Source: Cellulomonas hominis
GTDB lineage: Bacteria; Actinomycetota; Actinomycetes; Actinomycetales; Cellulomonadaceae
Length of the DNA: 64,000 nt
Direction: 5' to 3'
NCBI RefSeq assembly: GCF_014201095.1
Contig: NZ_JACHDN010000001.1
Location: forward strand, 1,116,001 to 1,180,000
Notes under the pieces: model-generated
The model's input: the letters and a program-made list of their open reading frames with translations, nothing else
Database searches by the model: none
Told to the model about the DNA's origin: nothing
Shown here: positions 1-64,000 of the stretch, one piece after another
Layout: every line of letters starts with the position of its first letter
How positions within the stretch are numbered: position 1 is the first letter of the stretch
Made by a program: the position numbers and the translations under genes

Positions 1-29
1 TTGACCCTAGCCGGTCGCGGCGATAAGTT
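1..29 (+). promoter_or_regulatory. Probable xylA promoter
   Basis: TTGACC at 1-6 and TAAGTT at 24-29 are separated by 17 bases, a good match to a housekeeping sigma-70 type promoter. Transcription would start near 36, giving a leader of about 38 bases before xylA. The stretch 24-50 is unusually AT-rich for this genome and could hold a xylose-repressor operator, but I see no clean palindrome in it. The window begins at the -35 element, so upstream control sites are not visible. Confidence 0.55.
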
Positions 30-73
30 CATCCACAAGACAAACCCGCAGTACCTCGACGAGGAGCGAAACG

Positions 74-1261
74 ATGGTGCGCACGCCCACCCCCGCAGAC
101 AAGTTCTCCTTCGGTCTCTGGACCGTGGGCTGGAACGCCCAGGACCAGTTCGGCTCGGCCAGCCGCCCGTGGCTCGACCCGGTGGAGTCCGTGCACAAGC
201 TCGCCGAGCTCGGTGCCGCGCACGTGACCTTCCACGACGACGACGTGGTGCCGTTCGGCTCCGACGACGCCGAGCGGGAGCGCATCCTCGCCCGCTTCAA
301 GCAGGCGCTCGCCGACACCGGCATCACGGTCGAGATGGTCACGACCAACACGTTCAGCCACCCGATCTTCAAGGACGGCGCGTTCACCTCGAACGACCGC
401 CGCGTCCGCCGCTACGGCCTGCGCAAGGTCATCCGGAACGTCGACCTCGCCGCCGAGCTCGGCGCCGACACGTTCGTCATGTGGGGCGGCCGCGAGGGCG
501 CCGAGTACGACTCGGCGAAGGACCTCAACGCCGCACACGACCGGTACGCCGAGGGCATCGACACCGTCGCCGCGTACATCAAGGAGAAGGGCTACGGCCT
601 CCGGATCGCGATCGAGCCGAAGCCGAACGAGCCCCGCGGCGACATCCTGCTCCCGACGATCGGCCACGCGCTCGCGCTGATCGCGAAGCTCGAGCACGGC
701 GACATCGTCGGCCTCAACCCGGAGACCGGCCACGAGCAGATGGCGGGCCTCAACTACACGCAGGGCATCGCCGAGGCGCTGTGGGCCGGCAAGCTGTTCC
801 ACATCGACCTCAACGGCCAGCGGTCCATCAAGTACGACCAGGACCTCGTGTTCGGCCACGGCGACCTGTTCTCCGCGTTCGCCACGGTCGACCTCATCGA
901 GAACGGCTTCCCGTCCGGCGGCCCGCGCTACGACGGTCCGCGGCACTTCGACTACAAGCCGTCCCGCACCGAGGACTTCGACGGCGTGTGGGAGTCGGCC
1001 AAGGCCAACATGGCGACCTACCTGCTGCTCAAGGAGCGCGCGCAGGCGTTCCGCGCCGACCCGGAGGTCCAGGAGGCCCTCGAGGCGTCCGGCGTGCTCG
1101 AGCTGTCGCAGCCGACGATCGGCGAGGGCGAGACCCTGGCCGACCTGCTGGCCGACCGCTCCGCGTACGAGGACTTCGACGTCGAGGGCGTCGCCGCGCG
1201 CGGCTTCGGCTTCGTCCGCCTCAACCAGCTCGCGCTGGAGCACGCGCTCGGCGCCCGCTGA
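74..1261 (+). CDS. xylA: Xylose isomerase
   Basis: Converts D-xylose to D-xylulose (and glucose to fructose) in the cytoplasm, the first step of xylose use. The 395-aa length and sequence fit the actinobacterial class I enzymes. The catalytic pair is His54 and Asp57 in FHDDDV. Metal ligands lie in [41 protein letters not shown] and the late [12 protein letters not shown] segment. The ATG start follows GAGGAG at 60-65. xylB lies 109 bases downstream on the same strand, but a strong hairpin separates the two genes. Identification is secure. Confidence 0.97.
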
Positions 1262-1277
1262 GCACACGCACCCTGCT

Positions 1278-1320
1278 GCCGAGGGCGGGCACGACGGCCG
1301 ACGTCGTGCCCGCCCTCGGC
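1278..1320 (+). terminator. Intercistronic hairpin between xylA and xylB
   Basis: Perfect 19-base inverted repeat: GCCGAGGGCGGGCACGACG at 1278-1296 pairs with its complement at 1302-1320, with a 5-base loop. No T-tract follows. It could be a partial terminator, or an mRNA-stabilising hairpin that keeps xylA message more abundant than xylB. Confidence 0.55.
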
Positions 1321-1370
1321 GGTTCCCCGCTCCCCCGCCTGATCCCCTGAGCACAGCAAGGACGCATCTC

Positions 1371-2801
1371 ATGGCCCTCGTCGCCGGGGTGGACTCCTCC
1401 ACCCAGTCCTGCAAGGTCGTCGTGCGCGACGCCGAGACCGGGGCGCTGGTGCGCACCGGCCGCGCCTCGCACCCGGACGGCACCGAGATCGACCCCCGGC
1501 ACTGGTGGGACGCCCTGCAGGCGGCCGTCGCCGACGCCGGCGGGCTGGACGACGTCGACGCGGTGGCGGTCGGCGGGCAGCAGCACGGCATGGTCGCGCT
1601 GGACGCGGACGGCGCCGTGGTCCGCGACGCGCTGCTGTGGAACGACACCCGGTCCGCGCCGTCCGCGCTGGCGCTCATCGAGGAGCTCGGCGGGCCGCAG
1701 GCCTGGGCCGACGCGATCGGCTCGGTCCCGGTCGCCTCGCTCACCGTGACGAAGCTGCGCTGGCTGCGGGACCACGAGCCGGACGCCGCCGCGCGCGTCG
1801 CCGCCGTGGCGCTGCCGCACGACTGGCTGACCTGGCGCCTGGCCGGCTTCGGCCCCGGCGCCGCGGACCTGTCCGCCCTGGCGACCGACCGCTCCGACGC
1901 GTCCGGCACCGGCTACTGGTCGCCGTTCACCGAGGACTACCGGCGCGACCTGCTGGCGCTCGGGCTCGGGCGGGACGCCGCGCTGCCGCGCGTGGTGGCC
2001 CCGTCGGCCGCGGCCGGGGTCGCGGGGGCGGGCGGCCCGGTGCGCGCGGGTGCCGCGCTCGGCGCGGGTGCCGGCGACAACGCCGCGGCCGCGCTGGGCC
2101 TCGGGATGGTGGCCGGCGACGTGGCGATCTCGATCGGGACGTCGGGCGTGGTGTCCGCCGTGTCCGCGACGCCGACGGCCGACGGCTCGGGCATGGTCAC
2201 CGGCTTCGCGGACGCGACCGGCGCCTACCTGCCGCTGGCCTGCACCCTGAACGCCTCGCGCGTGCTGGACGCCGCGGCCCGGATGCTCGGCGTCGACCAC
2301 GCGGGGCTGTCCGCGCTCGCGCTGCAGGCCCCCGCGGGAGCGGACGGGCTGGTGCTCGTGCCCTACCTCGAGGGCGAGCGCACCCCGAACAAGCCCGACG
2401 CCACCGGCGCCCTGCACGGCATGCGCCTGGCGAACACCACGCCCGCGCACCTGGCCCGCGCCGCCGTCGAGGGCATGCTGTGCGCCCTCGCCGACGGCCT
2501 GGACGCGCTCCGCGCGCAGGGCGTGCCGGTCGAGCGGGTGCAGCTCATCGGCGGCGGCGCGCAGTCCGAGGCCGTGCGGCGGATCGCCCCGGCGGTGCTC
2601 GGGACCGACGTCGCGGTGCCGACCCCGGGCGAGTACGTCGCCGACGGCGCCGCGCGCCAGGCCGCGTGGGTGCTGTCCGGCGCCGCGCAGCCGCCGGCCT
2701 GGACGGCCGCGGGCGACCCGGAGGTCCACGCGGCCCAGGCGGCCCCGCGCGTGCGCGAGCAGTACGCCGCGGTCCGCGACCTCACGGCGACGCGCCCCTG
2801 A
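1371..2801 (+). CDS. xylB: Xylulokinase
   Basis: ATP-dependent phosphorylation of D-xylulose to xylulose 5-phosphate, feeding the pentose phosphate pathway. It is a 476-aa FGGY-family sugar kinase. The N-terminal nucleotide-binding segment is [13 protein letters not shown], the family substrate-site motif GGQQHGMV lies near residue 65, and the ATP-side glycine motifs include [13 protein letters not shown] and [13 protein letters not shown] near the C-terminus. ATG start with AAGGA upstream. It is the second gene of the xylose operon; the xylA-xylB hairpin may lower its expression. No transporter or regulator of the pathway is visible in this window. Confidence 0.96.
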
Positions 2802-2806
2802 CGGGA

Positions 2807-2846
2807 CGCACTCGCACGCACTCGCACGCACTCGCACGCACTCGCA
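2807..2846. repeat. Tandem 10-bp repeat (about four units)
   Basis: The unit CTCGCACGCA is repeated with almost no change directly after the xylB stop codon. It is non-coding and of simple-sequence type, so it could vary in copy number between strains. No function can be assigned. Confidence 0.8.
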
Positions 2847-2857
2847 GCACCTCGCAC

Positions 2858-2916
2858 CGAGACTGCAGGATCCGCGCCCTCCCGAGGCCCCACGACAGAC
2901 GGATCCTGCAGTCTCG
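2858..2916. repeat. 17-bp perfect inverted repeat, 25-bp loop
   Basis: CGAGACTGCAGGATCCG (2858-2874) is exactly mirrored at 2900-2916. It lies between the convergent xylB and lsr2, upstream of a second hairpin. The long loop and absent T-tract make it a poor terminator. It may be a dispersed palindromic repeat or a transcript-end structure. Confidence 0.7.
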
Positions 2917-2946
2917 ACGGTCGGGCGCGCGCGAGGCGGACGCAGG

Positions 2947-2978
2947 ACGGCCCGGCACCCCCAGGGGTGCCGGGCCGT
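2947..2978. terminator. Bidirectional terminator between xylB and lsr2
   Basis: A 15-base perfect stem (ACGGCCCGGCACCCC at 2947-2961, complement at 2964-2978) with a tiny loop, followed on the plus strand by TTTCG. It sits just beyond the lsr2 stop codon, as expected for a terminator shared by the convergent xylB and lsr2 genes. Confidence 0.7.
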
Positions 2979-2991
2979 TTCGCGTCCGGGG

Positions 2992-3327
2992 TCAGTGCGC
3001 GGCGTCGTACGCCTCGCGGATCTCCGCGGAGATGCGGCCGCGCTCGGAGACCTCGAAGCCGTTCTCCTTCGCCCACGCGCGGACGGCGCCGGCGTCGGAG
3101 GACCGGCGCGGACGGCTCGTGCCGCCGGAACGCGCGCCCGAGGACGAGCGGCCGCCGGTCTTGCGGGCGTGGCCGACCCAGGTGGCGAGGGCGTCGCGCA
3201 GCTCGGCCGCGTGCGCGGTCGTCAGGTCGATCTCGTAGGAGACGCCGTCGAGGGCGAAGGACACGGTCTCGTCGGCGGTCCCGCCGTCAATGTCGTCCAC
3301 GAGCAGGACCTGAACCTTCTGTGCCAT
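2992..3327 (-). CDS. lsr2: Lsr2 nucleoid-associated xenogeneic silencer
   Basis: Small basic DNA-bridging protein that coats AT-rich DNA and silences foreign genes in actinobacteria. It has 111 aa, the family's usual length. The N-terminal dimerisation half (residues 1-60) begins AQKVQVLLVDDIDGG and is acidic and hydrophobic. A Ser/Gly/Arg-rich linker (about 57-78) follows. The C-terminal DNA-binding half contains the minor-groove RGR in SERGRIS near residue 97. It has its own well-formed promoter upstream and a terminator downstream. Its position next to lysS is common in related genomes. Confidence 0.95.
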   Translation of the reverse strand: MAQKVQVLLVDDIDGGTADETVSFALDGVSYEIDLTTAHAAELRDALATWVGHARKTGGRSSSGARSGGTSRPRRSSDAGAVRAWAKENGFEVSERGRISAEIREAYDAAH

Positions 3328-3399
3328 TTCGCCCTCCCGAGCTGCCTGGCCGTCGCTACCCCCGGCGCGAACAACGGCCCCAATGATGCGGTCGGGAAA

Positions 3400-3428
3400 A
3401 GCATGACATCCGCGCGGGCACGCGTCAA
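3400..3428 (-). promoter_or_regulatory. lsr2 promoter
   Basis: On the minus strand TTGACG (3428-3423) and CATGCT (3405-3400) are 17 bases apart. Transcription would start near 3393, leaving a leader of about 65 bases before lsr2. This is one of the best sigma-70 type promoter matches in the window, fitting an abundant nucleoid protein. Confidence 0.6.
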
Positions 3429-3449
3429 AGCATGCCTCGCGGAATCAGG

Positions 3450-3626
3450 TCAGATTTCGGAGGACTTCTCCGGCATTTCGGCCCGGGCGGCGTCCTCGGC
3501 ATCCATGCGCGCCAATGCCGCGCGTTCCGTGCGATCGGCGTTCACGAGCGCCCGGATGACCAACCAGAAGATGAGCCCGACGCCGATCGACGGGAGCAGC
3601 GCGGCGAGCGCGGGGCCGATATCCAT
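3450..3626 (-). CDS. Small single-pass membrane protein, 58 aa
   Basis: Starts with ATG (MDIGPALAALLPSIGV). Residues 8-28 form one hydrophobic segment (LLPSIGVGLIFWLVIRAL). A charged tail follows (DRTERAALARMDAEDAARAE) that could form an amphipathic helix. I do not recognise a family. It lies between lysS and lsr2 on the same strand, 24 bases after the lysS stop, so it is probably co-transcribed with lysS. Frame and codon use match neighbouring genes. Confidence 0.7.
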   Translation of the reverse strand: MDIGPALAALLPSIGVGLIFWLVIRALVNADRTERAALARMDAEDAARAEMPEKSSEI

Positions 3627-3650
3627 GCGGATCAGGGTACGCCGCGCGGA

Positions 3651-5186
3651 TCAGCCCTGGGGCTTCACGAGCGGGAACAGGATGGTCTCCCGGATACCCA
3701 GACCGGTCAGCGCCATGAGCAGCCGGTCGATGCCCATCCCCATGCCGCCGGTCGGCGGGAGCGCGTACTCGACGGCCGCGAGGAAGTCCTCGTCCAGCTG
3801 CATCGCCTCGTCGTCGCCCGCCGCCGCGAGCAGCGCCTGCGCCTCGAACCGCTGCCGCTGGATCACCGGGTCGACGAGCTCGGAGTACGCCGTCGCCAGC
3901 TCGAAGCCGCGCACGTACAGGTCCCACTTCTCGACCTGCCCGCGGACGGTGCGGTGGTCGCGGGTGAGCGGGCTCGTCTCGACCGGGAAGTCGCGCACGA
4001 ACGTCGGCGCGTGCAGGTGGTCGCCCACCCGGTGCTCCCAGAGCAGCTCGACGAGCTTGCCGTGGCTGACGCGCTTCGGGTCGAGCTGCACGTCGAGCCG
4101 GTCCGCGATGCCCTGCAGGTGCGCGACGGTGGTCTCCGGGGTGATCTCCTCCCCCAGCGTCTCGGACAGCGAGCCGTACATGGTCAGCTGCGCCCAGTCG
4201 CCGCCCACCTCGTACTCCGAGCCGTCCGCGAGGGTCAGCGTCGTGGTGCCCAGCACGTCCTGGGCCGCGGTCTGCACGAGGTCCTGCGTCAGGGCGGCCA
4301 TGGTGTCGTAGTCGCCGTAGGCCTCGTACGCCTCGAGCATCGCGAACTCCGGCGAGTGGGAGGAGTCCGCGCCCTCGTTCCGGAAGTTCCGGTTGATCTC
4401 GAAGACGCGCTCCAGTCCGCCGACCGCGGCGCGCTTGAGGAACAGCTCCGGCGCGATCCGCAGGTACAGGTCGATGTCGAACGCGTTCATGTGCGTGACG
4501 AACGGCCGGGCCGCGGCGCCGCCGGGCTGCGTCTGCAGCATCGGGGTCTCGACCTCGAGGTAGCCGCGGCGGTGGAAGTTGTCCCGCAGCGACCGGACCA
4601 CGCCGGCGCGCATCCGCACCGCGTCGCGCGCGGCCGGGCGGACGATGAGGTCGACGTAGCGCTGGCGGACCCGCACCTCCTCCGAGAGCTCCGCGGCCGC
4701 GCCGTCCTCGCCCCGGGCGTACAGGTTCGGCAGCGGGCGCAGCGACTTCGCGGCGAGCGTCCACCCGCCGGCCATCACGGACAGCTCGCCGCGGCGCGAC
4801 GACACGACGCGGCCGTGCACGAACAGGTGGTCGCCGAGGTCGACGTCCGCCTTGAACGCCGCGAGGCGGTCCTCCCCGACGTTCGCGAGGCTGAGCATCG
4901 CCTGCAGGCGGTTGCCCTCGCCGTCCTGGAGGGTGGCGAAGCAGAGCTTGCCGGTGTTCCGCAGGAACACGACGCGGCCGGCGACGCCGACCTCGTCCTC
5001 GGTCTCCTGGCCCGGCTCGAGGTCCGGGTAGCCGGCGCGGACGTCGGCGATCGTGTGGGTGCGCGGGACGCCGACGGGGTACGGCTCGACGCCCTCGGCC
5101 AGCATCCGGTCGCGCTTCTCGCGCCGGACCCGGAGCTGCTCGGGGAGGTCGTCGGCGGCGGTCACGGGGGCTGCGGGCTCGGTCAC
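3651..5186 (-). CDS. lysS: Lysyl-tRNA synthetase (class II)
   Basis: Charges tRNA-Lys with lysine. It is a 511-aa class IIb synthetase. An N-terminal OB-fold anticodon-binding domain (about residues 55-160) precedes the catalytic domain, with motif 1 around VETPMLQ, motif 2 around [20 protein letters not shown] and motif 3 in [18 protein letters not shown] near the C-terminus. GTG start. It lies 9 bases downstream of nadC and is probably the distal gene of the pan-nad series. A type III pantothenate kinase gene often precedes lysS in actinobacteria and is absent here. Confidence 0.97.
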
Positions 5187-5195
5187 CCGGCGATC

Positions 5196-6107
5196 TTACC
5201 GAGGCCCGCCGGGGCCCTCCGCCAGCCCGCTCACGAGGTCCAGGGCGAGGTCGAGGATCGGCGAGGAGTGCGTCAGCGCGCCGACCGACAGGTAGTCCAC
5301 GCCGGTCGCCGCGACCTCCGCCGCGCGGTCCAGCGTGAGGTTGCCGGTGGCCTCCAGCTCGACGCGGCCCGTCTCCGGCTCCCCGGCGCGCACCGCCGCG
5401 ACGGTCGCCGCCAGGACGGGGGTCGGCATGTTGTCCAGCAGCAGGAACCGCGCGCCGACCGCGACGGCCTCGAGCGCCTGCTCCGGGGTGTCGGCCTCCA
5501 CCTGGATCGTCACGTCCGGGAACCGCGCGCGCACCGCCCGCACCGCCGCGGCCACGCCCCCGGCCGCGACGACGTGGTTGTCCTTGACCATCGCGACGTC
5601 GTAGAGGCCCATGCGCTTGTTCGTGCCGCCGCCGCACCGGACGGCGTACTTCTCGAGCTCGCGCAGGCCGGGGGTGGTCTTGCGGGTGTCCAGCACCTGC
5701 GCGCCCGAGCCCGCGAGCGCGTCCGCCCACCGCCGGGTGTGCGTGGCGACGCCCGACGCCCGGGACGCGAGGTTGAGGGCGGTGCGCTCGGCGACCAGCA
5801 GCGCCTGCACCGGGCCGGTCAGGACGGCGAGCACGTCCCCGGGCGCGACGGCGGACCCGTCGGCGACCCGCTGGTCGACCGCCGCGGGCGGCAGGCCGAG
5901 GCGGTCGGCGACCTGGCGCAGCACCTCCGCGACCACGGGGAGCCCGGCGACGACGCCCGCCTCCCGGGCGACCAGGTGCGCCTCGCCGGTCGCGGCGGCG
6001 TCCACGGTGGCCTGCGTGGTGACGTCCCGGCCCGGCGCGGGCCCGAGGTCCTCGTCGAGGGCGACGGCGACGGTGCGGGACAGCCAGGCGGCATCGAGCG
6101 GGATCAC
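5196..6107 (-). CDS. nadC: Nicotinate-nucleotide pyrophosphorylase (quinolinate phosphoribosyltransferase)
   Basis: Converts quinolinate and PRPP to nicotinate mononucleotide with loss of CO2, in de novo NAD synthesis. 303 aa from a GTG start (VIPLDAAWLSRTVAVALDEDLG), the family's typical length. The N-terminal alpha/beta domain ends near residue 115. The barrel contains DTRKTTPGLRELEKYAVRCGGG, MVKDNHV and the terminal EATGNLTL and GVDYLSVGALTHS phosphate-site motifs. It follows nadB after a 151-base gap occupied by a palindromic repeat, so the two may be coupled less tightly than their neighbours. Confidence 0.96.
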   Translation of the reverse strand: MIPLDAAWLSRTVAVALDEDLGPAPGRDVTTQATVDAAATGEAHLVAREAGVVAGLPVVAEVLRQVADRLGLPPAAVDQRVADGSAVAPGDVLAVLTGPVQALLVAERTALNLASRASGVATHTRRWADALAGSGAQVLDTRKTTPGLRELEKYAVRCGGGTNKRMGLYDVAMVKDNHVVAAGGVAAAVRAVRARFPDVTIQVEADTPEQALEAVAVGARFLLLDNMPTPVLAATVAAVRAGEPETGRVELEATGNLTLDRAAEVAATGVDYLSVGALTHSSPILDLALDLVSGLAEGPGGPR

Positions 6108-6170
6108 GCGGGCCAGCCTAGGGCCGCCCACGGCCCGTCCCCCGGGTCGTCCCGCCGCGGGCGGCGCGCG

Positions 6171-6230
6171 ACGTGGAGTGGAAGGTCCGAGCGGACACGC
6201 CGTCGGCGTGTCGGTCCGGACCGTCCACGT
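6171..6230. repeat. Dispersed palindrome, copy A
   Basis: Imperfect inverted repeat starting ACGTGGAGTGGAAGGTCCGA, with GGACACGCCG at its centre and its mirror ending GGACCGTCCACGT. It lies between nadB and nadC. It shares its outer GTGGARGGT and inner ACACGCC blocks with the palindromes at 12634, 27635 and 52735. It can form a long hairpin but has no T-tract. Confidence 0.75.
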
Positions 6231-6258
6231 CGCTGGCCCGGGGTGCCCGCGGGGCGGG

Positions 6259-7947
6259 TCAGGGCAGGGGGGTGGGGTGCTGGGTGAGGGTGCCGTCGGG
6301 GGCCAGGGTGGCCTCGATGCGCAGGCGCCACGCGTCGTCCGCGGCCGGGAAGTCGCTGCGCAGGTGGCCGCCGCGGGTCTCCCGGCGCGCGGCCGCGACC
6401 GCGGTGAGGACCGTGGCCACCTGGTGCACGTTGGTGGTCTCCCACTCGGCGACCTGAGGGCCGGCCACGGGGGTCTCGCCGCCGTCGGTCGCCCGGTGCG
6501 CGTCGGTCCGCACGGCCGCGAGCGCCTGGGCCGCCGCCTCGAGGCCCGCCGCGGACCGCAGCACGCCGGGGCCGTCGCTGGCGATCCGCTGGATGCGCGA
6601 GCGCGCGGCACCCGCCACCAGGGCCTCGGGGCCGGGGCGCTCCACGGGCTCGGCGGGCCGCAGCGCGCCGCGGTCCAGCCGGGCGGCGATGTCGTGCGCG
6701 GCGCGGTGCGCGAACACCAGGCCCTCGAGCAGCGAGTTCGACGCGAGCCGGTTCGCGCCGTGCACGCCCGTGCACGCCACCTCCCCGACCGCGTACAGCC
6801 CGGGCAGCGAGGACCGCCCGACCAGGTCGGTGACGACGCCGCCGGAGTGGTAGTGCTGCGCGGGGGCGACGGGCACGAGGTCGGTGGTGAGGTCGATGCC
6901 GTGCTCGGCGAGCCGCTCGGCGATCGTCGGGAACCGGCGGCGCAGGCGCGCGGCGCCGAGGTGCCGGGCGTCGAGCAGCACGTGGTCGGAGCCGGTGCGG
7001 GCCATCTGCCGGACGATCGCCCGGGCCACGACGTCCCGGGGCGCGAGCTCGGCGAGCGGGTGCACGGCGGGCAGGAACCGGTGCCCGTCGGTGTCCACGA
7101 GCACCGCGCCCTCGCCGCGCACCGCCTCGGACACCAGCGTCAGCTGGCCCTTCACGCCCGAGCCCAGCCAGAGCACCGTCGGGTGGAACTGCACGAACTC
7201 GACGTCCCCGACGGCGGCGCCGGCCCGCAGCGCCGCGGCGAGGCCGTCGCCGGTGGCCTGCACGGGGTTCGTGGAGGACCGGAACACCTGGCCGATGCCG
7301 CCGGTCGCGAGGACGACCGCCGGGGCGAGCGCGGCGCCGACGCCGTCGCGGGAGCCCTCGCCGATGACGTGCAGCGTGACGCCGCAGACCGCGCCGGGCC
7401 GGCCGTCGCGCGAGGCGCCGGTCAGCACGTCCAGGACGAGCGCGTGCTCGACCACCTCGATGCCGGGGTCCGCCCGCACCGCGTCCACGAGCGCGCGGCT
7501 GATCTCGGCACCCGTGGCGTCGCCGCCGGCGTGGGCGACGCGGTCGGCGTGGTGCCCGCCCTCCCGGGTGAGGCTGAGGTGACCGTCCGGCTCGGTGTCG
7601 AACACGGCGCCGCGGGCGACGAGCTCGCGGACCCGCGCCGGGCCCTCGGTGACCAGCACCTCCACCGCACGCGGGTCGCACAGCCCGACGCCGGCGACCA
7701 GCGTGTCCTGCAGGTGCGCGGCCGGGGAGTCGGCCGGGTCGAGCGCCGCGGCGATGCCGCCCTGCGCCCACACGGTCGAGCCGGAGACCAGCACGTCCTT
7801 CGTGACGAGCAGCACCCGGTCGAGCCGGGTCCGCAGCTCCAGGGCCGCCGTGAGCCCGGCGATGCCGGACCCCACGACGACCGCGTCGGCGCGCACGGTC
7901 CACCCGGGAGCGGGTGCGGCGAGCCGGCGCGCGAGGCGCGGGGTCAC
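6259..7947 (-). CDS. nadB: L-aspartate oxidase
   Basis: FAD enzyme that oxidises aspartate to iminoaspartate, the first step of NAD synthesis. The GTG start at 7947 overlaps the panD stop (GTGA), giving 562 aa. The FAD Rossmann motif [14 protein letters not shown] lies near residues 25-40. Other family motifs are [23 protein letters not shown] and [20 protein letters not shown], with a helical C-terminal domain after residue 430. The partner quinolinate synthase (nadA), usually adjacent, is absent from this window. Translational coupling to panD is unusual pathway-wise but fits shared use of aspartate. Confidence 0.95.
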
Positions 7948-8489
7948 CGCGCGGCGCCCGCGTCCCGCCCGGCGTCGTTCGCCCCCGCCCCGTCCCCGGC
8001 CGCCGCCGCGCCCGCCGCGCCGGCCCCGTCGCGCTCGACCAGCGCGCGGCCCTCGTCGAACGGCACGCCGCTCGGGTGCAGCCCGGACTCGGCGGTCCAC
8101 TGCGCGGGGACGGTGCCGGGGTCGTGCCCGGTGTCGACGACGCGGTTCTGCGCGTCGACGAGGACGACCTTCGGCTCGTAGGTCCGGGCCTCGGCGTCGG
8201 ACAGCATCCCGTAGGCGATGAGGATGACGACGTCGCCCGGGTGCACGAGGTGCGCGGCGGCGCCGTTGATGCAGATCTGCCCGGAGCCGGCCTCGCCCGC
8301 GATCACGTAGGTGGTCAGCCGGGCGCCGTTGGTCACGTCCACCACGTCGACCTGCTGGCCGGGCAGCAGGTCCGCGGCGGCGAGCAGGTGCGCGTCCACC
8401 GTGATGGACCCGACGTAGTGCAGGTCGGCCTGCGTCACGGTCGCGCGGTGCAGCTTGCCGATCATCATCGGCCGAAGCAGCGAGGTCAT
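7944..8489 (-). CDS. panD: Aspartate 1-decarboxylase proenzyme
   Basis: Pyruvoyl enzyme that makes beta-alanine for pantothenate. It self-cleaves between Gly27 and Ser28 in HYVGSITVD, and Ser28 becomes the pyruvoyl group. Other motifs are [31 protein letters not shown] and [11 protein letters not shown]. The ATG at 8489 overlaps the panC stop (ATGA), so it is preferred over a GTG nine bases upstream. At 181 aa it is longer than the usual 120-140 because of a C-terminal tail after residue 140, rich in Ala, Gly and charged residues, that lies outside the conserved domain. Confidence 0.94.
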
Positions 8490-9361
8490 CGGTCCCACCT
8501 CACGTCGGTGTTGTCGATCAGGCGGGTGCTGCCGACGGTCGCGGCCACCGCGAGCACCGCGGGCCCGTCCGTCGGCGCGTGCACGTCCGCGAAGGTCAGG
8601 TCGTCCACGAGGGCCACGTAGTCCGTGCCCACCCCGGCGCCGTCGAGCACCGCGCGGGTCGCGGCGCGCACCTCGTCCGGGCCGCCGCCGCGCGCGGCCG
8701 TCGCCCGGCCGGCCTCCAGGGCGCGGCTCAGGGACAGCGCCTGCTCCCGCTCGGCGGCGGACAGGTACGCGTTCCGGGAGGACAGCGCCAGGCCGTCGGC
8801 GTCCCGCACGGTGGGCACGCCCACGACCTCGACCGGCACGTCCAGGTCGCGCACCATCCCCCGGACGGCGGCGAGCTGCTGCACGTCCTTGCGGCCGAAC
8901 AGCGCGACGTCGGGGTCGGTCAGGTGCAGGAGCTTGAGCACCACGGTGAGCACGCCGTCCAGGTGGCCGGGGCGGGTCGCGCCCTCGTAGACCGTGCCCA
9001 CCGGGCCGGCGGACACCCGCACGGCGGGGTCGCCGTCCGGGTACATCTCCCCCGGCTCCGGGGCGAAGACCACGTCGCCGGCGCCCAGCAGGTCCGGGCC
9101 GGTCAGCGCGGCCAGGTCGCCCGGCAGGTCGCGCGGGTAGCGGTCCAGGTCCTCGGCGGGCGCGAACTGGAGCGGGTTGACGAAGATCGTCACGACGACC
9201 TGCCCGGCGCGGGCGCGGGCCTCGCGGACCAGGGACAGGTGCCCGGCGTGCAGCGCGCCCATCGTCATCACCACGGCGCGCGTGGTCCCGCCCCGCAGGG
9301 CCGCCGCCAGCTCCGCCCGGGTCCGCGCCACAGCGGGCGCCTGGCCGCGTGCCTCGGTCAT
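8486..9361 (-). CDS. panC: Pantothenate synthetase
   Basis: Condenses pantoate with beta-alanine using ATP. 291 aa, adenylate-forming nucleotidyltransferase fold. The N-terminal [18 protein letters not shown] holds the HIGH-like LHAGH motif. Further ATP and pantoate motifs are [34 protein letters not shown] and LSSRNAYLS. Its ATG overlaps the stop of the upstream DUF2520 gene (ATGA), and its own stop overlaps the panD start, so the three are translationally coupled. Confidence 0.96.
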
Positions 9362-10440
9362 GCCTGGTCCTCCCCGTCGACGGCCGGCGGGTCGTGCTCC
9401 TCCCGGCCGTGCTCGTCGTCGTGCGCGTCGTGCACCGTACCCCCGTCCGGGCCCGCGGCGTGAGCCGGGCCGCCCGGGGCGGCGCCGGACGGCCCGGGCG
9501 GCGGGTCCGGCACCGGGTCCGCCAGCGCGTCCAGCAGCGCCTCGCCCTGCTCGGGGCGCAGCAGCCCGGCGGCCAGCGCCCGGCCGGTCGCCGCGCGGGA
9601 CAGGGCCCGGTACGACGCGGCCACGTCGGTCGCCCCGGTCCGGACGCCGAGCGCGGTCAGCTCCGCGAGGTGGTCCCGCACGGTCCCGGCGTCGCCGCGG
9701 CGGACCGGGCCGGTCAGCATCGTCACCGCGCCGTTGGTCACCTCGCCCTCGGCGTCCCGGCCGCCGCCGGCGGACTCGGCCCGCAGCGCGCCGTCCAGGG
9801 CCGCGGCCAGCAGGGGCCGGAGCACCGCCCCGGGGTCGGCGACCCCGGCGGCCGCGAGCGCCTGACCGGCCTGCGCGACGAGCACCACCAGGTGGTTCGC
9901 CCCGTGCGCGAGGGCCGCGTGGTACAGGGGCCGGGCGGCCTCGTCGACCACGACCGGCTCGCCGCCCATCTCCACGACCAGCGCCTGCCCGATCGGCAGC
10001 ACCGGCGTCGGGGCCGTCACCGCGAACGTGCAGCCCTCCAGCCGGGACAGGTCCAGCGACGTCCCGGTGAACGTCATCGCGGGGTGCAGCGCGATCGGGA
10101 TCACCCCGGCCGCGCGGGCCGGGTCCAGCACGGCCGCGCCGTACCGCCCGGCGGTGTGCACGACGATCTGCCCCGCCTGCCACGCCCCGGTGGCCGCGAG
10201 CCCGGCGACCAGGTCGGCCAGCGCGTCGTCGGGCACCGCGAGCAGCACGAGCTCGGCCCGGCGCACCACCTCCGGGACGTCGAGCACCGGCACGCCGGGC
10301 AGCAGCGCGTCGGCACGCTCCCGGGACTCCGCGGACACCGCCGACACGCCGACGACCGGGTGCCCGGCCGCGCGCAGCGCGCTGCCCAGCACGGCGCCGA
10401 CCCGGCCCGCGCCGACGACGCCGATCCCCAGCCGCGTCAT
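9358..10440 (-). CDS. Rossmann-like and DUF2520 domain-containing protein
   Basis: 360 aa. The N-terminal NAD(P)-binding fold opens [25 protein letters not shown] and resembles ketopantoate reductase and pyrroline-5-carboxylate reductase-like folds. The helical DUF2520 domain follows from about residue 120 ([24 protein letters not shown] segment). A disordered Pro/Asp/His-rich tail covers the last 45 residues. It is coupled directly to panC, so a ketopantoate reductase role (panE) is an attractive inference, as proposed for other actinobacterial DUF2520 proteins beside panC. The exact reaction is not proven by sequence. Confidence 0.85.
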
Positions 10441-12005
10441 GCCCGGCGCATCCACTGCTCCGGCCCCGCCCCGGCGCGTGCGGTGCGGGCGCGCGTCGCC
10501 TGCTCGTCCAGCAGCCCGGCCGCGACGCGCGCGTCCAGGTGGTCCACCCGCGGCGACACCGGCCCGGTCGTGGAGTGCAGCTGGAAGGACGCCAGGCCCA
10601 GCCTGCGCTGCAACGGCCCCTGCGCGAGCGCGAGCGACTGCGTGCGCTCGTGCGGCACGACCACGAGCCGGCGCACGAGCACGCCGGAGCGCAGCACCAG
10701 CGCCCGGTCGGTGACCGCGACCCCGTGCCGGCGCCAGCCGACCGGGTCCAGCCAGCGCGACCGGCGCGGCGCCACGGCCCAGGTGCCGTCGGTCCCCCGG
10801 CCGGCCAGGCCCGCGTCGACCAGCGCGCGCGGGTCGGCCGTGCCCAGGTCCGGCAGCACCAGCCACAGGGCCAGCAGCGCCTCGTCCCGGGTGCCGACCG
10901 GGAGCAGCACGTTCTCCGTCTGGGCCTGGTCGGTCCCCGAGCCGTAGCCCGCGACGTTCACCTCCACCCGCCACCAGTCGGGCCTGCGCCACAGCAGGCC
11001 CTGCGTGACCTGCACCGCCTGGACGCGGCCCGGCGGCACCGTCTGCGCCCGGGCCTCGGTCAGGCCGTGCCGGAGCCGGATGCCGTCCGGGGAGATCGCC
11101 GCGCGGAAGTTCGCGCCCCGGTTGAACCGGGTCCAGGTGTACGAGACGACACCGAGCAGGGCCGGGAGCAGGGCGAAGGCCGACTCGAACCGGCCGGAGG
11201 TCACGATCAGCACGACCAGGGCGACCGCGAGGGCGAGCAGCCAGACCATCGACGACGACAGCACGGTGGACAGCAGCAGGCGGCCGACCGGGACCTCGTA
11301 CACCGGGCGCTCGGGGGCGACCGGGGCGGGACCCTGCCACCCGGGGTCCCCGGGCGCGGGTGCGGGTGCGGGTGCGGTGCCCGGGGCCGGTGCCGCCGCG
11401 TCCGGGGCGGGTGCCGTCACGGTCGCGACCGGCGCGCCCGCGGGCACCGCCGCGCCGGAGGGCCGGTGCAGCCCCGCGGCGCGCGCCAGCAGCTCGGCCC
11501 GGAGCTGCTCGGCCTCCGCCTCCCGCAGGAACGCCAGCGAGACCGCCGAGCCCGCGCCGCCCGCGACCTCCAGCCGCAGCTCCGACAGCCCGAGGATCCG
11601 CGCGAGCAGCGGCTGCACGACGTCCACGGCCTGCAGCCGGTCCAGCCGGGCCTGCCGCTGCTGCCGGAACAGGACGCCCGAGCGCAGGTGCACGGCCTCG
11701 TCCGTCACCGCGAACCGGGTCATCCGCCAGGCGATCGCCGAGTAGCCGAACCCGGCGAGCGCGACCAGCAGGACCGCGCCCGCGACGAACAGCCAGGCAC
11801 GCGCCCCCAGCCACTCCGCGAGGTCGCGCACCTCGTCCGCCGAGTTCCACACGATGATCGCCAGGACCGCGACCAGGACCTTCCACCCCTTCACCGCCGG
11901 GGTGACCGGGTGCATCCGCCGCCAGCCGAGGTCGTCGGACGGCGGCGTGGGGACCGGGGACCCGGCCGGTGCGGCGCCCGCGGGCACGGCGTGCTCCCCG
12001 GTCAC
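10437..12005 (-). CDS. PH domain-containing membrane protein (YdbT-like, bPH2)
   Basis: 522 aa from the GTG at 12005, which overlaps the upstream stop (GTGA). It has repeated bacterial PH (bPH2) domains, each after a pair of membrane segments. Helices lie near residues 45-85 ([28 protein letters not shown]) and 240-285. PH repeats contain [46 protein letters not shown] and [22 protein letters not shown] Pro/Ala linker covers about 195-235. The family is linked to envelope functions without a defined activity. Its ATG-like overlap with the DUF2520 gene suggests one transcript. Confidence 0.88.
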
Positions 12006-12559
12006 AGCCCCGCCAGCCGGGCCTCGCCGCGCGACGCGAGCTGGTCGCGCAGCCGGGCGGCCTCGGCGGTCGGCAGGCCGTCGATGGAGGCGTCGGTACC
12101 GGGCGACGCGGTGTGCAGCTGCACCGACGCGATGCCGAGCCTGCGGGCGAGCGGGCCGGCGGTGACGTCGACGTACTGCATCCGCCCGTAGGGCACGACG
12201 ACCATGGACCGGAACAGGATGCCGCGGCGCAGCAGCAGGTCGTCGGCGCGCTCCGCGTACCCGAGCGCCCGGACCTGCCGCGGCACGAGCCACAGCACCC
12301 ACACGGCCAGCGCGGCGACCGCGGCCGCGGCGAGCCACAGCCAGAGCTGCTGCGCCAGCGCGGCCGCCACCACGAGGCCGGCGAGCGGCACGGCCAGCCA
12401 GCCGAGCCCGACGACGAGGCGCGCGGAGGCCAGGCGCGGCGAGACGGGCGTCCAGTCGACCCCGGCGGGCTCGAACGGCTCGCTCTCCGGCAGCGGGGAC
12501 GGCGCCGCGGGTGCGGCGTCGGGCAGCGGCTGGGCGGCGTCACCGTCGGGCGTGGTCAT
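12002..12559 (-). CDS. PH domain-containing membrane protein (YdbS-like, bPH2)
   Basis: 185 aa from the ATG at 12559, preceded at good spacing by GGAAGG; another ATG nine bases upstream lacks room for a ribosome site. An acidic, Pro-rich N-terminus of about 45 residues leads to two hydrophobic helices (LVVGLGWLAVPLAGLVVAAAL and LWLWLAAAAVAALAVWVLWLV) and a single bPH2 domain containing LRRGILFRSMVVVPYGRMQYVDV. YdbS and YdbT homologues usually occur as an adjacent pair, as here. Confidence 0.88.
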   Translation of the reverse strand: MTTPDGDAAQPLPDAAPAAPSPLPESEPFEPAGVDWTPVSPRLASARLVVGLGWLAVPLAGLVVAAALAQQLWLWLAAAAVAALAVWVLWLVPRQVRALGYAERADDLLLRRGILFRSMVVVPYGRMQYVDVTAGPLARRLGIASVQLHTASPGTDASIDGLPTAEAARLRDQLASRGEARLAGL

Positions 12560-12633
12560 GGGGCCCATCCTTCCATCGCCCGCCCACGTCGTGCGGGCCC
12601 GAGGTCCGCGTCACCCACCCGGCGTGGCACACG

Positions 12634-12684
12634 GTGGAAGGTTCGAGCGGACACGCCGTGCGCGTGTCCGCTCGAACCTTCCAC
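12634..12684. repeat. Dispersed palindrome, copy B
   Basis: Perfect 22-base arms (12634-12655 and 12663-12684) around a 7-base loop CCGTGCG. The left arm begins GTGGAAGGTTCGAGCGGACA. It lies between DUF3180 and the PH-domain gene. It is the most regular member of the family with copies at 6171, 27635 and 52735. Confidence 0.85.
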
Positions 12685-12727
12685 TCTGCGGGATCGGGAT
12701 CGGGATCGGGCCGGGGGCCCGGTGCCG

Positions 12728-13210
12728 TCAGCCCGCGGCGGCGTCCGGGGCCGGGGCCGGCTCCTCCGGGTCCTCCGGCGGCGGGATGCGGCAGAACGAC
12801 TCGGCCAGCAGCCCCGCCACCGCGAGCACCACCGCGCCGAGCACCGCGAGCCCGGCGGACGCCGCGCGCTCCCGCTGCGCCTCGATGTGCAGGTCCCCCA
12901 GCACCTCGAGCACCTGCGCCAGGTACCACCCCGCGAGCAGCGCCCCGGTGTAGCAGGACGCCTTGGCGAGCACCGCGGTCCGGGCGGCGCGCAGCGGGTC
13001 CAGCGCGGGCCGCTTGCCCCGCAGGTACTGCCGCACGGACCAGCCGAGCCCGAGCACCACCGCGGCGATGAGCACCAGTACGGCGACCATCGGCCACGGC
13101 ACGGGCGGCAGCGTCCAGCCGCGGCTCGCGAGCAGGCGGACCACCAGCCAGCCGAGCGCGGTGGTGACGGCCGTCAGGAGCAGGAGCGTGCGGACGCGGG
13201 TGCGCTGCAT
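12728..13210 (-). CDS. DUF3180 family membrane protein
   Basis: 160 aa with four hydrophobic segments near residues 7-25, 40-62, 85-105 and 120-140 (LLLLTAVTTALGWLVVRLL, MVAVLVLIAAVVLGLG, ASCYTGALLAGWYLAQVL, AGLAVLGAVVLAVAGLL) and an acidic Pro-rich tail. This is the usual DUF3180 architecture. DUF3180 genes typically sit directly after folK in actinobacteria, and here the start overlaps the folBK stop by one base (TGATG). The function is unknown. Confidence 0.85.
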   Translation of the reverse strand: MQRTRVRTLLLLTAVTTALGWLVVRLLASRGWTLPPVPWPMVAVLVLIAAVVLGLGWSVRQYLRGKRPALDPLRAARTAVLAKASCYTGALLAGWYLAQVLEVLGDLHIEAQRERAASAGLAVLGAVVLAVAGLLAESFCRIPPPEDPEEPAPAPDAAAG

Positions 13211-14541
13211 CAGGGGTCCAGCCGCCCGAGGGGGTCGGCGGCCGCCGCGTCGTCGGCCGCGCCCGGGTCGGGCAGCGCGGCGGGCACGGGGGCGGTCAGC
13301 CAGTCGAGCGCCAGCCAGCGCACGCCGTCGCGGTCGGGGGCGGTCGCGGCGAGCGCGGCGACAGGTCCGCCGCCGAGCCCGTGCAGCACCGCGTCCGGGC
13401 GCACCTGGGCCCAGGGCTGCAGGACGAACGCCCGCTCGTGGGCACGCGGGTGCGGCAGCTCGAGGTCGTCGGTCACCGCCGAGACGTGGCCGTAGACGAT
13501 GATGTCGATGTCGAGCGTGCGCGGCCCCCAGTGCACCTGGCGCTCGCGCCCGTGGGCCTGCTCGATGCCGGACGTGGCCCGCAGCAGGTCCCGCGGCGAC
13601 AGCGTCGTGCGGGCGATGACGACCGCGTTGAGGAAGTCCGGCTGCTCCGGCCCGCCGACGGGGGCGGTGCGCGCGAGGGCCGAGACGTCCAGCACCTCGA
13701 CCCCGGGGACCGCGGCGAGGTCGGCGACCGCGTCGCGCAGCGTGTCCTGGGCGGCGCCCAGGTTCGAGCCGATCGCGAGCACGACCTCGACGGGTCCGTC
13801 GGGCGCCGCGTCGAGCGCGTCCTGCACGAGCTCGGCGTCCACCACGTCGTCGTCGGCGGGGCGCGCCTCGGGGAGCACGGGGCCCGGCACCGGTCCGGGC
13901 GGGTCGGCGGGCGGCGGCGCTGCGGGCAGCACGGTCGTCGCGGCGGCGAGGGCCAGCGGGTCGGGGTCCGGCGGCGCGAGCGCGGGGACCGCGGGCACCA
14001 CGGGCGCCGGGGCCACGGGAGCGGGCACGACGGCCAGGGGCTCCCCGGCCGGGTCGGGCTCCGCCGGCGCGGACGCCGGCGAGGGCCCGGCCACCGGGTG
14101 CCACCGTGGCGCGTCCGCGGCGAGCGGCTCCGCGGCGGGCAGCCAGGTGCGGTCCCGCCGCACCTCGACCACCACGTCGCCGAACGGCACGGTGATCGGC
14201 GCCTGCGGCTTGTGCACGGCGACGTCGACGGCCTGCACCTGCGGGTGCCCGAGGACGGTCGCGGCGATCCGCTCCGCGACGGTCTCGATCAGGTCGGCGG
14301 GCTCGCCGGCGAGCACGGCGACGACCTGCTCCGCCAGGGCGCCGTAGTCCAGCGTGTGCGCGAGGTCGTCGGTGGCGGCGGCCCGCCGGGTGTCGACGTG
14401 CGCGACCACGTCGGCCACGAAGGTCTGCCCCTCGCGGCGCTCGTGCGGGAACACCCCGTGGTACCCGGTGGCGCTCACCCCCGTCAGGCGGATCCGGTCC
14501 AGCCGGTGCCCCCCGCGTCCGGCCACGTCCTCGTCGCTCAT
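13210..14541 (-). CDS. folK: Fused dihydroneopterin aldolase and HPPK (FolB-FolK)
   Basis: 443-aa bifunctional folate enzyme. Residues about 12-125 are dihydroneopterin aldolase (LTGVSATGYHGVFPHERREGQ, HTLDYGAL, ADLIETVAERIA, AVDVAVHKPQAPI). A Pro/Ala-rich linker of roughly 110 residues follows. Residues about 252-410 are hydroxymethyl-dihydropterin pyrophosphokinase (VVLAIGSNLGAAQDTL, PDFLNAVV, WGPRTLDIDIIVYG, LPHPRAHERAFVL). The domains catalyse the consecutive steps before FolP. The ATG at 14541 overlaps the folP stop (ATGA). Continuous reading frame and codon use across the linker argue against a missed stop. Confidence 0.94.
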   Translation of the reverse strand: MSDEDVAGRGGHRLDRIRLTGVSATGYHGVFPHERREGQTFVADVVAHVDTRRAAATDDLAHTLDYGALAEQVVAVLAGEPADLIETVAERIAATVLGHPQVQAVDVAVHKPQAPITVPFGDVVVEVRRDRTWLPAAEPLAADAPRWHPVAGPSPASAPAEPDPAGEPLAVVPAPVAPAPVVPAVPALAPPDPDPLALAAATTVLPAAPPPADPPGPVPGPVLPEARPADDDVVDAELVQDALDAAPDGPVEVVLAIGSNLGAAQDTLRDAVADLAAVPGVEVLDVSALARTAPVGGPEQPDFLNAVVIARTTLSPRDLLRATSGIEQAHGRERQVHWGPRTLDIDIIVYGHVSAVTDDLELPHPRAHERAFVLQPWAQVRPDAVLHGLGGGPVAALAATAPDRDGVRWLALDWLTAPVPAALPDPGAADDAAAADPLGRLDP

Positions 14542-15413
14542 CGGTCGTCCTTCCCGGACGGCGCCGCCGCCGTCCACCGGGCAGCGACGCGCACGGCGTC
14601 GGCCGTTCCTCGTGCCTCGTGCACCCGCACGCACCACGCGCCCGCGGCGGCCGCCAGCGCGGACACCGCCGCGGTGGCCGCGTCGCGCTCGGCAGGCGGC
14701 GCGGGCGTCCCGTCGGGCCCGGCCAGCAGGTGCCCGAGGAACCGCTTGCGGGACGCACCCACCAGCACCGGGAACCCGTCCGCGACCAGCTCGGGCAGGC
14801 GCGCGAGCAGCGGCCAGTTCGCCGAGCCGGGCTTCGCGAACCCGAGGCCCGGGTCGAGGACGACCTGGTGGTCCGCGACCCCGGCGGCCCGCAGCTCGGC
14901 GACCCGCTCGGCGAGCTCGCGCCGCACGTCGGTGACGACGTCGTCGTAGTCCGCGAGGCTGTCCATCACGTCGGCGTGGCCGCGCCAGTGCATCGCGACG
15001 TACACGACGCCGGTGCGCGCGACCACCTCCCGGATCGCGGGGTCGGCCAGGCCTCCGGAGACGTCGTTGACCACGACGGCACCCGCCGCGACCGCCGGCT
15101 CCGCGACCTCCGCCCGGGTGGTGTCGACGCTGACCGGCACGCCGCGGCCCGCGAGCTCGCGGACCACGGGCAGCACGCGGTCGAGCTCCTCGGCGACCGG
15201 CACCCGCGCCGCGCCCGGGCGCGTGGACTCGCCGCCGACGTCGAGCAGGTCGGCCCCGTCCGCGACCAGCGCGAGCCCGTGCGCGACGGCGGCGTCCGGC
15301 GTGAACCAGCGCCCGCCGTCGGAGAACGAGTCCGGCGTCACGTTGAGCACGCCCATCACCAGCGTCCGGCCGGCGGACGTCAGCGCGGGCGGGAGCGGCG
15401 AGGGGGGACGCAC
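14538..15413 (-). CDS. folP: Dihydropteroate synthase
   Basis: Joins hydroxymethyl-dihydropterin pyrophosphate with p-aminobenzoate; the sulfonamide target. 291 aa, TIM-barrel fold. Motifs are MGVLNVTPDSFSDGGRWF near the N-terminus (pterin and pABA loops), DLLDVGGESTRPGA, VSVDTTRAEVA, VVNDVSGGLAD and VLDPGLGFAKPGSANWPLL, ending HEARGTADAVRVAARW. It sits between folE and the folBK fusion with a 4-base overlap downstream. Confidence 0.97.
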   Translation of the reverse strand: MRPPSPLPPALTSAGRTLVMGVLNVTPDSFSDGGRWFTPDAAVAHGLALVADGADLLDVGGESTRPGAARVPVAEELDRVLPVVRELAGRGVPVSVDTTRAEVAEPAVAAGAVVVNDVSGGLADPAIREVVARTGVVYVAMHWRGHADVMDSLADYDDVVTDVRRELAERVAELRAAGVADHQVVLDPGLGFAKPGSANWPLLARLPELVADGFPVLVGASRKRFLGHLLAGPDGTPAPPAERDAATAAVSALAAAAGAWCVRVHEARGTADAVRVAARWTAAAPSGKDDR

Positions 15414-15453
15414 GGAGCCAGCCTAGGGGGTCGCGGGTGGGTCGCCGCGCGCG

Positions 15454-16068
15454 TCAGCGCCCGATGACGAGGCTCATCGCCTCGGCGCGCGTCGCGGGGT
15501 CCCGCATCTGGCCGCGCACCGCCGAGGTGACCGTCCGCGACCCCGGCTTGCGGACGCCGCGCATGGACATGCACAGGTGCTCGCACTCCACCACGACCAG
15601 CACGCCGCGCGGCTCGAGCACCTCGACCAGGGCGTCCGCGATCTCCCCCGTCATCCGCTCCTGCACCTGCGGGCGCCGGGCGTAGACGTCCACCAGCCGC
15701 GCGAGCTTCGACAGCCCGGTGACCCGGCCCGTCGCCCCCGGGATGTACCCGATGTGCGCGACGCCGTGGAAGGGCACGAGGTGGTGCTCGCAGGTCGAGT
15801 ACACCTCGATGTCCTTGACCAGGACCATCTCCTCGTGGCCGATGTCGAACGTCGCGCTGAGCACGTCCACCGGGTCCTGCCGCAGGCCGGCGAAGATCTC
15901 CTGGTACGCCCGCGCGACGCGCGCCGGGGTGTCCCGCAGGCCCTCGCGGTCGGGGTCCTCCCCGACCGCGAGCAGCAGCTCCCGGATCGCGGCCTCGGCG
16001 CGCGGGGCGTCGTAGGCCGGGACCTCGTGCGGGGGGCGGTGCGCGCCGCGGCCGTCGCTGCCCGGCAC
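15454..16068 (-). CDS. folE: GTP cyclohydrolase I
   Basis: Opens folate synthesis by converting GTP to dihydroneopterin triphosphate. 204 aa from a GTG start one base after the ftsH stop. Active-site and zinc-binding motifs are visible: [44 protein letters not shown] and the second zinc Cys in [14 protein letters not shown]. The first 20 residues are a variable, charged extension. The chain ftsH, folE, folP, folBK, DUF3180 is a recognised actinobacterial gene order. Confidence 0.97.
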
Positions 16069-16069
16069 G

Positions 16070-18142
<2,073 letters not shown>

Positions 18143-18211
18143 GGGCAGACGGGGGCGTGCCCCCTCGTCCCTCCGGTCGCAGGGGTGGAGGCTTTGAAGT
18201 TACACGCTGGA

Positions 18212-18241
18212 CCTGGGCGGGGCGGGGTCTGTTCGCCCAGG
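18212..18241 (-). terminator. Possible short hairpin after hpt
   Basis: CCTGGGCG at 18212-18219 pairs with CGCCCAGG at 18234-18241 (8-base stem, 14-base loop) between the hpt stop and ftsH. On the minus strand it follows hpt and could weaken read-through into ftsH. It lacks a T-tract. Confidence 0.35.
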
Positions 18242-18260
18242 GCTGGACGCCGCCCGCGCG

Positions 18261-18815
18261 TCAGGACGCGTAGACGTGCGGCGCGAGCGTCCCGACGAAC
18301 GGCAGGTTCCGGTACTTCTCGGCGTAGTCCAGGCCGTACCCGACGACGAACTCGTTCGGGATGTCGAAGCCGACGTAGCGCACGTCCACGTCGACCTTGG
18401 CGGCCTCCGGCTTGCGGAGCATCGTGGCGATCTCGACCGACGCCGGGCCGCGGCTGCGCAGGTTGGCCAGCAGCCAGGACAGCGTGAGGCCGGAGTCGAT
18501 GATGTCCTCGACGATCAGCACGTGCCGGCCGGTGAGGTCCGCGTCGAGGTCCTTGAGGATCCGCACGACGCCGGACGACTTGGTCCCCGAGCCGTAGGAC
18601 GACACGGCCATCCAGTCCATCGCCAGCGGGGTGCTGATCCGCCGCGCGAGGTCGGCCATCACCATGACCGCGCCCTTGAGGACGCCGACCAGCAGGATCT
18701 CCCGACCCGCGTAGTCCTCGTCGATCTGCGCGGCGATCTCGTCGAGCCGCTGCCCGAGCTGCTCCTCGGTGAGGAGCACCCGCTCCAGGTCCGCGCCCAT
18801 GTCGTCGACGTTCAC
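18261..18815 (-). CDS. hpt: Hypoxanthine phosphoribosyltransferase
   Basis: Salvages hypoxanthine and guanine with PRPP to IMP and GMP. 184 aa from a GTG that overlaps the tilS stop (GTGA); an ATG at 18800 is an alternative. The PRPP-binding motif is [15 protein letters not shown]. Other type I phosphoribosyltransferase motifs are [29 protein letters not shown] and [18 protein letters not shown] at the C-terminus. The tilS-hpt-ftsH order is conserved across many Gram-positive bacteria. Confidence 0.96.
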
Positions 18816-19966
18816 CGGTGCCGGTCTCCTCGCTGTGTCGCCTGTGCCGTGACGCGCGCGCCGGACGCGTCCGATCCGTCCGGCGGGGGTCCGGCGTGCA
18901 GCGCAAGCCTGCCACACGCGCGGGACACCGCCACGCGCCCGGGCAGCTGCACCGGGCCCTGGCCGCGCCAGCCGGTGACGAGGTCGTCGACCGCCCGGAC
19001 GTGCGCCCGCCCGAGCGCCCCCGCCGGCGCCCCGGCGCGCACCGCGGCCGCCCGCAGCGCCCGCCCCCGCAGCGCCGCGGGCGCGCCGGCGAGCACCGCC
19101 ACGTCGAGCACGACGGCCGCGTCCGCGAGGTCGTCGGTTCCGCCCCCTGCCGCCGGGCGCGACCGACGACCTCGGGCGGAACCGTCGACCTCGGCAGGCG
19201 ACGGCACGACCAGCGCCCGCTCCAGGAGCTCGGCCGCCAGGGCGTCCAGGGCGTCCGCGTCCTCGCGGAGCAGGTCGGCCGTGCGGGCCAGCGCGGCCGC
19301 GACGCCCGGGCCGAGCTCGCGCTCCAGCACGGGGAGCACCCGCGCGCGCAGCCGGGAGCGCAGCGGGTCGCCCTGCGCCGTCCCCGCGTTCGTCGGGTCG
19401 TGCCAGGGCGCCAGCCCGAGGGCCGCGCACGCCGCCGCCGTCTGCTCCCGGGTCACGCCGAGCAGGGGCCGCCGGAGCAGCCCGCGCACCGGCGCCATCC
19501 CGGCGAGCGAGCGCGCCCCGGAGCCGCGGGCCAGTCCCAGCAGCACCCCCTCGGCCTGGTCGTCGCGGGTGTGCCCCAGCAGCACGGCGGCCGCCCCGTG
19601 CCGTGCGGCGGCGTCGAGCAGCGCCGCGTACCGGGCCTCCCGGGCCGCCGCCTCCGGCCCGCCCGGGCCGCCGACCCGCACCGGCACCACCTCGACCGGG
19701 TCCAGCCCGAGCCCGCGGCACGCGTCCGCCGCCCGGTCCGAGACCGCCGCGCTGCCCGGCTGGAGCCCGTGGTCCACGACCACGGCCCCGACGGGCCGGG
19801 GCTCCCGGCCGCGCGCCCGGGCCACGAACGCCGCGCCGGCCGCGAGCGCGAGGGAGTCGGGGCCGCCCGAGCAGGCGACGAGCACGGGCGCGTCGTCCGG
19901 CAGGTCCGCGAGCGCGGCGGTGACCGCCGAACGGACCGCCGCGACGGCGGGGTGCGGTCCGGGCAC
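18812..19966 (-). CDS. tilS: tRNA(Ile)-lysidine synthetase
   Basis: Converts the wobble cytidine of the AUA-reading tRNA-Ile to lysidine. 384 aa from a GTG start. The N-terminal PP-loop ATP-pyrophosphatase domain has [15 protein letters not shown] near residues 25-40, and later [15 protein letters not shown] and [12 protein letters not shown] helical domain follows ([17 protein letters not shown]). Residues about 258-280 are encoded by a palindromic DNA segment and read as a low-complexity Arg/Gly/Pro insert ([15 protein letters not shown]) interrupting the helical region. The frame is maintained, so the enzyme is probably functional. Confidence 0.94.
19126..19193. repeat. Palindromic element inside tilS
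   Basis: CGAGGTCGTCGGTTCCGCCC (19126-19145) is mirrored at 19174-19193 with one mismatch and a 28-base loop. The loop carries a second copy of the outer arm (ACCGACGACCTC at 19162-19173), so two alternative stems are possible. It encodes an in-frame low-complexity insert in TilS. Confidence 0.7.
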
Positions 19967-19967
19967 G

Positions 19968-21002
19968 TCAGCCGTGCACCCGCCGCACCCAGGCGGCGGG
20001 CTCCGCGATCTCGGCCGCGGTCGGCAGCGCCCCCGGGCCGCTCCACACGGCGTTCAGGCCGTCGGTGCCGACCCGGCGGCGCACCGCGCGCACGAACGCG
20101 GCGCCGTCCCGGTACTGCGCGAGCTTCACGTCGAGCCCGAGGACCGTGCGCAGCGCCTTGCGCATCGCGCCGGTGCCGGGCGCCCCGGAGCGGCGCGCCT
20201 CGAACCGGCGCCGGATGCGCCGCACCGACGGCACGACCGTCCGGCCGACGGCGTCCATCGTCACGTCGGCGTGCCCCTCGAGCAGGGCCATGACCGCGCC
20301 GACCTCGTCCAGGGCCACGCGCTGCCGCGGATCGAGGAGGTCGAGCAGCGAGCGCGGGCGCGGGCGCACGGGGTGGTCCGGGTGGTCCGGGTGGTCCGCC
20401 CGCACCCGGTCGCGCGGGTCCTCCTCGAGCAGCACCGCGACCTGCCCGGCCAGGTGGTCCACCAGCCAGGGCGCCGCGGCGAACTGCAGGGCGTGCGTCT
20501 GCTCGTGCAGGGTCACCCAGAGCCGGAAGTCCGCGGGGTCGACGCCCAGGGCCCGCTCGGTGCCGAGCACGTTCGGGGCGACGAGCAGCAGCGTCCCGGG
20601 CGCGGACCACGGGTCGTACTGCCCGAGCACCGCGCCCGACAGCAGGCCGAGGACCGCCGCCACCTGGCCGGCGCCCGCCGTGCCGCGCAGCCCGCGGTCC
20701 GGCAGCACGCCGACCCGGTCGGACAGGGACCGCAGGGAGCGCACGTTGGCGCGGGCCCAGGACGCCCGGTCGACGACCCGCACCTCGGGCGCGGGCGGCT
20801 CCCCGAGCCGGGTCACGTGGGCCACGTGGGCGGCGGCCACCGGTGCCGCGTCCCGCAGCGCGTCGACCACCTCGACCCGCTCGGCGCGCGACGCGGCGGG
20901 CCCGGAGCGCACCGCGCGGGCGGCGAGCCGGGCGGCCAGGTCCCAGTCCACGGCCGGCTGCACCCGACCACGGTAACCACGCGGGGCCGGGACGGGGGTC
21001 AC
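19968..21002 (-). CDS. Zinc-dependent metalloprotease, DUF2342 family
   Basis: 344 aa from the GTG at 21002, which overlaps the dacB stop (GTGA); a GTG at 20963 is an alternative. The metal-binding motif HEQTH occurs in [20 protein letters not shown]. The region before it ([18 protein letters not shown]) and the later [13 protein letters not shown], which supplies a third ligand candidate, match the actinobacterial family often labelled coenzyme F420 biosynthesis-associated. It lies between dacB and tilS, as in many relatives. Substrate and role are unknown. Confidence 0.85.
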
Positions 21003-22414
21003 CCGCGGCAGCCGCACCCGGCGAGCTGGGTGACGAACCCGTCGAGCGCCTGGCGCGGCAGCGTCTGCCCGACCGCGCCGGTCTGGTCCGCCATCAGCAC
21101 GAACAGCAGGAGCCGCCCGTCGGCGTCCAGCACCGTGCCCGCGAGCGACGTGACGTCCTTGAGGCTGCCGGTCTTGGCGCGCACGGTCCCGGTGGCCGCG
21201 CCGGACTCGAACCGGTGGGTCAGCGTGCCGGTGAGGCCGCCGACCGGCATGCCGGTGCCGACCTCGCGCAGCTCGGGGTGCGCCGGGTCGACGACGAGCT
21301 CCAGCAGCCCCAGGAGCATCTGCGGCGGGATCGCGGAGCCCTCGGCGAGCCCGGACGCGTCCTGCAGCACCGCGCCGGTGGTGTCGACCCCGAGCGTCTG
21401 CGCGGTGCGCAGCACCGCCTGCGTCGCGCCCTGGAACGAGCCGGGCAGCTCCAGGTCGAGCGCCACCATGCGCGCGACCACCTCGGTGATCGTGTTGTCG
21501 GACGTGTCGAGGAAGTACTGCGCGACCTCGGCGACCGGCGCGGACGACACCACCCCGAGCACGTCCCCGGTGGCCGGCTCGGACACCCGGGTGGGGCTGC
21601 CGGTCACGGTGATGCCGGCCTCGCCGAGGCGCCGCGCGAACTCCCCCGCCGCCTGCAGCGCCGGGTCCGGGTAGCGGGGCGGGTACTCGCCGGCGGACAT
21701 CTTCGCGACGTCGACCGCGAGCGCCGCGACGGGGGCCACGTAGCCCATGTTCACGTCCGCGGGGTCCCACCCGGGGGCCAGCCCCGGGCCGGTGAACAGG
21801 GTGTCGTCGAGCGCGACGGAGACGGAGTCGATCCCGGCCAGCCGCAGCTGCACGGCGACCTGCGCCGCGAGGTCGGCGAGCCCGGCGCGGCCGTTCACCG
21901 CCCCGGCGTCCCCCGCGCCCGCGGCGAGCATCATGTCGCCGCCGCCCACGAGCACCACCTGGTCACCGGCCCCGCGGCGCGCGGTCGTGTCGAACGTCCG
22001 CTCCGGGCCGAGCTCGGTGAGCGCGGCGACGCCGGTGACGAGCTTCGCCGTGGACGCCGGCGTCCGGGCCGCGGCCGCACCGTGCTCGGCCAGCACCTCC
22101 CCGGTCAGCGCGTCGGCGACCACCGCGCCCACGGACGGCCCGAGCCGCGGGTCAGCGGCGAGCGCGGTGAGCTGGGCCTGCACCTGGGCGGCGTCCGGCT
22201 GCGGCGCCGCGGGGTCGAGCCCGGGCAGCACCTCGGCGAGCGTCGCGGCCGCGTCCGCGCCCGGGGCCGTCGGGAACGGGGCCGCCGGGGCCGTCTCGGG
22301 CGCCAGGGTCACGACGCCCGGCACGACGTCGTAGGCGTCCGCGGTGGCGTACGCGCCGCCCGCGAGCAGCACGACGAGCAGCGCCGCCCCGACCGTCCTG
22401 GCCGTCCGTGCCAC
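20999..22414 (-). CDS. dacB: D-alanyl-D-alanine carboxypeptidase/endopeptidase (PBP4 type)
   Basis: Exported class C penicillin-binding protein that trims peptidoglycan stem peptides. The GTG at 22414 gives 471 aa with a compact N-terminal signal or anchor (TVGAALLVVLLAGGAYA). The frame stays open to 22510, but a promoter-like -10 lies inside that extension. Active-site motifs are SxxK in ASTAKLVTG (nucleophile near residue 121), SxN in TSDNTITEVVARM and KTG in AKTGSLKDVTSLAG. The C-terminal Cys residues (LAGCGCRG) are unusual. It is divergent from ppa. Confidence 0.9.
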   Translation of the reverse strand: MARTARTVGAALLVVLLAGGAYATADAYDVVPGVVTLAPETAPAAPFPTAPGADAAATLAEVLPGLDPAAPQPDAAQVQAQLTALAADPRLGPSVGAVVADALTGEVLAEHGAAAARTPASTAKLVTGVAALTELGPERTFDTTARRGAGDQVVLVGGGDMMLAAGAGDAGAVNGRAGLADLAAQVAVQLRLAGIDSVSVALDDTLFTGPGLAPGWDPADVNMGYVAPVAALAVDVAKMSAGEYPPRYPDPALQAAGEFARRLGEAGITVTGSPTRVSEPATGDVLGVVSSAPVAEVAQYFLDTSDNTITEVVARMVALDLELPGSFQGATQAVLRTAQTLGVDTTGAVLQDASGLAEGSAIPPQMLLGLLELVVDPAHPELREVGTGMPVGGLTGTLTHRFESGAATGTVRAKTGSLKDVTSLAGTVLDADGRLLLFVLMADQTGAVGQTLPRQALDGFVTQLAGCGCRG

Positions 22415-22478
22415 CGGCTCACCCGCCTCTCGTCCTGCCACCACCGCGCCGGACCCGCCACCGCGTCGTCCGTGCGTC

Positions 22479-22506
22479 ACACTAGGGGACGAAGTGCGGC
22501 GGTCAG
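22479..22506 (-). promoter_or_regulatory. Probable dacB promoter
   Basis: On the minus strand CTGACC (22506-22501) and TAGTGT (22484-22479) are 16 bases apart, placing transcription start near 22472 and a leader of about 58 bases before the GTG at 22414. The -10 overlaps one GTCACA block at 22477-22482, similar to the repeats upstream of the NlpC/P60 gene. Confidence 0.4.
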
Positions 22507-22585
22507 CCACCCGGCACCGCCGCCGTGATCAGCTGCCCGTCGCGGCCGACCAGGGGGTCGGTGCGGCGGCGACGAAGGAGCGGGT

Positions 22586-23083
22586 GTGGAGTTCGACGTC
22601 ACGATCGAGATCCCGAAGGGCCAGCGCAACAAGTACGAGGTGGACCATGCGACCGGGCGCATCCGGCTCGACCGCATGCTCTTCACCTCGACGCGCTACC
22701 CGGACGACTACGGCTTCATCGACGGCACGCTCGGCGAGGACGGCGACCCGCTGGACGCGCTCGTGCTGCTCGAGGAGCCCACGTTCCCGGGCTGCCTGAT
22801 CCGGTGCCGCGCGCTCGGCATGTTCCGCATGCGCGACGAGGCCGGCGGCGACGACAAGGTGCTGTGCGTCCCCACGGGCGACCAGCGCGCCGCGTGGCGG
22901 CAGGACATCGACGACGTGTCGGACTTCCACCGCCTGGAGATCCAGCACTTCTTCGAGGTCTACAAGGACCTGGAGCCCGGCAAGTCCGTCGAGGGCGCGC
23001 ACTGGGTCGGCCGCGCGGAGGCGGAGGCCGAGATCGAGCGCTCCCGGCAGCGGGCGATCGACGCGGGCTACGACCAGCACTGA
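22586..23083 (+). CDS. ppa: Inorganic pyrophosphatase (family I)
   Basis: Hydrolyses pyrophosphate to phosphate, pulling biosynthetic reactions forward. 165 aa from a GTG preceded by AAGGAG. Family I metal and substrate residues occur in [51 protein letters not shown] and [14 protein letters not shown]. It is divergent from dacB and convergent with the NlpC/P60 gene, from which a long hairpin separates it. Confidence 0.97.
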
Positions 23084-23086
23084 CGA

Positions 23087-23131
23087 CGAGAGCCCCGGCC
23101 CGCACCCGTGAGGGGCGGACCGGGGCTCTCG
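23087..23131. terminator. Bidirectional terminator between ppa and the NlpC/P60 gene
   Basis: CGAGAGCCCCGG (23087-23098) pairs with CCGGGGCTCTCG (23120-23131), extended by a mostly paired inner part around GCGGG. It lies 4 bases after the ppa stop and 11 before the convergent gene's stop, the expected site of a shared terminator. Confidence 0.7.
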
Positions 23132-23141
23132 CGCGTCCGGG

Positions 23142-24506
23142 TCAGGGCCGGCCGGCGTACGCCATGGAGTTCGTGTAGCGCATCGAGCTGATCTTCACGG
23201 TGTTGCCCGGGCTCGGCGCCTCGATGATCTGCCCGCCGCCGATGTACATGGCCACGTGGTAGACCGTGCTCGCGTCGTTCGGGTTGCTGCCCCAGAACAC
23301 CAGGTCGCCCGGCCGGAGCTCGCTGTACGCGATCTTCTTGACCTGCCGGTACTGGTCGCGCGAGGTCCGGTTGAGCGTCACGCCGCCGGCGCGCCAGGCG
23401 CCCTGGGTGAGGCCGGAGCAGTCGTAGCCGTTCGGGCCGGTGCCGCCCCACACGTACGGCAGGCCGATGCGGTCCTTCGCCCAGGCGATGGCGGCCTCGG
23501 CGCCCGTGGTCGAGCCGGAGGACGAGCCCCCGCCGCCGCCCGTCGTGGGGGGCGGGGTGGTGGTCGTCGGCGGCGTCGTGGTCGTCGGCGGCGGGGTCGT
23601 GGTCGTCGGCGGCGTCGTGGTCGTCGGAGGGGTCGTCGTGGTCGGCGGCGCTGTGGTGCCGCCGCCGGTGCTCGGCGTGCTCGGTGCGCTGGGCGTGCTC
23701 GGCGTCTGCGTCCGCTCCGCCTGCGCGGCCGCCTCGGCGCGCTGCCGGCGCTCGGCGTCGACCTGGTCCTGCCGCGCCTGCTCGACCTCGGCGCTGGTGT
23801 TCCGGGCCGCGGCGAGCTGGACGATGAGCGACTGCCGCTCGGTCTGCGTGGCGGCGACCGCGGCGTCGGCGTCGGACTGCGCCTGCTCGGCGGCGTCGAG
23901 GGCGGACTGCGCCTCGGCGGCGGCCTGCTCCTGCGCCGCCTGGGCCCGCTCGGACGTCGCCTTCAGCGTGGTGGCGACCTGCTCGGCGGCCAGGTAGGTC
24001 TGCACCGCCTGGTCGGCCTTGTCGCTGACGTGCGTCAGGGCCTCGCTCCGGGACACGACGTCCTGGAACCCCTCGGCGGACAGCAGCGCCTGCACCGTGT
24101 CCATCGAGCCGCCGGAGCGGGCGGCCTCGCGGGCGATGGCGACGAGGGTCGCGCGGGCGTCCGCGAACTGCTCCGTGGCCTGGTCGTACTGCTCGGACGC
24201 GCGCTGCGCCTCCTGCTGGGCGGTCGCGAGGTCGGCCTGCGCCTGGGCGTAGGTCTCGCCGGCCTGCGCCACCGCGACCTCGGCGTCGTCCGCGCGGGTG
24301 CTGAGCTCGGCGAGGCGGACCTCGATGTCGGCGACGGCACCGGCGGCGCTGGTGACGGCGCGCTGCGCGTCCCGGACGTCCTGGTCGGTGACGTCGGGGT
24401 CCGCGAGGGCGACGCCGCCCGCGGGCACCAGCAGCACCGCCGTCGTGATCACCGCGGCGGCGGCACGCCCCGCTCTCGCCCGTCCGGTCGTCCGCACCAC
24501 GTCCAC
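23142..24506 (-). CDS. NlpC/P60 peptidoglycan endopeptidase (RipA-like)
   Basis: Secreted hydrolase that cleaves peptidoglycan peptides, probably during septation. 454 aa. The signal peptide occupies about residues 1-36 (AAAAVITTAVLLVPAGGVALA). A long coiled-coil region (about 37-265) is rich in Ala/Glu/Gln. A Thr/Pro linker of about 60 residues follows, then the NlpC/P60 domain (about 340-454) with catalytic Cys in GPNGYDCSGLTQGAW, His in YHVAMYIGGGQII and the third polar site near IIEAPSPG. Coiled coil plus NlpC/P60 is the RipA plan. Its promoter carries tandem GTCACA-type repeats. Confidence 0.92.
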   Translation of the reverse strand: MDVVRTTGRARAGRAAAAVITTAVLLVPAGGVALADPDVTDQDVRDAQRAVTSAAGAVADIEVRLAELSTRADDAEVAVAQAGETYAQAQADLATAQQEAQRASEQYDQATEQFADARATLVAIAREAARSGGSMDTVQALLSAEGFQDVVSRSEALTHVSDKADQAVQTYLAAEQVATTLKATSERAQAAQEQAAAEAQSALDAAEQAQSDADAAVAATQTERQSLIVQLAAARNTSAEVEQARQDQVDAERRQRAEAAAQAERTQTPSTPSAPSTPSTGGGTTAPPTTTTPPTTTTPPTTTTPPPTTTTPPTTTTPPPTTGGGGGSSSGSTTGAEAAIAWAKDRIGLPYVWGGTGPNGYDCSGLTQGAWRAGGVTLNRTSRDQYRQVKKIAYSELRPGDLVFWGSNPNDASTVYHVAMYIGGGQIIEAPSPGNTVKISSMRYTNSMAYAGRP

Positions 24507-24586
24507 CTCTCGTCGTCCTGCCCGGTGCCGCCGCGTCGTCCCCGCAGGCCGGACCGGGTGCCGGCTGTCCGGCGCGCCCCGCGGGA

Positions 24587-24647
24587 ACGCTACCCGCTCG
24601 ATTCACACAAGTGAACAGCCGTCACACCGTTCACATGAGTCACATCG
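24587..24647 (-). promoter_or_regulatory. Promoter of the RipA-like gene with tandem GTCACA-type repeats
   Basis: On the minus strand TTCACT (24615-24610) and TAGCGT (24592-24587) are 17 bases apart; transcription would start near 24580. Immediately upstream of the -35, read on the plus strand, are three contiguous 9-base units: GTCACACCG (24621), TTCACATGA (24630) and GTCACATCG (24639). A further TTCACACAA starts at 24602. These resemble the GTCACAgcg direct repeats reported for mycobacterial MtrA. The position fits an activator. The -10/-35 match is moderate. Confidence 0.5.
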
Positions 24648-24804
24648 GCGTGGTTCGGGACGAACCGGACACGTCGGCGCCTGATTCACCCGCTCGGCCC
24701 GCCCGGCGGCCCCCGGAGCGCCCCGAACACCCCGCGGACGACCGCTGAATGGACAGGCATCCCACATGGCGAGACGGAGGTTCCGCGGCGGCCCGACCGC
24801 TCCG

Positions 24805-24810
24805 TACTGT
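24805..24810 (+). promoter_or_regulatory. -10 element for a leaderless leader transcript upstream of metY
   Basis: TACTGT ends 7 bases before the ATG at 24818, so transcription should begin at or next to that ATG. A -35 is weak (TTCCGC at 24781-24786, 18-base spacer). The rest of the 511-base gap 24507-25017 contains the NlpC/P60 promoter on its left, this unit, and about 175 bases of leader before metY. I see no SAM riboswitch core in it. Confidence 0.4.
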
Positions 24811-24817
24811 GGGCGCC

Positions 24818-24841
24818 ATGTCCCGCCGAATGTGTCGCTGA
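24818..24841 (+). CDS. Candidate 7-residue leader peptide (MSRRMCR)
   Basis: ATG TCC CGC CGA ATG TGT CGC TGA encodes MSRRMCR. It would be translated from a leaderless message that continues into the metY leader. It contains two Met and one Cys, the products or substrate of the downstream pathway, and Arg codons including the rarer CGA. Short leaderless Cys-containing peptides control sulfur genes by attenuation in some actinobacteria. That this one regulates metY is an inference from position; no ribosome-binding site is seen. Confidence 0.4.
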   Translation: MSRRMCR

Positions 24842-25017
24842 CCAGCGCACGCTCGGCTGTGCCCGCAGACCGGTCCACCGGCCCGCGGCACCGGCTCCCC
24901 CGCTGAAGCGAACCCGGGGCAGCCGCACACCGGCACCCCCGGCCCGGACCTTCTCCTGGCACGACGCGCGTGCGCACCGCCGTCCGAACCCCCGCCAGCA
25001 CCCAGCCAGGAGCCGAG

Positions 25018-26337
25018 ATGACCCAGCCGCAGTGGTCCTTCGAGACCCGCCAGATCCACGCCGGCCAGACCCCGGACGCCGCCACCGGCGCCCGCGCGCT
25101 GCCGATCTACCAGACCACCTCGTACGTGTTCCCCGACGCCGGCGTCGCCGCCGACCGGTTCGCCCTGAAGGACCTGGGGCCGATCTACACCCGCATCGGC
25201 AACCCGACCGTGCAGGCCGTCGAGGACCGCATCGCCTCGCTCGAGGGCGGCGTCGGCGCGCTGCTCGTCGCGTCCGGCCAGGCCGCCGAGACGTACGCCA
25301 TCCTCAACGTCGCCGAGGCCGGCAGCCACATCGTCGCGAGCCCCAGCCTCTACGGCGGCACGTACAACCTCCTGCACTACACGCTCCCCCGGCTCGGGAT
25401 CGAGACGACCTTCGTCACCGACCCGCACGACCCGCAGGCGTGGCGTGACGCCGTCCGGCCGAACACCAAGGCCTTCTTCGCCGAGACGGTGCCGAACCCC
25501 AAGCAGGACGTCCTCGACATCGAGGCGGTCGCCGGCGTCGCTCACGAGTCCGGCGTGCCGCTCATCGTCGACAACACCGTCGCGACCCCGTACCTGATCC
25601 GGCCCCTCGAGTGGGGCGCCGACGTGGTCGTGCACTCGGCCACCAAGTACCTGGGCGGGCACGGCACCGCGATCGGCGGCGTCATCGTCGACGGCGGCAC
25701 GTTCGACTACGGCGCCGACCCCGAGCGGTACCCGTCGTTCAACCAGCCCGACCCGTCGTACGACGGCCTGGTGTTCGCGCGCGACCTCGGCAAGGACGGC
25801 GCGTTCGGCGTCAACCTGTCCTACATCCTGCGGGCGCGCGTGCAGCTGCTGCGCGACCTCGGCGCCGCGATCAGCCCGTTCAGCGCGTTCCTCATCGCGC
25901 AGGGCCTGGAGACGCTGTCGCTGCGCGTCGAGCGGCACGTCGCCAACGCCCAGAAGGTCGCCGAGTGGCTCGAGGCGCGCGACGACGTGCTCTCGGTGAC
26001 CTACGCCGGCCTGCCCTCGCACCCGCAGTACGAGCTGGGCCGCAAGTACGGCCCGCGCGGCACCGGCGCGGTCCTCGCGTTCGAGATCGCGGGCGGGGCC
26101 GAGGCCGGCCAGGCGTTCGTGTCGGCGCTGGAGCTGCACTCCAACGTCGCGAACATCGGCGACGTCCGGTCGCTCGTCATCCACCCGGCGTCCACCACCC
26201 ACAGCCAGCTCACGCCCGAAGAGCAGGCGCTGTCCGGCGTCACCCCCGGGCTGGTCCGGCTGGCCGTCGGCCTGGAGGGGATCGAGGACATCCTCGCCGA
26301 CCTCGACGCCGGCTTCCGCGCCGCCAAGGGGGCCTGA
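25018..26337 (+). CDS. metY: O-acetylhomoserine aminocarboxypropyltransferase (sulfhydrylase)
   Basis: PLP enzyme that makes homocysteine from O-acetylhomoserine and sulfide. 439 aa from the ATG at 25018, which has AGGAG five bases upstream; an ATG at 24970 lacks this. Family motifs are YQTTSYVFPDAGVAADRF, YTRIGNPTVQAVEDRIASLEGG, ASGQAAETYAI, FAETVPNPKQDVLDI, and the PLP lysine in HSATKYLGGHGTAIGG. The C-terminal SLVIHPASTTHSQL is typical. The next gene, metX, supplies its substrate; the two form a two-gene homocysteine operon. Confidence 0.97.
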   Translation: MTQPQWSFETRQIHAGQTPDAATGARALPIYQTTSYVFPDAGVAADRFALKDLGPIYTRIGNPTVQAVEDRIASLEGGVGALLVASGQAAETYAILNVAEAGSHIVASPSLYGGTYNLLHYTLPRLGIETTFVTDPHDPQAWRDAVRPNTKAFFAETVPNPKQDVLDIEAVAGVAHESGVPLIVDNTVATPYLIRPLEWGADVVVHSATKYLGGHGTAIGGVIVDGGTFDYGADPERYPSFNQPDPSYDGLVFARDLGKDGAFGVNLSYILRARVQLLRDLGAAISPFSAFLIAQGLETLSLRVERHVANAQKVAEWLEARDDVLSVTYAGLPSHPQYELGRKYGPRGTGAVLAFEIAGGAEAGQAFVSALELHSNVANIGDVRSLVIHPASTTHSQLTPEEQALSGVTPGLVRLAVGLEGIEDILADLDAGFRAAKGA

Positions 26338-26345
26338 GCAGCACC

Positions 26346-27593
26346 GTGACCTTCTCCACCACCCGACCGACGGGCGCCGCGGACTCCGCGGCGCCCGTCG
26401 GCGCGCCCGCGTCAGGACGGTCGGCCGTGCCCGAGCCCCGCACCCAGCAGCGCCGCCGGGCGCTCCCCGGCACCCCGCCGCGCGCCTCCTCCGCCTGGCG
26501 CGAGGGCGACCCCGTGGGCCGCAGGCAGTTCGCGGACCTCGGGCCGCTCGACCTGGAGGCCGGCGGGCACCTGCCCGGCGTCCGGCTCGCGTACGAGACG
26601 TGGGGCGCCCTCGCGCCGGACGGCTCCAACGCCGTGCTCGTGCTGCACGCGCTGACCGGCGACTCGCACGTCACGGGCGAGGCCGGCCCCGGGCACCCCA
26701 CGCCCGGCTGGTGGTCGACGCTGGTCGGCCCGGGCGCGCCGATCGACACCGACCGCTGGTTCGTCGTGGCCCCGAACGTGCTCGGCGGCTGCCAGGGCAG
26801 CACCGGCCCGGCCAGCACCGCGCCCGACGGGCACCCCTGGGGCAGCCGGTTCCCGCAGCTCACCGTGCGGGACCAGGTCGCCGCGGAGGCGCGGCTGGCC
26901 GAGCAGCTCGGGATCGGGTCCTGGGCGCTGGTCGTCGGGGCATCCATGGGCGGCCAGCGCGCGCTCGAGTGGGCGGTGACCGTGCCGCACCGGGTCCGCC
27001 GCCTCGCCGCGATCGCCACCACCGCGCAGACGTCGGGCGACCAGATCGCCTCGTTCCACACGCAGCTCGCCGCGCTGGCCGCCGACCCGCGGTTCCGCGG
27101 CGGGGACTACTACGCGGCCCCCGACGGCGAGGGCCCGCACGTCGGCCTCGGCCTGGCCCGGCAGATCGCGCACCAGACCTACCGCAGCGCCGCCGAGCTG
27201 GACCAGCGGTTCGGCCGCATCCCGCAGGGCGGCGAGGAGCCCCTCGACGGCGGCCGGTTCGCAGTGCAGTCCTACCTGGACCACCACGGCGACAAGCTCG
27301 CGCGCCGGTTCGACGCCAACACCTACGCGGTGCTGACCCGGTCGATGATCACGCACGACCTGGGCCGGGACCGCGGCGGGGTCGAGGCCGCGCTCGCGAC
27401 CGTCACCGCGGACACCCTGGTCGTGGCCGTGGACTCCGACCGGCTGTTCCTGCCCGCGCAGTCCGAGCGGATCGCCGCGGGCATCCCCGGCGCCGGGCCG
27501 GTCCGCACGCTGCGCACGCCGTACGGGCACGACGGGTTCCTCATCGAGCACGAGCAGCTCGGCCCGCTGGTCCGGGCGCACCTCGAGCGCTGA
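26346..27593 (+). CDS. metX: Homoserine O-acetyltransferase
   Basis: Acetylates homoserine with acetyl-CoA, providing the MetY substrate. 415 aa from a GTG 8 bases after metY. The first 45 residues are a variable Ala/Pro/Arg extension. The alpha/beta-hydrolase core has LVLHALTGDSHVTG, the GPGAPIDTDRWFVVAPNVLGGCQGSTGP signature (positions about 130-160), the nucleophile Ser in VVGASMGGQRALEW, the Asp in VAVDSDRLF and the His in TPYGHDGFLIEHEQL. A long palindrome (27635-27688) follows the stop and may end the operon. Confidence 0.96.
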   Translation: MTFSTTRPTGAADSAAPVGAPASGRSAVPEPRTQQRRRALPGTPPRASSAWREGDPVGRRQFADLGPLDLEAGGHLPGVRLAYETWGALAPDGSNAVLVLHALTGDSHVTGEAGPGHPTPGWWSTLVGPGAPIDTDRWFVVAPNVLGGCQGSTGPASTAPDGHPWGSRFPQLTVRDQVAAEARLAEQLGIGSWALVVGASMGGQRALEWAVTVPHRVRRLAAIATTAQTSGDQIASFHTQLAALAADPRFRGGDYYAAPDGEGPHVGLGLARQIAHQTYRSAAELDQRFGRIPQGGEEPLDGGRFAVQSYLDHHGDKLARRFDANTYAVLTRSMITHDLGRDRGGVEAALATVTADTLVVAVDSDRLFLPAQSERIAAGIPGAGPVRTLRTPYGHDGFLIEHEQLGPLVRAHLER

Positions 27594-27634
27594 GGGCGCC
27601 GGGCACGGGCACGGGCACGGCCCTGCGGCGCGGT

Positions 27635-27688
27635 GACCGGAGGGTTCTGCCCGACACGCGCGGCGTGTCGCGGCAGAACCCTCCGGTC
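27635..27688. repeat. Dispersed palindrome, copy C
   Basis: The left arm runs GACCGGAGGGTTCTGCC then CGACACGC; the right arm mirrors it with GCGTGTC, a two-base mismatch, and GGCAGAACCCTCCGGTC. It lies 41 bases after metX. Its closest relative in the window is copy D at 52735, which shares GGAGGGTTCTG and GACACGC. Confidence 0.8.
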
Positions 27689-27766
27689 GCGCCGGGAAGC
27701 AGGCGGGCGGCGGGGCGGTGGGCGGCGGGGCGGCCCGTGGGGGGGGGTCCGTGGCACGCTGACCCC

Positions 27767-28594
27767 ATGGCAGCGACCAGGTCCGGGGACGTCACCGAGC
27801 GCGCGGACGTGCTCCGCCGGCAGTGGGGCACGCTGCGCGCGTGGGTCGGCGACGTGGTGGAGGCCGGCGACGGCGGCGCGCCGAGCATCCTCGACGGCTG
27901 GACCGTCGCGGACCTCGTGGCGCACCTCGGCCGCGCGATGAGCGCCCTCGCCGCGTGCGAGCCGGCCCCCGCGGGCACCGTCCCGCTGTCGCTCGCGGAG
28001 TACCTCGGCACGTACGCGGGCCGGGCGGCGGACATCGACCGCGTCACCCGCGAGCTCGCCGAGCAGATCGCCGACGACCCCCTCCGGCACGTGGACGCCC
28101 TGGTCGCGGAGGCGTTCGCCCGGGTGGACGCGCTCGGGCCGGCCGACCGCGTGGTGCAGGCCCGCCGGGGCCCGGTGCTGCTGTCCACGATGATCGCGTC
28201 CCGCATCACCGAGCTCGTGGTGCACGCCGACGACCTGCAGCGCTCGCTGGCCCGCGCCCGCGGCGCCGCGCCCGGCACCCGCGCGGAGCTCGGCGACGGC
28301 GTCGGACCGCGCCCCGGCGTCCCCGGGGGCCTCGGCCCGGAGGGCGGTCTCGGCGACGGCGTGACCGCCGGCGGCCCGCTCGACGGCGACGCCCTCGACC
28401 TGGTCGCCCAGGAGCTGCTGCGGATCGTGCGCGCCCGCGGCGGCTGGGACCTCGAGGTCGTGCAGCCGCTCACCTGGGTGCGCCTGGCGGCCGGCCGCGT
28501 CCCGTACGACGTCGACGTGCTGGCGGCGGCCCTCGCCCCCCGCTTCACCTCCGACGCCGTCCCCGACCTGGGCCGCATGCTCCCGATCCTCTAG
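27767..28594 (+). CDS. Maleylpyruvate isomerase/DinB-family protein (mycothiol-dependent type)
   Basis: 275 aa. The N-terminal half is a DinB-like four-helix bundle with LDGWTVADLVAHLGRAMSAL, where the His in AHLGR is the first metal-ligand candidate. A second occurs in SRITELVVHADDLQRSL, the typical ExxxHxxDL-type motif of mycothiol-dependent enzymes. The linker around 185-205 is Gly/Pro-rich and the C-terminal part (ALDLVAQELLRIVRARGG) resembles the family's helical domain. Specific substrate unknown. The ATG lies 6 bases after a CACGCT hexamer and has no clear ribosome site, so the message may be leaderless. Confidence 0.82.
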   Translation: MAATRSGDVTERADVLRRQWGTLRAWVGDVVEAGDGGAPSILDGWTVADLVAHLGRAMSALAACEPAPAGTVPLSLAEYLGTYAGRAADIDRVTRELAEQIADDPLRHVDALVAEAFARVDALGPADRVVQARRGPVLLSTMIASRITELVVHADDLQRSLARARGAAPGTRAELGDGVGPRPGVPGGLGPEGGLGDGVTAGGPLDGDALDLVAQELLRIVRARGGWDLEVVQPLTWVRLAAGRVPYDVDVLAAALAPRFTSDAVPDLGRMLPIL

Positions 28595-28643
28595 CCCCCG
28601 GGCCGCGCGCCCACGGGACCCTGCCCGGCGCTAGGTTGGGCGC

Positions 28644-29606
28644 ATGCTCGCTGCGTACGTGGACCGGTTCGCGCCCGACGACCCGCTGGCCGGCCTCGTG
28701 GTCGGCGAGCGCCCCGCGCCGGAGCCGCGCGAGCACTGGACGACCGTCGACGTCCGCGCCGCCGCGCTCAACCAGCACGACCTCTGGTCGCTCCGCGGCG
28801 TCGGCCTGCGGGCCGAGCAGCTGCCGATGATCCTCGGCACCGACGCGGCCGGCGTCGCCCCGGACGGCCGCGAGGTCGTCGTGCACGCCGTGGTCGGCGG
28901 GGCGTCCGGGCACGGCGTCGGCCCCGACGAGCCGCGGTCGCTGCTCTCCGAGCGCTACCCCGGCACGCTGGCCGAGCAGGTGGCCGTGCCCACCTGGAAC
29001 CTCGTCGCGAAGCCCGCCGAGCTGTCCTTCGTCGAGGCCGCGTGCGTCCCGACCGCCTGGCTCACCGCGTACCGGATGCTGTTCGGGACCGGCGGCGCCC
29101 AGCCGGGCCAGCGCGTGCTGGTCCAGGGGGCGGGCGGCGGCGTCGCCACCGCGGCGATCCGGCTGGCATCCGCCGCGGGGCTCGAGGTGTGGGCCACCAG
29201 CCGCGACGAGGGCCGCCGGGCCCGGGCGCTGGACCTGGGGGCCGCCGGCGCGGTGGCCCCGGGCGAGCGGCTGCCGGCGCGCGCGGACCTCGTGATCGAG
29301 ACCGTCGGGGCCGCGACGTGGTCGCACTCGGTCCGCTCCGTGCGGCCCGGCGGGACGATCGTCGTCGCGGGCGCGACCACCGGCGACCCCGCCGCGATGG
29401 AGGTCCAGCGGCTGTTCTTCCTGGAGATCGCGGTGCGCGGCGCGACCATGGGCAGCCGGCAGGACCTGGAGCAGCTGCTCGCCTTCCTGGCCCGCACGGG
29501 CGTGCGGCCGGTGGTCGACTCGACCGTCCCGCTGGCCCGGGTCGGGGACGGCCTGGCACGCTTGGCGCGCGGCGACCAGTTCGGGAAGGTCGTCGCCGAG
29601 GTCTAG
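28644..29606 (+). CDS. MDR-family NADPH:quinone reductase-like oxidoreductase
   Basis: 320-aa zinc-free medium-chain dehydrogenase/reductase. The N-terminal GroES-like domain has VRAAALNQHDLWSLRGVG and LGTDAAGVA. The nucleotide-binding domain has the motif VLVQGAGGGVATAAIRLASAAGLEVWATSRDE near residues 155-185, and late GGTIVVAGATTGDPAAMEVQRLFFLEIAVRGATMGS and GRLARGDQFGKVV-like ends. No structural-zinc cysteines are present. TAGGTT at 28632-28637 lies 6 bases before the ATG, suggesting a leaderless message. Substrate unknown. Confidence 0.88.
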   Translation: MLAAYVDRFAPDDPLAGLVVGERPAPEPREHWTTVDVRAAALNQHDLWSLRGVGLRAEQLPMILGTDAAGVAPDGREVVVHAVVGGASGHGVGPDEPRSLLSERYPGTLAEQVAVPTWNLVAKPAELSFVEAACVPTAWLTAYRMLFGTGGAQPGQRVLVQGAGGGVATAAIRLASAAGLEVWATSRDEGRRARALDLGAAGAVAPGERLPARADLVIETVGAATWSHSVRSVRPGGTIVVAGATTGDPAAMEVQRLFFLEIAVRGATMGSRQDLEQLLAFLARTGVRPVVDSTVPLARVGDGLARLARGDQFGKVVAEV

Positions 29607-29617
29607 GGGGGAGCACG

Positions 29618-30586
29618 ATGGCCGGCCGCTGGCAGCCCGACGTCCTGGGCGAGGACTACCGGGTCCGGACCATCGACCTGGCCCCGGACGACGAGGGCGA
29701 GGTCGTCGCGAGCCTCGTCCGGTACGCCCCGCCGACCCCGGAGCCCCTGCGGCCGTCCCGGGCCGTGCTCTACCTGCACGGCTGGTCCGACTACTTCTTC
29801 CAGACCGGTCTCGCCGAGTTCTGGCACGCGCAGGGGGCCGCGTTCTACGCCCTCGACCTGCGGAAGTACGGCCGCAGCCTGCGCCCGCACCAGACGCCGG
29901 GCTACGTCGACGACCTGCGGACGTACGACGAGGAGATCGAGGCCGCGCTCGACCAGATCCACCGCGACCTCGGGCGCTTCGCCCGCGTGATGATCATGGG
30001 CCACTCGACGGGCGGCCTGGTCAGCGTGCTGTGGGCGAACCGGCACCCCGGGCGCGTCCACGGGCTGGTGCTGAACTCGCCGTGGCTGGAGCTGCAGGGC
30101 GCCGCGGTGGTCCGGCACGTCAGCGCCCCCGCGATCGCCCGGCTCGCCCGGCTGCAGCCGAAGGCGCCGCTGCCGAACATCGACCCCGGCTACTACGGGC
30201 GCACGCTGCGGGCCGCGGACGGCGGCGAGTGGACGTACGAGGACGCGTGGCGGCCGGTGCCGTCCTTCCCCGTGCGGGCCGGGTGGCTGGCCGCGATCCT
30301 CGCCGGGCACGCCGAGGTCGCGCGCGGCCTGCACATCCCGGTGCCCGTGCTCATGCTCGCGTCGGCGCGGACGCTCATCAGCCCGCGGTGGAGCGAGGAC
30401 ATGCGGGCCGCCGACGTCGTGCTGGACGTCGAGCTGCTCGCGCGCCGGGCCGTCCAGCTCGGGCCCGTGGTGTCCGTGGTGCGGATCGCGGGCGGGCTGC
30501 ACGACCTCACGCTGTCGCCCGCGCCGGTGCGCGCGCGGCTCTACGCGGAGATCAGCCGGTGGACCGCGGCCTACGGGTGGGCGTGA
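29618..30586 (+). CDS. Alpha/beta hydrolase (lysophospholipase-like)
   Basis: 322 aa. The nucleophile elbow is GHSTGG in RVMIMGHSTGGLVSVLW; the oxyanion region is AVLYLHGWSDYFFQTGLAEFW; FYALDLRKYGRSLRPHQTPGYV is typical of the monoacylglycerol lipase-like clade. The His of the triad is probably in IAGGLHDLTLS near residue 298, and the Asp upstream near VVLDVELL. The ATG follows GGGGGGAG closely, 11 bases after the oxidoreductase stop, so the two are likely co-transcribed. No signal peptide. The substrate is not predictable beyond an ester or acyl lipid. Confidence 0.88.
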   Translation: MAGRWQPDVLGEDYRVRTIDLAPDDEGEVVASLVRYAPPTPEPLRPSRAVLYLHGWSDYFFQTGLAEFWHAQGAAFYALDLRKYGRSLRPHQTPGYVDDLRTYDEEIEAALDQIHRDLGRFARVMIMGHSTGGLVSVLWANRHPGRVHGLVLNSPWLELQGAAVVRHVSAPAIARLARLQPKAPLPNIDPGYYGRTLRAADGGEWTYEDAWRPVPSFPVRAGWLAAILAGHAEVARGLHIPVPVLMLASARTLISPRWSEDMRAADVVLDVELLARRAVQLGPVVSVVRIAGGLHDLTLSPAPVRARLYAEISRWTAAYGWA

Positions 30587-30589
30587 CGC

Positions 30590-31735
30590 TCAGCGGCTGA
30601 CGCCGACCGCCTCGCCGAGCGTCGGACCGTCCTCGCCGAACCGCCAGACCCGCCAGCCGTCGGCCGGGGTCTCCAGGTCCGCCGCGGCCGTCGCCGCCGC
30701 GTCGGGGTCGGCGTGCAGGCTGCCGTCCTCGAGCTCGAGCAGCCCGTCGGCGCGCAGCGTGGCGACCAGCCGCTGCCCGCGGCGGACGCGGTGCCAGACC
30801 AGCTGGGCCGACGCCCGGTCCGCGGCGGCGAGGGCGGCGAGCTCCGGGAGCGGGCGGCCGGACGGGGCGGCGGCGCGGCGGGCGGTCGCCGGCGCCGGGG
30901 CGGGCGCCGGGCCGTCCGGGGTGATCGGGGGCAGGAGGGTGGTCTCGTCCGTGCGGGGCGTCGGGGCGGCGTCCGCGGGGGCGGGCGCGGCGTGCCGGTG
31001 ACCGCCGGCCGGGGCGGCCGGCGGGGCCTCGGGCGCGGGCGCCTCGGCCTCGGGTGCCTCGGCCTCGGGCGCGGGCTCCGGCGCCGGCACCACCGGCGTC
31101 GGGTCCGTCACCGCCCCGCGCGGCGTGACCCGCACCGCGCCGGTCCGCGGCCCGGGCTCGACGGCCCGCCGCTCCCCCGCGGTGCTCGTGCGCAGCGGCG
31201 AGACGTCCACGTACCGTCGCCCGCCCGGGCCCTGGGTCACCCCGAGCCGCAGCACCTCGACGCGCAGCCCGCCCGTCACGAACTCGACGGCGTCGAGCAG
31301 CCCCTCGGCCACGTCGGCGCACACGACGACCAGGCGGACGCCCTCGGCGCCCGCGGTGCGGGTCTGCAGGATCGGGGCGCGGTCACGGAACACCGCGAGG
31401 TCGGCCTCGAACGACTCCGCACCGCCGCTGTACATCCGGGCCAGGTCGGCGTGCGACAGCCGCGCGGCGCCGCCCGCGTGCCGCAGCGCCCGCACCAGGC
31501 CGGCCTCGTCGAGCAGCTGCACGACCTCGACCACGACCGGCCGCGCCGCGGCGTCCAGCGCGAGCAGGTGCGGGCCGCCCGGGCCGCCCTGCCGCACGGG
31601 GAGCACCTGCTCCCCCAGCAGGGCCGTGACGTGGTCGGAGACCAGGCTCGCGGAGTCGGCGTCGAAGGTGTCGGCCCGGGGCCGCATCGGCTGGACGAGG
31701 GTCCCCTGGCCGCCGTCGAGCTCGAAGATCGCCAT
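30590..31735 (-). CDS. RAMA-domain (modified-DNA reader) protein with degenerate nuclease-like N-terminus
   Basis: 381 aa, three parts. Residues about 15-185 resemble the PD-(D/E)XK fold of DUF91/NucS-type nucleases: a hydrophobic strand HLLALDAAARPVVVEVVQ with Asp and ExV where nucleases have D...ExK, followed by a helix VRALRHAGGAARLS. The catalytic Lys is replaced by Val. Residues about 190-310 are a Pro/Ala/Glu-rich linker. The C-terminal 70 residues (RRGQRLVATLRADGLLELED, ADPDAAATAAADLETPADGW) fit a RAMA domain, predicted to sense DNA or modified bases. ATG start with GGGAG upstream. The fold calls are from pattern, not from a search. Confidence 0.65.
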   Translation of the reverse strand: MAIFELDGGQGTLVQPMRPRADTFDADSASLVSDHVTALLGEQVLPVRQGGPGGPHLLALDAAARPVVVEVVQLLDEAGLVRALRHAGGAARLSHADLARMYSGGAESFEADLAVFRDRAPILQTRTAGAEGVRLVVVCADVAEGLLDAVEFVTGGLRVEVLRLGVTQGPGGRRYVDVSPLRTSTAGERRAVEPGPRTGAVRVTPRGAVTDPTPVVPAPEPAPEAEAPEAEAPAPEAPPAAPAGGHRHAAPAPADAAPTPRTDETTLLPPITPDGPAPAPAPATARRAAAPSGRPLPELAALAAADRASAQLVWHRVRRGQRLVATLRADGLLELEDGSLHADPDAAATAAADLETPADGWRVWRFGEDGPTLGEAVGVSR

Positions 31736-31935
31736 CAGTACGCTGCTCCCTCTCCTGCGCGTCCGCCACCGCCGCCGTCCCCGGCGCGGCCTCCGGTGCC
31801 CGGACACCGGCGCCCGCGGGCGTGCTCCACCGCGGGCAGTCTGTCACCCCCGGGCCGTCGTCCGGCCCGGCTCGCACCCATCTGCACGACATGTCCACGC
31901 GGTCGCGGCACCGGCGGCGCCGCCGTCCCGCGCGG

Positions 31936-32229
31936 TCACGACCCGAGCCGCGCCTCCAGCCGTTCGACCTTGCCCGTGAGCTCCCCGGTGTGACCTGGCC
32001 GGATGTCGGCCTTGAGCACCAGGCTCACCCGCCCGGCGTGCCGGCCCACCGCCTCGGCGGCGCGGCGCACCACGTCCAGGCACTCGTCCCACTCGCCCTC
32101 GATGGTGGTGAACATCGCATCGGTGCGGTGCGGCAGACCCGAGTCGCGCACCACGCGCACGGCGTCCGCCACGGCCTCGGTCACGGACTCCCCCGCACCG
32201 AGCGGGGACACGGAGAAGGCCACGAGCAT
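31936..32229 (-). CDS. Thiamine-binding-type protein (MTH1187/YkoF-like)
   Basis: 97 aa, single-domain ferredoxin-like fold protein of the MTH1187 family. The sequence begins [32 protein letters not shown] and continues [26 protein letters not shown], both typical. Homologues bind thiamine or related ligands, but the cellular role is unclear. The ATG at 32229 is preferred to a GTG nine bases upstream because CAGGGT lies 7 bases before it, as for a leaderless message, and because family members begin MLVAF. The 200-base gap 31736-31935 upstream of the RAMA gene shows no other feature. Confidence 0.85.
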
Positions 32230-32331
32230 GACACCCACCCTGGCGCAGGGCTCGGCCCCCGTCCACCCCTGCGGGCGGATCGGTGCCCCGGTTCCCTCGT
32301 CCGAGCCACGGCCCGGCCGGGGCCGGGGACG

Positions 32332-32367
32332 CCGCAGGCCCGGCCCCCGAGGGGACCGGGCCTGCGG
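32332..32367 (-). terminator. Terminator after rplA
   Basis: CCGCAGGCCCGG (32332-32343) pairs with CCGGGCCTGCGG (32356-32367), with a 12-base loop. It lies 20 bases after the rplA stop and probably ends the rplK-rplA transcript. No T-tract. Confidence 0.6.
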
Positions 32368-32386
32368 ACGCGTGAGGGGACGGGGC

Positions 32387-33106
32387 TCAGGCCGCGTCGT
32401 CCTCCGAGGTGAGGTTCCGGGTCTTGTTCTGGTCCAGCGGGATCCCGGGGCCGTTGGTGGTCGAGATGGTCGCCTTGGTGATGTAGCGGCCCTTCGACGC
32501 GGACGGCTTCAGACGCAGGATCTCCTCCAGCGCCGCGGCGTAGTTCTCCACCAGCGCGGTGTCGGAGAACGACGTCTTGCCGATGATGAAGTGCAGGTTC
32601 GCGTGCTTGTCGACACGGAACTCGATCTTGCCGCCCTTGATGTCGGCGACGGCCTTCGCGACGTCCATGGTCACGGTGCCGGTCTTCGGGTTCGGCATGA
32701 GGCCGCGCGGGCCGAGCACCTTGCCGAGACGGCCGACCTTGCCCATGAGGTCCGGGGTGGCGACCGCGGAGTCGAAGTCGGTGTACCCGGCCGCGACCTT
32801 CTCGATCAGCTCGTCGCCGCCGACCTCGTCCGCACCGGCGGCGCGGGCCTGCTCGGCACGCTCGCCGTTCGCGAAGACGATGACGCGGGCGGTCTTGCCC
32901 GTGCCGTGCGGCAGGTTGACGGTGCCGCGCACCATCTGGTCGGCCTTGCGGGGGTCGACGCCGAGCCGGAACGCGACCTCGACGGTCGCGTCGTAGGACG
33001 TGGTCGACGTCGCCTGGGCCAGGCGGACCGCCTGGAGCGGCGCGTAGACGGTGCCGTCCTCGATCTTCTCGGCGGCGGCGCGGTACGCCTTGCTGTGCTT
33101 CGCCAT
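32387..33106 (-). CDS. rplA: 50S ribosomal protein L1
   Basis: Binds 23S rRNA at the L1 stalk and, in many bacteria, represses its own operon. 239 aa, standard length. It starts [15 protein letters not shown] and contains [30 protein letters not shown], the signature [24 protein letters not shown] and the C-terminal [20 protein letters not shown]. It lies 100 bases downstream of rplK, the usual pairing. A minus-strand hairpin follows. Confidence 0.98.
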
Positions 33107-33206
33107 CTGCTCTCTCTCCTTCAGCAGTCGTGGTCGTCGGGCCGCACAGGGCCCTGCCACTGGTGCCCGCCCCGGCGGGTGCCGGGGCGGGGTGGGTCGG
33201 TGAGGG

Positions 33207-33638
33207 TCAGCCCTCGACCTTGATGCCCATGGAACGGGCGGTGCCGGCGATGATCTTCTCGGCGGCGGCCAGGTCGTTGGCGTTGAGGTCCTCGAGCTTC
33301 GTCTGCGCGATCTCGCGGACCTGGTCCGCGCTCAGCGTCGCGACCTTGACGGTGTGCGGCGTGGGCGAGCCCTTCGCGACACCCGCGGCCTTCTTGATGA
33401 GCTCGGCGGCCGGCGGCGTCTTCGTGATGAAGGTGAACGAGCGGTCCTCGTACACCGTGATCTCGACGGGGATGACGTTGCCGCGCTGCGACTCGGTCGC
33501 CGCGTTGTACGCCTTGCAGAACTCCATGATGTTGACGCCGTGCTGACCGAGCGCGGGGCCGATCGGCGGGGCGGGCGTGGCCGCACCGGCGTTGATCTGG
33601 AGCTTGATGAGGCCGGAGACCTTCTTCTTCGGGGGCAT
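33207..33638 (-). CDS. rplK: 50S ribosomal protein L11
   Basis: Part of the GTPase-associated centre; binding site region of thiopeptide antibiotics. 143 aa, canonical length. Key segments are [42 protein letters not shown] and the C-terminal rRNA-binding part with [23 protein letters not shown] and [10 protein letters not shown]. It lies between nusG and rplA, as in most bacteria. Confidence 0.98.
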
Positions 33639-33725
33639 GAGCCACCCTTTCTTCTGTCGTGGGCCGACGCCGTGGGCGATGACCCGGTTGCAGTGCCGTC
33701 CAGCGCGCCCGGGGGCGCGCGCCGG

Positions 33726-34529
33726 TCAGATCTTGGCGACCTGGCTGAAGGACAGCTCGACCGGGGTCTCCCGGCCGAAGATGGACACGAGGACCTTGAG
33801 CTTCTGGTTCTCGGGGCTGATCTCGGAGATCGTCGCCGGCAGCGTGTCGAACGGGCCGTCGGTGACGGTCACGGACTCGCCGACCGTGAAGTCGACCTCG
33901 ATCGCGGCGGCGGCCTTCTGCGCCGGGGCGGCGGCCGGGGCCTTCGCCTCGACCGCGGGGGCCAGCATGGAGAACACCTCGTCGAGGGTCAGCGGGACCG
34001 GCTGGTGGGTGTGGCCCACGAAGCCCGTGACGCCCGGCGTGTGCCGGACGGCGCCCCACGACTCGTCGGTGAGGTCCATGCGCACGAGGACGTAGCCGGG
34101 GATCCGCACGCGGCGCACGACCTTGCGCTGCGCGTTCTTGATCTCGACGACCTCCTCCATCGGGACCTCCACCTGGAAGATGAAGTCCTCCATGTTGAGG
34201 CTCTGGGTGCGGTTCTCGAGGTTGGCCTTCACCCGGTTCTCGTAGCCGGCGTACGAGTGGATGACGTACCAGTCGCCGGGCTGCGAGCGGAGCTGCGCCT
34301 TGAACGCCGCGACCGGGTCCTCGTCGACGTCGACCTCGGGCTCGACGTCACCGTCGTCCTCGGCCTCGTCCTCGACGTCGGTCCCGTCCTCGGCCTGCGC
34401 CTCGTCCGTCACGTCGGCGGGCTCGTCGGAACCCGCCGCGGGGGCCTCGACCGCCTCGACCGACGCGAGGGCGTCGTCGAGCTCGGTCTCGGCCGCACCC
34501 AGACCGGGCTCCTGCGATTCCTGCGACAC
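33726..34529 (-). CDS. nusG: Transcription termination/antitermination factor NusG
   Basis: Binds RNA polymerase and couples transcription with Rho or ribosomes. 267 aa. Residues 1-85 are an acidic extension rich in Glu, Asp and Ala, common in actinobacteria. The NGN domain follows ([47 protein letters not shown]). The C-terminal KOW domain is [21 protein letters not shown] with [19 protein letters not shown] strands. An Ala/Pro stretch at about 185-205 separates NGN from KOW. It lies between secE and rplK, the classical order. Confidence 0.97.
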
Positions 34530-34599
34530 GTGCGAACCTGCTTTCTGCTGCGAGGGGTGGTGCTGAGGTGGCGTGCGCCCTGCCCCGGGCGCCGGAGGC

Positions 34600-34884
34600 T
34601 CAGCCCCCGAAGACCCAGAAGGTGAGCTTCCCGATGCCCAGGTCGACGAGCGTCACGAACGCCATCACGACGGCCACGAAGACCAGGACGACGCTGGTGT
34701 AGGTGACGAGCTCGGACCGGGTCGGCCGGACGACCTTCTTCAGCTCGGCGACGACCTGGCGGACGAACAGCGCGATCCGGGCGAACAGGCCGCGGCGCTT
34801 CTCCGGGCGGGCGGCCTTGCCGCCACCGGTCCGCTGGGCGGGCTCGCCCGCGTCGGACGCCGCCACGGGTGCCGAGTCGCTCAC
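34600..34884 (-). CDS. secE: Preprotein translocase subunit SecE
   Basis: Essential clamp of the SecYEG channel. 94 aa: a disordered N-terminus of about 35 residues, an amphipathic helix ([26 protein letters not shown]) and one transmembrane segment ([25 protein letters not shown]) at about 57-82. The motif [12 protein letters not shown] is the family signature. It lies directly downstream of tRNA-Trp and upstream of nusG. Confidence 0.96.
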
Positions 34885-34979
34885 CTGTTCGTTCCCCTAC
34901 GTGTCGCGACGCCGGCCGTCGCCGGACGCCTGATGTCGTCCACCGGCCCGCTGGGGTCGGCGGTCCGTGACCACAAACG

Positions 34980-35052
34980 CAGGGCAGGCGAGACTCGAAC
35001 TCGCAACCGCCGGTTTTGGAGACCGGTGCGCTACCAATTGCGCCACTACCCT
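34980..35052 (-). tRNA. tRNA-Trp (CCA anticodon)
   Basis: The minus strand reads AGGGTAGTGGCGC..., with the anticodon stem-loop CCGGTCTCCAAAACCGG (anticodon CCA), the T-loop GTTCGAGTC and the 3' acceptor strand CTGCCCT before a G discriminator. The 7-base acceptor stem pairs fully. 3' CCA is not encoded. Placement just upstream of secE is conserved in actinobacteria. A TTGACG at 35118-35113 could be part of its promoter, but no good -10 is seen. Confidence 0.95.
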
Positions 35053-35250
35053 TCGGGGCTGCTCCTCCGTCGTGACGATCCCGCCCTGGAGGGCATGGCT
35101 CATCATGGCGGACGTCAACCACCGGTGGACCACTGTACGCGACGGTCGCCCCCGGGTCGAACCGCGCCCCGCGACCCCGGGGCGGACGGCGCGGCCGGGT
35201 CGTGAGACGCCCCCGCGTCCACGCGCGCGAGGTCTGCGAGGATGGGCGCC

Positions 35251-36489
35251 GTGAGCGCGCCCGCCCCCGCCGACCAGCCCGCCCCGACCGCCCGTCGCCG
35301 CGTCTCCGCGCGCGTCGGGGGCATCGCCGAGTCCGCGACGCTCGCGGTCGACGCGAAGGCCAAGGCGCTCAAGGCGGCCGGCCGCCCGGTCATCGGCTTC
35401 GGCGCCGGCGAGCCCGACTTCCCGACGCCGGACTACATCGTCGAGGCCGCCGTCGCCGCCGCCCGGGACGCCGCGAACCACCGCTACTCCCCCGCCGGCG
35501 GCCTGCCGGTCCTCAAGGAGGCGATCGCGGCCAAGACGCTGCGCGACTCCGGCTACGAGGTCTCCCCCGGCGACGTGCTCGTCACGAACGGCGGCAAGCA
35601 GGCGGTCTACCAGGCCTTCGCCACGCTGCTCGACCCGGGCGACGAGGTGCTGCTCCCCGGGCCGTACTGGACGACCTACCCGGAGGCGATCCGGCTCGCG
35701 GGCGGCGTCCCGGTCGAGGTCATCGCGGGCGTCGACCAGGGCTACAAGGTCACAGTCGAGCAGCTCGAGGCCGCGCGGACGCCGCGGACCAAGGTGCTGC
35801 TGTTCTGCTCGCCGTCGAACCCGACCGGCGCGGTGTACACCCCGGAGCAGACCGCCGAGGTCGGCCGCTGGGCGCTGGAGCACGGCATCTGGGTCGTCAC
35901 CGACGAGATCTACGAGCACCTCACCTACGACGGCGCGGTCGCCACCCCGGTGCTGCGGGCCGTGCCGGAGCTCGCGGACACCACCGTCGTGCTCAACGGC
36001 GTCGCCAAGACCTACGCGATGACCGGCTGGCGGGTGGGCTGGATGGTCGGGCCGGCGGACGTCGTCAAGGCCGCCACGAACCTGCAGTCGCACCTGACCT
36101 CGAACGTCGCGAACGTCTCGCAGCGCGCGGCGGTCGCGGCGCTCACCGGGGACCTGTCGGCCGTCGCGGCGATGCGCGAGGCCTTCGACCGCCGGCGGCG
36201 CACCATGGTCGCGATGCTCGGCGAGATCGACGGTGTCGTGATCCCGGCGCCGGAGGGCGCGTTCTACGCGTACCCGTCGGTGCACGGGCTGCTCGGGCGC
36301 ACGGTCCGCGGCGTCACGCCGACGACGTCGGCCGAGCTCGCCGCGCTGCTGCTCGACCAGGCCGAGGTCGCGGTCGTCCCGGGCGAGGCGTTCGGCCCGT
36401 CGGGCTACCTGCGGCTGTCGTACGCGCTGGGCGACGCGGACCTCGCCGAGGGCGTGGGGCGCATCCAGGCGCTGCTCGCGGAGGGCTGA
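35251..36489 (+). CDS. PLP-dependent class I aminotransferase (aspartate aminotransferase-type)
   Basis: Transfers amino groups between amino acids and 2-oxoacids, most likely aspartate/2-oxoglutarate by its close fit to the AspB/AspC-I-gamma group. About 412 aa. Motifs are [58 protein letters not shown], the PLP-lysine segment [16 protein letters not shown] and LRLSYAL near the end. The GTG at 35251 is chosen because GAGGAT lies 7 bases upstream, like other leaderless starts here; the ATG at 35242 is the alternative. Substrate is inferred. Confidence 0.92.
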
Positions 36490-36494
36490 CCTGC

Positions 36495-36516
36495 GCGTCC
36501 ACCGATCGGTGGACGC
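36495..36516. promoter_or_regulatory. Perfect 22-bp palindrome upstream of the ABC exporter
   Basis: GCGTCCACCGA followed at once by its mirror TCGGTGGACGC, with no loop. It is 45 bases upstream of the CACGCT hexamer before the ABC ATPase gene. A loop-free palindrome suits a dimeric repressor better than a terminator. No regulator gene of the TetR, MarR or GntR type is adjacent. Confidence 0.45.
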
Positions 36517-36573
36517 CGGGTCCCGCCCCCCGGTCGTCGCGGCGGGGCGGCCCCGCGCGGCACGCTCGATGCC

Positions 36574-37476
36574 ATGGACGACAACGACCTCGCGGTCCGG
36601 GTGACCGGGCTGCAGAAGCGGTACGGCGCCAAGCGCGCCGTCGACGGGCTGGACCTCACGGTCGCCCGCGGGGAGATCGTCGCGGTCCTCGGCCCGAACG
36701 GCGCCGGGAAGACCACGACGGTGGAGATCCTCGAGGGCTACCGGCGGCGGGACGGCGGGGACGTCCGCGTGCTCGGGCAGGACCCGCAGACGGCGGGCCG
36801 CGACTGGCGCGCCCGGATCGGCATCGTGCTGCAGAGCAGCAACGACCTGGCCGAGGCGACGGTCTCCGAGCTGGTGCACCACTTCGCCCGGTACTACCCG
36901 GACCCGCGGGACCCGGAGGAGGTCATCGACGCCGTCGGGCTGCGTGAGAAGGTCCGCACCCGCACGCGGCAGCTCTCCGGGGGCCAGCGGCGGCGGCTGG
37001 ACGTCGCGCTCGGCATCGTCGGGCGGCCCGAGCTGCTGTTCCTCGACGAGCCGACCACGGGCTTCGACCCCGAGGCCCGGCACGCGTTCTGGGACCTCAT
37101 CGCGGGGCTGCGGGACGGCGGCACGACCATCGTGCTCACCACGCACTACCTGGAGGAGGCCGAGCACCTGGCCGACCGGGTGGCCGTCGTCCGCGCGGGC
37201 CACGTCGTCGCGGTCGACACCCCGGCCGACCTCGGCGGGCGGTCCGCCCGGCGCGCGGTCGTGCAGTGGACCGAGGGCGGCGAGGTCCGCCGCGAGCAGA
37301 CCGACGCCCCGACGGCGGTGGTCGCGGCGCTCGGCGCCCGGCTCGGCGGCGAGGTCCCCGGCCTGCAGGTCGTCCGGCCGACGCTCGAGGACGTGTACCT
37401 CGGGCTGATCGCCGACGACGAGGACACCACCCCGGCGGGCGAGCCCGCCCTGGCGACGACGGAGGCCGCGCGATGA
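36574..37476 (+). CDS. ABC transporter ATP-binding protein (drug/lipid export type)
   Basis: 300 aa. Walker A GPNGAGKTT lies near residues 40-48, the signature is LSGGQRRRLDVALG, Walker B is LLFLDEPTTGFDPEA, followed by the H-loop in LTTHYLEEAEHLADR. A C-terminal extension of about 80 residues is typical of DrrA/CcmA-type exporters. The downstream permease overlaps by 4 bases (ATGA). ATPase, permease, histidine kinase and response regulator follow in order, so export is probably controlled by the two-component system. The ATG has no strong ribosome site and may be leaderless. Confidence 0.93.
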   Translation: MDDNDLAVRVTGLQKRYGAKRAVDGLDLTVARGEIVAVLGPNGAGKTTTVEILEGYRRRDGGDVRVLGQDPQTAGRDWRARIGIVLQSSNDLAEATVSELVHHFARYYPDPRDPEEVIDAVGLREKVRTRTRQLSGGQRRRLDVALGIVGRPELLFLDEPTTGFDPEARHAFWDLIAGLRDGGTTIVLTTHYLEEAEHLADRVAVVRAGHVVAVDTPADLGGRSARRAVVQWTEGGEVRREQTDAPTAVVAALGARLGGEVPGLQVVRPTLEDVYLGLIADDEDTTPAGEPALATTEAAR

Positions 37477-38315
37477 GCGCCACGACCCTGGACCGGACGA
37501 CGACCGGCCGGCTGCCCGGCGCGCTGCGGCTCGGCTACGAGCGCGCCCGGTACGAGATCCGCGGGTTCTTCCGCGAGCGCGACGCGGTGATCTTCATCTT
37601 CGCGTACCCGATCATCATGCTGGCGATCTTCGCCACGGTGTTCGGGCAGGACGGCGGCGAGGCGGCCCCGGGCATCCCGTTCGCGCAGTACTTCCTGCCC
37701 GGCATGATCGCCACCGGCATCCTGCTGTCGTCGTTCCAGTCGCTCGCGGTGTCGATCCCCGTGGAGCGCGACGAGGGCGGGCTGAAGCGGCTCGGCGGGA
37801 CCCCGCTGCCGCCGGCGGCGTACTTCCTCGGCAAGGTCGGGCAGGTGCTCGTCACGTCGGTGGTCCAGGTCGTGCTGCTGCTGGCGGTCGCCGCCCTCTT
37901 GTTCGACGTCGCGCTGCCGGACACCGCGGCCGAGTGGGGCACGTTCGCGTGGGTGTTCGTGCTCGGCACCGCGTCCGGCGCGATCTGCGGGGTCGGCTTC
38001 TCGTCCCTGCCGCGGTCGGGCCGGTCCGCGAGCGCCGTCGTCACCCCGGTGGTGCTGGTGCTGCAGTTCATCTCCGGCGTGTTCTTCCAGTTCTACTCGC
38101 TGCCGACCTGGATGCAGCAGGTGGCGTCGGTGTTCCCGCTGAAGTGGCTGGCCCAGGGCATGCGGTCGGTGTTCCTACCGGACTCCGCGAAGTCGCTGGA
38201 GCCGAGCGGCGAGTGGCAGCTCGGGGCCGTCGCGGCGGTCCTGCTGGTCTGGCTCGTCGCGGGACTCGTCGTGGGGGTCCGGACCTTCCGGTGGCGTCGG
38301 CGTGACGACGGCTGA
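37473..38315 (+). CDS. ABC-2 type transporter permease
   Basis: 280 aa with six hydrophobic segments, for example DAVIFIFAYPIIMLAIFATVF, QYFLPGMIATGILLSSFQSL, VVQVVLLLAVAALLFDV, WGTFAWVFVLGTASGAICGV, AVVTPVVLVLQFISGVFF and VLLVWLVAGLVVGVRTF. The ERDEGGLKRLGGTPLPPAAYFLGK loop is characteristic of ABC-2 drug exporters. Translationally coupled to its ATPase. Substrate unknown. Confidence 0.92.
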   Translation: MSATTLDRTTTGRLPGALRLGYERARYEIRGFFRERDAVIFIFAYPIIMLAIFATVFGQDGGEAAPGIPFAQYFLPGMIATGILLSSFQSLAVSIPVERDEGGLKRLGGTPLPPAAYFLGKVGQVLVTSVVQVVLLLAVAALLFDVALPDTAAEWGTFAWVFVLGTASGAICGVGFSSLPRSGRSASAVVTPVVLVLQFISGVFFQFYSLPTWMQQVASVFPLKWLAQGMRSVFLPDSAKSLEPSGEWQLGAVAAVLLVWLVAGLVVGVRTFRWRRRDDG

Positions 38316-38334
38316 CCTGCGCCACACTGGGGCG

Positions 38335-39669
38335 ATGAGGACGGGTGAGCAGCCGGTGGCCGGCGCGCGGGGGGCGCAGCCGGTCACCGGCGGCACGCCC
38401 GGGTGGTTCCTCCCGGGCGCCGAGGAGCGGCCCGACGACTCCGGCGCCGAGCGCACCGAGTTCTGGCGCCGCGCCCTCGCCGGGTGGGACGTCGCGTTCT
38501 ACGTCCTGCTCGCGATCAGCGCCGTGTCCATCGTCACGGTCGCCGACACGTTCCCGCCCGACGGGGCCACGTGGGCGGCGCTCGGTGGCCTGACGGTGCT
38601 GCTGGCGGCGTACGTGCTCGTCGGCCGCCGCGGCGCGCAGCGGGGCGACCTGCGGCTGACCCGCGCCTACCTGGTCGTCCTCGTGCTGGTGGTGTCGCTG
38701 TGCAGCGGCGTGAGCACGATCGGCTCGATCCTGCTGTTCGTCGGGTTCTCCCAGGTCTGGTTCTTCGCGGCGTCGCTGCGCGAGGGCGTCGTGGCCTCGG
38801 TGGTGCTGGCGGTGGCCAGCTGCGTGACGATCGCCGGCGGGGCGTTCGCGTCCGGCGAGCGTCCGACGACGGGGGACCTCGTCGTGCTGGCGGCGCAGAT
38901 GTCGGTCGGCCTGATCTTCTCGCTCGCCCTCGGGATGTGGATCACCCGGGTCGCGGAGCGGTCGGAGGAGCGCGCCGAGCTGCTCGAGCGGCTGGAGGCG
39001 ACGCAGGCCGCGCTGGCCGCCAGCCACCACGCGGCGGGCGTCGTGGCCGAGCGGGAGCGCATGGCGCAGGAGATCCACGACACCCTCGCCCAGGGCTTCA
39101 CCAGCGTGGTGATGCTGGCCCAGACGGCGCAGGCGCAGATCGAGGTCGGGCGCCCGGAGCAGGCCGCCGACCGGCTGGCGCAGATCGAGCAGGTGGCGCG
39201 CGACAACCTGGCCGAGGCGCGCGCCCTGGTCGCCGCGTTCGGCCCGGCCGCGCTGGCCGACGCCACGCTCGCGGAGGCGCTGGTGCGGCTCGGCGAGCGG
39301 TTCCGCGCCGAGACCGGCGTGCAGGTCGAGGTCGTGCTCGCGGACGTCGGCGACGCCTCGCGGGACACCGAGGTGGTGCTGCTGCGGGCCGCCCAGGAGG
39401 CGCTCGCGAACGTCCGCAAGCACGCCGGCGCGCGCCGGGTGCTGCTGCGGCTGCAGCGGGAGGACGGGGCCGTGGCGCTCGAGGTCCTGGACGACGGGCA
39501 GGGCCTCGCGCCCGGCACCGCCGAGGGCGTCGGGCTGCGCGGCATGCGGGACCGGGTGGCGGCGGGCGGCGGCACGCTCGACGTCGCCGGCGAGCCCGGG
39601 CGCGGGACCCGGGTGCGGCTGGCGATGCCGCTCGGGACGAGGACACGGGACGGGGACGGGACGGCGTGA
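38335..39669 (+). CDS. Sensor histidine kinase (HisKA_3, NarL-type partner)
   Basis: 444 aa. About six transmembrane segments occupy residues 40-205 with no large extracytoplasmic domain. The dimerisation/phosphoacceptor helix is ERERMAQEIHDTLAQGFTS, with the His in EIHD. The HATPase domain contains QEALANVRKHAGA (N-box), LEVLDDGQGL and GVGLRGMRDRV. The ATG at 38335 lies 6 bases after CACACT, suggesting a leaderless message; a GTG at 38302 is an alternative. It overlaps the response regulator start (GTGA). The membrane-only sensor region suggests a LiaS- or DesK-like sensor of membrane or envelope state. Confidence 0.93.
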   Translation: MRTGEQPVAGARGAQPVTGGTPGWFLPGAEERPDDSGAERTEFWRRALAGWDVAFYVLLAISAVSIVTVADTFPPDGATWAALGGLTVLLAAYVLVGRRGAQRGDLRLTRAYLVVLVLVVSLCSGVSTIGSILLFVGFSQVWFFAASLREGVVASVVLAVASCVTIAGGAFASGERPTTGDLVVLAAQMSVGLIFSLALGMWITRVAERSEERAELLERLEATQAALAASHHAAGVVAERERMAQEIHDTLAQGFTSVVMLAQTAQAQIEVGRPEQAADRLAQIEQVARDNLAEARALVAAFGPAALADATLAEALVRLGERFRAETGVQVEVVLADVGDASRDTEVVLLRAAQEALANVRKHAGARRVLLRLQREDGAVALEVLDDGQGLAPGTAEGVGLRGMRDRVAAGGGTLDVAGEPGRGTRVRLAMPLGTRTRDGDGTA

Positions 39670-40301
39670 CGGACGCGACGGTGCGGGTGCTGGTGGCGGA
39701 CGACCACCCGGTGGTGCGGTCGGGGCTGGCGGGGCTGCTGGCGGTGGAGCCGGACATCGAGGTCGTCGGGGAGGTCGCCGACGGCGCGGCGGCGGTCGAG
39801 GCGGCGCGGGAGCTGCGCCCCGACCTGGTGCTCATGGACCTGCGGATGCCCGTGCTCGACGGCGCGGCCGCCACGGCGCGGATCACCGCGGAGCTGCCCG
39901 GCGTGCGAGTGCTCGTGCTGACCACCTACGAGACGGACGCCGACATCCTGCGGGCCGTCGAGGCCGGCGCCACCGGGTACCTGCTCAAGGACACCCCGCG
40001 CGAGCAGCTCGTCGCCGGGGTGCGCGGGGCCGCGCGCGGGGAGTCCGCGCTGTCGCCGTCGGTGGCGTCCCGGCTGGTGCAGCAGGTGCGCGGCGAGACC
40101 GACCGGCTGACCGCCCGGGAGCTCGAGGTGCTGGCCGGGGTCGCGCGCGGGCTGTCGAACGCGGCGATCGGCCGGGAGCTGTTCATCGCGGAGGCCACCG
40201 TGAAGACGCACCTGCTGCGGTCGTTCGGGAAGCTCGGGGTCGACGACCGGACGGCGGCGGTCACCGTGGCGATGCAGCGCGGGCTGCTGCCGACGCCCTG
40301 A
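39666..40301 (+). CDS. Response regulator, NarL/LuxR family
   Basis: 211 aa. The receiver domain (about 6-122) has acidic pocket DDH, the phospho-Asp in DLVLMDLRMPVLDG near residue 56, the Thr in VLVLTTYETD and the Lys in GYLLKDTP. The C-terminal LuxR-type helix-turn-helix is LTARELEVLAGVARGLSNAAIGRELFIAEATVKTHL. GTG start overlapping the kinase stop. Its probable targets include the ABC exporter just upstream, by analogy with similar clusters. Confidence 0.95.
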   Translation: MTDATVRVLVADDHPVVRSGLAGLLAVEPDIEVVGEVADGAAAVEAARELRPDLVLMDLRMPVLDGAAATARITAELPGVRVLVLTTYETDADILRAVEAGATGYLLKDTPREQLVAGVRGAARGESALSPSVASRLVQQVRGETDRLTARELEVLAGVARGLSNAAIGRELFIAEATVKTHLLRSFGKLGVDDRTAAVTVAMQRGLLPTP

Positions 40302-40382
40302 CGCGCGGGGGCGCCGGACGCGACAGGCACCCCGGGCGCGCCGCGAGTCGTGGTCGGCCGGTCCGTCGGGCAGACTCACGGG

Positions 40383-41423
40383 GTGCGAGACCTGGCCACC
40401 CTCCCCAAGGCCCACCTGCACCTGCACTTCACCGGGTCGATGCGGGTGCCCACCCTCGCGGAGCTGGCCGCCGACCGCGGTGTCCGGCTGCCCGCGGCCC
40501 TGCTGGACGACGAGGGCCTGCGGGTCCCGGCGGACGAGCGCGGGTGGTTCCGGTTCCAGCGGCTGTACGACGCGGCGCGCGCCTGCGTGCGGGGCGAGGC
40601 CGACCTGCGGCGCATCGTCCGGGAGGCCGCGACCGACGACGCCGCGGAGGGGTCCGGCCGGCTGGAGATCCAGGTCGACCCCACGTCGTACGCCCCGCCG
40701 GTCGGGGGCATCACGCCCGCGCTGGAGATCGTGCTCGACGAGGCGCGGTCGGCGGGCGAGGCGCTGGGCATCGAGGTCGGCGTGGTCGTCGCCGCCTCCC
40801 GGATGCGGCACCCCCTGGACGCGCGGATCCTCGCCCGGCTGGCCGCCCGGTACGCCGGCGACGGCAACGGCGAGGTCGTCGGCTTCGGCCTGAGCAACGA
40901 CGAGCGGCGCGGCGAGACCGCCGAGTTCGCGCCGGCGTTCGCCATCGCCCGCCGGGCCGGTCTGGCGTCGGTCCCGCACGGCGGCGAGCTGCTCGGGCCG
41001 CCCCACGTCGAGGACGTCCTCGAGGCGCTGGCGCCCGACCGGCTCGGGCACGGGGTGCGGTCCGCGGAGGACGGGGCGCTGCTGCGCCGGATCGTGGACC
41101 GCGGGATCGCCCTGGAGGTGTGCCCGGCGTCGAACGTGTCGCTCGGGGTCTACCGGGAGCCCGCCGATGTGCCGCTGCGCGCGCTGGTCGAGGCGGGGGC
41201 GACCGTGGCGCTCGGGGCGGACGACCCGTTGCTGTTCGGGTCGCGGCTGGTGGACCAGTACACGGCGGCGCGGGAGGTGCACGGCTTCACCGACCCGGAG
41301 CTCGCGGACCTGGCCCGCGCGTCGATCCGGGCGAGCCGCGCGGGTGACGGCACCAAGGCGCGGCTGCTCGCGGGGGTCGACGCGTGGCTCGCCGCCGACC
41401 CGGTTGCCCAACTCCCCGGTTGA
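40383..41423 (+). CDS. add: Adenosine deaminase
   Basis: Deaminates adenosine in purine salvage. 346 aa of the amidohydrolase fold. Zinc ligands lie in KAHLHLHFTGSMR (HxH), in VPHGGELLGP (His, with the Gly-Glu of the active site) and in the late Asp pair of ALGADDPLLFGS. LGHGVRSAEDGALLRRI and VCPASNVSLGVY are further family motifs. The GTG at 40383 is preferred to one at 40350 because CAGACT lies 6 bases before it (leaderless pattern). Family members can use other adenine-derived substrates, so specificity is probable rather than certain. Confidence 0.88.
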   Translation: MRDLATLPKAHLHLHFTGSMRVPTLAELAADRGVRLPAALLDDEGLRVPADERGWFRFQRLYDAARACVRGEADLRRIVREAATDDAAEGSGRLEIQVDPTSYAPPVGGITPALEIVLDEARSAGEALGIEVGVVVAASRMRHPLDARILARLAARYAGDGNGEVVGFGLSNDERRGETAEFAPAFAIARRAGLASVPHGGELLGPPHVEDVLEALAPDRLGHGVRSAEDGALLRRIVDRGIALEVCPASNVSLGVYREPADVPLRALVEAGATVALGADDPLLFGSRLVDQYTAAREVHGFTDPELADLARASIRASRAGDGTKARLLAGVDAWLAADPVAQLPG

Positions 41424-41430
41424 GCAACCG

Positions 41431-42519
41431 TCAGAGCGCCGTGCCGACCAGGACCGGCTCGGGCTCCAGGGCGATGCCGAACCGCAGCGCCACACCGTCG
41501 CGGACGGTGCGCGCGAGCGCCAGCAGGTCCCCGGCGTTCGCGCCGCCGCGGTTCGTCAGCGCGAGGGTGTGCTTGGTGGACAGCGCCGCCGGACCCGGCA
41601 GGCCGTAGCCCTTGCCGAACCCGGCCTGCTCGATCAGCCACGCCGCGCTGGTCTTCACCAGGCCGTCGCCGGCGGGGTAGCGCGGGGCGTCCTCGGGCAG
41701 CTCGGCGTCGGCGGGCAGCACCGGGTTGGTGAAGAACGAGCCCGCGGAGCGGGTGTCGGGGTCGCCGGCGTCGAGCACCATGCCCTTGCGCCCGCGCAGG
41801 GCGAGCACGGCGGCCCGGACGTCCGGCAGCGGCGCCCGCTCCCCGACCGCGACGCCGAGCTCCCGCGCGAGCTCCCCGTACGCGATCGGCTCGGACAGGT
41901 CCGCGACCCGGAGCTGGAACGTCACGTCGAGCACGACGTACCGGGGCGTCGGGAACCACGGGGCACCCGGGTCGGCGTCGTCGGGCAGGGCGCGCATCGA
42001 GCGCTTGAGCAGCGACGTGCGGTAGCCGAACTGCAGGTCCACCAGCGGCAGCGTGCGGACCCGGGACCGCTGCCGGTCCCAGACGCGCACCGTCGCGATG
42101 GTCTGCGCGACCTCCTGGCCGTAGGCGCCGACGTTCTGCACCGGGGTCGCGCCCGTGGAGCCGGGGATGCCGGACAGCGCCTCGATGCCCTTGAGCCGGT
42201 GCGCGGCGGCGTGCGCGACGACGTCGTCCCACGGGGTGCCGGCCACGACGGTGACGGTGACGCCGGCGCACGCGGAGTGGTCGGGGGTCGTGAGGTCGCG
42301 GCGGACGTCCCGCACGACGGTGCCGTCGAAGCCCGCGTCGGACACCAGCAGGTTCGACCCGCCGCCCAGCACGAGCAGCGGCGTCCCCGCGTCGTCGGCG
42401 GTGCGCACGGCCTCGATGAGGTCGGCCTCGGAGGTGGTCTCCACGTAGTCCGCCACCGGACCGCCCACCCCGAGGGTCGTCAGCTGGGAGAAGGTCGCGG
42501 GCTGCACGGCGGTCGTCAC
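41431..42519 (-). CDS. murB: UDP-N-acetylenolpyruvoylglucosamine reductase
   Basis: NADPH- and FAD-dependent reduction that forms UDP-MurNAc for peptidoglycan. 362 aa, type I MurB. FAD-site motifs are LVLGGGSNLLVSD and IPGSTGATPVQNVGAYGQEV. FGYRTSLLKR is the substrate loop of type I enzymes. The catalytic Ser is in RSAGSFFTNPV and the Glu/His end is in HTLALTNRGGANAGDLLAL. GTG start overlaps the stop of the upstream MFS gene (GTGA). Confidence 0.96.
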   Translation of the reverse strand: MTTAVQPATFSQLTTLGVGGPVADYVETTSEADLIEAVRTADDAGTPLLVLGGGSNLLVSDAGFDGTVVRDVRRDLTTPDHSACAGVTVTVVAGTPWDDVVAHAAAHRLKGIEALSGIPGSTGATPVQNVGAYGQEVAQTIATVRVWDRQRSRVRTLPLVDLQFGYRTSLLKRSMRALPDDADPGAPWFPTPRYVVLDVTFQLRVADLSEPIAYGELARELGVAVGERAPLPDVRAAVLALRGRKGMVLDAGDPDTRSAGSFFTNPVLPADAELPEDAPRYPAGDGLVKTSAAWLIEQAGFGKGYGLPGPAALSTKHTLALTNRGGANAGDLLALARTVRDGVALRFGIALEPEPVLVGTAL

Positions 42520-43751
42520 GGGACGAGCGTAGGCCGGTCCACGGGCTCCCGCCGCACCGGTGCGGCGGCGTTCACGACGAGCAGGCCGATGACGATCGGC
42601 ACGGCGATCGCGAGCAGCGCGTGCCGGTAGCCGACGTGCTCGGCGAGCAGGCCGAGCAGCGGCGGGCCCGCCAGGAAGGCGGTGTAGCCGATGGTCGAGA
42701 CCACGCTGACCCGGGCGGCGGCGCGCAACGGGTCGTCGCTCGCGGCGCTCATCCCGACCGGGAAGCCCAGCGCCGCGCCCATGCCCCAGAGCACCGCGCC
42801 GACGAGGGCGAGCCAGAGCATCGAGGCCGGAACCAGCCCGAAGACCAGCAGGCCGACCAGCGCGAGGCCGGCGCACAGCCGCAGGACGGCGACGCGGCCG
42901 AACCGGTCCAGCAGCCCCGTGCCGAGGAACCGCATGAGCGTCATCGCGGCGACGAAGATGCCGAACGAGAGCGCCCCGATCTCGTCAGTGCGGTCGAAGC
43001 CGTCCACGACGGCGAGGCTCAGCCAGTCGTTGCCGGCGCCCTCGGTCAGCGCCGCGGCGAGCACGACGAGGCCGATCAGCAGCGTGCGGGGCTCCAGCCA
43101 GGCGCTGAACACCGAGGACCGCCCGGCGCCGTGCGGGGCGTCGGACCCGGGCTCGACGTCGTGCCCGGCCGGCAGGAACTTCCGCACCGAGAACGCGACC
43201 GCGACCGTCGACAGGGCGACCGCGGTGCCGACGTGGACCTGCACGGGGACGTCCGCGCGCGCCGCGAGGGCCGCGATGCCGGCGGCGACCACGGTGCCGA
43301 CCGAGAACCCCGCGTGGTACCGGGGCATCACCGTGCGGCCGAGCTTCTGCTCGACGACGGCACCCTCGAGGTTCATCGCCGCGTCCCACACGCCCGTGCC
43401 GACGCCGAACACCACGAGCCCGGCCCCCGTCACGACGACCTCGCCGATCGACGCGCCGAACGCGGCCGTCGCCAGCCCGAGCGCGTTGAGCACCGCGAAC
43501 CCCAGCACGGCCCGCGGGGCACCGATCCGGGTCACGACCAGCCCGGACAGCGGCAGCGCGACGAGCGACCCGAACGAGCCGACGAGCAGCAGCAGACCCA
43601 TCTGGTTCGCCGACAGGCCGAGCCCGTCGCGGACGGCCGGCAGGCGCGCCGCCCAGGTCGAGAAGTTGAAGCCCGCCAGGGCGAACGCGGCGAACACCGC
43701 CACGGACGCCGTGCTCACGCGCCGGGGGTCGATCGGGGGGTGCTGCGCCAT
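42516..43751 (-). CDS. MFS transporter (YbjJ-like), proximal to murB
   Basis: 411 aa with 12 predicted transmembrane segments. It begins VAVFAAFALAGFNFSTWAARLPAVRDGLGLSANQMGLLLLVGSFGSL, typical of the YbjJ-type subfamily. The central loop RKFLPAGHDVEPGSDAPHG separates the halves. It is clearly paralogous to the next gene: GFPVGMSAASDDPLRAAARV matches VPLGIAAASDDPLRAASRV there. The pair probably arose by tandem duplication. It lies 44 bases downstream of its paralogue and is translationally coupled to murB. Substrate unknown, possibly a sugar given the LacI regulator. Confidence 0.9.
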   Translation of the reverse strand: MAQHPPIDPRRVSTASVAVFAAFALAGFNFSTWAARLPAVRDGLGLSANQMGLLLLVGSFGSLVALPLSGLVVTRIGAPRAVLGFAVLNALGLATAAFGASIGEVVVTGAGLVVFGVGTGVWDAAMNLEGAVVEQKLGRTVMPRYHAGFSVGTVVAAGIAALAARADVPVQVHVGTAVALSTVAVAFSVRKFLPAGHDVEPGSDAPHGAGRSSVFSAWLEPRTLLIGLVVLAAALTEGAGNDWLSLAVVDGFDRTDEIGALSFGIFVAAMTLMRFLGTGLLDRFGRVAVLRLCAGLALVGLLVFGLVPASMLWLALVGAVLWGMGAALGFPVGMSAASDDPLRAAARVSVVSTIGYTAFLAGPPLLGLLAEHVGYRHALLAIAVPIVIGLLVVNAAAPVRREPVDRPTLVP

Positions 43752-43795
43752 CGCCGTGCTTCCTGCTCGGGATCGGGTGGGTCGGCGGGCCGGGC

Positions 43796-45385
43796 TCAGG
43801 CCGGGCGGGCCGGTTCCGGCCGGTGCTCGGCCGGGGCGAGGGCCGGGGCCGGGGCGTGGGCGGGGTGCGCGGGTTCCCGTCGGACGCTACCGGAGGGCAC
43901 GCACGCGCCGCCCGGCTCCGCGGCGACCGGGGCCGGCGGGGCGACGGCCGGCTCCGGCGACGGCGCGATCGCGGCACCCGGGAGGTCGACGGGCGTGTGC
44001 GCGACGTCGCCCTCGGGCCGGCGCACGGTGCGCGCCAGCAGGACCGTCGTGAGCATCGCGGCCGTGATGAGCACGAGCGCGTGCCGCGGGCCGATGACCT
44101 CCGCCGCGAGGCCGAGCAGCGGCGGCGCGGCCAGGGACGCCGTCGACGAGAACGCCGACACCACGGCCACCCGGCTGGCGGCGCGCAGCGGGTCGTCGGA
44201 CGCGGCGGCGATGCCGAGCGGCACGGTCAGCGCGGCGCCGAAGCCCCACGCCACGATGCCGGCGGCGGCGAGCGGCAGGTTCGGCGCGAAGCCGAACAGC
44301 ACCAGGCCGGCCAGCGACACGACGCCGGACGACCGGAGCACGACCACGCGGCCGTACCGGTCGATCAGCCGGGTGCCGAGCAGCCGGACCGCGGTCATCG
44401 CCCCGACGAACACGCCGAACATCGCGGCGCCGACCGCCTCCGCCTGGCCGAAGCCGTCCACGACCGCCAGCGCGAGCCAGTCGTTGGCCGACCCCTCGGA
44501 CAGCGCGGCGGACATGATGACGACGCCGATGAGCAGCGTGCGCGGCTCCCGCCAGGCGCCGAGCGCCGAGCCCGGGCGGGCGACGCGGCGCACCCGGGCC
44601 GCACGCAGGCGACCGGCCAGGCCGGCCTCGCGCGGGGAGGCGCCGGCGGCGCGCGCCTCCCGGGCGGCGCCGGCGGCCGCCCGGTCCGGCGGCAGGGACT
44701 CGATGACCGCGCCCGGGATCGCCAGCAGCCGCCAGACGGTGCCGACGAGCGCCGTGGCGGTGAACTGCACGAGCAGCGGCACGTCCGCCGCGGCGCACAG
44801 CGCGCCGATGCCGGAGCCGACCACGGCGCCGATGGAGAACGCGGCGTGGAACTGCGGCAGCACGGTGCGGCCCATCCGGCGCTCGACTGCCGCGGTCTCG
44901 ACGTTGAGCGGCACGTTGCCCAGCGCGAACCCGACGCCGGACAGGAAGATGCCGAGCGCGAGGAGCGGCACCGAGCCGACCGTCGGGCCCAGGCCGATGA
45001 GCACGTACGCCGCCGCGAAGGCCGCGGTGGACACGTAGAGCACGAAGCGCCCGCCGTACCGGTTCACGAGCATGCCGGCGACCGAGACGGTCGCGAGCGA
45101 CCCCACCGACCCGGCGATGAGGATGCCGCCGAGCTCGGCGGGGCTCATGTCCAGCGCGTCCCGCACGGACGGGATGCGGGCGAGCCAGCCGGAGAACATG
45201 ACGCCGACCAGGCCGAACAGCCCGAGCAGGAGCACCCGCGCCCGCTGCACGGCGGGGTCGACGGGACCCCGCGCGCTCCCGGCGCGGCCGCCGCGCGGAC
45301 GACCCGCGGCGGGGGCCTCGGGGCGCGGTCGGCGGTTCGCGGGGCGGAGGGGGGCGCGGCCGGTACGGGCCCGCGGCTGGCTCAC
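43796..45385 (-). CDS. MFS transporter (YbjJ-like), distal paralogue
   Basis: 529 aa, 12 transmembrane segments. Compared with its neighbour it has a basic, Pro-rich N-terminal extension (about 45 residues), a longer central loop (LPPDRAAAGAAREARAAGAS) and a Pro/Ala/Glu tail of about 75 residues. Core motifs are VLLLGLFGLVGVMFSGWLARIPSVRDALDMSPAELGGILIAGSVGS and AASDDPLRAASRV. It is the first gene downstream of the two LacI-type operators, divergent from the LacI gene, so this transporter pair is the likely regulated unit. Confidence 0.9.
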   Translation of the reverse strand: MSQPRARTGRAPLRPANRRPRPEAPAAGRPRGGRAGSARGPVDPAVQRARVLLLGLFGLVGVMFSGWLARIPSVRDALDMSPAELGGILIAGSVGSLATVSVAGMLVNRYGGRFVLYVSTAAFAAAYVLIGLGPTVGSVPLLALGIFLSGVGFALGNVPLNVETAAVERRMGRTVLPQFHAAFSIGAVVGSGIGALCAAADVPLLVQFTATALVGTVWRLLAIPGAVIESLPPDRAAAGAAREARAAGASPREAGLAGRLRAARVRRVARPGSALGAWREPRTLLIGVVIMSAALSEGSANDWLALAVVDGFGQAEAVGAAMFGVFVGAMTAVRLLGTRLIDRYGRVVVLRSSGVVSLAGLVLFGFAPNLPLAAAGIVAWGFGAALTVPLGIAAASDDPLRAASRVAVVSAFSSTASLAAPPLLGLAAEVIGPRHALVLITAAMLTTVLLARTVRRPEGDVAHTPVDLPGAAIAPSPEPAVAPPAPVAAEPGGACVPSGSVRREPAHPAHAPAPALAPAEHRPEPARPA

Positions 45386-45431
45386 GGCAGCTCCTGGGTC
45401 AAGCGGGGGTGAAGGGGAGGTCTGGTGCGTC

Positions 45432-45445
45432 TCGAATCGATTCGA
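45432..45445. promoter_or_regulatory. LacI-type operator 1
   Basis: TCGAATCGATTCGA, a perfect 14-bp palindrome between the MFS and LacI genes. It has the central CG and symmetrical arms typical of LacI/GalR operators. It lies 47 bases upstream of the MFS start and 130 upstream of the LacI start. Confidence 0.75.
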
Positions 45446-45465
45446 TCGGCGCGATCATCAGGGGG

Positions 45466-45479
45466 TCGAATCGATTCGG
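45466..45479. promoter_or_regulatory. LacI-type operator 2
   Basis: TCGAATCGATTCGG, identical to operator 1 except for the last base (12-bp perfect core CGAATCGATTCG). The centres of the two sites are 34 bases apart, about three helical turns, so one repressor tetramer or two dimers could bind the same DNA face. Confidence 0.75.
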
Positions 45480-45574
45480 GGGGCGATGACCAGTGTGCGG
45501 GTACGCTGTCGGCGGCGTCAACCGGTTCCGGCGTGACGCCCGTCCCTCTTCCCCCGCACCCGGGAGGCGCGCCG

Positions 45575-46642
45575 GTGTCCCACCGACCGACCCTCGCCGA
45601 CGTCGCCTCGGCCGCCGGCGTGTCGGTCTCGACGGCGTCGCTCGCGTTCTCCGGGGCCGGGCCCATCGCGGACGCCACCCGCCGCCGCGTGCTGGACGCC
45701 GCCGCCGGGCTCGGCTACTCGGGCCCGAACCCCCTCGGCCGGCAGCTGCGCAGCGGGCGGTCCGGCATCGTCGGCGTCGTGGTCGGCGACGCGCTGCGGC
45801 GGTCGTTCCGCGACCCCGTGTCCGTGCAGCTGCTGGACGGCCTGGTCGACACCATCGGCCCGCTCGGGCTCGGCGTGCTGCTGATCCCCGGCCCGACCGG
45901 TCCGGACGAACCCGCGGTCGACCCCCTGGTCGAGGCGGCCGCGATGGACGTCGCCGTGATGCTCTGGGGCGGAACCCTGGACGACCCGACGCTCGGGGCG
46001 CTCCGCCGCCGGGGCATCCCCGCGGTCGTCGTCGAGGGCCAGGACCTGCCCGGCGTCGTCACCGTCGGCATCGACGACCGCGGCGGCATCGCGGCCGCGA
46101 CGCGCCACCTGCGCGAGCTCGGGCACGAGCGGATCGCCACGGTCACCCTGCCGTTCGGTCCGGAGCGCCGGTCGGCGGTCGCGGACGCCGACCGGATCGG
46201 GCAGATCACCTGGACCCTGTCCCGCCGCCGCCTGGACGGCCTGGCCGAGGCGGGCGTCACCCCGGTCGCCGTGTACGAGACCCCGGCGTCCCTCGTCGAG
46301 CACGGCACCGCCGCCGCGCACGCCCTGCTGTCCGGCCCGGCCGAGAACCGCCCGACCGCGGTCGTCGCCCAGTCCGACCTGCTCGCGTCCGGCGTGGTGC
46401 TCGGGGCCCGGGAGCTCGGGCTGCGGGTGCCGGAGGACGTGTCGGTCGCCGGGTTCGACGGGCTGGACCTGCCGTGGCTGGCGCCCGACGTGCTCACGAC
46501 CGTCGTGCAGCCGATCGCGGACAAGGGCACGGCGGTCGGCCGGGCGATCCAGGCGCTGCTCGCCGGGGACACCCCCGCGGACGCGGTCCTCCCGGTGGAG
46601 CTCCGGATCGGCACGACCACGGGCCGGGCGCCGGGCGCCTGA
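45575..46642 (+). CDS. LacI family transcriptional regulator
   Basis: 355 aa from the GTG at 45575, which has GGAGG at 45562-45566; the frame is open further upstream but runs through the operators. The N-terminal helix-turn-helix and hinge are TLADVASAAGVSVSTASLAFSGAGPIADATRRRVLDAAAGLGY. The periplasmic-binding-like domain begins SGIVGVVVGDALRR and ends VSVAGFDGLDLPWLAPDVLTTVVQPI. Two palindromic operators lie just upstream, so it most likely represses itself and the divergent MFS pair. The inducer is unknown. Confidence 0.93.
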   Translation: MSHRPTLADVASAAGVSVSTASLAFSGAGPIADATRRRVLDAAAGLGYSGPNPLGRQLRSGRSGIVGVVVGDALRRSFRDPVSVQLLDGLVDTIGPLGLGVLLIPGPTGPDEPAVDPLVEAAAMDVAVMLWGGTLDDPTLGALRRRGIPAVVVEGQDLPGVVTVGIDDRGGIAAATRHLRELGHERIATVTLPFGPERRSAVADADRIGQITWTLSRRRLDGLAEAGVTPVAVYETPASLVEHGTAAAHALLSGPAENRPTAVVAQSDLLASGVVLGARELGLRVPEDVSVAGFDGLDLPWLAPDVLTTVVQPIADKGTAVGRAIQALLAGDTPADAVLPVELRIGTTTGRAPGA

Positions 46643-46660
46643 GCCCGGGACGGGCCGGGA

Positions 46661-47083
46661 TCAGGCGAGGCGGACGAGCGCCTGCGCCTTGGCCAGCACG
46701 CGCGAGCCCGCGGCCGTGACGTTCAGATCGATGCGCGCCGTGCGGGTCTCCGCGTCCAGGGCGCCGACGGTGGCCACGACCTCGACCGTGGCCGCGCCGG
46801 GGTCCGGCACCGGTACGGGGCGGGCGAACCGGGTCTGGTAGTCGAGCACCGCGCCCGGGTCCCCGGCCCAGTCGGACACGACGCCGACGGCCGCACCCAT
46901 CGTCCACATGCCGTGCGCGATGACGCCGGGCAGCCCGACCTCCGTCGCGAACCGCTCGTTCCAGTGGATCGGGTTGAAGTCGCCGGACGCGCCGGCGTAC
47001 CGCACGAGCCGGGACCGGTCGACGGCGATCTCGCGGCGACCGACCTCCTGGCCGACGGCCAGCTCCTCGAACGCGGGGGCCAT
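46661..47083 (-). CDS. MaoC family (R)-specific hydratase/dehydratase subunit
   Basis: 140 aa, single hot-dog domain. The catalytic Asp and His are in YAGASGDFNPIHWNERFATEVGLPGVIAHGMWTMGA. Its ATG overlaps the stop of the partner gene by one base (TGATG). The two resemble the HadA/HadB-type pairs next to rpmG in mycobacteria and streptomycetes, which act as heterodimeric 3-hydroxyacyl dehydratases in fatty-acid elongation. This subunit carries the catalytic motif, corresponding to HadB. The acyl substrate is unknown. Confidence 0.9.
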   Translation of the reverse strand: MAPAFEELAVGQEVGRREIAVDRSRLVRYAGASGDFNPIHWNERFATEVGLPGVIAHGMWTMGAAVGVVSDWAGDPGAVLDYQTRFARPVPVPDPGAATVEVVATVGALDAETRTARIDLNVTAAGSRVLAKAQALVRLA

Positions 47084-47532
47084 CAGGCGTCCTCTCCGCG
47101 GACCGCGAGCGTGGACGTCACGGTGGCCACGGGCTCCCCGCCCTCGGCGCTGATCACGGCCCGGGTCGTCACCATCGACAGACCGGCGCGCTCGGTGACC
47201 GCGTCCACGTGCAGCACCGTCACCAGGCGGTCGCCGGCGTGGATCGGGCGGTGGTGGATGAACCGCTCATCGGCGTGCACGACCCGCGTGAAGTCGATCC
47301 GCGCACCCGGGTCGGCGATGAGCTGGGCCTCGGCGCGCTGCGCCACGACGACGGCGAACGTCGGCGGCGCGATCACGTCGGGGTACCCGAGTGCTCGCGC
47401 CGCGTCGACGTCGGTGTGGGCCGGGTGCGTCGCCCCGACCGCCTCCGCGAACTCGCGGAGCTTCTCGCGGCCGACCTCGTACGCCTCGTTCGGCGGGTAC
47501 TCGCGTCCCGCGTACTCGGGGTTGACGGCCAC
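47083..47532 (-). CDS. MaoC-like dehydratase partner subunit (HadA-like, FAS1-type N-terminal)
   Basis: 149 aa. It begins MAVNPEYAGREYPPNEAYEVGREKLREFAEAVGATHPAHTDVDAARALGYPDVIAPPTFA, typical of the non-catalytic hot-dog partner. It contains DFTRVVHADERFIHHRPIHAGDRL. It lacks the D-H catalytic motif of its neighbour. It follows rpmG after 16 bases on the same strand, the conserved rpmG-hadA-hadB order. Confidence 0.9.
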   Translation of the reverse strand: MAVNPEYAGREYPPNEAYEVGREKLREFAEAVGATHPAHTDVDAARALGYPDVIAPPTFAVVVAQRAEAQLIADPGARIDFTRVVHADERFIHHRPIHAGDRLVTVLHVDAVTERAGLSMVTTRAVISAEGGEPVATVTSTLAVRGEDA

Positions 47533-47548
47533 GATCAGAGCCGCTGGG

Positions 47549-47719
47549 TCAGCGGGTCTCGCGGTGCAGCGTGTGACGGCCGTCGCGCGGGCAGAACTTC
47601 TTCATCTCGAGCCGGTCGGGGTCGTTCCGACGGTTCTTCTTCGTGATGTAGTTCCGCTCCTTGCACTCCGTGCAGGCGAGCGTGATCTTCGGACGGACGT
47701 CCGCGCTCTTGCTGGCCAT
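47549..47719 (-). CDS. rpmG: 50S ribosomal protein L33
   Basis: 56 aa, [37 protein letters not shown] then [19 protein letters not shown]. It keeps the first CxxC pair (CTEC), but the second is reduced to one Cys in FCPRDGRH, so a full four-Cys zinc ribbon is absent. ATG start. It is downstream of tRNA-Met and upstream of the MaoC pair. Confidence 0.95.
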
Positions 47720-47797
47720 GGTCTTGCCACCTCTCGCGCCCGAAGCGCTTGGATCTTCGTCGTCGAGCGCCGGCGCGCGCTCCACTGGATTCGGTGC

Positions 47798-47873
47798 TGG
47801 TAGCGGGGGCGGGGTTCGAACCCGCGACCTCACGATTATGAGTCGTGCGCTCTCACCAACTGAGCTACCCCGC
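47798..47873 (-). tRNA. tRNA-Met (CAT anticodon, elongator type)
   Basis: The minus strand reads GGCGGGGTAGCTCAGTTGG, anticodon arm CACGACTCATAATCGTG (anticodon CAT), T-arm GCGGGTTCGAACCCCGC, acceptor CCCCGCT, then A and encoded CCA. The first base pair is G-U. The D-loop and the fully paired start argue for the elongator rather than the initiator form. Confidence 0.92.
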
Positions 47874-47924
47874 CTCGGATGCGCCGCACCCGGAACCGGA
47901 GTCCCGGAGGGCGACACACCACAG

Positions 47925-47996
<72 letters not shown>

Positions 47997-48000
47997 AGCG

Positions 48001-48358
48001 CGGACCAGGCTACACGGTGCGCCGGGCGGGTGCGAAATCGGCCCCCCGACCGGCCCGATCGCCCGGCCGGCGACGCGCGGGGGCTGGGGGCACCCGCGCC
48101 GGCGGGGCACCGCGCGTGCAGGCCGGCACGTCCCGCACCACCCCGGACGATCGCACGACACCCCCTCGGCGGGGCGCGCGCGTGGCGGCGGGGCGCGCGC
48201 GCGGCGGCGGCGCGCGCGCGGCGGCGGGGCGCGCCCGCGGGGCGGCGGGGTGTGGTGCGTGCAGGCGGGCGGGTTCCGGACCGCCCCGGCTGCACGCGGG
48301 ATGCCCCGTCGGCGAGGCGGCGGGGCCGGTGAGGTGGGGGCGCGGGCCTCCGGGAACG
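48001..48358. other. GC-extreme non-coding region with low-complexity repeats
   Basis: About 360 bases between tRNA-Thr and the terminator after tRNA-Tyr with no credible gene. The stretch 48165-48250 is a simple run of GCG, CGCG and GGCGG units. It is flanked by imperfectly mirrored blocks: GGGGCACCGCGCGTGCAGGC near 48106-48125 and GGCTGCACGCGGGATGCCCC near 48287-48306. The mirrored ends could bring the region into one large hairpin. Function unknown. Confidence 0.6.
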
Positions 48359-48394
48359 CGACAGGGCGCCCTCCCGGGGGAGGACGCCCTGTCG
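48359..48394 (-). terminator. Terminator after tRNA-Tyr
   Basis: CGACAGGGCG (48359-48368) pairs with CGCCCTGTCG (48385-48394), with an inner CCTCCC/GGGAGG pairing, giving a nearly continuous stem. It begins 10 bases after the tRNA-Tyr 3' end, so tRNA-Tyr is probably a separate transcript from tRNA-Thr and tRNA-Met. Confidence 0.7.
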
Positions 48395-48403
48395 TGGATC
48401 GCG

Positions 48404-48485
48404 TGGCGGGTGAGGGATTCGAACCCCCGTAGGCGATGCCAGCTGATTTACAGTCAGCCCCCTTTGGCCACTCGGGTAACCCGCC
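48404..48485 (-). tRNA. tRNA-Tyr (GTA anticodon)
   Basis: 82 bases, class II with a long variable arm. The minus strand reads GGCGGGTTACCCGAGTGG, anticodon arm CTGACTGTAAATCAG (anticodon GTA), a variable stem around TGGCATCGCCTACG, T-arm GGGGGTTCGAATCCCTC and acceptor ACCCGCC. Discriminator A; CCA not encoded. A weak upstream promoter may be TATCCT at 48534-48529 with TTGCGG 19 bases further. Confidence 0.94.
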
Positions 48486-48606
48486 GGGGATGCGCGTGCG
48501 GTGACTGCGTCGCCGACGTGCGGATGGAAGGATAGCAACGGATCGGCCCGGAACCGCAAACCGCCCGGCCGGCGCAGCACCCGCACCACACCCGCAGGAG
48601 GAAGTC

Positions 48607-49107
48607 ATGGCGAGCGAGTCGTCGTTCGACGTCGTCAGCAAGGTCGACCGCCAGGAGGTCGACAACGCGCTGAACCAGGCGATCAAGGAGATCGCGCAGC
48701 GGTACGACTTCAAGGGCGTCGGCGCCTCGATCGCCTGGAGCGGCGAGAAGATCCTCATGGTCGCCAACTCCGAGGAGCGGGTGCGCGCGGTCCTGGACGT
48801 CTTCCAGACCAAGCTGATCAAGCGCGGCATCTCGCTCAAGTCCCTGGACACCGGTGACGGCGACCCGAAGCCCTCCGGCAAGGAGTACCGTCTGGAGGCC
48901 GCGATCAAGGAGGGCCTGTCCTCCGAGATCGCCAAGAAGGTGACCAAGCTCATCCGCGACGAGGGCCCCAAGGGCGTGAAGACCCAGATCCAGGGCGACG
49001 AGGTCCGCGTCTCCGCGAAGAGCCGGGACGACCTGCAGGCCGTCATCGCGCTGCTCAAGGGTGCCGACGACATCGACGCGGCGCTGCAGTTCATCAACTA
49101 CCGCTGA
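48607..49107 (+). CDS. YajQ family nucleotide-binding protein
   Basis: 166 aa; full-length family match: [38 protein letters not shown] at the start, [37 protein letters not shown] in the middle and [37 protein letters not shown] late. Two RRM-like domains. Homologues bind nucleotides, and in Xanthomonas one binds cyclic di-GMP; that ligand is not established here. AGGAGG lies 5 bases before the ATG. It is divergent from tRNA-Tyr. Confidence 0.95.
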
Positions 49108-49115
49108 CGCGGCGA

Positions 49116-49157
49116 CGACGGCCCGGCCGCCCCTGCGCGGGGCCGGCCGGGCCGTCG
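49116..49157. terminator. Bidirectional terminator between yajQ and htpX
   Basis: CGACGGCCCGGCCG (49116-49129) pairs with CGGCCGGGCCGTCG (49144-49157), a perfect 14-base stem with a GC-rich 14-base loop. It lies 8 bases after the yajQ stop and 13 before the convergent htpX stop. Confidence 0.7.
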
Positions 49158-49170
49158 CGCGTCGGGGGCC

Positions 49171-50049
49171 TCAGTACCGCGTGACCGGACCGCCCGTGCC
49201 GGCCATGCGCTCCAGGCGGGCGATGCGGTCCGCCATCGGCGGGTGCGTCGCGAACATCCGGCCGATGCCGGCGCCCTTGAACGGGTTCGCGATCATCAGG
49301 TGCGAGACGTCCACGAGGTCCCGGTCCTGCGGCAGCGGGCGGGCCTGCGTGCCGGCCTCGAGCTTGCGCAGCGCGGACGCGAGCGCGAGCGGGTCGCCGG
49401 TCAGGGCGGCGCCGTCCTCGTCGGCGTCGTACTCGCGGGTGCGGCTGATCGCGAGCTGGATCATCATCGCGGCGACGGGGGCGAGGAACACCATGAGCAG
49501 CGCGGCGACCGGGTTGCCCCCGCGGTCCCGGTCGCTGCCGCCGCCGAAGAACAGCGCGAACTGGGCGACCGAGGTGATGACGCCCGCGACGGCGGCCGCG
49601 ATCGACGACGTCAGGATGTCGCGGTTGTAGACGTGCATGAGCTCGTGCCCCAGGACGCCGCGGAGCTCGCGCTCGTCGAGGATCTGCAGGATGCCGTCCG
49701 TGCAGCACACGGCCGCGTTCCGCGGGTTGCGGCCGGTCGCGAACGCGTTCGGCGCGGCGGTCGGCGAGACGTACAGCCGGGGCATGGGCTGGCGGGCCGC
49801 CGTGGAGAGCTCCCGCACGATCCGGTACATCGCCGGCTGCTCGATCTCGGAGACCGGCCGGGCGCGCATCGCGCGGATCGCGATCTTGTCCGAGTTCCAG
49901 TACGAGTAGGCGGTCGTCAGCAGACCCAGCCCCGCGAACAGGACGATGTACCGCCCGTTCGCGACCACCGCGCCGATGCCGAGCAGCACCGCCCACAGCA
50001 CCCCGAACAGCAGCGCCGTCTTCAGGCCGTTGTAGTGCCGGTGACCCAT
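49171..50049 (-). CDS. htpX: Membrane zinc metalloprotease HtpX
   Basis: Membrane protein quality-control protease, M48 family. 292 aa. N-terminal helices lie at about 9-27 and 32-52 (TALLFGVLWAVLLGIGAVV and IVLFAGLGLLTTAY). The zinc motif HExxH is HELMHVYNRD near residue 140, followed by two more helices and the downstream ligand segment REYDADEDGA. MPRLYVSPTAAPNAFATGRNPRNAAVCCTDGIL is the family signature region. GGAAGGA precedes the ATG. It works alongside FtsH in other bacteria; both are in this window. Confidence 0.95.
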   Translation of the reverse strand: MGHRHYNGLKTALLFGVLWAVLLGIGAVVANGRYIVLFAGLGLLTTAYSYWNSDKIAIRAMRARPVSEIEQPAMYRIVRELSTAARQPMPRLYVSPTAAPNAFATGRNPRNAAVCCTDGILQILDERELRGVLGHELMHVYNRDILTSSIAAAVAGVITSVAQFALFFGGGSDRDRGGNPVAALLMVFLAPVAAMMIQLAISRTREYDADEDGAALTGDPLALASALRKLEAGTQARPLPQDRDLVDVSHLMIANPFKGAGIGRMFATHPPMADRIARLERMAGTGGPVTRY

Positions 50050-50176
50050 GTCCGTCCTTCCCTGGAGCCCGCGGTCCGACAACTCGTCCCGCGTGGAGGA
50101 CAACGCGGCGGCGAGCGCGTCGGTTCCCCTACCCTGACCTCCGCACATCCTCGATCCTCGACCCCCGGGAGACACC

Positions 50177-51016
50177 GTGCGCACCGTCCGCTTCATCGCC
50201 CTGGCCGCTGCGAGCGCCCTGGCGCTCGCGGCCTGTGCCCCCGCCGACGAGGAGCCCGGCTCGGCCGGCACCTCCGACGGCGCCCTGCCGACCCTCACCG
50301 AGGGCGTCCTGACGATCGGCACCTCCGACCCGGGCTACGAGCCGTGGGTCGTCGACAACGACCCCTCCAACGGCGAGGGCTTCGAGTCCGCCGTGGCGTA
50401 CGCGGTGGCCGCCGAGCTCGGCTTCGACGCCGACCAGGTCGAGTGGGTCCCGGTGACGTTCGACCAGATCATCGCCCCGGGCGCCAAGTCGTTCGACTTC
50501 GCGATCAACCAGGTGTCGATCAGCCCCGAGCGCGCGGAGAACCTCGACTTCTCCTCGTCGTACTACGACACCGCGCAGGCGGTCGTGACCGTGGAGGGCA
50601 GCCCGGTCGCCGGCGCGTCCTCGCTCGCGGACCTCAAGGACGCGAAGATCGGCGCGATGGTCGGGACCACGAGCCTCACGGTGGCGCAGGAGTCGATCGA
50701 GCCGACGACCGACGTCCAGGTGTTCAACGACAACGACCAGGTCAAGCAGGCGCTGCAGTCCGGACTGGTCGACGCGATCGTCGTGGACCTGCCCACCGCG
50801 CTGTACATCACGGCGGCGGAGCTGGACGGCGGCGTCCTGGTCGGGCAGCTCCCCGCGGGCGACGACCCGGACCAGTTCGGCCTCGTGCTCGACAAGGGCT
50901 CGGCGCTCACCCAGCCGGTCACCGAGGCGGTCGACGCCCTGCGGGAGGGCGGCACGCTCGCCGACCTCGAGGCCGAGTGGCTGACCGACGCGGCCGGCGC
51001 GCCCGTCCTGAAGTGA
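50177..51016 (+). CDS. Amino-acid ABC transporter substrate-binding lipoprotein
   Basis: 279 aa. The signal peptide ends in a lipobox LALAACAP (Cys near residue 20), so it is a membrane-anchored lipoprotein. The family 3 solute-binding fold includes LTIGTSDPGYEPWVVDN, GFESAVAYAVAAELGF, FDFAINQVSISPERAENLDFSSSYYDTAQAVV and the hinge LKDAKIGAMVGTTSLTVAQE. GGGAG precedes the GTG. First gene of a three-gene importer with GTGA and ATGA overlaps. Specificity is probably a polar amino acid. Confidence 0.94.
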   Translation: MRTVRFIALAAASALALAACAPADEEPGSAGTSDGALPTLTEGVLTIGTSDPGYEPWVVDNDPSNGEGFESAVAYAVAAELGFDADQVEWVPVTFDQIIAPGAKSFDFAINQVSISPERAENLDFSSSYYDTAQAVVTVEGSPVAGASSLADLKDAKIGAMVGTTSLTVAQESIEPTTDVQVFNDNDQVKQALQSGLVDAIVVDLPTALYITAAELDGGVLVGQLPAGDDPDQFGLVLDKGSALTQPVTEAVDALREGGTLADLEAEWLTDAAGAPVLK

Positions 51017-51912
51017 CCTCGACGACGCCGCCGGACGGCACCCGCCCCGCGTGGGTGCCGTCCGAGCGGCAGCGCGGCCGGGACGCGTACCGGCGCACGC
51101 AGGCCCGCCGCTCGACGCTCGTCGCCCTCGTGAGCACGGTCGTGGTGGCGGGCCTCGCCGTGCTCGGGCTGGTGTCGTCGCCGGGCTGGCCCCGGGTGCG
51201 GCAGTCGTTCCTGGACCCCGAGGTCGCGTGGGCGTCGCTGCCGAAGATCGCCGAGGGGCTGTGGCTGAACATCCGCGTCATGGCGGTCTGCGCGGTGCTC
51301 ATCGTGGTCGTCGCCATGCTGCTGGCCCTGGCGCGGACGCTGCGCGGGCCGGCGTTCTTCCCGCTGCGCGCGCTCGCGACCGGGTACGTGGACGTGTTCC
51401 GCGGGCTGCCGCTGATCCTCGTGCTGCTGCTGGTCGGCTTCGGCCTGCCGGGGCTGCGGCTGCAGGGCATCCCGACGTCGGCGGTCGTGCTGGGCGGGCT
51501 CGCGCTGGTGCTGACCTACTCGGCCTACGTGGCGGAGGTGTTCCGGGCGGGCATCGAGTCGGTGCACCCGTCCCAGATCGCGTCCGCCCGGTCCCTCGGG
51601 CTCACCCGGGGGCAGACGCTCCGGCACGTCGTGCTTCCCCAGGCCTGGCGCCGGGTGGTCCCGCCCCTGCTGAACGACCTGGTGGCGCTGTCCAAGGACT
51701 CCGGGCTGATCTCGATCCTCGGAGCCGTGGACGCGGTCCGGGCCGCGCAGATCCAGACCGCGACCTACGCGAACTTCACGCCCTACGTCGTCGCGGGCGT
51801 GCTGTTCGTGCTGCTGACCATCCCGCTGACCCGGTTCACCGACGCGCTCGCGCGGCGCAGCGGCTGGCTGGGCTCGCAGGCCGGCCTGGCCGGGGCGGGG
51901 GCCATGCGATGA
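51013..51912 (+). CDS. Amino-acid ABC transporter permease (HisM/GlnP type)
   Basis: 299 aa from a GTG overlapping the binding-protein stop. The N-terminal 35 residues are cytoplasmic and basic. Five to six helices follow, with YVDVFRGLPLILVLLLVGFGLP and the EAA loop RAGIESVHPSQIASARSLGLTRGQTLRHVVLPQAWR. LSKDSGLISILGAVD is the C-terminal family motif. It pairs as a homodimer or with itself, since only one permease gene is present. Confidence 0.95.
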   Translation: MTSTTPPDGTRPAWVPSERQRGRDAYRRTQARRSTLVALVSTVVVAGLAVLGLVSSPGWPRVRQSFLDPEVAWASLPKIAEGLWLNIRVMAVCAVLIVVVAMLLALARTLRGPAFFPLRALATGYVDVFRGLPLILVLLLVGFGLPGLRLQGIPTSAVVLGGLALVLTYSAYVAEVFRAGIESVHPSQIASARSLGLTRGQTLRHVVLPQAWRRVVPPLLNDLVALSKDSGLISILGAVDAVRAAQIQTATYANFTPYVVAGVLFVLLTIPLTRFTDALARRSGWLGSQAGLAGAGAMR

Positions 51913-52649
51913 CCGACGCCCCCCTGCTGCGGGTCGACCGGGTCCGCAAGGCGTTCGGCGACCACGTCGTGCTGGACGACCTGTCCCTCGAGGTCGCCGA
52001 GCACCAGGTCGTCGTGCTGATCGGCGCGTCCGGGTCCGGGAAGTCGACGCTCCTGCGCTGCGTGAACCTGCTCGAGGAGGTCGACGACGGCGTCATCGAG
52101 GTCGCCGGGCAGGAGGTCACCGACCCGCGGGTGGACGCCAACGCCGTCCGCGCCCGCATCGGCATGGTGTTCCAGGCGTACAACCTGTTCCCGCACCTGC
52201 GGGTGCTGGACAACGTGGCGCTGGCCCCGCGGCTGGTGCACAAGGTCGGCCGGGCCGAGGCGCGCGAGCGGGCCGCGGCGATGCTGGAGCGCGTCGGGCT
52301 CGCGGCCAAGGCCGGGGCGTTCCCGGACGAGCTGTCCGGCGGTCAGCAGCAGCGCGTGGCGATCGCCCGGGCCCTCGTGACGCAGCCGGCGCTCATGCTG
52401 CTGGACGAGGTCACGAGCGCCCTGGACCCGGAGCTGGTCGGCGAGGTGCTCGACCTGCTCGGCGAGCTCAAGGACGAGGGCACGACGATGGTCGTGGCGA
52501 CGCACGAGATGGCGTTCGCCCGGCACGTCGCGGACGAGGTGTGCTTCCTGCACGAGGGCCGGATCCTCGAGCGCGGACCGGCGGACCAGGTCCTGGTCTC
52601 CCCCCGCGAGCCCCGCACCCGCGAGTTCCTGCGCCGCTTCACGGACTGA
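51909..52649 (+). CDS. Amino-acid ABC transporter ATP-binding protein
   Basis: 246 aa. Walker A is GASGSGKSTLLR near residue 41, the Q-loop is VFQAYNLFPHL, the signature is LSGGQQQRVAIARAL, Walker B is LMLLDEVTSALDPEL and the H-loop is VVATHEMAFARHVAD. The VTSALDPE form is typical of polar amino-acid importers. ATG overlaps the permease stop (ATGA). A tandem repeat and a dispersed palindrome follow the gene. Confidence 0.96.
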   Translation: MTDAPLLRVDRVRKAFGDHVVLDDLSLEVAEHQVVVLIGASGSGKSTLLRCVNLLEEVDDGVIEVAGQEVTDPRVDANAVRARIGMVFQAYNLFPHLRVLDNVALAPRLVHKVGRAEARERAAAMLERVGLAAKAGAFPDELSGGQQQRVAIARALVTQPALMLLDEVTSALDPELVGEVLDLLGELKDEGTTMVVATHEMAFARHVADEVCFLHEGRILERGPADQVLVSPREPRTREFLRRFTD

Positions 52650-52678
52650 CCCGGGCCGCGGCCCCGCGCCCGGTCACC

Positions 52679-52738
52679 GCACCCCGCCGCGCCGCACCCC
52701 ACCGCGCCGCACCCCGCCGCGCCGCACCCCACCGCGAG
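52679..52738. repeat. Tandem 15-bp repeat, four units
   Basis: GCACCCCGCCGCGCC alternates with GCACCCCACCGCGCC for four units, running directly into the palindrome at 52735. Non-coding, between the convergent ABC ATPase and fprA genes. Confidence 0.75.
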
Positions 52739-52790
52739 TGGAGGGTTCTGGCGCGACACGCCGGGCGTGTCCGGCAGAACCCTCCACTCG
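52735..52790. repeat. Dispersed palindrome, copy D
   Basis: The left arm runs CGAGTGGAGGGTTCTG then CGACACGCC; the right arm mirrors it with GGCGTGTC and GCAGAACCCTCCACTCG. It lies in the convergent gap between the ABC ATPase and fprA and could serve both as a transcript end. It is closest to copy C at 27635. Confidence 0.8.
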
Positions 52791-52827
52791 GCGCGGGCCG
52801 AGGCGCGGTGGGGCGGGGCGGCGGGGG

Positions 52828-54225
52828 TCAGGACTCGTCGGCCGCCTCGGCCAGGGCGATGCGGACCATGTCCTCGCGCGGGACGACCTTGATCCGGTCG
52901 CGGCCGTGCGGCTCCCCGAGGGCCCGCTCGTACGCGTCCAGCAGCTCCCAGCCCGCCCACTGGATCGGGCGGGCGCCGCGCGCGGTGAGGAAGTCGACCA
53001 CGGACTGCGGGTCGGGCTCGGTCGCGGACAGGAACGGGTTCGCCGGGTCGGCGACGTCGCCGGCGTCCTCGACCAGGTGCCGGATCGTCTCGCTCGCGTC
53101 GGACTTGGTGTGCCCGATGAGGCCGACCGGCCCGCGCTTGATCCAGCCGGTCGTGTACACGCCGGGCACCGGCTCGCCGTCCACGTCCACCACGCGGCCC
53201 TCGCGGTTCGCGATCACGCCCTTGGCCTCGTCGAACGGCACGTCCACCAGAGGGGACCCGAAGTAGCCGACGGCGCGGTACACGGCCTGCACCGGCCAGT
53301 CGTGGGTCTGCCCGGTGCCGGCGACGGTGCCGTCGCCGGTCAGCGCGGTCCGCTCGGTGCGCAGCCCCACGACCGCGCCGCCGGCACCCAGCACCTCGAC
53401 CGGCTTGTGCAGGAAGTGCAGGTGGATGCGGCGGCTCGCGGTGAGCTCCTCGGGCTCCTTGAGCGTCCAGTCCGTGAGGGTCTTGACGACCTGCTTCGTC
53501 TGGTTCGACGAGTGGATCGCGGCCATCGAGCCCTCGTCGAAGTCGAAGTCCTCCGGGTAGACGACCACGTCGACGTCCGGGACGTGGCCGAGCTCGCGCA
53601 GCTCCAGCGGGGAGAACTTCGCCTGCGCCGGCCCGCGACGGGCGAACACGTGCACGTCCGTCACCGGGCTGGCCTTGAGGACGTCGTAGACGTTCTGCGG
53701 CACCTCGGTCGGCAGCAGGTCGTCGGCGTGCTTCGCGAGGATGCGGGCGACGTCCAGGGCCACGTTGCCGGCGCCGAGCACCGCGACGTGCTGCGCGGTC
53801 AGCGGCCAGGTCCGCGGGACGTCCGGGTGCCCGTCGTACCAGGACACGAAGTCGGCGGCGCCGTACGAGCCGTCCAGCTCGATGCCCGGGATCGGCAGGT
53901 CGGCGTCCTTGATCGCGCCGGTCGCGAAGATCACCGCGTCGTAGTGCCGGCGCAGGTCCTCGAGCTTGAGGTCGACGCCGTAGTCCACGTTGCACAGCAG
54001 GCGGATGTCGCCGCGCTCGAGCACCTTGTGCAGCGCCACGATGATCTGCTTGATCCGCGGGTGGTCGGGGGCCACGCCGTAGCGGACCAGGCCGAACGGC
54101 GCCGGCAGGCGCTCGATCAGGTCGATCGCGACGTCCAGGCCGGAGCGGGCCAGGATGTCGGAGGCGTAGATCCCGGCGGGACCGGCCCCCACGACGGCCA
54201 CGCGGACGGGGCGGTTCGAGCTCAC
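52828..54225 (-). CDS. fprA: FAD-dependent NADPH-ferredoxin reductase (FprA type)
   Basis: 465 aa, adrenodoxin-reductase-like flavoprotein that shuttles electrons between NADPH and ferredoxins. The FAD motif is RVAVVGAGPAGIYASDIL at the N-terminus, followed by LPAPFGLVRYGVAPDHPRIKQI, characteristic of this family. The NADP-binding motif is VAVLGAGNVALDVARIL near residues 150-170. The C-terminal GVYTTGWIKRGPVGLIGHTKSDASETI is typical. GTG start. The electron partner is not in the window. Confidence 0.94.
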   Translation of the reverse strand: MSSNRPVRVAVVGAGPAGIYASDILARSGLDVAIDLIERLPAPFGLVRYGVAPDHPRIKQIIVALHKVLERGDIRLLCNVDYGVDLKLEDLRRHYDAVIFATGAIKDADLPIPGIELDGSYGAADFVSWYDGHPDVPRTWPLTAQHVAVLGAGNVALDVARILAKHADDLLPTEVPQNVYDVLKASPVTDVHVFARRGPAQAKFSPLELRELGHVPDVDVVVYPEDFDFDEGSMAAIHSSNQTKQVVKTLTDWTLKEPEELTASRRIHLHFLHKPVEVLGAGGAVVGLRTERTALTGDGTVAGTGQTHDWPVQAVYRAVGYFGSPLVDVPFDEAKGVIANREGRVVDVDGEPVPGVYTTGWIKRGPVGLIGHTKSDASETIRHLVEDAGDVADPANPFLSATEPDPQSVVDFLTARGARPIQWAGWELLDAYERALGEPHGRDRIKVVPREDMVRIALAEAADES

Positions 54226-54414
54226 GCAGGTGCCTTCCGTTGTCGAGGTCCCGGTGCGCGCGGCTCGGCGTCCTCACGGCCGCTGCGCTCACGGGTGTCC
54301 GCCCCAGTGTAGGACGACCTCACCCGCTGCCAACCTGCGTCGAGGTCCTGCCGTTCTGGTCGCGGGCGCGGACGGACGGGGCCCGGGGCGCGCCGACGGG
54401 GCTAGCGTCGCCCC

Positions 54415-55401
54415 GTGAGCCCCGCCCTGCCCTCCGCCGACGGCACCTCGACCGTCGCGCCCGCGACACCCGCCACCCCCGCCCCCGCCGGTCCGGCGGC
54501 CCTCGACCCGCGCGGCCTCGCCGCCGGTACCTCCGCCTACCTGCTGTGGGGCGTGCTGCCGCTGTACTTCGCGCTGCTCAAGCCGTCCGGGGCGATCGAG
54601 ATCGTCGCCCACCGCGTCGTGTGGTCGCTGCTGTTCTGCGCGGTGGCGCTGACCGTGACCCGGTCGTGGCGGTCGTTCGTCGCGGTGCTGCGCGCGCCGC
54701 GGACCATGGGGCTGATCGCTCTCGCGGCCGTGCTGCTGGCGGTCAACTGGCTGGCGTTCGTGTTCGGGACCCTGACCGGGCACGTGGTGGACGCCGCGCT
54801 CGGCTACTTCATCAACCCGATCGTCACCGTGGCCCTCGCCGTCCTCGTGCTGCGCGAGCGGCTGCGCCGGATGCAGTGGGTCGCCCTCGGGTTCGGCGTC
54901 GCGGCGGTGCTGGTCATCACGCTCGGGTACGGGCGGCTGCCGTGGATCGCGCTGACCCTGGCCGGCTCGTTCGGGGTGTACGGCCTGCTGAAGAACCGGG
55001 TCGGCCGGACCGTCGCCGCCGCGCCGGGCCTGGCGGCGGAGACCCTGGTGCTCGTCCCGTTCTCCCTCGCGTACCTCGCGGGGCTCGCGGCCGCCGGCAG
55101 CGGGACGTTCGTCGGCGCCGGCCCGTGGCACGCCCTGGCGCTCGTGGGCACCGGCGTCATCACGGCGCTGCCGCTGCTGCTGTTCGGGGAGGCCGCGCGG
55201 CGGCTGCCGCTCAGCGTGGTGGGGATGCTGCAGTACCTCGCGCCGGTGCTGCAGTTCGCGATCGGGGTGCTGGTGCTGCACGAGTCGATGGCGCCCGCGC
55301 GGTGGTGGGGCTTCGGGCTGGTGTGGGTCGCGCTCGTGCTGCTGACCGTGGACGGGGTGCGGGCGCGCCGGGGGACGGCGCTGCGGGCGGCGGTGCGCTG
55401 A
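54415..55401 (+). CDS. rarD: EamA-family transporter RarD
   Basis: 328 aa, about ten transmembrane helices in two EamA halves after a 38-residue Ala/Pro N-terminus. AAGTSAYLLWGVLPLYFALLKPSGAIEIVAHRVVWSLLF is the RarD signature. FINPIVTVALAVLVLRERL and MLQYLAPVLQFAIGVLVLHESM follow. TAGCGT at 54403-54408 lies 6 bases before the GTG, so the message is probably leaderless. RarD is named from a chloramphenicol-sensitivity locus; the true substrate is unknown. Confidence 0.93.
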   Translation: MSPALPSADGTSTVAPATPATPAPAGPAALDPRGLAAGTSAYLLWGVLPLYFALLKPSGAIEIVAHRVVWSLLFCAVALTVTRSWRSFVAVLRAPRTMGLIALAAVLLAVNWLAFVFGTLTGHVVDAALGYFINPIVTVALAVLVLRERLRRMQWVALGFGVAAVLVITLGYGRLPWIALTLAGSFGVYGLLKNRVGRTVAAAPGLAAETLVLVPFSLAYLAGLAAAGSGTFVGAGPWHALALVGTGVITALPLLLFGEAARRLPLSVVGMLQYLAPVLQFAIGVLVLHESMAPARWWGFGLVWVALVLLTVDGVRARRGTALRAAVR

Positions 55402-55423
55402 GGCCCGCGCCCCCGCGCGACGG

Positions 55424-55990
55424 TCAGCCGCGCGCGGGCGGGAACTGCTCCGCGCCCTGCTTCGCCAGCTCGATCAACCCGGCCAGGTCGGCCGGCGGCT
55501 CCTCGCGATCGGTCGTGAACCCGACCGCCAGCACCCGCCGGTCGTCCAGCGGCAGCACCGCGAACTCGCCCCGGTTGCCGTCCCGGTCCTCGGTCCGCCA
55601 CCCCGAGACGCCCGTGCCCAGGCCCTCGACCGGCTCGATGGACCGCCCGGTGCCGATCGATCGCGCCGAGAGCACGCACTGGTCCGCGGCCGACCGGAAC
55701 GCCTCGAGCAGGTCGTCGGCGTCCTCGCCGCCGCTCGACCCGTCCAGGATGGTCGCGCCGACCGCCGGTCCCCCGCCGATCTCCAGCCACGTCCCCTGCA
55801 CCGGCTCCTCCATGAGGTCCAGCGGGCTCAGCTGCCGGCACCACGTCCACCCCGGGGCGATCGCGTACTCCGTGTTCTGCTCGACGATCGTCACGTCGTC
55901 GAAGTCGTCCTCGGAGAGCACCACGGGCGACGACGAGCAGGCGGACACCAGCGCCACCACGCCGACGAGCGGCAGCCACGGACGTCTCAC
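55424..55990 (-). CDS. Putative lipoprotein at the end of the type VII secretion operon
   Basis: 188 aa. The signal peptide has lipobox LVSACSSS (Cys near residue 18). The mature part contains acidic patches, CRQLSPLDLMEEPVQGTW, a Cys in ADQCVLSARSIG, and LPLDDRRVLAVGFTTDREEPPADL. No family is recognised. Its ATG overlaps the stop of the 784-aa gene (ATGA), so the two are translated together. A role as partner or protective factor for that protein is possible but rests only on coupling. Confidence 0.8.
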   Translation of the reverse strand: MRRPWLPLVGVVALVSACSSSPVVLSEDDFDDVTIVEQNTEYAIAPGWTWCRQLSPLDLMEEPVQGTWLEIGGGPAVGATILDGSSGGEDADDLLEAFRSAADQCVLSARSIGTGRSIEPVEGLGTGVSGWRTEDRDGNRGEFAVLPLDDRRVLAVGFTTDREEPPADLAGLIELAKQGAEQFPPARG

Positions 55991-58341
55991 GGGGTCCCCT
56001 CCGTGCTGATGACACGGTACGGATCCGTGAACGCGCCCTCGATCGTCTCCACGGACACGATCGGCCGCAGGAGGGTGCTCGCCTCGTGCGTCCGCACGCC
56101 GAGGTCGTCGAGCGGGATGTCGCTGACGGACAGCAGCCGGCCGCCCGGCATCCAGGTGTCGCGCATCGTCGCGGGGACCTCCACGACGCCCGCCTCCGCG
56201 AGCGCCAGGAAGCTGGAGACGACCGACCTGGCCCGGCTGTCCAGGTAGGTGTCGGTGGCCTCGGCGCGCGCGGCGTCCTCGTTGCCACCGAAGATCTCGG
56301 TGATCTGACCGCTGGGGATCTTCCGGATCTCGGACCAGGCGGCGTCCGCCAGCTGCTTGCCCGTGGAGCCCGCCACGTCGACGATCATCTCCGCTCCCGG
56401 GACGGGGACGAGGCTCGCCGCCTTGGACACGAGGCCGGTGAACGCGGCGATCTGCTGGTCACGCGACCGCGCCCCCTCGATGTCGATCATGCTGAGCGCC
56501 TCCTGCATGTGGCCCTCGAGCCCCGCGCTGGAGGTGAGCACGTCCTCGAGCGCCTGGTACGTCGCACCTTCGACGCCCGCACCGTGCAGCACCGACCACC
56601 CGCCGATCGCCGTCTGCCGGTAGTTGGCGACGCCCTCGGCGACGCGCGCCATGCCCTCCTCCGTGCTCAGCGCGACCCCGAGGAGGACGTCGAGGTCCTT
56701 GGAGTAGATCTTGGGCTGGTTGTCGAGCGCCGGCAGGAAGTCGTCCTGGATCGTCACGAGACCGGCAGCCCCGTTCGCGGACGTCGGGGTCCCCACCGCG
56801 ATCTGCACGCTCGGCATGTAGTGCTTCAGCAGCGCCCCCAGCGGCTCCGAGGCGCCGGCGGCGTGCTCGGCCGTGAACTGGGGGTTGTCCGGCAGGCGCC
56901 CGAAGAACTCCGACACGAACAGCCCGGTCTTCTCCGGGTCCCCCGCGAGGTTGTCCGCGTCGGTGCCGATCGCGAGCGCCGCCTCGGAGATCCCCGCGAA
57001 CCCGTCCCGGCTCCAGTCCCGCTCGGCGAAGTAGTACCCCGTCCGCTCGGCGCCGTCGGCGTCCGAGAAGAACTCCAGCCCGAGCCCCGGGTGGCGGCCC
57101 AGCTGGCCCATGGCGGCGGCCATCGGGTCGGCCTGGTGGATGCCGTCCCCGTCGACCCCGAGGCCGTTCAGCGGCGACGCGAACGACGCGTGGTGCGTCC
57201 AGGTCTCGGCGCGCAGCGGGTTGCTCCGCTCGAACGCGTCGAGCTCCCAGGCGACGCCGCGCACGAAGTCCTCGCCGTAGTCGCCGTCGCGCAGCAGGTA
57301 GTCGAGGACCGCGGCGTGCTCGCCCTGGGACGGGTAGGCCGCGGAGAACGCGTCCCGCTCGGCGTCGGTGGTGGTGTGGGTGGCGTACCGGACGAGGTCC
57401 TCACCGAACGCCCGGCCGTCGAAGCCGTCCTGGCGGGTGGCGGTCTGGAGGCCGTCGCGCAGCCGGCCCGCGAGGTCCCCGAGCTCCTCGACGTTCGCCC
57501 CGACGTACATCATCGAGGTCATGCCGTTGTACGTGGCGAGCAGGCCGTCGGGGCCGAGCCGCTGGTACATCGGGCCCATGACGTCGGGGTCGTCGCCGAA
57601 CGCGTCGAGCAGCCGGGTGTACCGCTCGACCGCGGCGGCGTCGCCGAACGCCGTGGCGTCGCGGGCGGCGCCGTCGAGCTGCTCCGCGACCTCCTGGCCG
57701 ACCAGCGCCTTGACCTCGGGCGACGTGTGCGCGCCGAGCAGGGCGAAGTCCTCCGGGTGGTCGAGCAGGTGGCGGACCTGGTCGGCCTGCGACAGCTCCT
57801 GGAACTCCAGGACCCGGCGCTGGTCCCCGAGGCTGCCGATCGCGTTGACGTCGGTCGTGGCCGCCGCCCGGAGCACGGCCGCGAGCGCCTGGTCCGCGGC
57901 GTCGGCGTCGCCGAGCGCGGCGGAGACCTGCTCGGCGATCTCGTTCATGACGCCGCGGGCGTAGTCGGCGTCCTCCTCGTCGTCGTACGTCCGGGTGGAG
58001 GTCACCGCGCCGGTGCTCTGGTCGACGCGCAGGCCGTGCCCGCCCGCCCGGCGGATCGCGCCCTCCAGCGAGGTCTGCGCCCGCCGGATCGCGGTCGCGG
58101 CGGCGTCGAGCGCCTCGATGACGCCGACGGTCTCGGACACCTGCGTCGCGAGCCCCTGCGACAACCGGGAGTGCTCCGCCCGGGCGGCCGACGCGTCCGC
58201 GAACGTCCAGGACAGCGGCGGGCGGGCGTCCGCCACGTCGTCGTCGAGCCGGGTGAGGACGCCCCGGTGCCTCGCGACGTCGTCGGCGATCTGCCCGAGG
58301 CGGTCGGGCTGCCAGGTGCTCAGCTGCGCGGGCGTGACCAT
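55987..58341 (-). CDS. Putative type VII secretion substrate, 784 aa (DUF6571-like)
   Basis: A largely helical protein. The first 150 residues form a coiled-coil bundle (QPDRLGQIADDVARHRGVLTRLDDD, SWTFADASAARAEHSRLSQGL) resembling the N-terminal helical pair of WXG/LXG proteins. The middle contains HAAVLDYLLRDGDYGEDFVRGVAWELDAFE and PEKTGLFVSEFFGRLPDNPQF, which recall the actinobacterial DUF6571 family. The end has LVPVPGAEMIVDVAGSTGKQLADAAW. No catalytic motif is evident. It overlaps the 97-aa gene upstream (TGATG) and the lipoprotein downstream (ATGA). A surface-protein or toxin role is inferred from context. Confidence 0.75.
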   Translation of the reverse strand: MVTPAQLSTWQPDRLGQIADDVARHRGVLTRLDDDVADARPPLSWTFADASAARAEHSRLSQGLATQVSETVGVIEALDAAATAIRRAQTSLEGAIRRAGGHGLRVDQSTGAVTSTRTYDDEEDADYARGVMNEIAEQVSAALGDADAADQALAAVLRAAATTDVNAIGSLGDQRRVLEFQELSQADQVRHLLDHPEDFALLGAHTSPEVKALVGQEVAEQLDGAARDATAFGDAAAVERYTRLLDAFGDDPDVMGPMYQRLGPDGLLATYNGMTSMMYVGANVEELGDLAGRLRDGLQTATRQDGFDGRAFGEDLVRYATHTTTDAERDAFSAAYPSQGEHAAVLDYLLRDGDYGEDFVRGVAWELDAFERSNPLRAETWTHHASFASPLNGLGVDGDGIHQADPMAAAMGQLGRHPGLGLEFFSDADGAERTGYYFAERDWSRDGFAGISEAALAIGTDADNLAGDPEKTGLFVSEFFGRLPDNPQFTAEHAAGASEPLGALLKHYMPSVQIAVGTPTSANGAAGLVTIQDDFLPALDNQPKIYSKDLDVLLGVALSTEEGMARVAEGVANYRQTAIGGWSVLHGAGVEGATYQALEDVLTSSAGLEGHMQEALSMIDIEGARSRDQQIAAFTGLVSKAASLVPVPGAEMIVDVAGSTGKQLADAAWSEIRKIPSGQITEIFGGNEDAARAEATDTYLDSRARSVVSSFLALAEAGVVEVPATMRDTWMPGGRLLSVSDIPLDDLGVRTHEASTLLRPIVSVETIEGAFTDPYRVISTEGTP

Positions 58342-58634
58342 CAGAGGACCGCCTGCCGGCCGGCGAAGCGCCGCGCGACGCCCTGGTTCGTCGACTCCCA
58401 GGCCTCGGCGGCGTCCCGCAGGGTCTGGCCCTGCGCGTCGGCGCGGGTGGCCCAGCCGCGGAAGGCCTCGCCCCAGGCGGTGGCCAGCGCGGTCCCGGCA
58501 CCGGCGCTCGCGCTGCCGGGCAGCGCGGAGGCGACGTCGCCCACCTCGTCCGGGACGTGGTCGCGCACGGTGCTCGCGACCTGCTCGATCCGGCCCGCCG
58601 CGGACCGGACGGCCCCGGTGTCGATCTCCCCCAC
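58341..58634 (-). CDS. WXG100-like protein, 97 aa
   Basis: GTG start with AGGGGGAA upstream. Two helices flank a turn around TAWGEAFRGWATRAD near residues 53-67, the place of the WXG motif in ESX proteins. The first helix is AVRSAAGRIEQVASTVRDHV and the second is GQTLRDAAEAWESTNQGVARRF. The size fits the WXG100 family. It overlaps the 784-aa gene by one base, the arrangement expected for an export partner of a larger substrate. Confidence 0.72.
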   Translation of the reverse strand: MGEIDTGAVRSAAGRIEQVASTVRDHVPDEVGDVASALPGSASAGAGTALATAWGEAFRGWATRADAQGQTLRDAAEAWESTNQGVARRFAGRQAVL

Positions 58635-58723
58635 GGTCCCGTTCCCCCTCGTCCGACTGCCGGTCCCGGGCACGAGGGTAGAGCAGAGGTGCCGGTCAGG
58701 CGCGGGATCCACCCGGACGGGCG

Positions 58724-59974
58724 TCAGCCGCGGCGACGGCGGCCGGCCACCCGCGCGGCGAGCGCGGCGAGGAGGACGAGGGTCGTGCCGGCGATCGCCC
58801 ACCACACCGCGGCGCGTCGTGCGCCCGCGAGCGGGTCCACCCGGGGCGTGACGTCGACGGTGCGCGTGGCGGCCGTCGCGGCGGCGTCCACCCGGTGCAC
58901 CGGGCTGGGCGGGCCGAGGGCGGTCCCGTCGTCGACGAACGCCAGCGCCTCCGCCGGCCGGACGACGCCCCAGCCGACCAGGTCGTCCCGCTCGGCGGGC
59001 TGGTCGCGGGCGGCGGTGACCTCGAGGCGGTGCGCCCACTGGGCGGGTGACTCCTCGGGGTACCGCTCGGCGAGCAGCGCCGCCGCCGCGCTGACGTACG
59101 CGGTCGCGTAGCTGGTGGAGACGCTCTCCCCGGACAGCAGGCAGTCCCCGGCCGCGTGGTACGTCGTGAGGATGTTCGTCCCCGGCGCGGCGACATCCAC
59201 GTGCGACCCGTGGATCGCGTCGGCCGACGGGTTGTCGTCGACGTCGACCGCGGTGACCGCGAGCGCGCCGTCGTAGGCCGCCGGGTACCGCGGGCCGTCC
59301 GCCTCGTCGCTGCTCGTCGCCCGGTTGCCGGCGCTCGCGACGACGAGCGCGCCCGCAGCGGTGGCCCGCTCGACGGCCTCGCGCAGTGCGGGGGTGTCGG
59401 TCGGCGTGCTCATCGAGACGTTGACGACCCGCGCGCCGCCCGCGACGGCGGCGTCGATCCCCGCCGCGATCCGCCCGGCGTCGGGGGCCACGCCCTGCTC
59501 CCGCGCCCGGTCGTCGTCGGCGTGGTAGACGCGGACGGGCAGGATCGTCGCGTCGGGGGCGAGGCCGACGACGCCGGAGCCCTCGACCTGCCGGGCGGCG
59601 ATCTGCCCCGCGACCGCGGTGCCGTGCCCGGCGGTGTCCGTGCGGCCGGCCGGGTCGCCGCCGGCGCCGACCAGGTCGACGCCGGGCAGCACCGCCGGGG
59701 TGAGGTGCTCGTTGCCGGCGTCCACGCCGGAGTCCACGACCGCGACGACGACGCCCCGGCCGGTGGCGACGGCCCAGGCGCGCTCGGCGGACAGGCGCCG
59801 CAGGGCCGGCGGGGACTCGGGCGAGTAGGCGACGCGGTCGGGGGTGCACTGCTGGCCACCGGTCGCGGCGGGCAGCGCGGCGGGGGCGGGGGTCGCGGCG
59901 GCGGGAGCGGCCGTGACCGGGGCGAGGAGCAGCGCGGCGGCCACGAGCGCGGCGCGCACCCGGCGGCGACTCAC
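58724..59974 (-). CDS. Type VII secretion-associated serine protease mycosin
   Basis: Membrane-anchored subtilase that stabilises or processes ESX components on the outer face of the membrane. 416 aa from a GTG overlapping the eccB stop (GTGA). A signal peptide occupies about 1-28. The triad is Asp in VVVAVVDSGVDAGNEHL, His in AGHGTAVAGQIAARQ and Ser in VSTSYATAYVSAAAALL. C-terminal transmembrane helix AAVWWAIAGTTLVLLAALAARV and a basic tail. Domain order matches mycosins throughout. Confidence 0.93.
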   Translation of the reverse strand: MSRRRVRAALVAAALLLAPVTAAPAAATPAPAALPAATGGQQCTPDRVAYSPESPPALRRLSAERAWAVATGRGVVVAVVDSGVDAGNEHLTPAVLPGVDLVGAGGDPAGRTDTAGHGTAVAGQIAARQVEGSGVVGLAPDATILPVRVYHADDDRAREQGVAPDAGRIAAGIDAAVAGGARVVNVSMSTPTDTPALREAVERATAAGALVVASAGNRATSSDEADGPRYPAAYDGALAVTAVDVDDNPSADAIHGSHVDVAAPGTNILTTYHAAGDCLLSGESVSTSYATAYVSAAAALLAERYPEESPAQWAHRLEVTAARDQPAERDDLVGWGVVRPAEALAFVDDGTALGPPSPVHRVDAAATAATRTVDVTPRVDPLAGARRAAVWWAIAGTTLVLLAALAARVAGRRRRG

Positions 59975-61350
59975 GCGTCCCCGGCGCCGCCCGACGCCGC
60001 GCTGTCGGCCGCGGTGCCACCGGACACCTCGGTGGCGGCGGCCTCGACCGTGAGCGACGGGCCGGTGGGGAGCAGCGCCGCCCAGGCCGGCGGCACCGGC
60101 GTCACGTCGGCGGCGGTGTACCCGAGCCGGGCGAGCACCTCGTCGCCCGCGTCGGGCACCGGGTAGGCGCGGCCGGAGCCGTCCACCAGGCGCACGGTCG
60201 CGGTGCCCCCGTCGGCGCTCTGCGCCCGCACGAGCGCCCCGGACCCGGGCGCGACGCGCACGCCGGGCTCGGCGCCGCCGTCCCGCAGCACGAGGTCGAC
60301 GCGCTCGGCCTCGCCGGTGCTCAGCACCAGGCACGGCGCGGACCCTGCGGCGGGGAGCGCCGGCACGGTCGCGGGCAGGTCCGCGGGCGCGACGGGGGTG
60401 CCGGAGGTCCGCACGTCGGCGACGTCGGCGGCCGAGACCCGCAGCGGCTCGGCGGCCAGGTCGCCGGCGCCGAGCAGGTAGAGCGGGTAGGCCAGGTCGG
60501 TGAGCGGGGCGAGCTCGCCGCGGGCGTCCACGACGTACCGGCGGACGCCGTCGCCGGTCCCGGAGACCTCGACGAGCGTGCCCACGCGGGTGTCGACGGG
60601 CAGCCCGCCCTGCGGCAGCGCGGCGTCCCCGGCACCCGGGACGGTCAGCGGGGCCAGGTCGGCCCCGACCGGGACCAGGTTCAGCCAGTCGGCGCCCGCG
60701 GTCAGCGGGGTGGCGGTGTCCAGGCCGAGCGCCCGCAGCACGGCGGCCTCGTCGGCGGGCGGGATGCGGTGCCGCACGCCGTCCGCGACCAGGTGCAGCG
60801 TGCCGGCGACGTCCACCAGCACACCCGTGCCCGGACCAGGGGCGACGGCGGGGGCGTCCGGGTCGAGGGCGAGCGTCGTGCTGCCGTCGGTCGCCACGCA
60901 CGCCGCCCAGCCGGTGCGCGTGAGCCGGTCCGCGAGCGGCAGCTCGTCCGGGGCGCCGGGGATGCCGAGGGTCGCTCCGCGCGGGGCGTCGGTGATGTCG
61001 TCCTCGCTGACGTCGACCACGTGGAAGGAGCCGGAGTCCAGCAGCAGGCGCGCGCTCGTCACGTTGAGCACCGGGTGCAGCGTGCCCTGGATGCCCACGT
61101 ACCGGCTGCCGTCGCCCTCGACGATCACCAGGGACTGGTCGTCCCAGCCGTCCGGGAGCGTCGGGCTCAGCAGGCCCAGGCCCAGGCTGCCGAGGACGAG
61201 CAGCACGCTCAGCGAGACGCCGGCGACGACGCCGCGCAGGGGCTTGGTGGGCTCGAGCTCCCGGCCGCCGGGCGCGCCGCTGGTGAACGCGGTGAGCAGC
61301 CGGCGGCGGCTGTAGGACTGGGCCTCGACCAGGTCGCGCTTGGACGCCAC
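59971..61350 (-). CDS. eccB: Type VII secretion core protein EccB
   Basis: Core component of the ESX membrane complex. 459 aa. The cytoplasmic N-terminus begins ASKRDLVEAQSYSRRRLLTAFTSG, the EccB signature. One transmembrane helix lies at about 39-62 (LRGVVAGVSLSVLLVLGSLGLGLL). A large extracytoplasmic repeat domain follows, with SLVIVEGDGSRYVGIQGTLHPVLNVTSARLLL and a Cys pair (WAACVATDG and SAPCLVLS) likely to form the conserved disulfide. It starts one base after the eccD stop. Confidence 0.95.
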   Translation of the reverse strand: MASKRDLVEAQSYSRRRLLTAFTSGAPGGRELEPTKPLRGVVAGVSLSVLLVLGSLGLGLLSPTLPDGWDDQSLVIVEGDGSRYVGIQGTLHPVLNVTSARLLLDSGSFHVVDVSEDDITDAPRGATLGIPGAPDELPLADRLTRTGWAACVATDGSTTLALDPDAPAVAPGPGTGVLVDVAGTLHLVADGVRHRIPPADEAAVLRALGLDTATPLTAGADWLNLVPVGADLAPLTVPGAGDAALPQGGLPVDTRVGTLVEVSGTGDGVRRYVVDARGELAPLTDLAYPLYLLGAGDLAAEPLRVSAADVADVRTSGTPVAPADLPATVPALPAAGSAPCLVLSTGEAERVDLVLRDGGAEPGVRVAPGSGALVRAQSADGGTATVRLVDGSGRAYPVPDAGDEVLARLGYTAADVTPVPPAWAALLPTGPSLTVEAAATEVSGGTAADSAASGGAGDA

Positions 61351-61351
61351 G

Positions 61352-62701
61352 TCAGACCAGGCCCGCCGCGGTCACGCCGAGCGGCAGCAGGAGCGCGAGG
61401 CAGGCGATCTCCAGGAAGTCGCCGAACCGGGCCAGGCCGACCCGCCGGCGGGGCGCCACCAGGCCGAGCCCGACGACGACGGCCGCGGCCGCGCCGGCGA
61501 CCCCGACGAGGGCGGCCCGCCACGACGGGTGCTGCGCGGCGGCGACCACGGCGACGACCACGAGGAGCAGCACCGACAGGCTCACGGTCACCAGCACGTC
61601 GGTCCGGGAGTACGTCTGCCGGGTGGCCAGCAGCAGACCGGCGGCGGCGAGCGCGAGCAGCACCGTCCCGGCGACGCCCGTGGCCACCACGGCGGGCGCC
61701 GACAGGATCGCGACCCCGCCGATCGCCACGCGCAGCGCGACCTGCACGCGGTGCCCGGCGGCGAGCTGCGCGCGCACCCGGGCGGACTCCACGGCCGGCG
61801 GGTCGGCGAGGATCTCGGCGTCGTCGCGCGGCGAGACCACCCGCAGCGGCGTGCTCGACAGCGCGAGCCACGGCACGCCGATGCTCGCGGTGGCGAGCAC
61901 GGCCACCACGACCGCGAGCACCGCGCCCGGGGTCGCGCCGGTCAGGGCGATCGTGGTCCCGGCGACGGCGGTCGCCAGGCCGGCGGCCAGCGGCGCGGCG
62001 GCCAGCTCGCGGCGGCCGACGAGCGCGGGCATGCCCAGCAGTCCGGCGACCAGGGCGCCCGTCCCGGCGAGGGCGGCGGGCCAGCCCCACGACGGGGGCT
62101 CCGCGGTCGCGGTCAGCCCGGCGACGCCGGCGAGCACCGGCGCGACCAGCACGAGCACCTGCCCGGCGGCGGGCTCCGCGCCCACCCGGCCGACGACGGC
62201 CCCGGCGGCCAGCGCGAGCACGGCGGCCAGCGCGGCGACCACGGGCGGGACGAGCGAGGCGCGGTCGGCGCCGAGCAGCAGCGCGGCACCCGCGAGGAGC
62301 AGGGCTGCGGCCGCCCAGGCGGCGCTCAGCGCGGAGTCGCGCGGCGTCCAGGGCGCGTACTGGTCCTCGACGGCGTCGGCCACGGCCTCCACGACGTCGT
62401 CGTAGACCCGTTCCTGCGCCCGCCGGGCGCCCGACTCGAGCGTGAGCACGGCGCCGTCCCCCACGCCCTCGGCCAGCAGGCTACGGGCGGAGTCCAGCGC
62501 GGTCCCGTCCGCGCGTACCAGGCGGTAGCCGCCGTGGGCGGTGGTCGCGTCCAGCAGGCCGAGCGCGCGCGCCAGGCCGGGGACGACCTCCGCGGTGGGG
62601 ACCGCACCCGGGATGCCGAGGTCGATCCGGCGCTCGCCGGCGGTCACCGACACCCGCACGAGCGTCCCCACGGACGTCGCGACGGCGGGTGCTTCTGTCA
62701 T
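61352..62701 (-). CDS. eccD: Type VII secretion integral membrane protein EccD
   Basis: 449 aa. The N-terminal 85 residues form a ubiquitin-like (YukD) domain: VGTLVRVSVTAGERRIDLGIPGAVPTAEVVPGLARALG. Eleven or so transmembrane helices follow from residue 130 (ALSAAWAAAALLLAGAALLL, AALAAVLALAAGAVVG and later ones). The ATG has AGGGGA upstream. Probably the first gene of a six-gene minus-strand operon. TATGCT at 62742-62737 could be its -10. Confidence 0.93.
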   Translation of the reverse strand: MTEAPAVATSVGTLVRVSVTAGERRIDLGIPGAVPTAEVVPGLARALGLLDATTAHGGYRLVRADGTALDSARSLLAEGVGDGAVLTLESGARRAQERVYDDVVEAVADAVEDQYAPWTPRDSALSAAWAAAALLLAGAALLLGADRASLVPPVVAALAAVLALAAGAVVGRVGAEPAAGQVLVLVAPVLAGVAGLTATAEPPSWGWPAALAGTGALVAGLLGMPALVGRRELAAAPLAAGLATAVAGTTIALTGATPGAVLAVVVAVLATASIGVPWLALSSTPLRVVSPRDDAEILADPPAVESARVRAQLAAGHRVQVALRVAIGGVAILSAPAVVATGVAGTVLLALAAAGLLLATRQTYSRTDVLVTVSLSVLLLVVVAVVAAAQHPSWRAALVGVAGAAAAVVVGLGLVAPRRRVGLARFGDFLEIACLALLLPLGVTAAGLV

Positions 62702-62954
62702 CGGGTCCCCTGTGTTCCCTGGGCAGGTCGCGGGCCAGCATAGCGACGGCCGCCGATCCCGCTCGCCGGGGCACGGGCGGGTGCGGCCGTCCGGGTGGCG
62801 GTGCCGGGCGGCCGCCCGGACGGCGGTCCCCCGCTCGGAGGTGCGCCAACCGGGCAAAGGGGACGCGGCATGACAGAACCGCCCGGACGGCTGGGCCGAT
62901 CGGGTGATCCGTGACACCAGTCAGCATGGTTGTCCACAGGCTGGGTGACCTGGG

Positions 62955-62984
62955 CTGACCTGACAGGAAGGTCTGGGTTAGCCT
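62955..62984 (+). promoter_or_regulatory. Probable promoter of the WXG100 pair
   Basis: CTGACC (62955-62960) and TAGCCT (62979-62984) with an 18-base spacer; transcription would start near 62991, about 88 bases before the first WXG100 gene. The rest of the 377-base divergent gap 62702-63078 carries a possible eccD -10 on its left and otherwise no feature I can name. Confidence 0.4.
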
Positions 62985-63078
62985 GCCGAACGGTGCCGGG
63001 TCATGTGCGCTCGGGACGAGGCGGCGCCGCAGGGGTGCACGTCCAGCAGGCCCACGTGGCCGTGGAGGGGGAGGTGAC

Positions 63079-63390
63079 ATGGCAGCAGAGGTCTCCGCAG
63101 CAGACGGCGCGCTCAAGCAGGGCGCCGACGCCGTGGTCCAGAGCCGTGGGGAGCTGCAGCGCGAGCTGAGCGCTCTCGAGGGCAAGCTGTCCGGGATCGG
63201 GTCGCACTGGCAGGGCCAGGGCGCGGTGGCGTTCAACACGCTGATGGCCCGGTGGCGCGACGACGCGAACAAGATCGTGTCCGCGCTCAACGAGTTCGAG
63301 GCCAACCTGCTCGCGTCGCAGTCGACGTACACCGCGTCGGACGAGGCTCAGCAGTCCACCTTCAGCCGCCTTCAGGGCCGGCTGGGCTGA
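63079..63390 (+). CDS. WXG100 family protein (ESAT-6/CFP-10-like), 103 aa
   Basis: Secreted helical-hairpin substrate of type VII secretion. The turn motif is WQG in SGIGSHWQGQGAVAFNTLMARW near residue 44. The C-terminal helix carries a YxxxD/E-type export signal: YTASDEAQQSTF. AGGGGGAGG precedes the ATG. Paired with the next gene 18 bases downstream, as EsxB/EsxA pairs are. Confidence 0.94.
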   Translation: MAAEVSAADGALKQGADAVVQSRGELQRELSALEGKLSGIGSHWQGQGAVAFNTLMARWRDDANKIVSALNEFEANLLASQSTYTASDEAQQSTFSRLQGRLG

Positions 63391-63408
63391 CCGGGAGAGG
63401 ACGAGACG

Positions 63409-63693
63409 ATGGCTGATCTCAAGGTCAACTTCGGGGGTCTGTCGACCGCCGCCGCCGACATCCAGTCGAGCGCGAGCAACATCGAGTCCCGCCTGGCAGA
63501 CCTCGACCGCTCGCTGCAGCCGCTCCGGGCCAACTGGTCCGGCGAGGCGTCGACCGCCTACACGGCCGCCAAGGCCAAGTGGGAGGCCGCGCTGACGGAC
63601 ATGAAGGCGCTGCTCGCCGACGTCGGCCGCGCCGTGTCCACCTCCGGCGAGGACTACCAGTCCACCGAGCGGGCCAACGCCGCCCGCTGGTGA
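63409..63693 (+). CDS. WXG100 family protein (ESAT-6/CFP-10-like), 94 aa
   Basis: Partner of the preceding protein. WSG motif in QPLRANWSGEASTAYTAAKAKW near residue 43. C-terminal YQSTERANAARW resembles the YxxxD/E export signal with Glu. GGAGAGGA lies upstream of the ATG. The two are expected to form a heterodimer recognised by EccC, which is not in the window. Confidence 0.94.
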   Translation: MADLKVNFGGLSTAAADIQSSASNIESRLADLDRSLQPLRANWSGEASTAYTAAKAKWEAALTDMKALLADVGRAVSTSGEDYQSTERANAARW

Positions 63694-63833
63694 ACCACCC
63701 GGCGCCGCGCCCCGCGCGCGACGCTGGCCCAGCACGACCCGCGCGGTCGCGCCCGCCCCCTGTGCGGCGGCGCGACCGCGCGGCCATCGGCGCCGCAGGG
63801 GCGGCGCCGGGAGACTTCACGCGGAGGACGGAC

Positions 63834-64000
63834 GTGGCAGGGGACGTCGGGCTGCGGATCGACGAGATCAGCGCCAACCTGGGCAAGCTCATCACGATGC
63901 ACACCGACGTGCGGCGGATGCGGGAGCGGATCGTCTCCCTGCGGCAGCAGAACGCGTCCGGCGTCTGGCCGGACATCGACGAGGTGAGCGACTTCGCCCG
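63834..64000 (+). CDS. Start of a further type VII-locus gene, cut by the window edge
   Basis: GTG at 63834 with GGAGG at 63823-63827. The 55 codons visible read AGDVGLRIDEISANLGKLI then TMHTDVRRMRERIVSLRQQNA and SGVWPDIDEVSDFA, a predicted helical start. It follows the WXG100 pair by 140 bases. No family can be assigned from this fragment. Confidence 0.65.
   Translation, partial: MAGDVGLRIDEISANLGKLITMHTDVRRMRERIVSLRQQNASGVWPDIDEVSDFA

What the first reader, a model, noticed from the sequence alone, without database searches (positions are those of the whole stretch)
55424..58634. Translationally coupled trio at the end of the type VII operon: WXG100-like protein, 784-aa protein and lipoprotein
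Seen: mycosin, 97-aa WXG100-like, 784-aa helical protein and a lipoprotein follow one another on one strand with overlaps TGATG and ATGA. Known: type VII systems often encode a small WXG partner beside a large substrate. Inference: the 784-aa protein is the dedicated cargo of this system and the lipoprotein its surface partner, receptor or protective factor. No toxin motif is visible, so the cargo's activity is open and may be new.
Basis: partly seen in the sequence, partly recalled or inferred. Interest (0 to 1): 0.7.

Follow-up and report, generated by a model that had tools for sequence, protein, structure and literature searches.

The report
Type VII toxin with lipoprotein immunity
Three coupled genes beside a bacterial type VII secretion system most likely encode an exported toxin used against rival bacteria, the small partner that guides it out, and a surface lipoprotein that protects the producer; the toxin's own activity is still unknown.

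Summary
The trio is real: 97-aa ESX-like protein, 784-aa protein and lipoprotein, with overlaps TGATG and GTGA (not ATGA). The 784-aa protein is a divergent relative of Pfam DUF6571, a family without assigned function; one search for that name found no paper. Relatives elsewhere join DUF6571 to known toxin domains (ADP-ribosyltransferase, NS_2 endonuclease). In close pairs of the window's type identity drops sharply towards the C-terminus. At one syntenic site of a sister family in the same genus, C-terminus and lipoprotein differ strongly while partner, N-terminus and flanks are 94-98% identical. DUF6571 loci usually carry a small ORF upstream and an exported protein downstream; loci with swapped Jiangella-type C-termini carry an unexported one. 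The family was found only in genomes with a type VII-like ATPase (3 borderline). The same genome holds a second trio with the same N-terminal module, an alpha/beta-hydrolase and an LppA lipoprotein. Best reading: an antibacterial type VII polymorphic effector with exported immunity protein, probably acting outside the cytoplasm.

The parts
58341..58634 (-). 97-aa ESX-like small partner (GTG start, VGEIDTG...)
   Evidence: start region conserved in the partners of 6 of 7 full-length loci (the Actinotalea one was called shorter); partner gene directly upstream of the cargo at all 7
55987..58341 (-). 784-aa cargo, divergent DUF6571 relative
57847..58341 (-). N-terminal secretion-type module of the 784-aa protein (residues 1-165)
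   Evidence: hhalign 99.87%, E 1.5e-31 to the N-terminus of the hydrolase family of the second trio; residues 166-784 do not match that family
56947..57609 (-). DUF6571 carrier core (residues 245-465; D251 E371 W381 D405 P406 P418 R441 W443 D446 invariant in 17 sequences)
55987..56946 (-). variable C-terminal part (residues 466-784), presumed effector part
55424..55990 (-). 188-aa lipoprotein (VSAC lipobox; C51 and C105 invariant in 12 aligned sequences), presumed immunity protein
58339..58343 (-). TGATG stop-start overlap of 97-aa and 784-aa genes
55987..55990 (-). GTGA stop-start overlap of 784-aa and lipoprotein genes
58724..59998 (-). mycosin mycP (start approximate)
   Evidence: TIGR03921 257.1 bits, cut-off 278.75
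59971..61350 (-). eccB
   Evidence: TIGR03919 195.7 bits
61352..62917 (-). eccD (start approximate)
   Evidence: TIGR03920 97.9 bits
63079..63390 (+). WXG100 protein with C-terminal YTASD
   Evidence: sequence
63409..63693 (+). WXG100 protein with C-terminal YQSTE
   Evidence: sequence
54415..55401 (+). EamA-like transporter (name by eye), right flank of the accessory site

Best explanation
The trio is an accessory polymorphic effector-immunity cassette of the type VII secretion system. The 97-aa ESX-like protein and residues ~1-165 of the 784-aa protein together form the export signal (inferred). Residues ~245-465 are a conserved DUF6571 carrier core (conservation shown; role inferred). The fast-changing C-terminal part carries the toxic activity (inferred). 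The lipoprotein, whose gene is coupled to the 3' end next to the presumed toxic end, is anchored on the outer face of the membrane and binds that end to protect producer and kin (inferred). Because the protector is exported, the toxin probably acts at the membrane or wall rather than in the cytoplasm. Enzymatic or pore activity is not identified.
For: (1) DUF6571 proteins with known toxin C-termini: L132 = PF20211 32 bits + PF03496 ADP-ribosyltransferase 61 bits; L133 = PF20211 35 bits + PF13930 NS_2 endonuclease 45 bits; 19 of 65 listed hits of L133 (itself included) bear PF20211 with PF13930 (14), PF03496 (3) or PF15648 (2). (2) Polymorphism: of 27 whole-length nearest-neighbour pairs in A1, 24 are more alike on the N-terminal side of the best break and 3 on the C-terminal side, with sharp breaks mostly near residue 460-525 in the closest pairs; all 14 pairs with N-terminal identity of 85% or more show it, breaks at 210-227, 373 or 462-525, log-likelihood gain 13.6-122.5. 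(3) Change at one site in the sister family, G194 against G198: upstream gene 97%, partner 95%, effector residues 1-250 94-98%, 251-550 54-70%, lipoprotein 44%, downstream gene 98%. Similar for the window's own type, C. pakistanensis against G186: flanking genes 96%, 79% and 95%, partner 86%, effector 1-200 86-94%, then 38-62%, lipoprotein 43%. (4) Two exchangeable halves: the N-module matches the hydrolase family (1.5e-31), whose LppA lipoprotein does not match the window's; middle and C-terminus match distant L144/L145 (1.1e-48, 4.5e-55), whose N-terminus does not match but whose lipoprotein does (6.3e-11). (5) Location of the downstream protein follows the C-terminus: of 38 loci with a downstream gene, 34 have an export signal and 4 do not; the 4 have Jiangella-type C-termini, two of them identified toxins. 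(6) The lipoprotein family occurs in 7 of 81 genus genomes: all 6 with the full-length cargo, plus a remnant in G198 at the window's own site. (7) Found only with type VII-like ATPases, 3 borderline. (8) The gene order equals that of LXG clusters as described in PMC10730906 (passages).
Against: No toxicity, secretion or binding was measured and no structure could be predicted. Within the window's clade the C-termini diverge to ~40-60% identity but remain homologous; replacement by known toxins is seen only in distant relatives. The 14 pairs were chosen by N-terminal likeness, which favours the result, and share members (21 proteins); pairs chosen by C-terminal likeness give 23 of 31 in the same direction and 8 reversed. 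Across 7 loci the lipoprotein correlates equally with N- and C-terminus (Spearman 0.65 and 0.66), so linkage rests on particular pairs. Breaks are not at one fixed junction. Three of 7 adjacent 'lipoproteins' have a hydrophobic anchor and no lipobox. 6 of 46 loci have no small ORF upstream and 8 of 46 no downstream gene by my criteria; 22 of 48 downstream genes of control genes also score as exported. The window protein itself is below the DUF6571 cut-off (24.4 against 27 bits).
Confidence: 0.68

Rival explanations
1. Surface-display or recognition module: the 784-aa protein is exported but is an adhesin, kin-recognition or structural protein whose C-terminus varies under phage or antigenic pressure, and the lipoprotein is its docking partner on the producing cell.
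For: Exported anchored partner, no catalytic motif recognised in the window's C-terminus (no Pfam match), C-termini still homologous within the clade.
Against: Relatives join the same core to ADP-ribosyltransferase and nuclease domains, and at those loci the downstream protein has no export signal. Second lipoprotein copies at 3 of 7 loci and a remnant without cargo fit immunity better than docking.
Confidence: 0.17
2. Extracellular enzyme for nutrition or wall remodelling, with the lipoprotein as chaperone or regulator.
For: The second trio carries an alpha/beta-hydrolase domain.
Against: Joint divergence of C-terminus and lipoprotein between otherwise near-identical loci is not expected of a housekeeping enzyme; presence is sporadic (full-length cargo in 6 of 81 genus genomes).
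Confidence: 0.08
3. Accessory part of the secretion machine rather than cargo.
For: In this genome it follows mycP; in Actinotalea it lies between the WXG pair and an eccD start.
Against: At 5 of 7 full-length loci no core gene is seen nearby; full-length relatives are in 4 of the 46 genomes of a 150-genome family sample that have an EccD match; the site is empty in C. hominis.
Confidence: 0.05

Closest known systems
LXG polymorphic toxins of type VIIb systems (e.g. TelC/TipC; the nuclease EsaD/EsaG for comparison)
   Same: [quoted passage not shown] site-dependent immunity for EsaG and TipC (PMC12744356 passages). A distant DUF6571 carrier, L133, has an NS_2 nuclease.
   Different: No LXG domain (no Pfam match); DUF6571 core; type VIIa host (EccB, EccC, EccD, mycosin); the lipoprotein has no Pfam match, so no link to TipC was found; it was not compared with TipC directly.
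TslA/TilA phospholipase with immunity lipoprotein
   Same: Lipoprotein immunity, variable lipoprotein copies and polymorphic toxin domain (PMC10730906 passages).
   Different: TslA has reverse domain order and lipase activity; no family match of the window's proteins.
Pfam DUF6571 (PF20211)
   Same: Shared core; relatives P0029, P0033, P0040, P0043 (48-53% identical) pass the cut-off; core residues invariant.
   Different: The window protein itself scores 24.4 bits against 27; its N-terminus does not match that of several DUF6571 groups.
WXG-linked polymorphic toxins (Zhang, Iyer, Aravind and others 2012, PMC3482391)
   Same: Type VII-linked toxins with exchangeable C-termini and immunity genes (12 of 84 passages shown).
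   Different: The passages shown do not mention this core or exported lipoprotein immunity; the rest of the paper was not read.
LXG-fused alarmone synthetase AaEAS of the actinobacterium Amycolatopsis azurea (PMC12691689, passages)
   Same: Type VII-linked toxin of an actinobacterium; growth inhibition from the cytoplasm reported.
   Different: Known enzyme domain acting in the cytoplasm, LXG N-terminus.

Membership tests
DUF6571 (PF20211) | Score over the Pfam gathering cut-off | tested here: not met
   No hit in hmmscan; 24.4 bits against 27 in six-frame search
DUF6571 (PF20211) | Homology to accepted members | tested here: met
   Relatives P0029, P0033, P0040, P0043 (48-53% identity over 99-100% of the query) score 32-48.5 bits; invariant core residues
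LXG toxins | N-terminal LXG domain | tested here: not met
   No Pfam match of the 784-aa protein up to E 1
Type VII polymorphic effector (works like) | Conserved N-terminus, variable C-terminus | tested here: met
   24 of 27 whole-length nearest-neighbour pairs
Type VII polymorphic effector (works like) | Adjacent gene that changes together with the C-terminus | tested here: inconclusive
   Met in particular comparisons; correlation over 7 loci does not separate C- from N-terminus
Type VII polymorphic effector (works like) | Exported by the type VII system | not testable with these tools
   Only co-occurrence with the ATPase
Type VII polymorphic effector (works like) | Toxic C-terminus | not testable with these tools
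   Known toxin domains only in distant carriers
Type VII polymorphic effector (works like) | N-terminus pairs with the small partner | not tested
WXG100 (97-aa protein) | Score over cut-off | tested here: not met
   13.1 against 27.3; 17.2 against 44.85
ESX export motif (97-aa protein) | C-terminal YxxxD/E | tested here: not met
   WESTN at that place; W-x-x-x-N/D in 7 of 7 partners; the two + strand WXG100 proteins have YTASD and YQSTE. Motif named in PMC10730906
LppA lipoproteins (PF16708) | Profile similarity | tested here: not met
   hhalign probability 0.06 for the window type; met by the lipoprotein of the second trio (92.3 bits, cut-off 26.4)

The most novel reading that the evidence does not exclude
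Actinobacterial type VIIa systems carry a whole class of antibacterial effectors built from an ESX-type module plus exchangeable cores (DUF6571 or alpha/beta-hydrolase), neutralised outside the membrane by dedicated anchored lipoproteins. The window's C-terminal part is a new kind of surface-acting toxin, and lipoprotein families such as LppA, described in Pfam as confined to pathogenic Mycobacterium, are immunity proteins of such hydrolase effectors.
Probability: 0.33. Interest if true: 0.85.

Novelty: new variant of a known kind. Interest (0 to 1): 0.68.

Why it matters
If right, it assigns a role to DUF6571 and gives actinobacterial type VIIa systems an antibacterial cargo with protection by exported lipoproteins. 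The antibacterial type VII toxin papers that my searches listed are, by title and abstract, almost all on Bacillota; an exception is an LXG-fused alarmone synthetase of Amycolatopsis (PMC12691689, passages). It also suggests a testable role for lipoprotein families of Actinobacteria, including LppA: 20 of 27 LppA matches in 248 genomes of the window's order have a hydrolase of the second trio's family within 1.5 kb.

Tried and rejected
Rejected: WXG100 proper for the 97-aa protein (below cut-offs). PE/PPE: no PPE match of the 784-aa protein up to E 1. 'Occurs without type VII' as refutation: family members such as G041, G057, G115 and G148 have DUF6571-type hits, and no EccD match, but EccC/EssC-like ATPase matches (two such ATPases, L048 and L089, scored, below equivalog cut-offs). 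Membrane-spanning toxin segment: hydropathy peaks are moderate (window protein 1.44 over 19 residues; 0.54-2.08 over 52 sequences) and in 27 of 52 at residues 600-700, so a pore is not claimed. Solved structures: profile searches with A1, A2 and lipoproteins A3 gave nothing below E 0.1. PADLOC: none. Plasmids: no match. Lipoprotein correlation over 7 loci: not discriminating.

Rows dropped and limits: the 46 loci were hand-picked from those fetched. Fourteen further DUF6571 loci, near-duplicates or ones my gene caller handled poorly, run afterwards with the same test, gave 4 exported, 6 without signal (5 Jiangella-type; 1, L136, whose downstream gene looks ESX-like by eye) and 4 without downstream gene; 7 loci of the hydrolase family gave 6 exported and 1 without downstream gene. 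L093, L139 and a second match in L095, where no gene was called, were not counted; several matches (for example in G037, G059, G062, G085, G172, G173, G177, G192) were not fetched with flanks. Control genes may include a few type VII cargos. The gene caller is home-made (codon model from 9 window ORFs) and export was scored by a hydropathy rule of my own. The C-termini of L134, L140, L148 and L158 are unidentified (L134, L140, L148 scanned; L158 not scanned); toxin-like features there are by eye. The domain name of PF15648 is recalled. The class searches scored at most 3 candidates per genome; ATPase thresholds are mine, since TIGR03924 also meets FtsK (control genomes). The three largest claims on kinship-free P values ignore relatedness.
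Full report
What is there. On the - strand, searches give eccD, eccB and a mycosin, then after 89 nt a 97-aa ORF (58634-58341), the 784-aa ORF (58341-55987) and a lipoprotein ORF (55990-55424). The junctions are TGATG and GTGA; a GGAGGGG lies 5 nt before the lipoprotein start. EccB and EccD pass their NCBIfam cut-offs, the mycosin is just below (257.1 of 278.75 bits), the 97-aa protein is well below for WXG100. Beyond the window the same locus has a 1325-aa EccC (914.8 bits to TIGR03924) and a second mycosin-like protein (107.1 bits, below cut-off).

What family. A database search gave 51 proteins, the window's own included; the other 50 are 42-79% identical and 46 of them cover 95% or more of the query. 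Pfam finds nothing in the window protein but finds PF20211 (DUF6571) over cut-off in five relatives, those that carried the label beforehand; two other relatives scanned had none. The family search of the own genome meets the 784-aa frame at 24.4 bits, under the cut-off of 27. It is therefore a divergent relative of DUF6571. One literature search for the name found no paper, and one for DUF1023 with type VII secretion found none; the library holds openly licensed papers only.

Two exchangeable halves. Residues 1-165 match the N-terminus of another family (probability 99.87%, E 1.5e-31) and residues 166-784 do not match that family. A member lies in the same genome: a second trio at G000:C1 about 4,429,440-4,432,050 (locus L039), with a 105-aa small protein, a 560-aa protein and a 186-aa lipoprotein. 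There the C-terminal part is an alpha/beta-hydrolase (PF06259, E 8.4e-39) and the lipoprotein is LppA (PF16708, E 4e-26). Conversely the middle and C-terminal parts of the window protein match L144/L145, DUF6571 proteins of another family of the class, at E 1.1e-48 and 4.5e-55 while their N-termini do not match; their lipoproteins match the window's type (97.09%, E 6.3e-11, 175 columns), whereas LppA does not. So the N-terminus tends to go with the small partner and the C-terminus with the lipoprotein. Over the 7 full-length loci the partner correlates with the N-terminus (Spearman 0.61) more than with the C-terminus (0.32), but the lipoprotein correlates equally with both (0.65, 0.66).

C-terminal polymorphism. 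In alignment A1, pairs nearly identical up to residue ~465 fall to 40-60% after ~510, e.g. P0002/P0005 1.00 and 0.62; some pairs are the reverse (P0001/P0007 0.61 and 0.75), as recombination would give. Of 14 pairs with N-terminal identity of at least 85%, all are more alike left of the best break (210-227, 373 or 462-525). That choice favours the result and the pairs share members, so it was repeated: by whole-length nearest neighbours 24 of 27 go that way and 3 the other, by C-terminal nearest neighbours 23 of 31 and 8. Syntenic comparisons show the lipoprotein changing too. G194 against G198 (second-trio family): upstream gene 97%, partner 95%, effector residues 1-250 94-98%, residues 251-550 54-70%, lipoprotein 44%, downstream gene 98%. 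C. pakistanensis against G186 (window's type): flanking genes 96%, 79% and 95%, partner 86%, residues 1-200 86-94%, the rest 38-62%, lipoprotein 43%. Against C. hominis, flanks 84-91%, the contrast within the cargo is weaker.

DUF6571 as a toxin carrier. Jiangella-type members (genus from names and equal contig lengths) have a short hydrophobic pretoxin-like stretch (by eye) followed by quite different C-termini. Pfam confirms an ADP-ribosyltransferase in L132 and an NS_2 endonuclease in L133, each with PF20211 over cut-off; L134, L140 and L148 gave no toxin match. Among 65 hits of L133, itself included, 14 bear PF20211 with PF13930, 3 with PF03496 and 2 with PF15648. Nine core residues (and the start Met) are invariant across 17 sequences including such carriers.

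Neighbourhood. Of 46 DUF6571 loci, 40 have a small ORF upstream (30 with a gap of 15 nt or less) and 38 a downstream gene; of these 34 have an export signal or anchor by my rule and 4 do not. The 4 are the Jiangella-type loci L132, L133, L140, L148. Fourteen left-out loci gave 4 exported, 6 without signal (5 Jiangella-type, 1 ESX-like) and 4 without a gene. Control genes of 500-900 aa in the same regions: 48 of 85 have a downstream gene, 22 exported; small ORF upstream plus exported downstream 14 of 85, against 29 of 46 (P 1.4e-7, kinship ignored). A protector outside the membrane for the window's type and inside for nuclease or ADP-ribosyltransferase carriers is what site-dependent immunity predicts; PMC12744356 (passages) describes this for EsaG and TipC.

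Presence and absence. In the genus, A1 hits occur in 29 of 81 genomes, all with a type VII-like ATPase by my threshold; none in the 14 genomes below it. In 296 genomes of the class, 38 have PF20211 hits, 35 with a clear ATPase match (E below 1e-90), 3 borderline (about 1e-68), none among 94 genomes without a match or with E above 1e-62. The window's lipoprotein family occurs in 7 of 81 genus genomes: the 6 that have the full-length cargo, and G198, where the site between mycP and the EamA-like gene (flanking proteins 80-86% identical to the window's) holds only a lipoprotein fragment aligning to residues 40-188, without signal peptide. The same site is empty in C. hominis and holds other genes in C. 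pakistanensis, G050 and G099. The trio is thus an accessory cassette.

Mechanism. Shown: gene order and overlaps, module exchange, C-terminal polymorphism with a co-changing exported protein in particular comparisons, association with type VII ATPases, known toxins on the same core. Inferred: export through this system as a complex with the 97-aa protein; toxicity of the C-terminal part; binding by the lipoprotein; action outside the cytoplasm. The partner's C-terminus has W-x-x-x-N/D where the two WXG100 proteins of this locus have Y-x-x-x-D/E; whether it serves as export signal is open.

Placement. It works like LXG and TslA effector-immunity clusters (passages of PMC10730906) but has no LXG match and uses a DUF6571 core in a type VIIa host. 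It is a new variant of a known kind; the C-terminal activity may be new.

Noticed in passing
L039:7941-10549 (G000:C1 about 4,429,440-4,432,050): Second trio in the same genome: 105-aa small protein, 560-aa N-module plus alpha/beta-hydrolase, LppA lipoprotein; 20 of 27 LppA matches in an order sample have such a hydrolase within 1.5 kb.
   Followed up: partly
window 55401-58724; L041, L040, L043, L047, L201: The site between mycP and the EamA-like gene is variable: trio here, empty in C. hominis, a 2326-aa protein on the other strand in C. pakistanensis, an RDD/FHA-like protein in G050 and G099 (names by eye), lipoprotein remnant in G198.
   Followed up: partly
L048, L057, L089, L097, L099, L160: DUF6571 trios near ~1534-1574-aa ATPase-like proteins (EssC/EccC-like in the two scored, L048 and L089). 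G041 (L048) and G057 (L099) had no EccD match, suggesting a type VII variant without a recognisable EccD; the others were not all tested.
   Followed up: partly
L038:3835-6996: Beyond the window, after the WXG pair: a 122-aa protein, a second mycosin-like protease (107 bits to TIGR03921) and a 500-aa protein, closely spaced; function not studied.
   Followed up: no
L201:8457-12846 (G198): Apparent tandem duplication of the second mycosin-like gene in G198 (by eye).
   Followed up: no
L136: A DUF6571-hit locus where an ESX-like small gene (by eye) lies downstream instead of upstream of the large gene.
   Followed up: no
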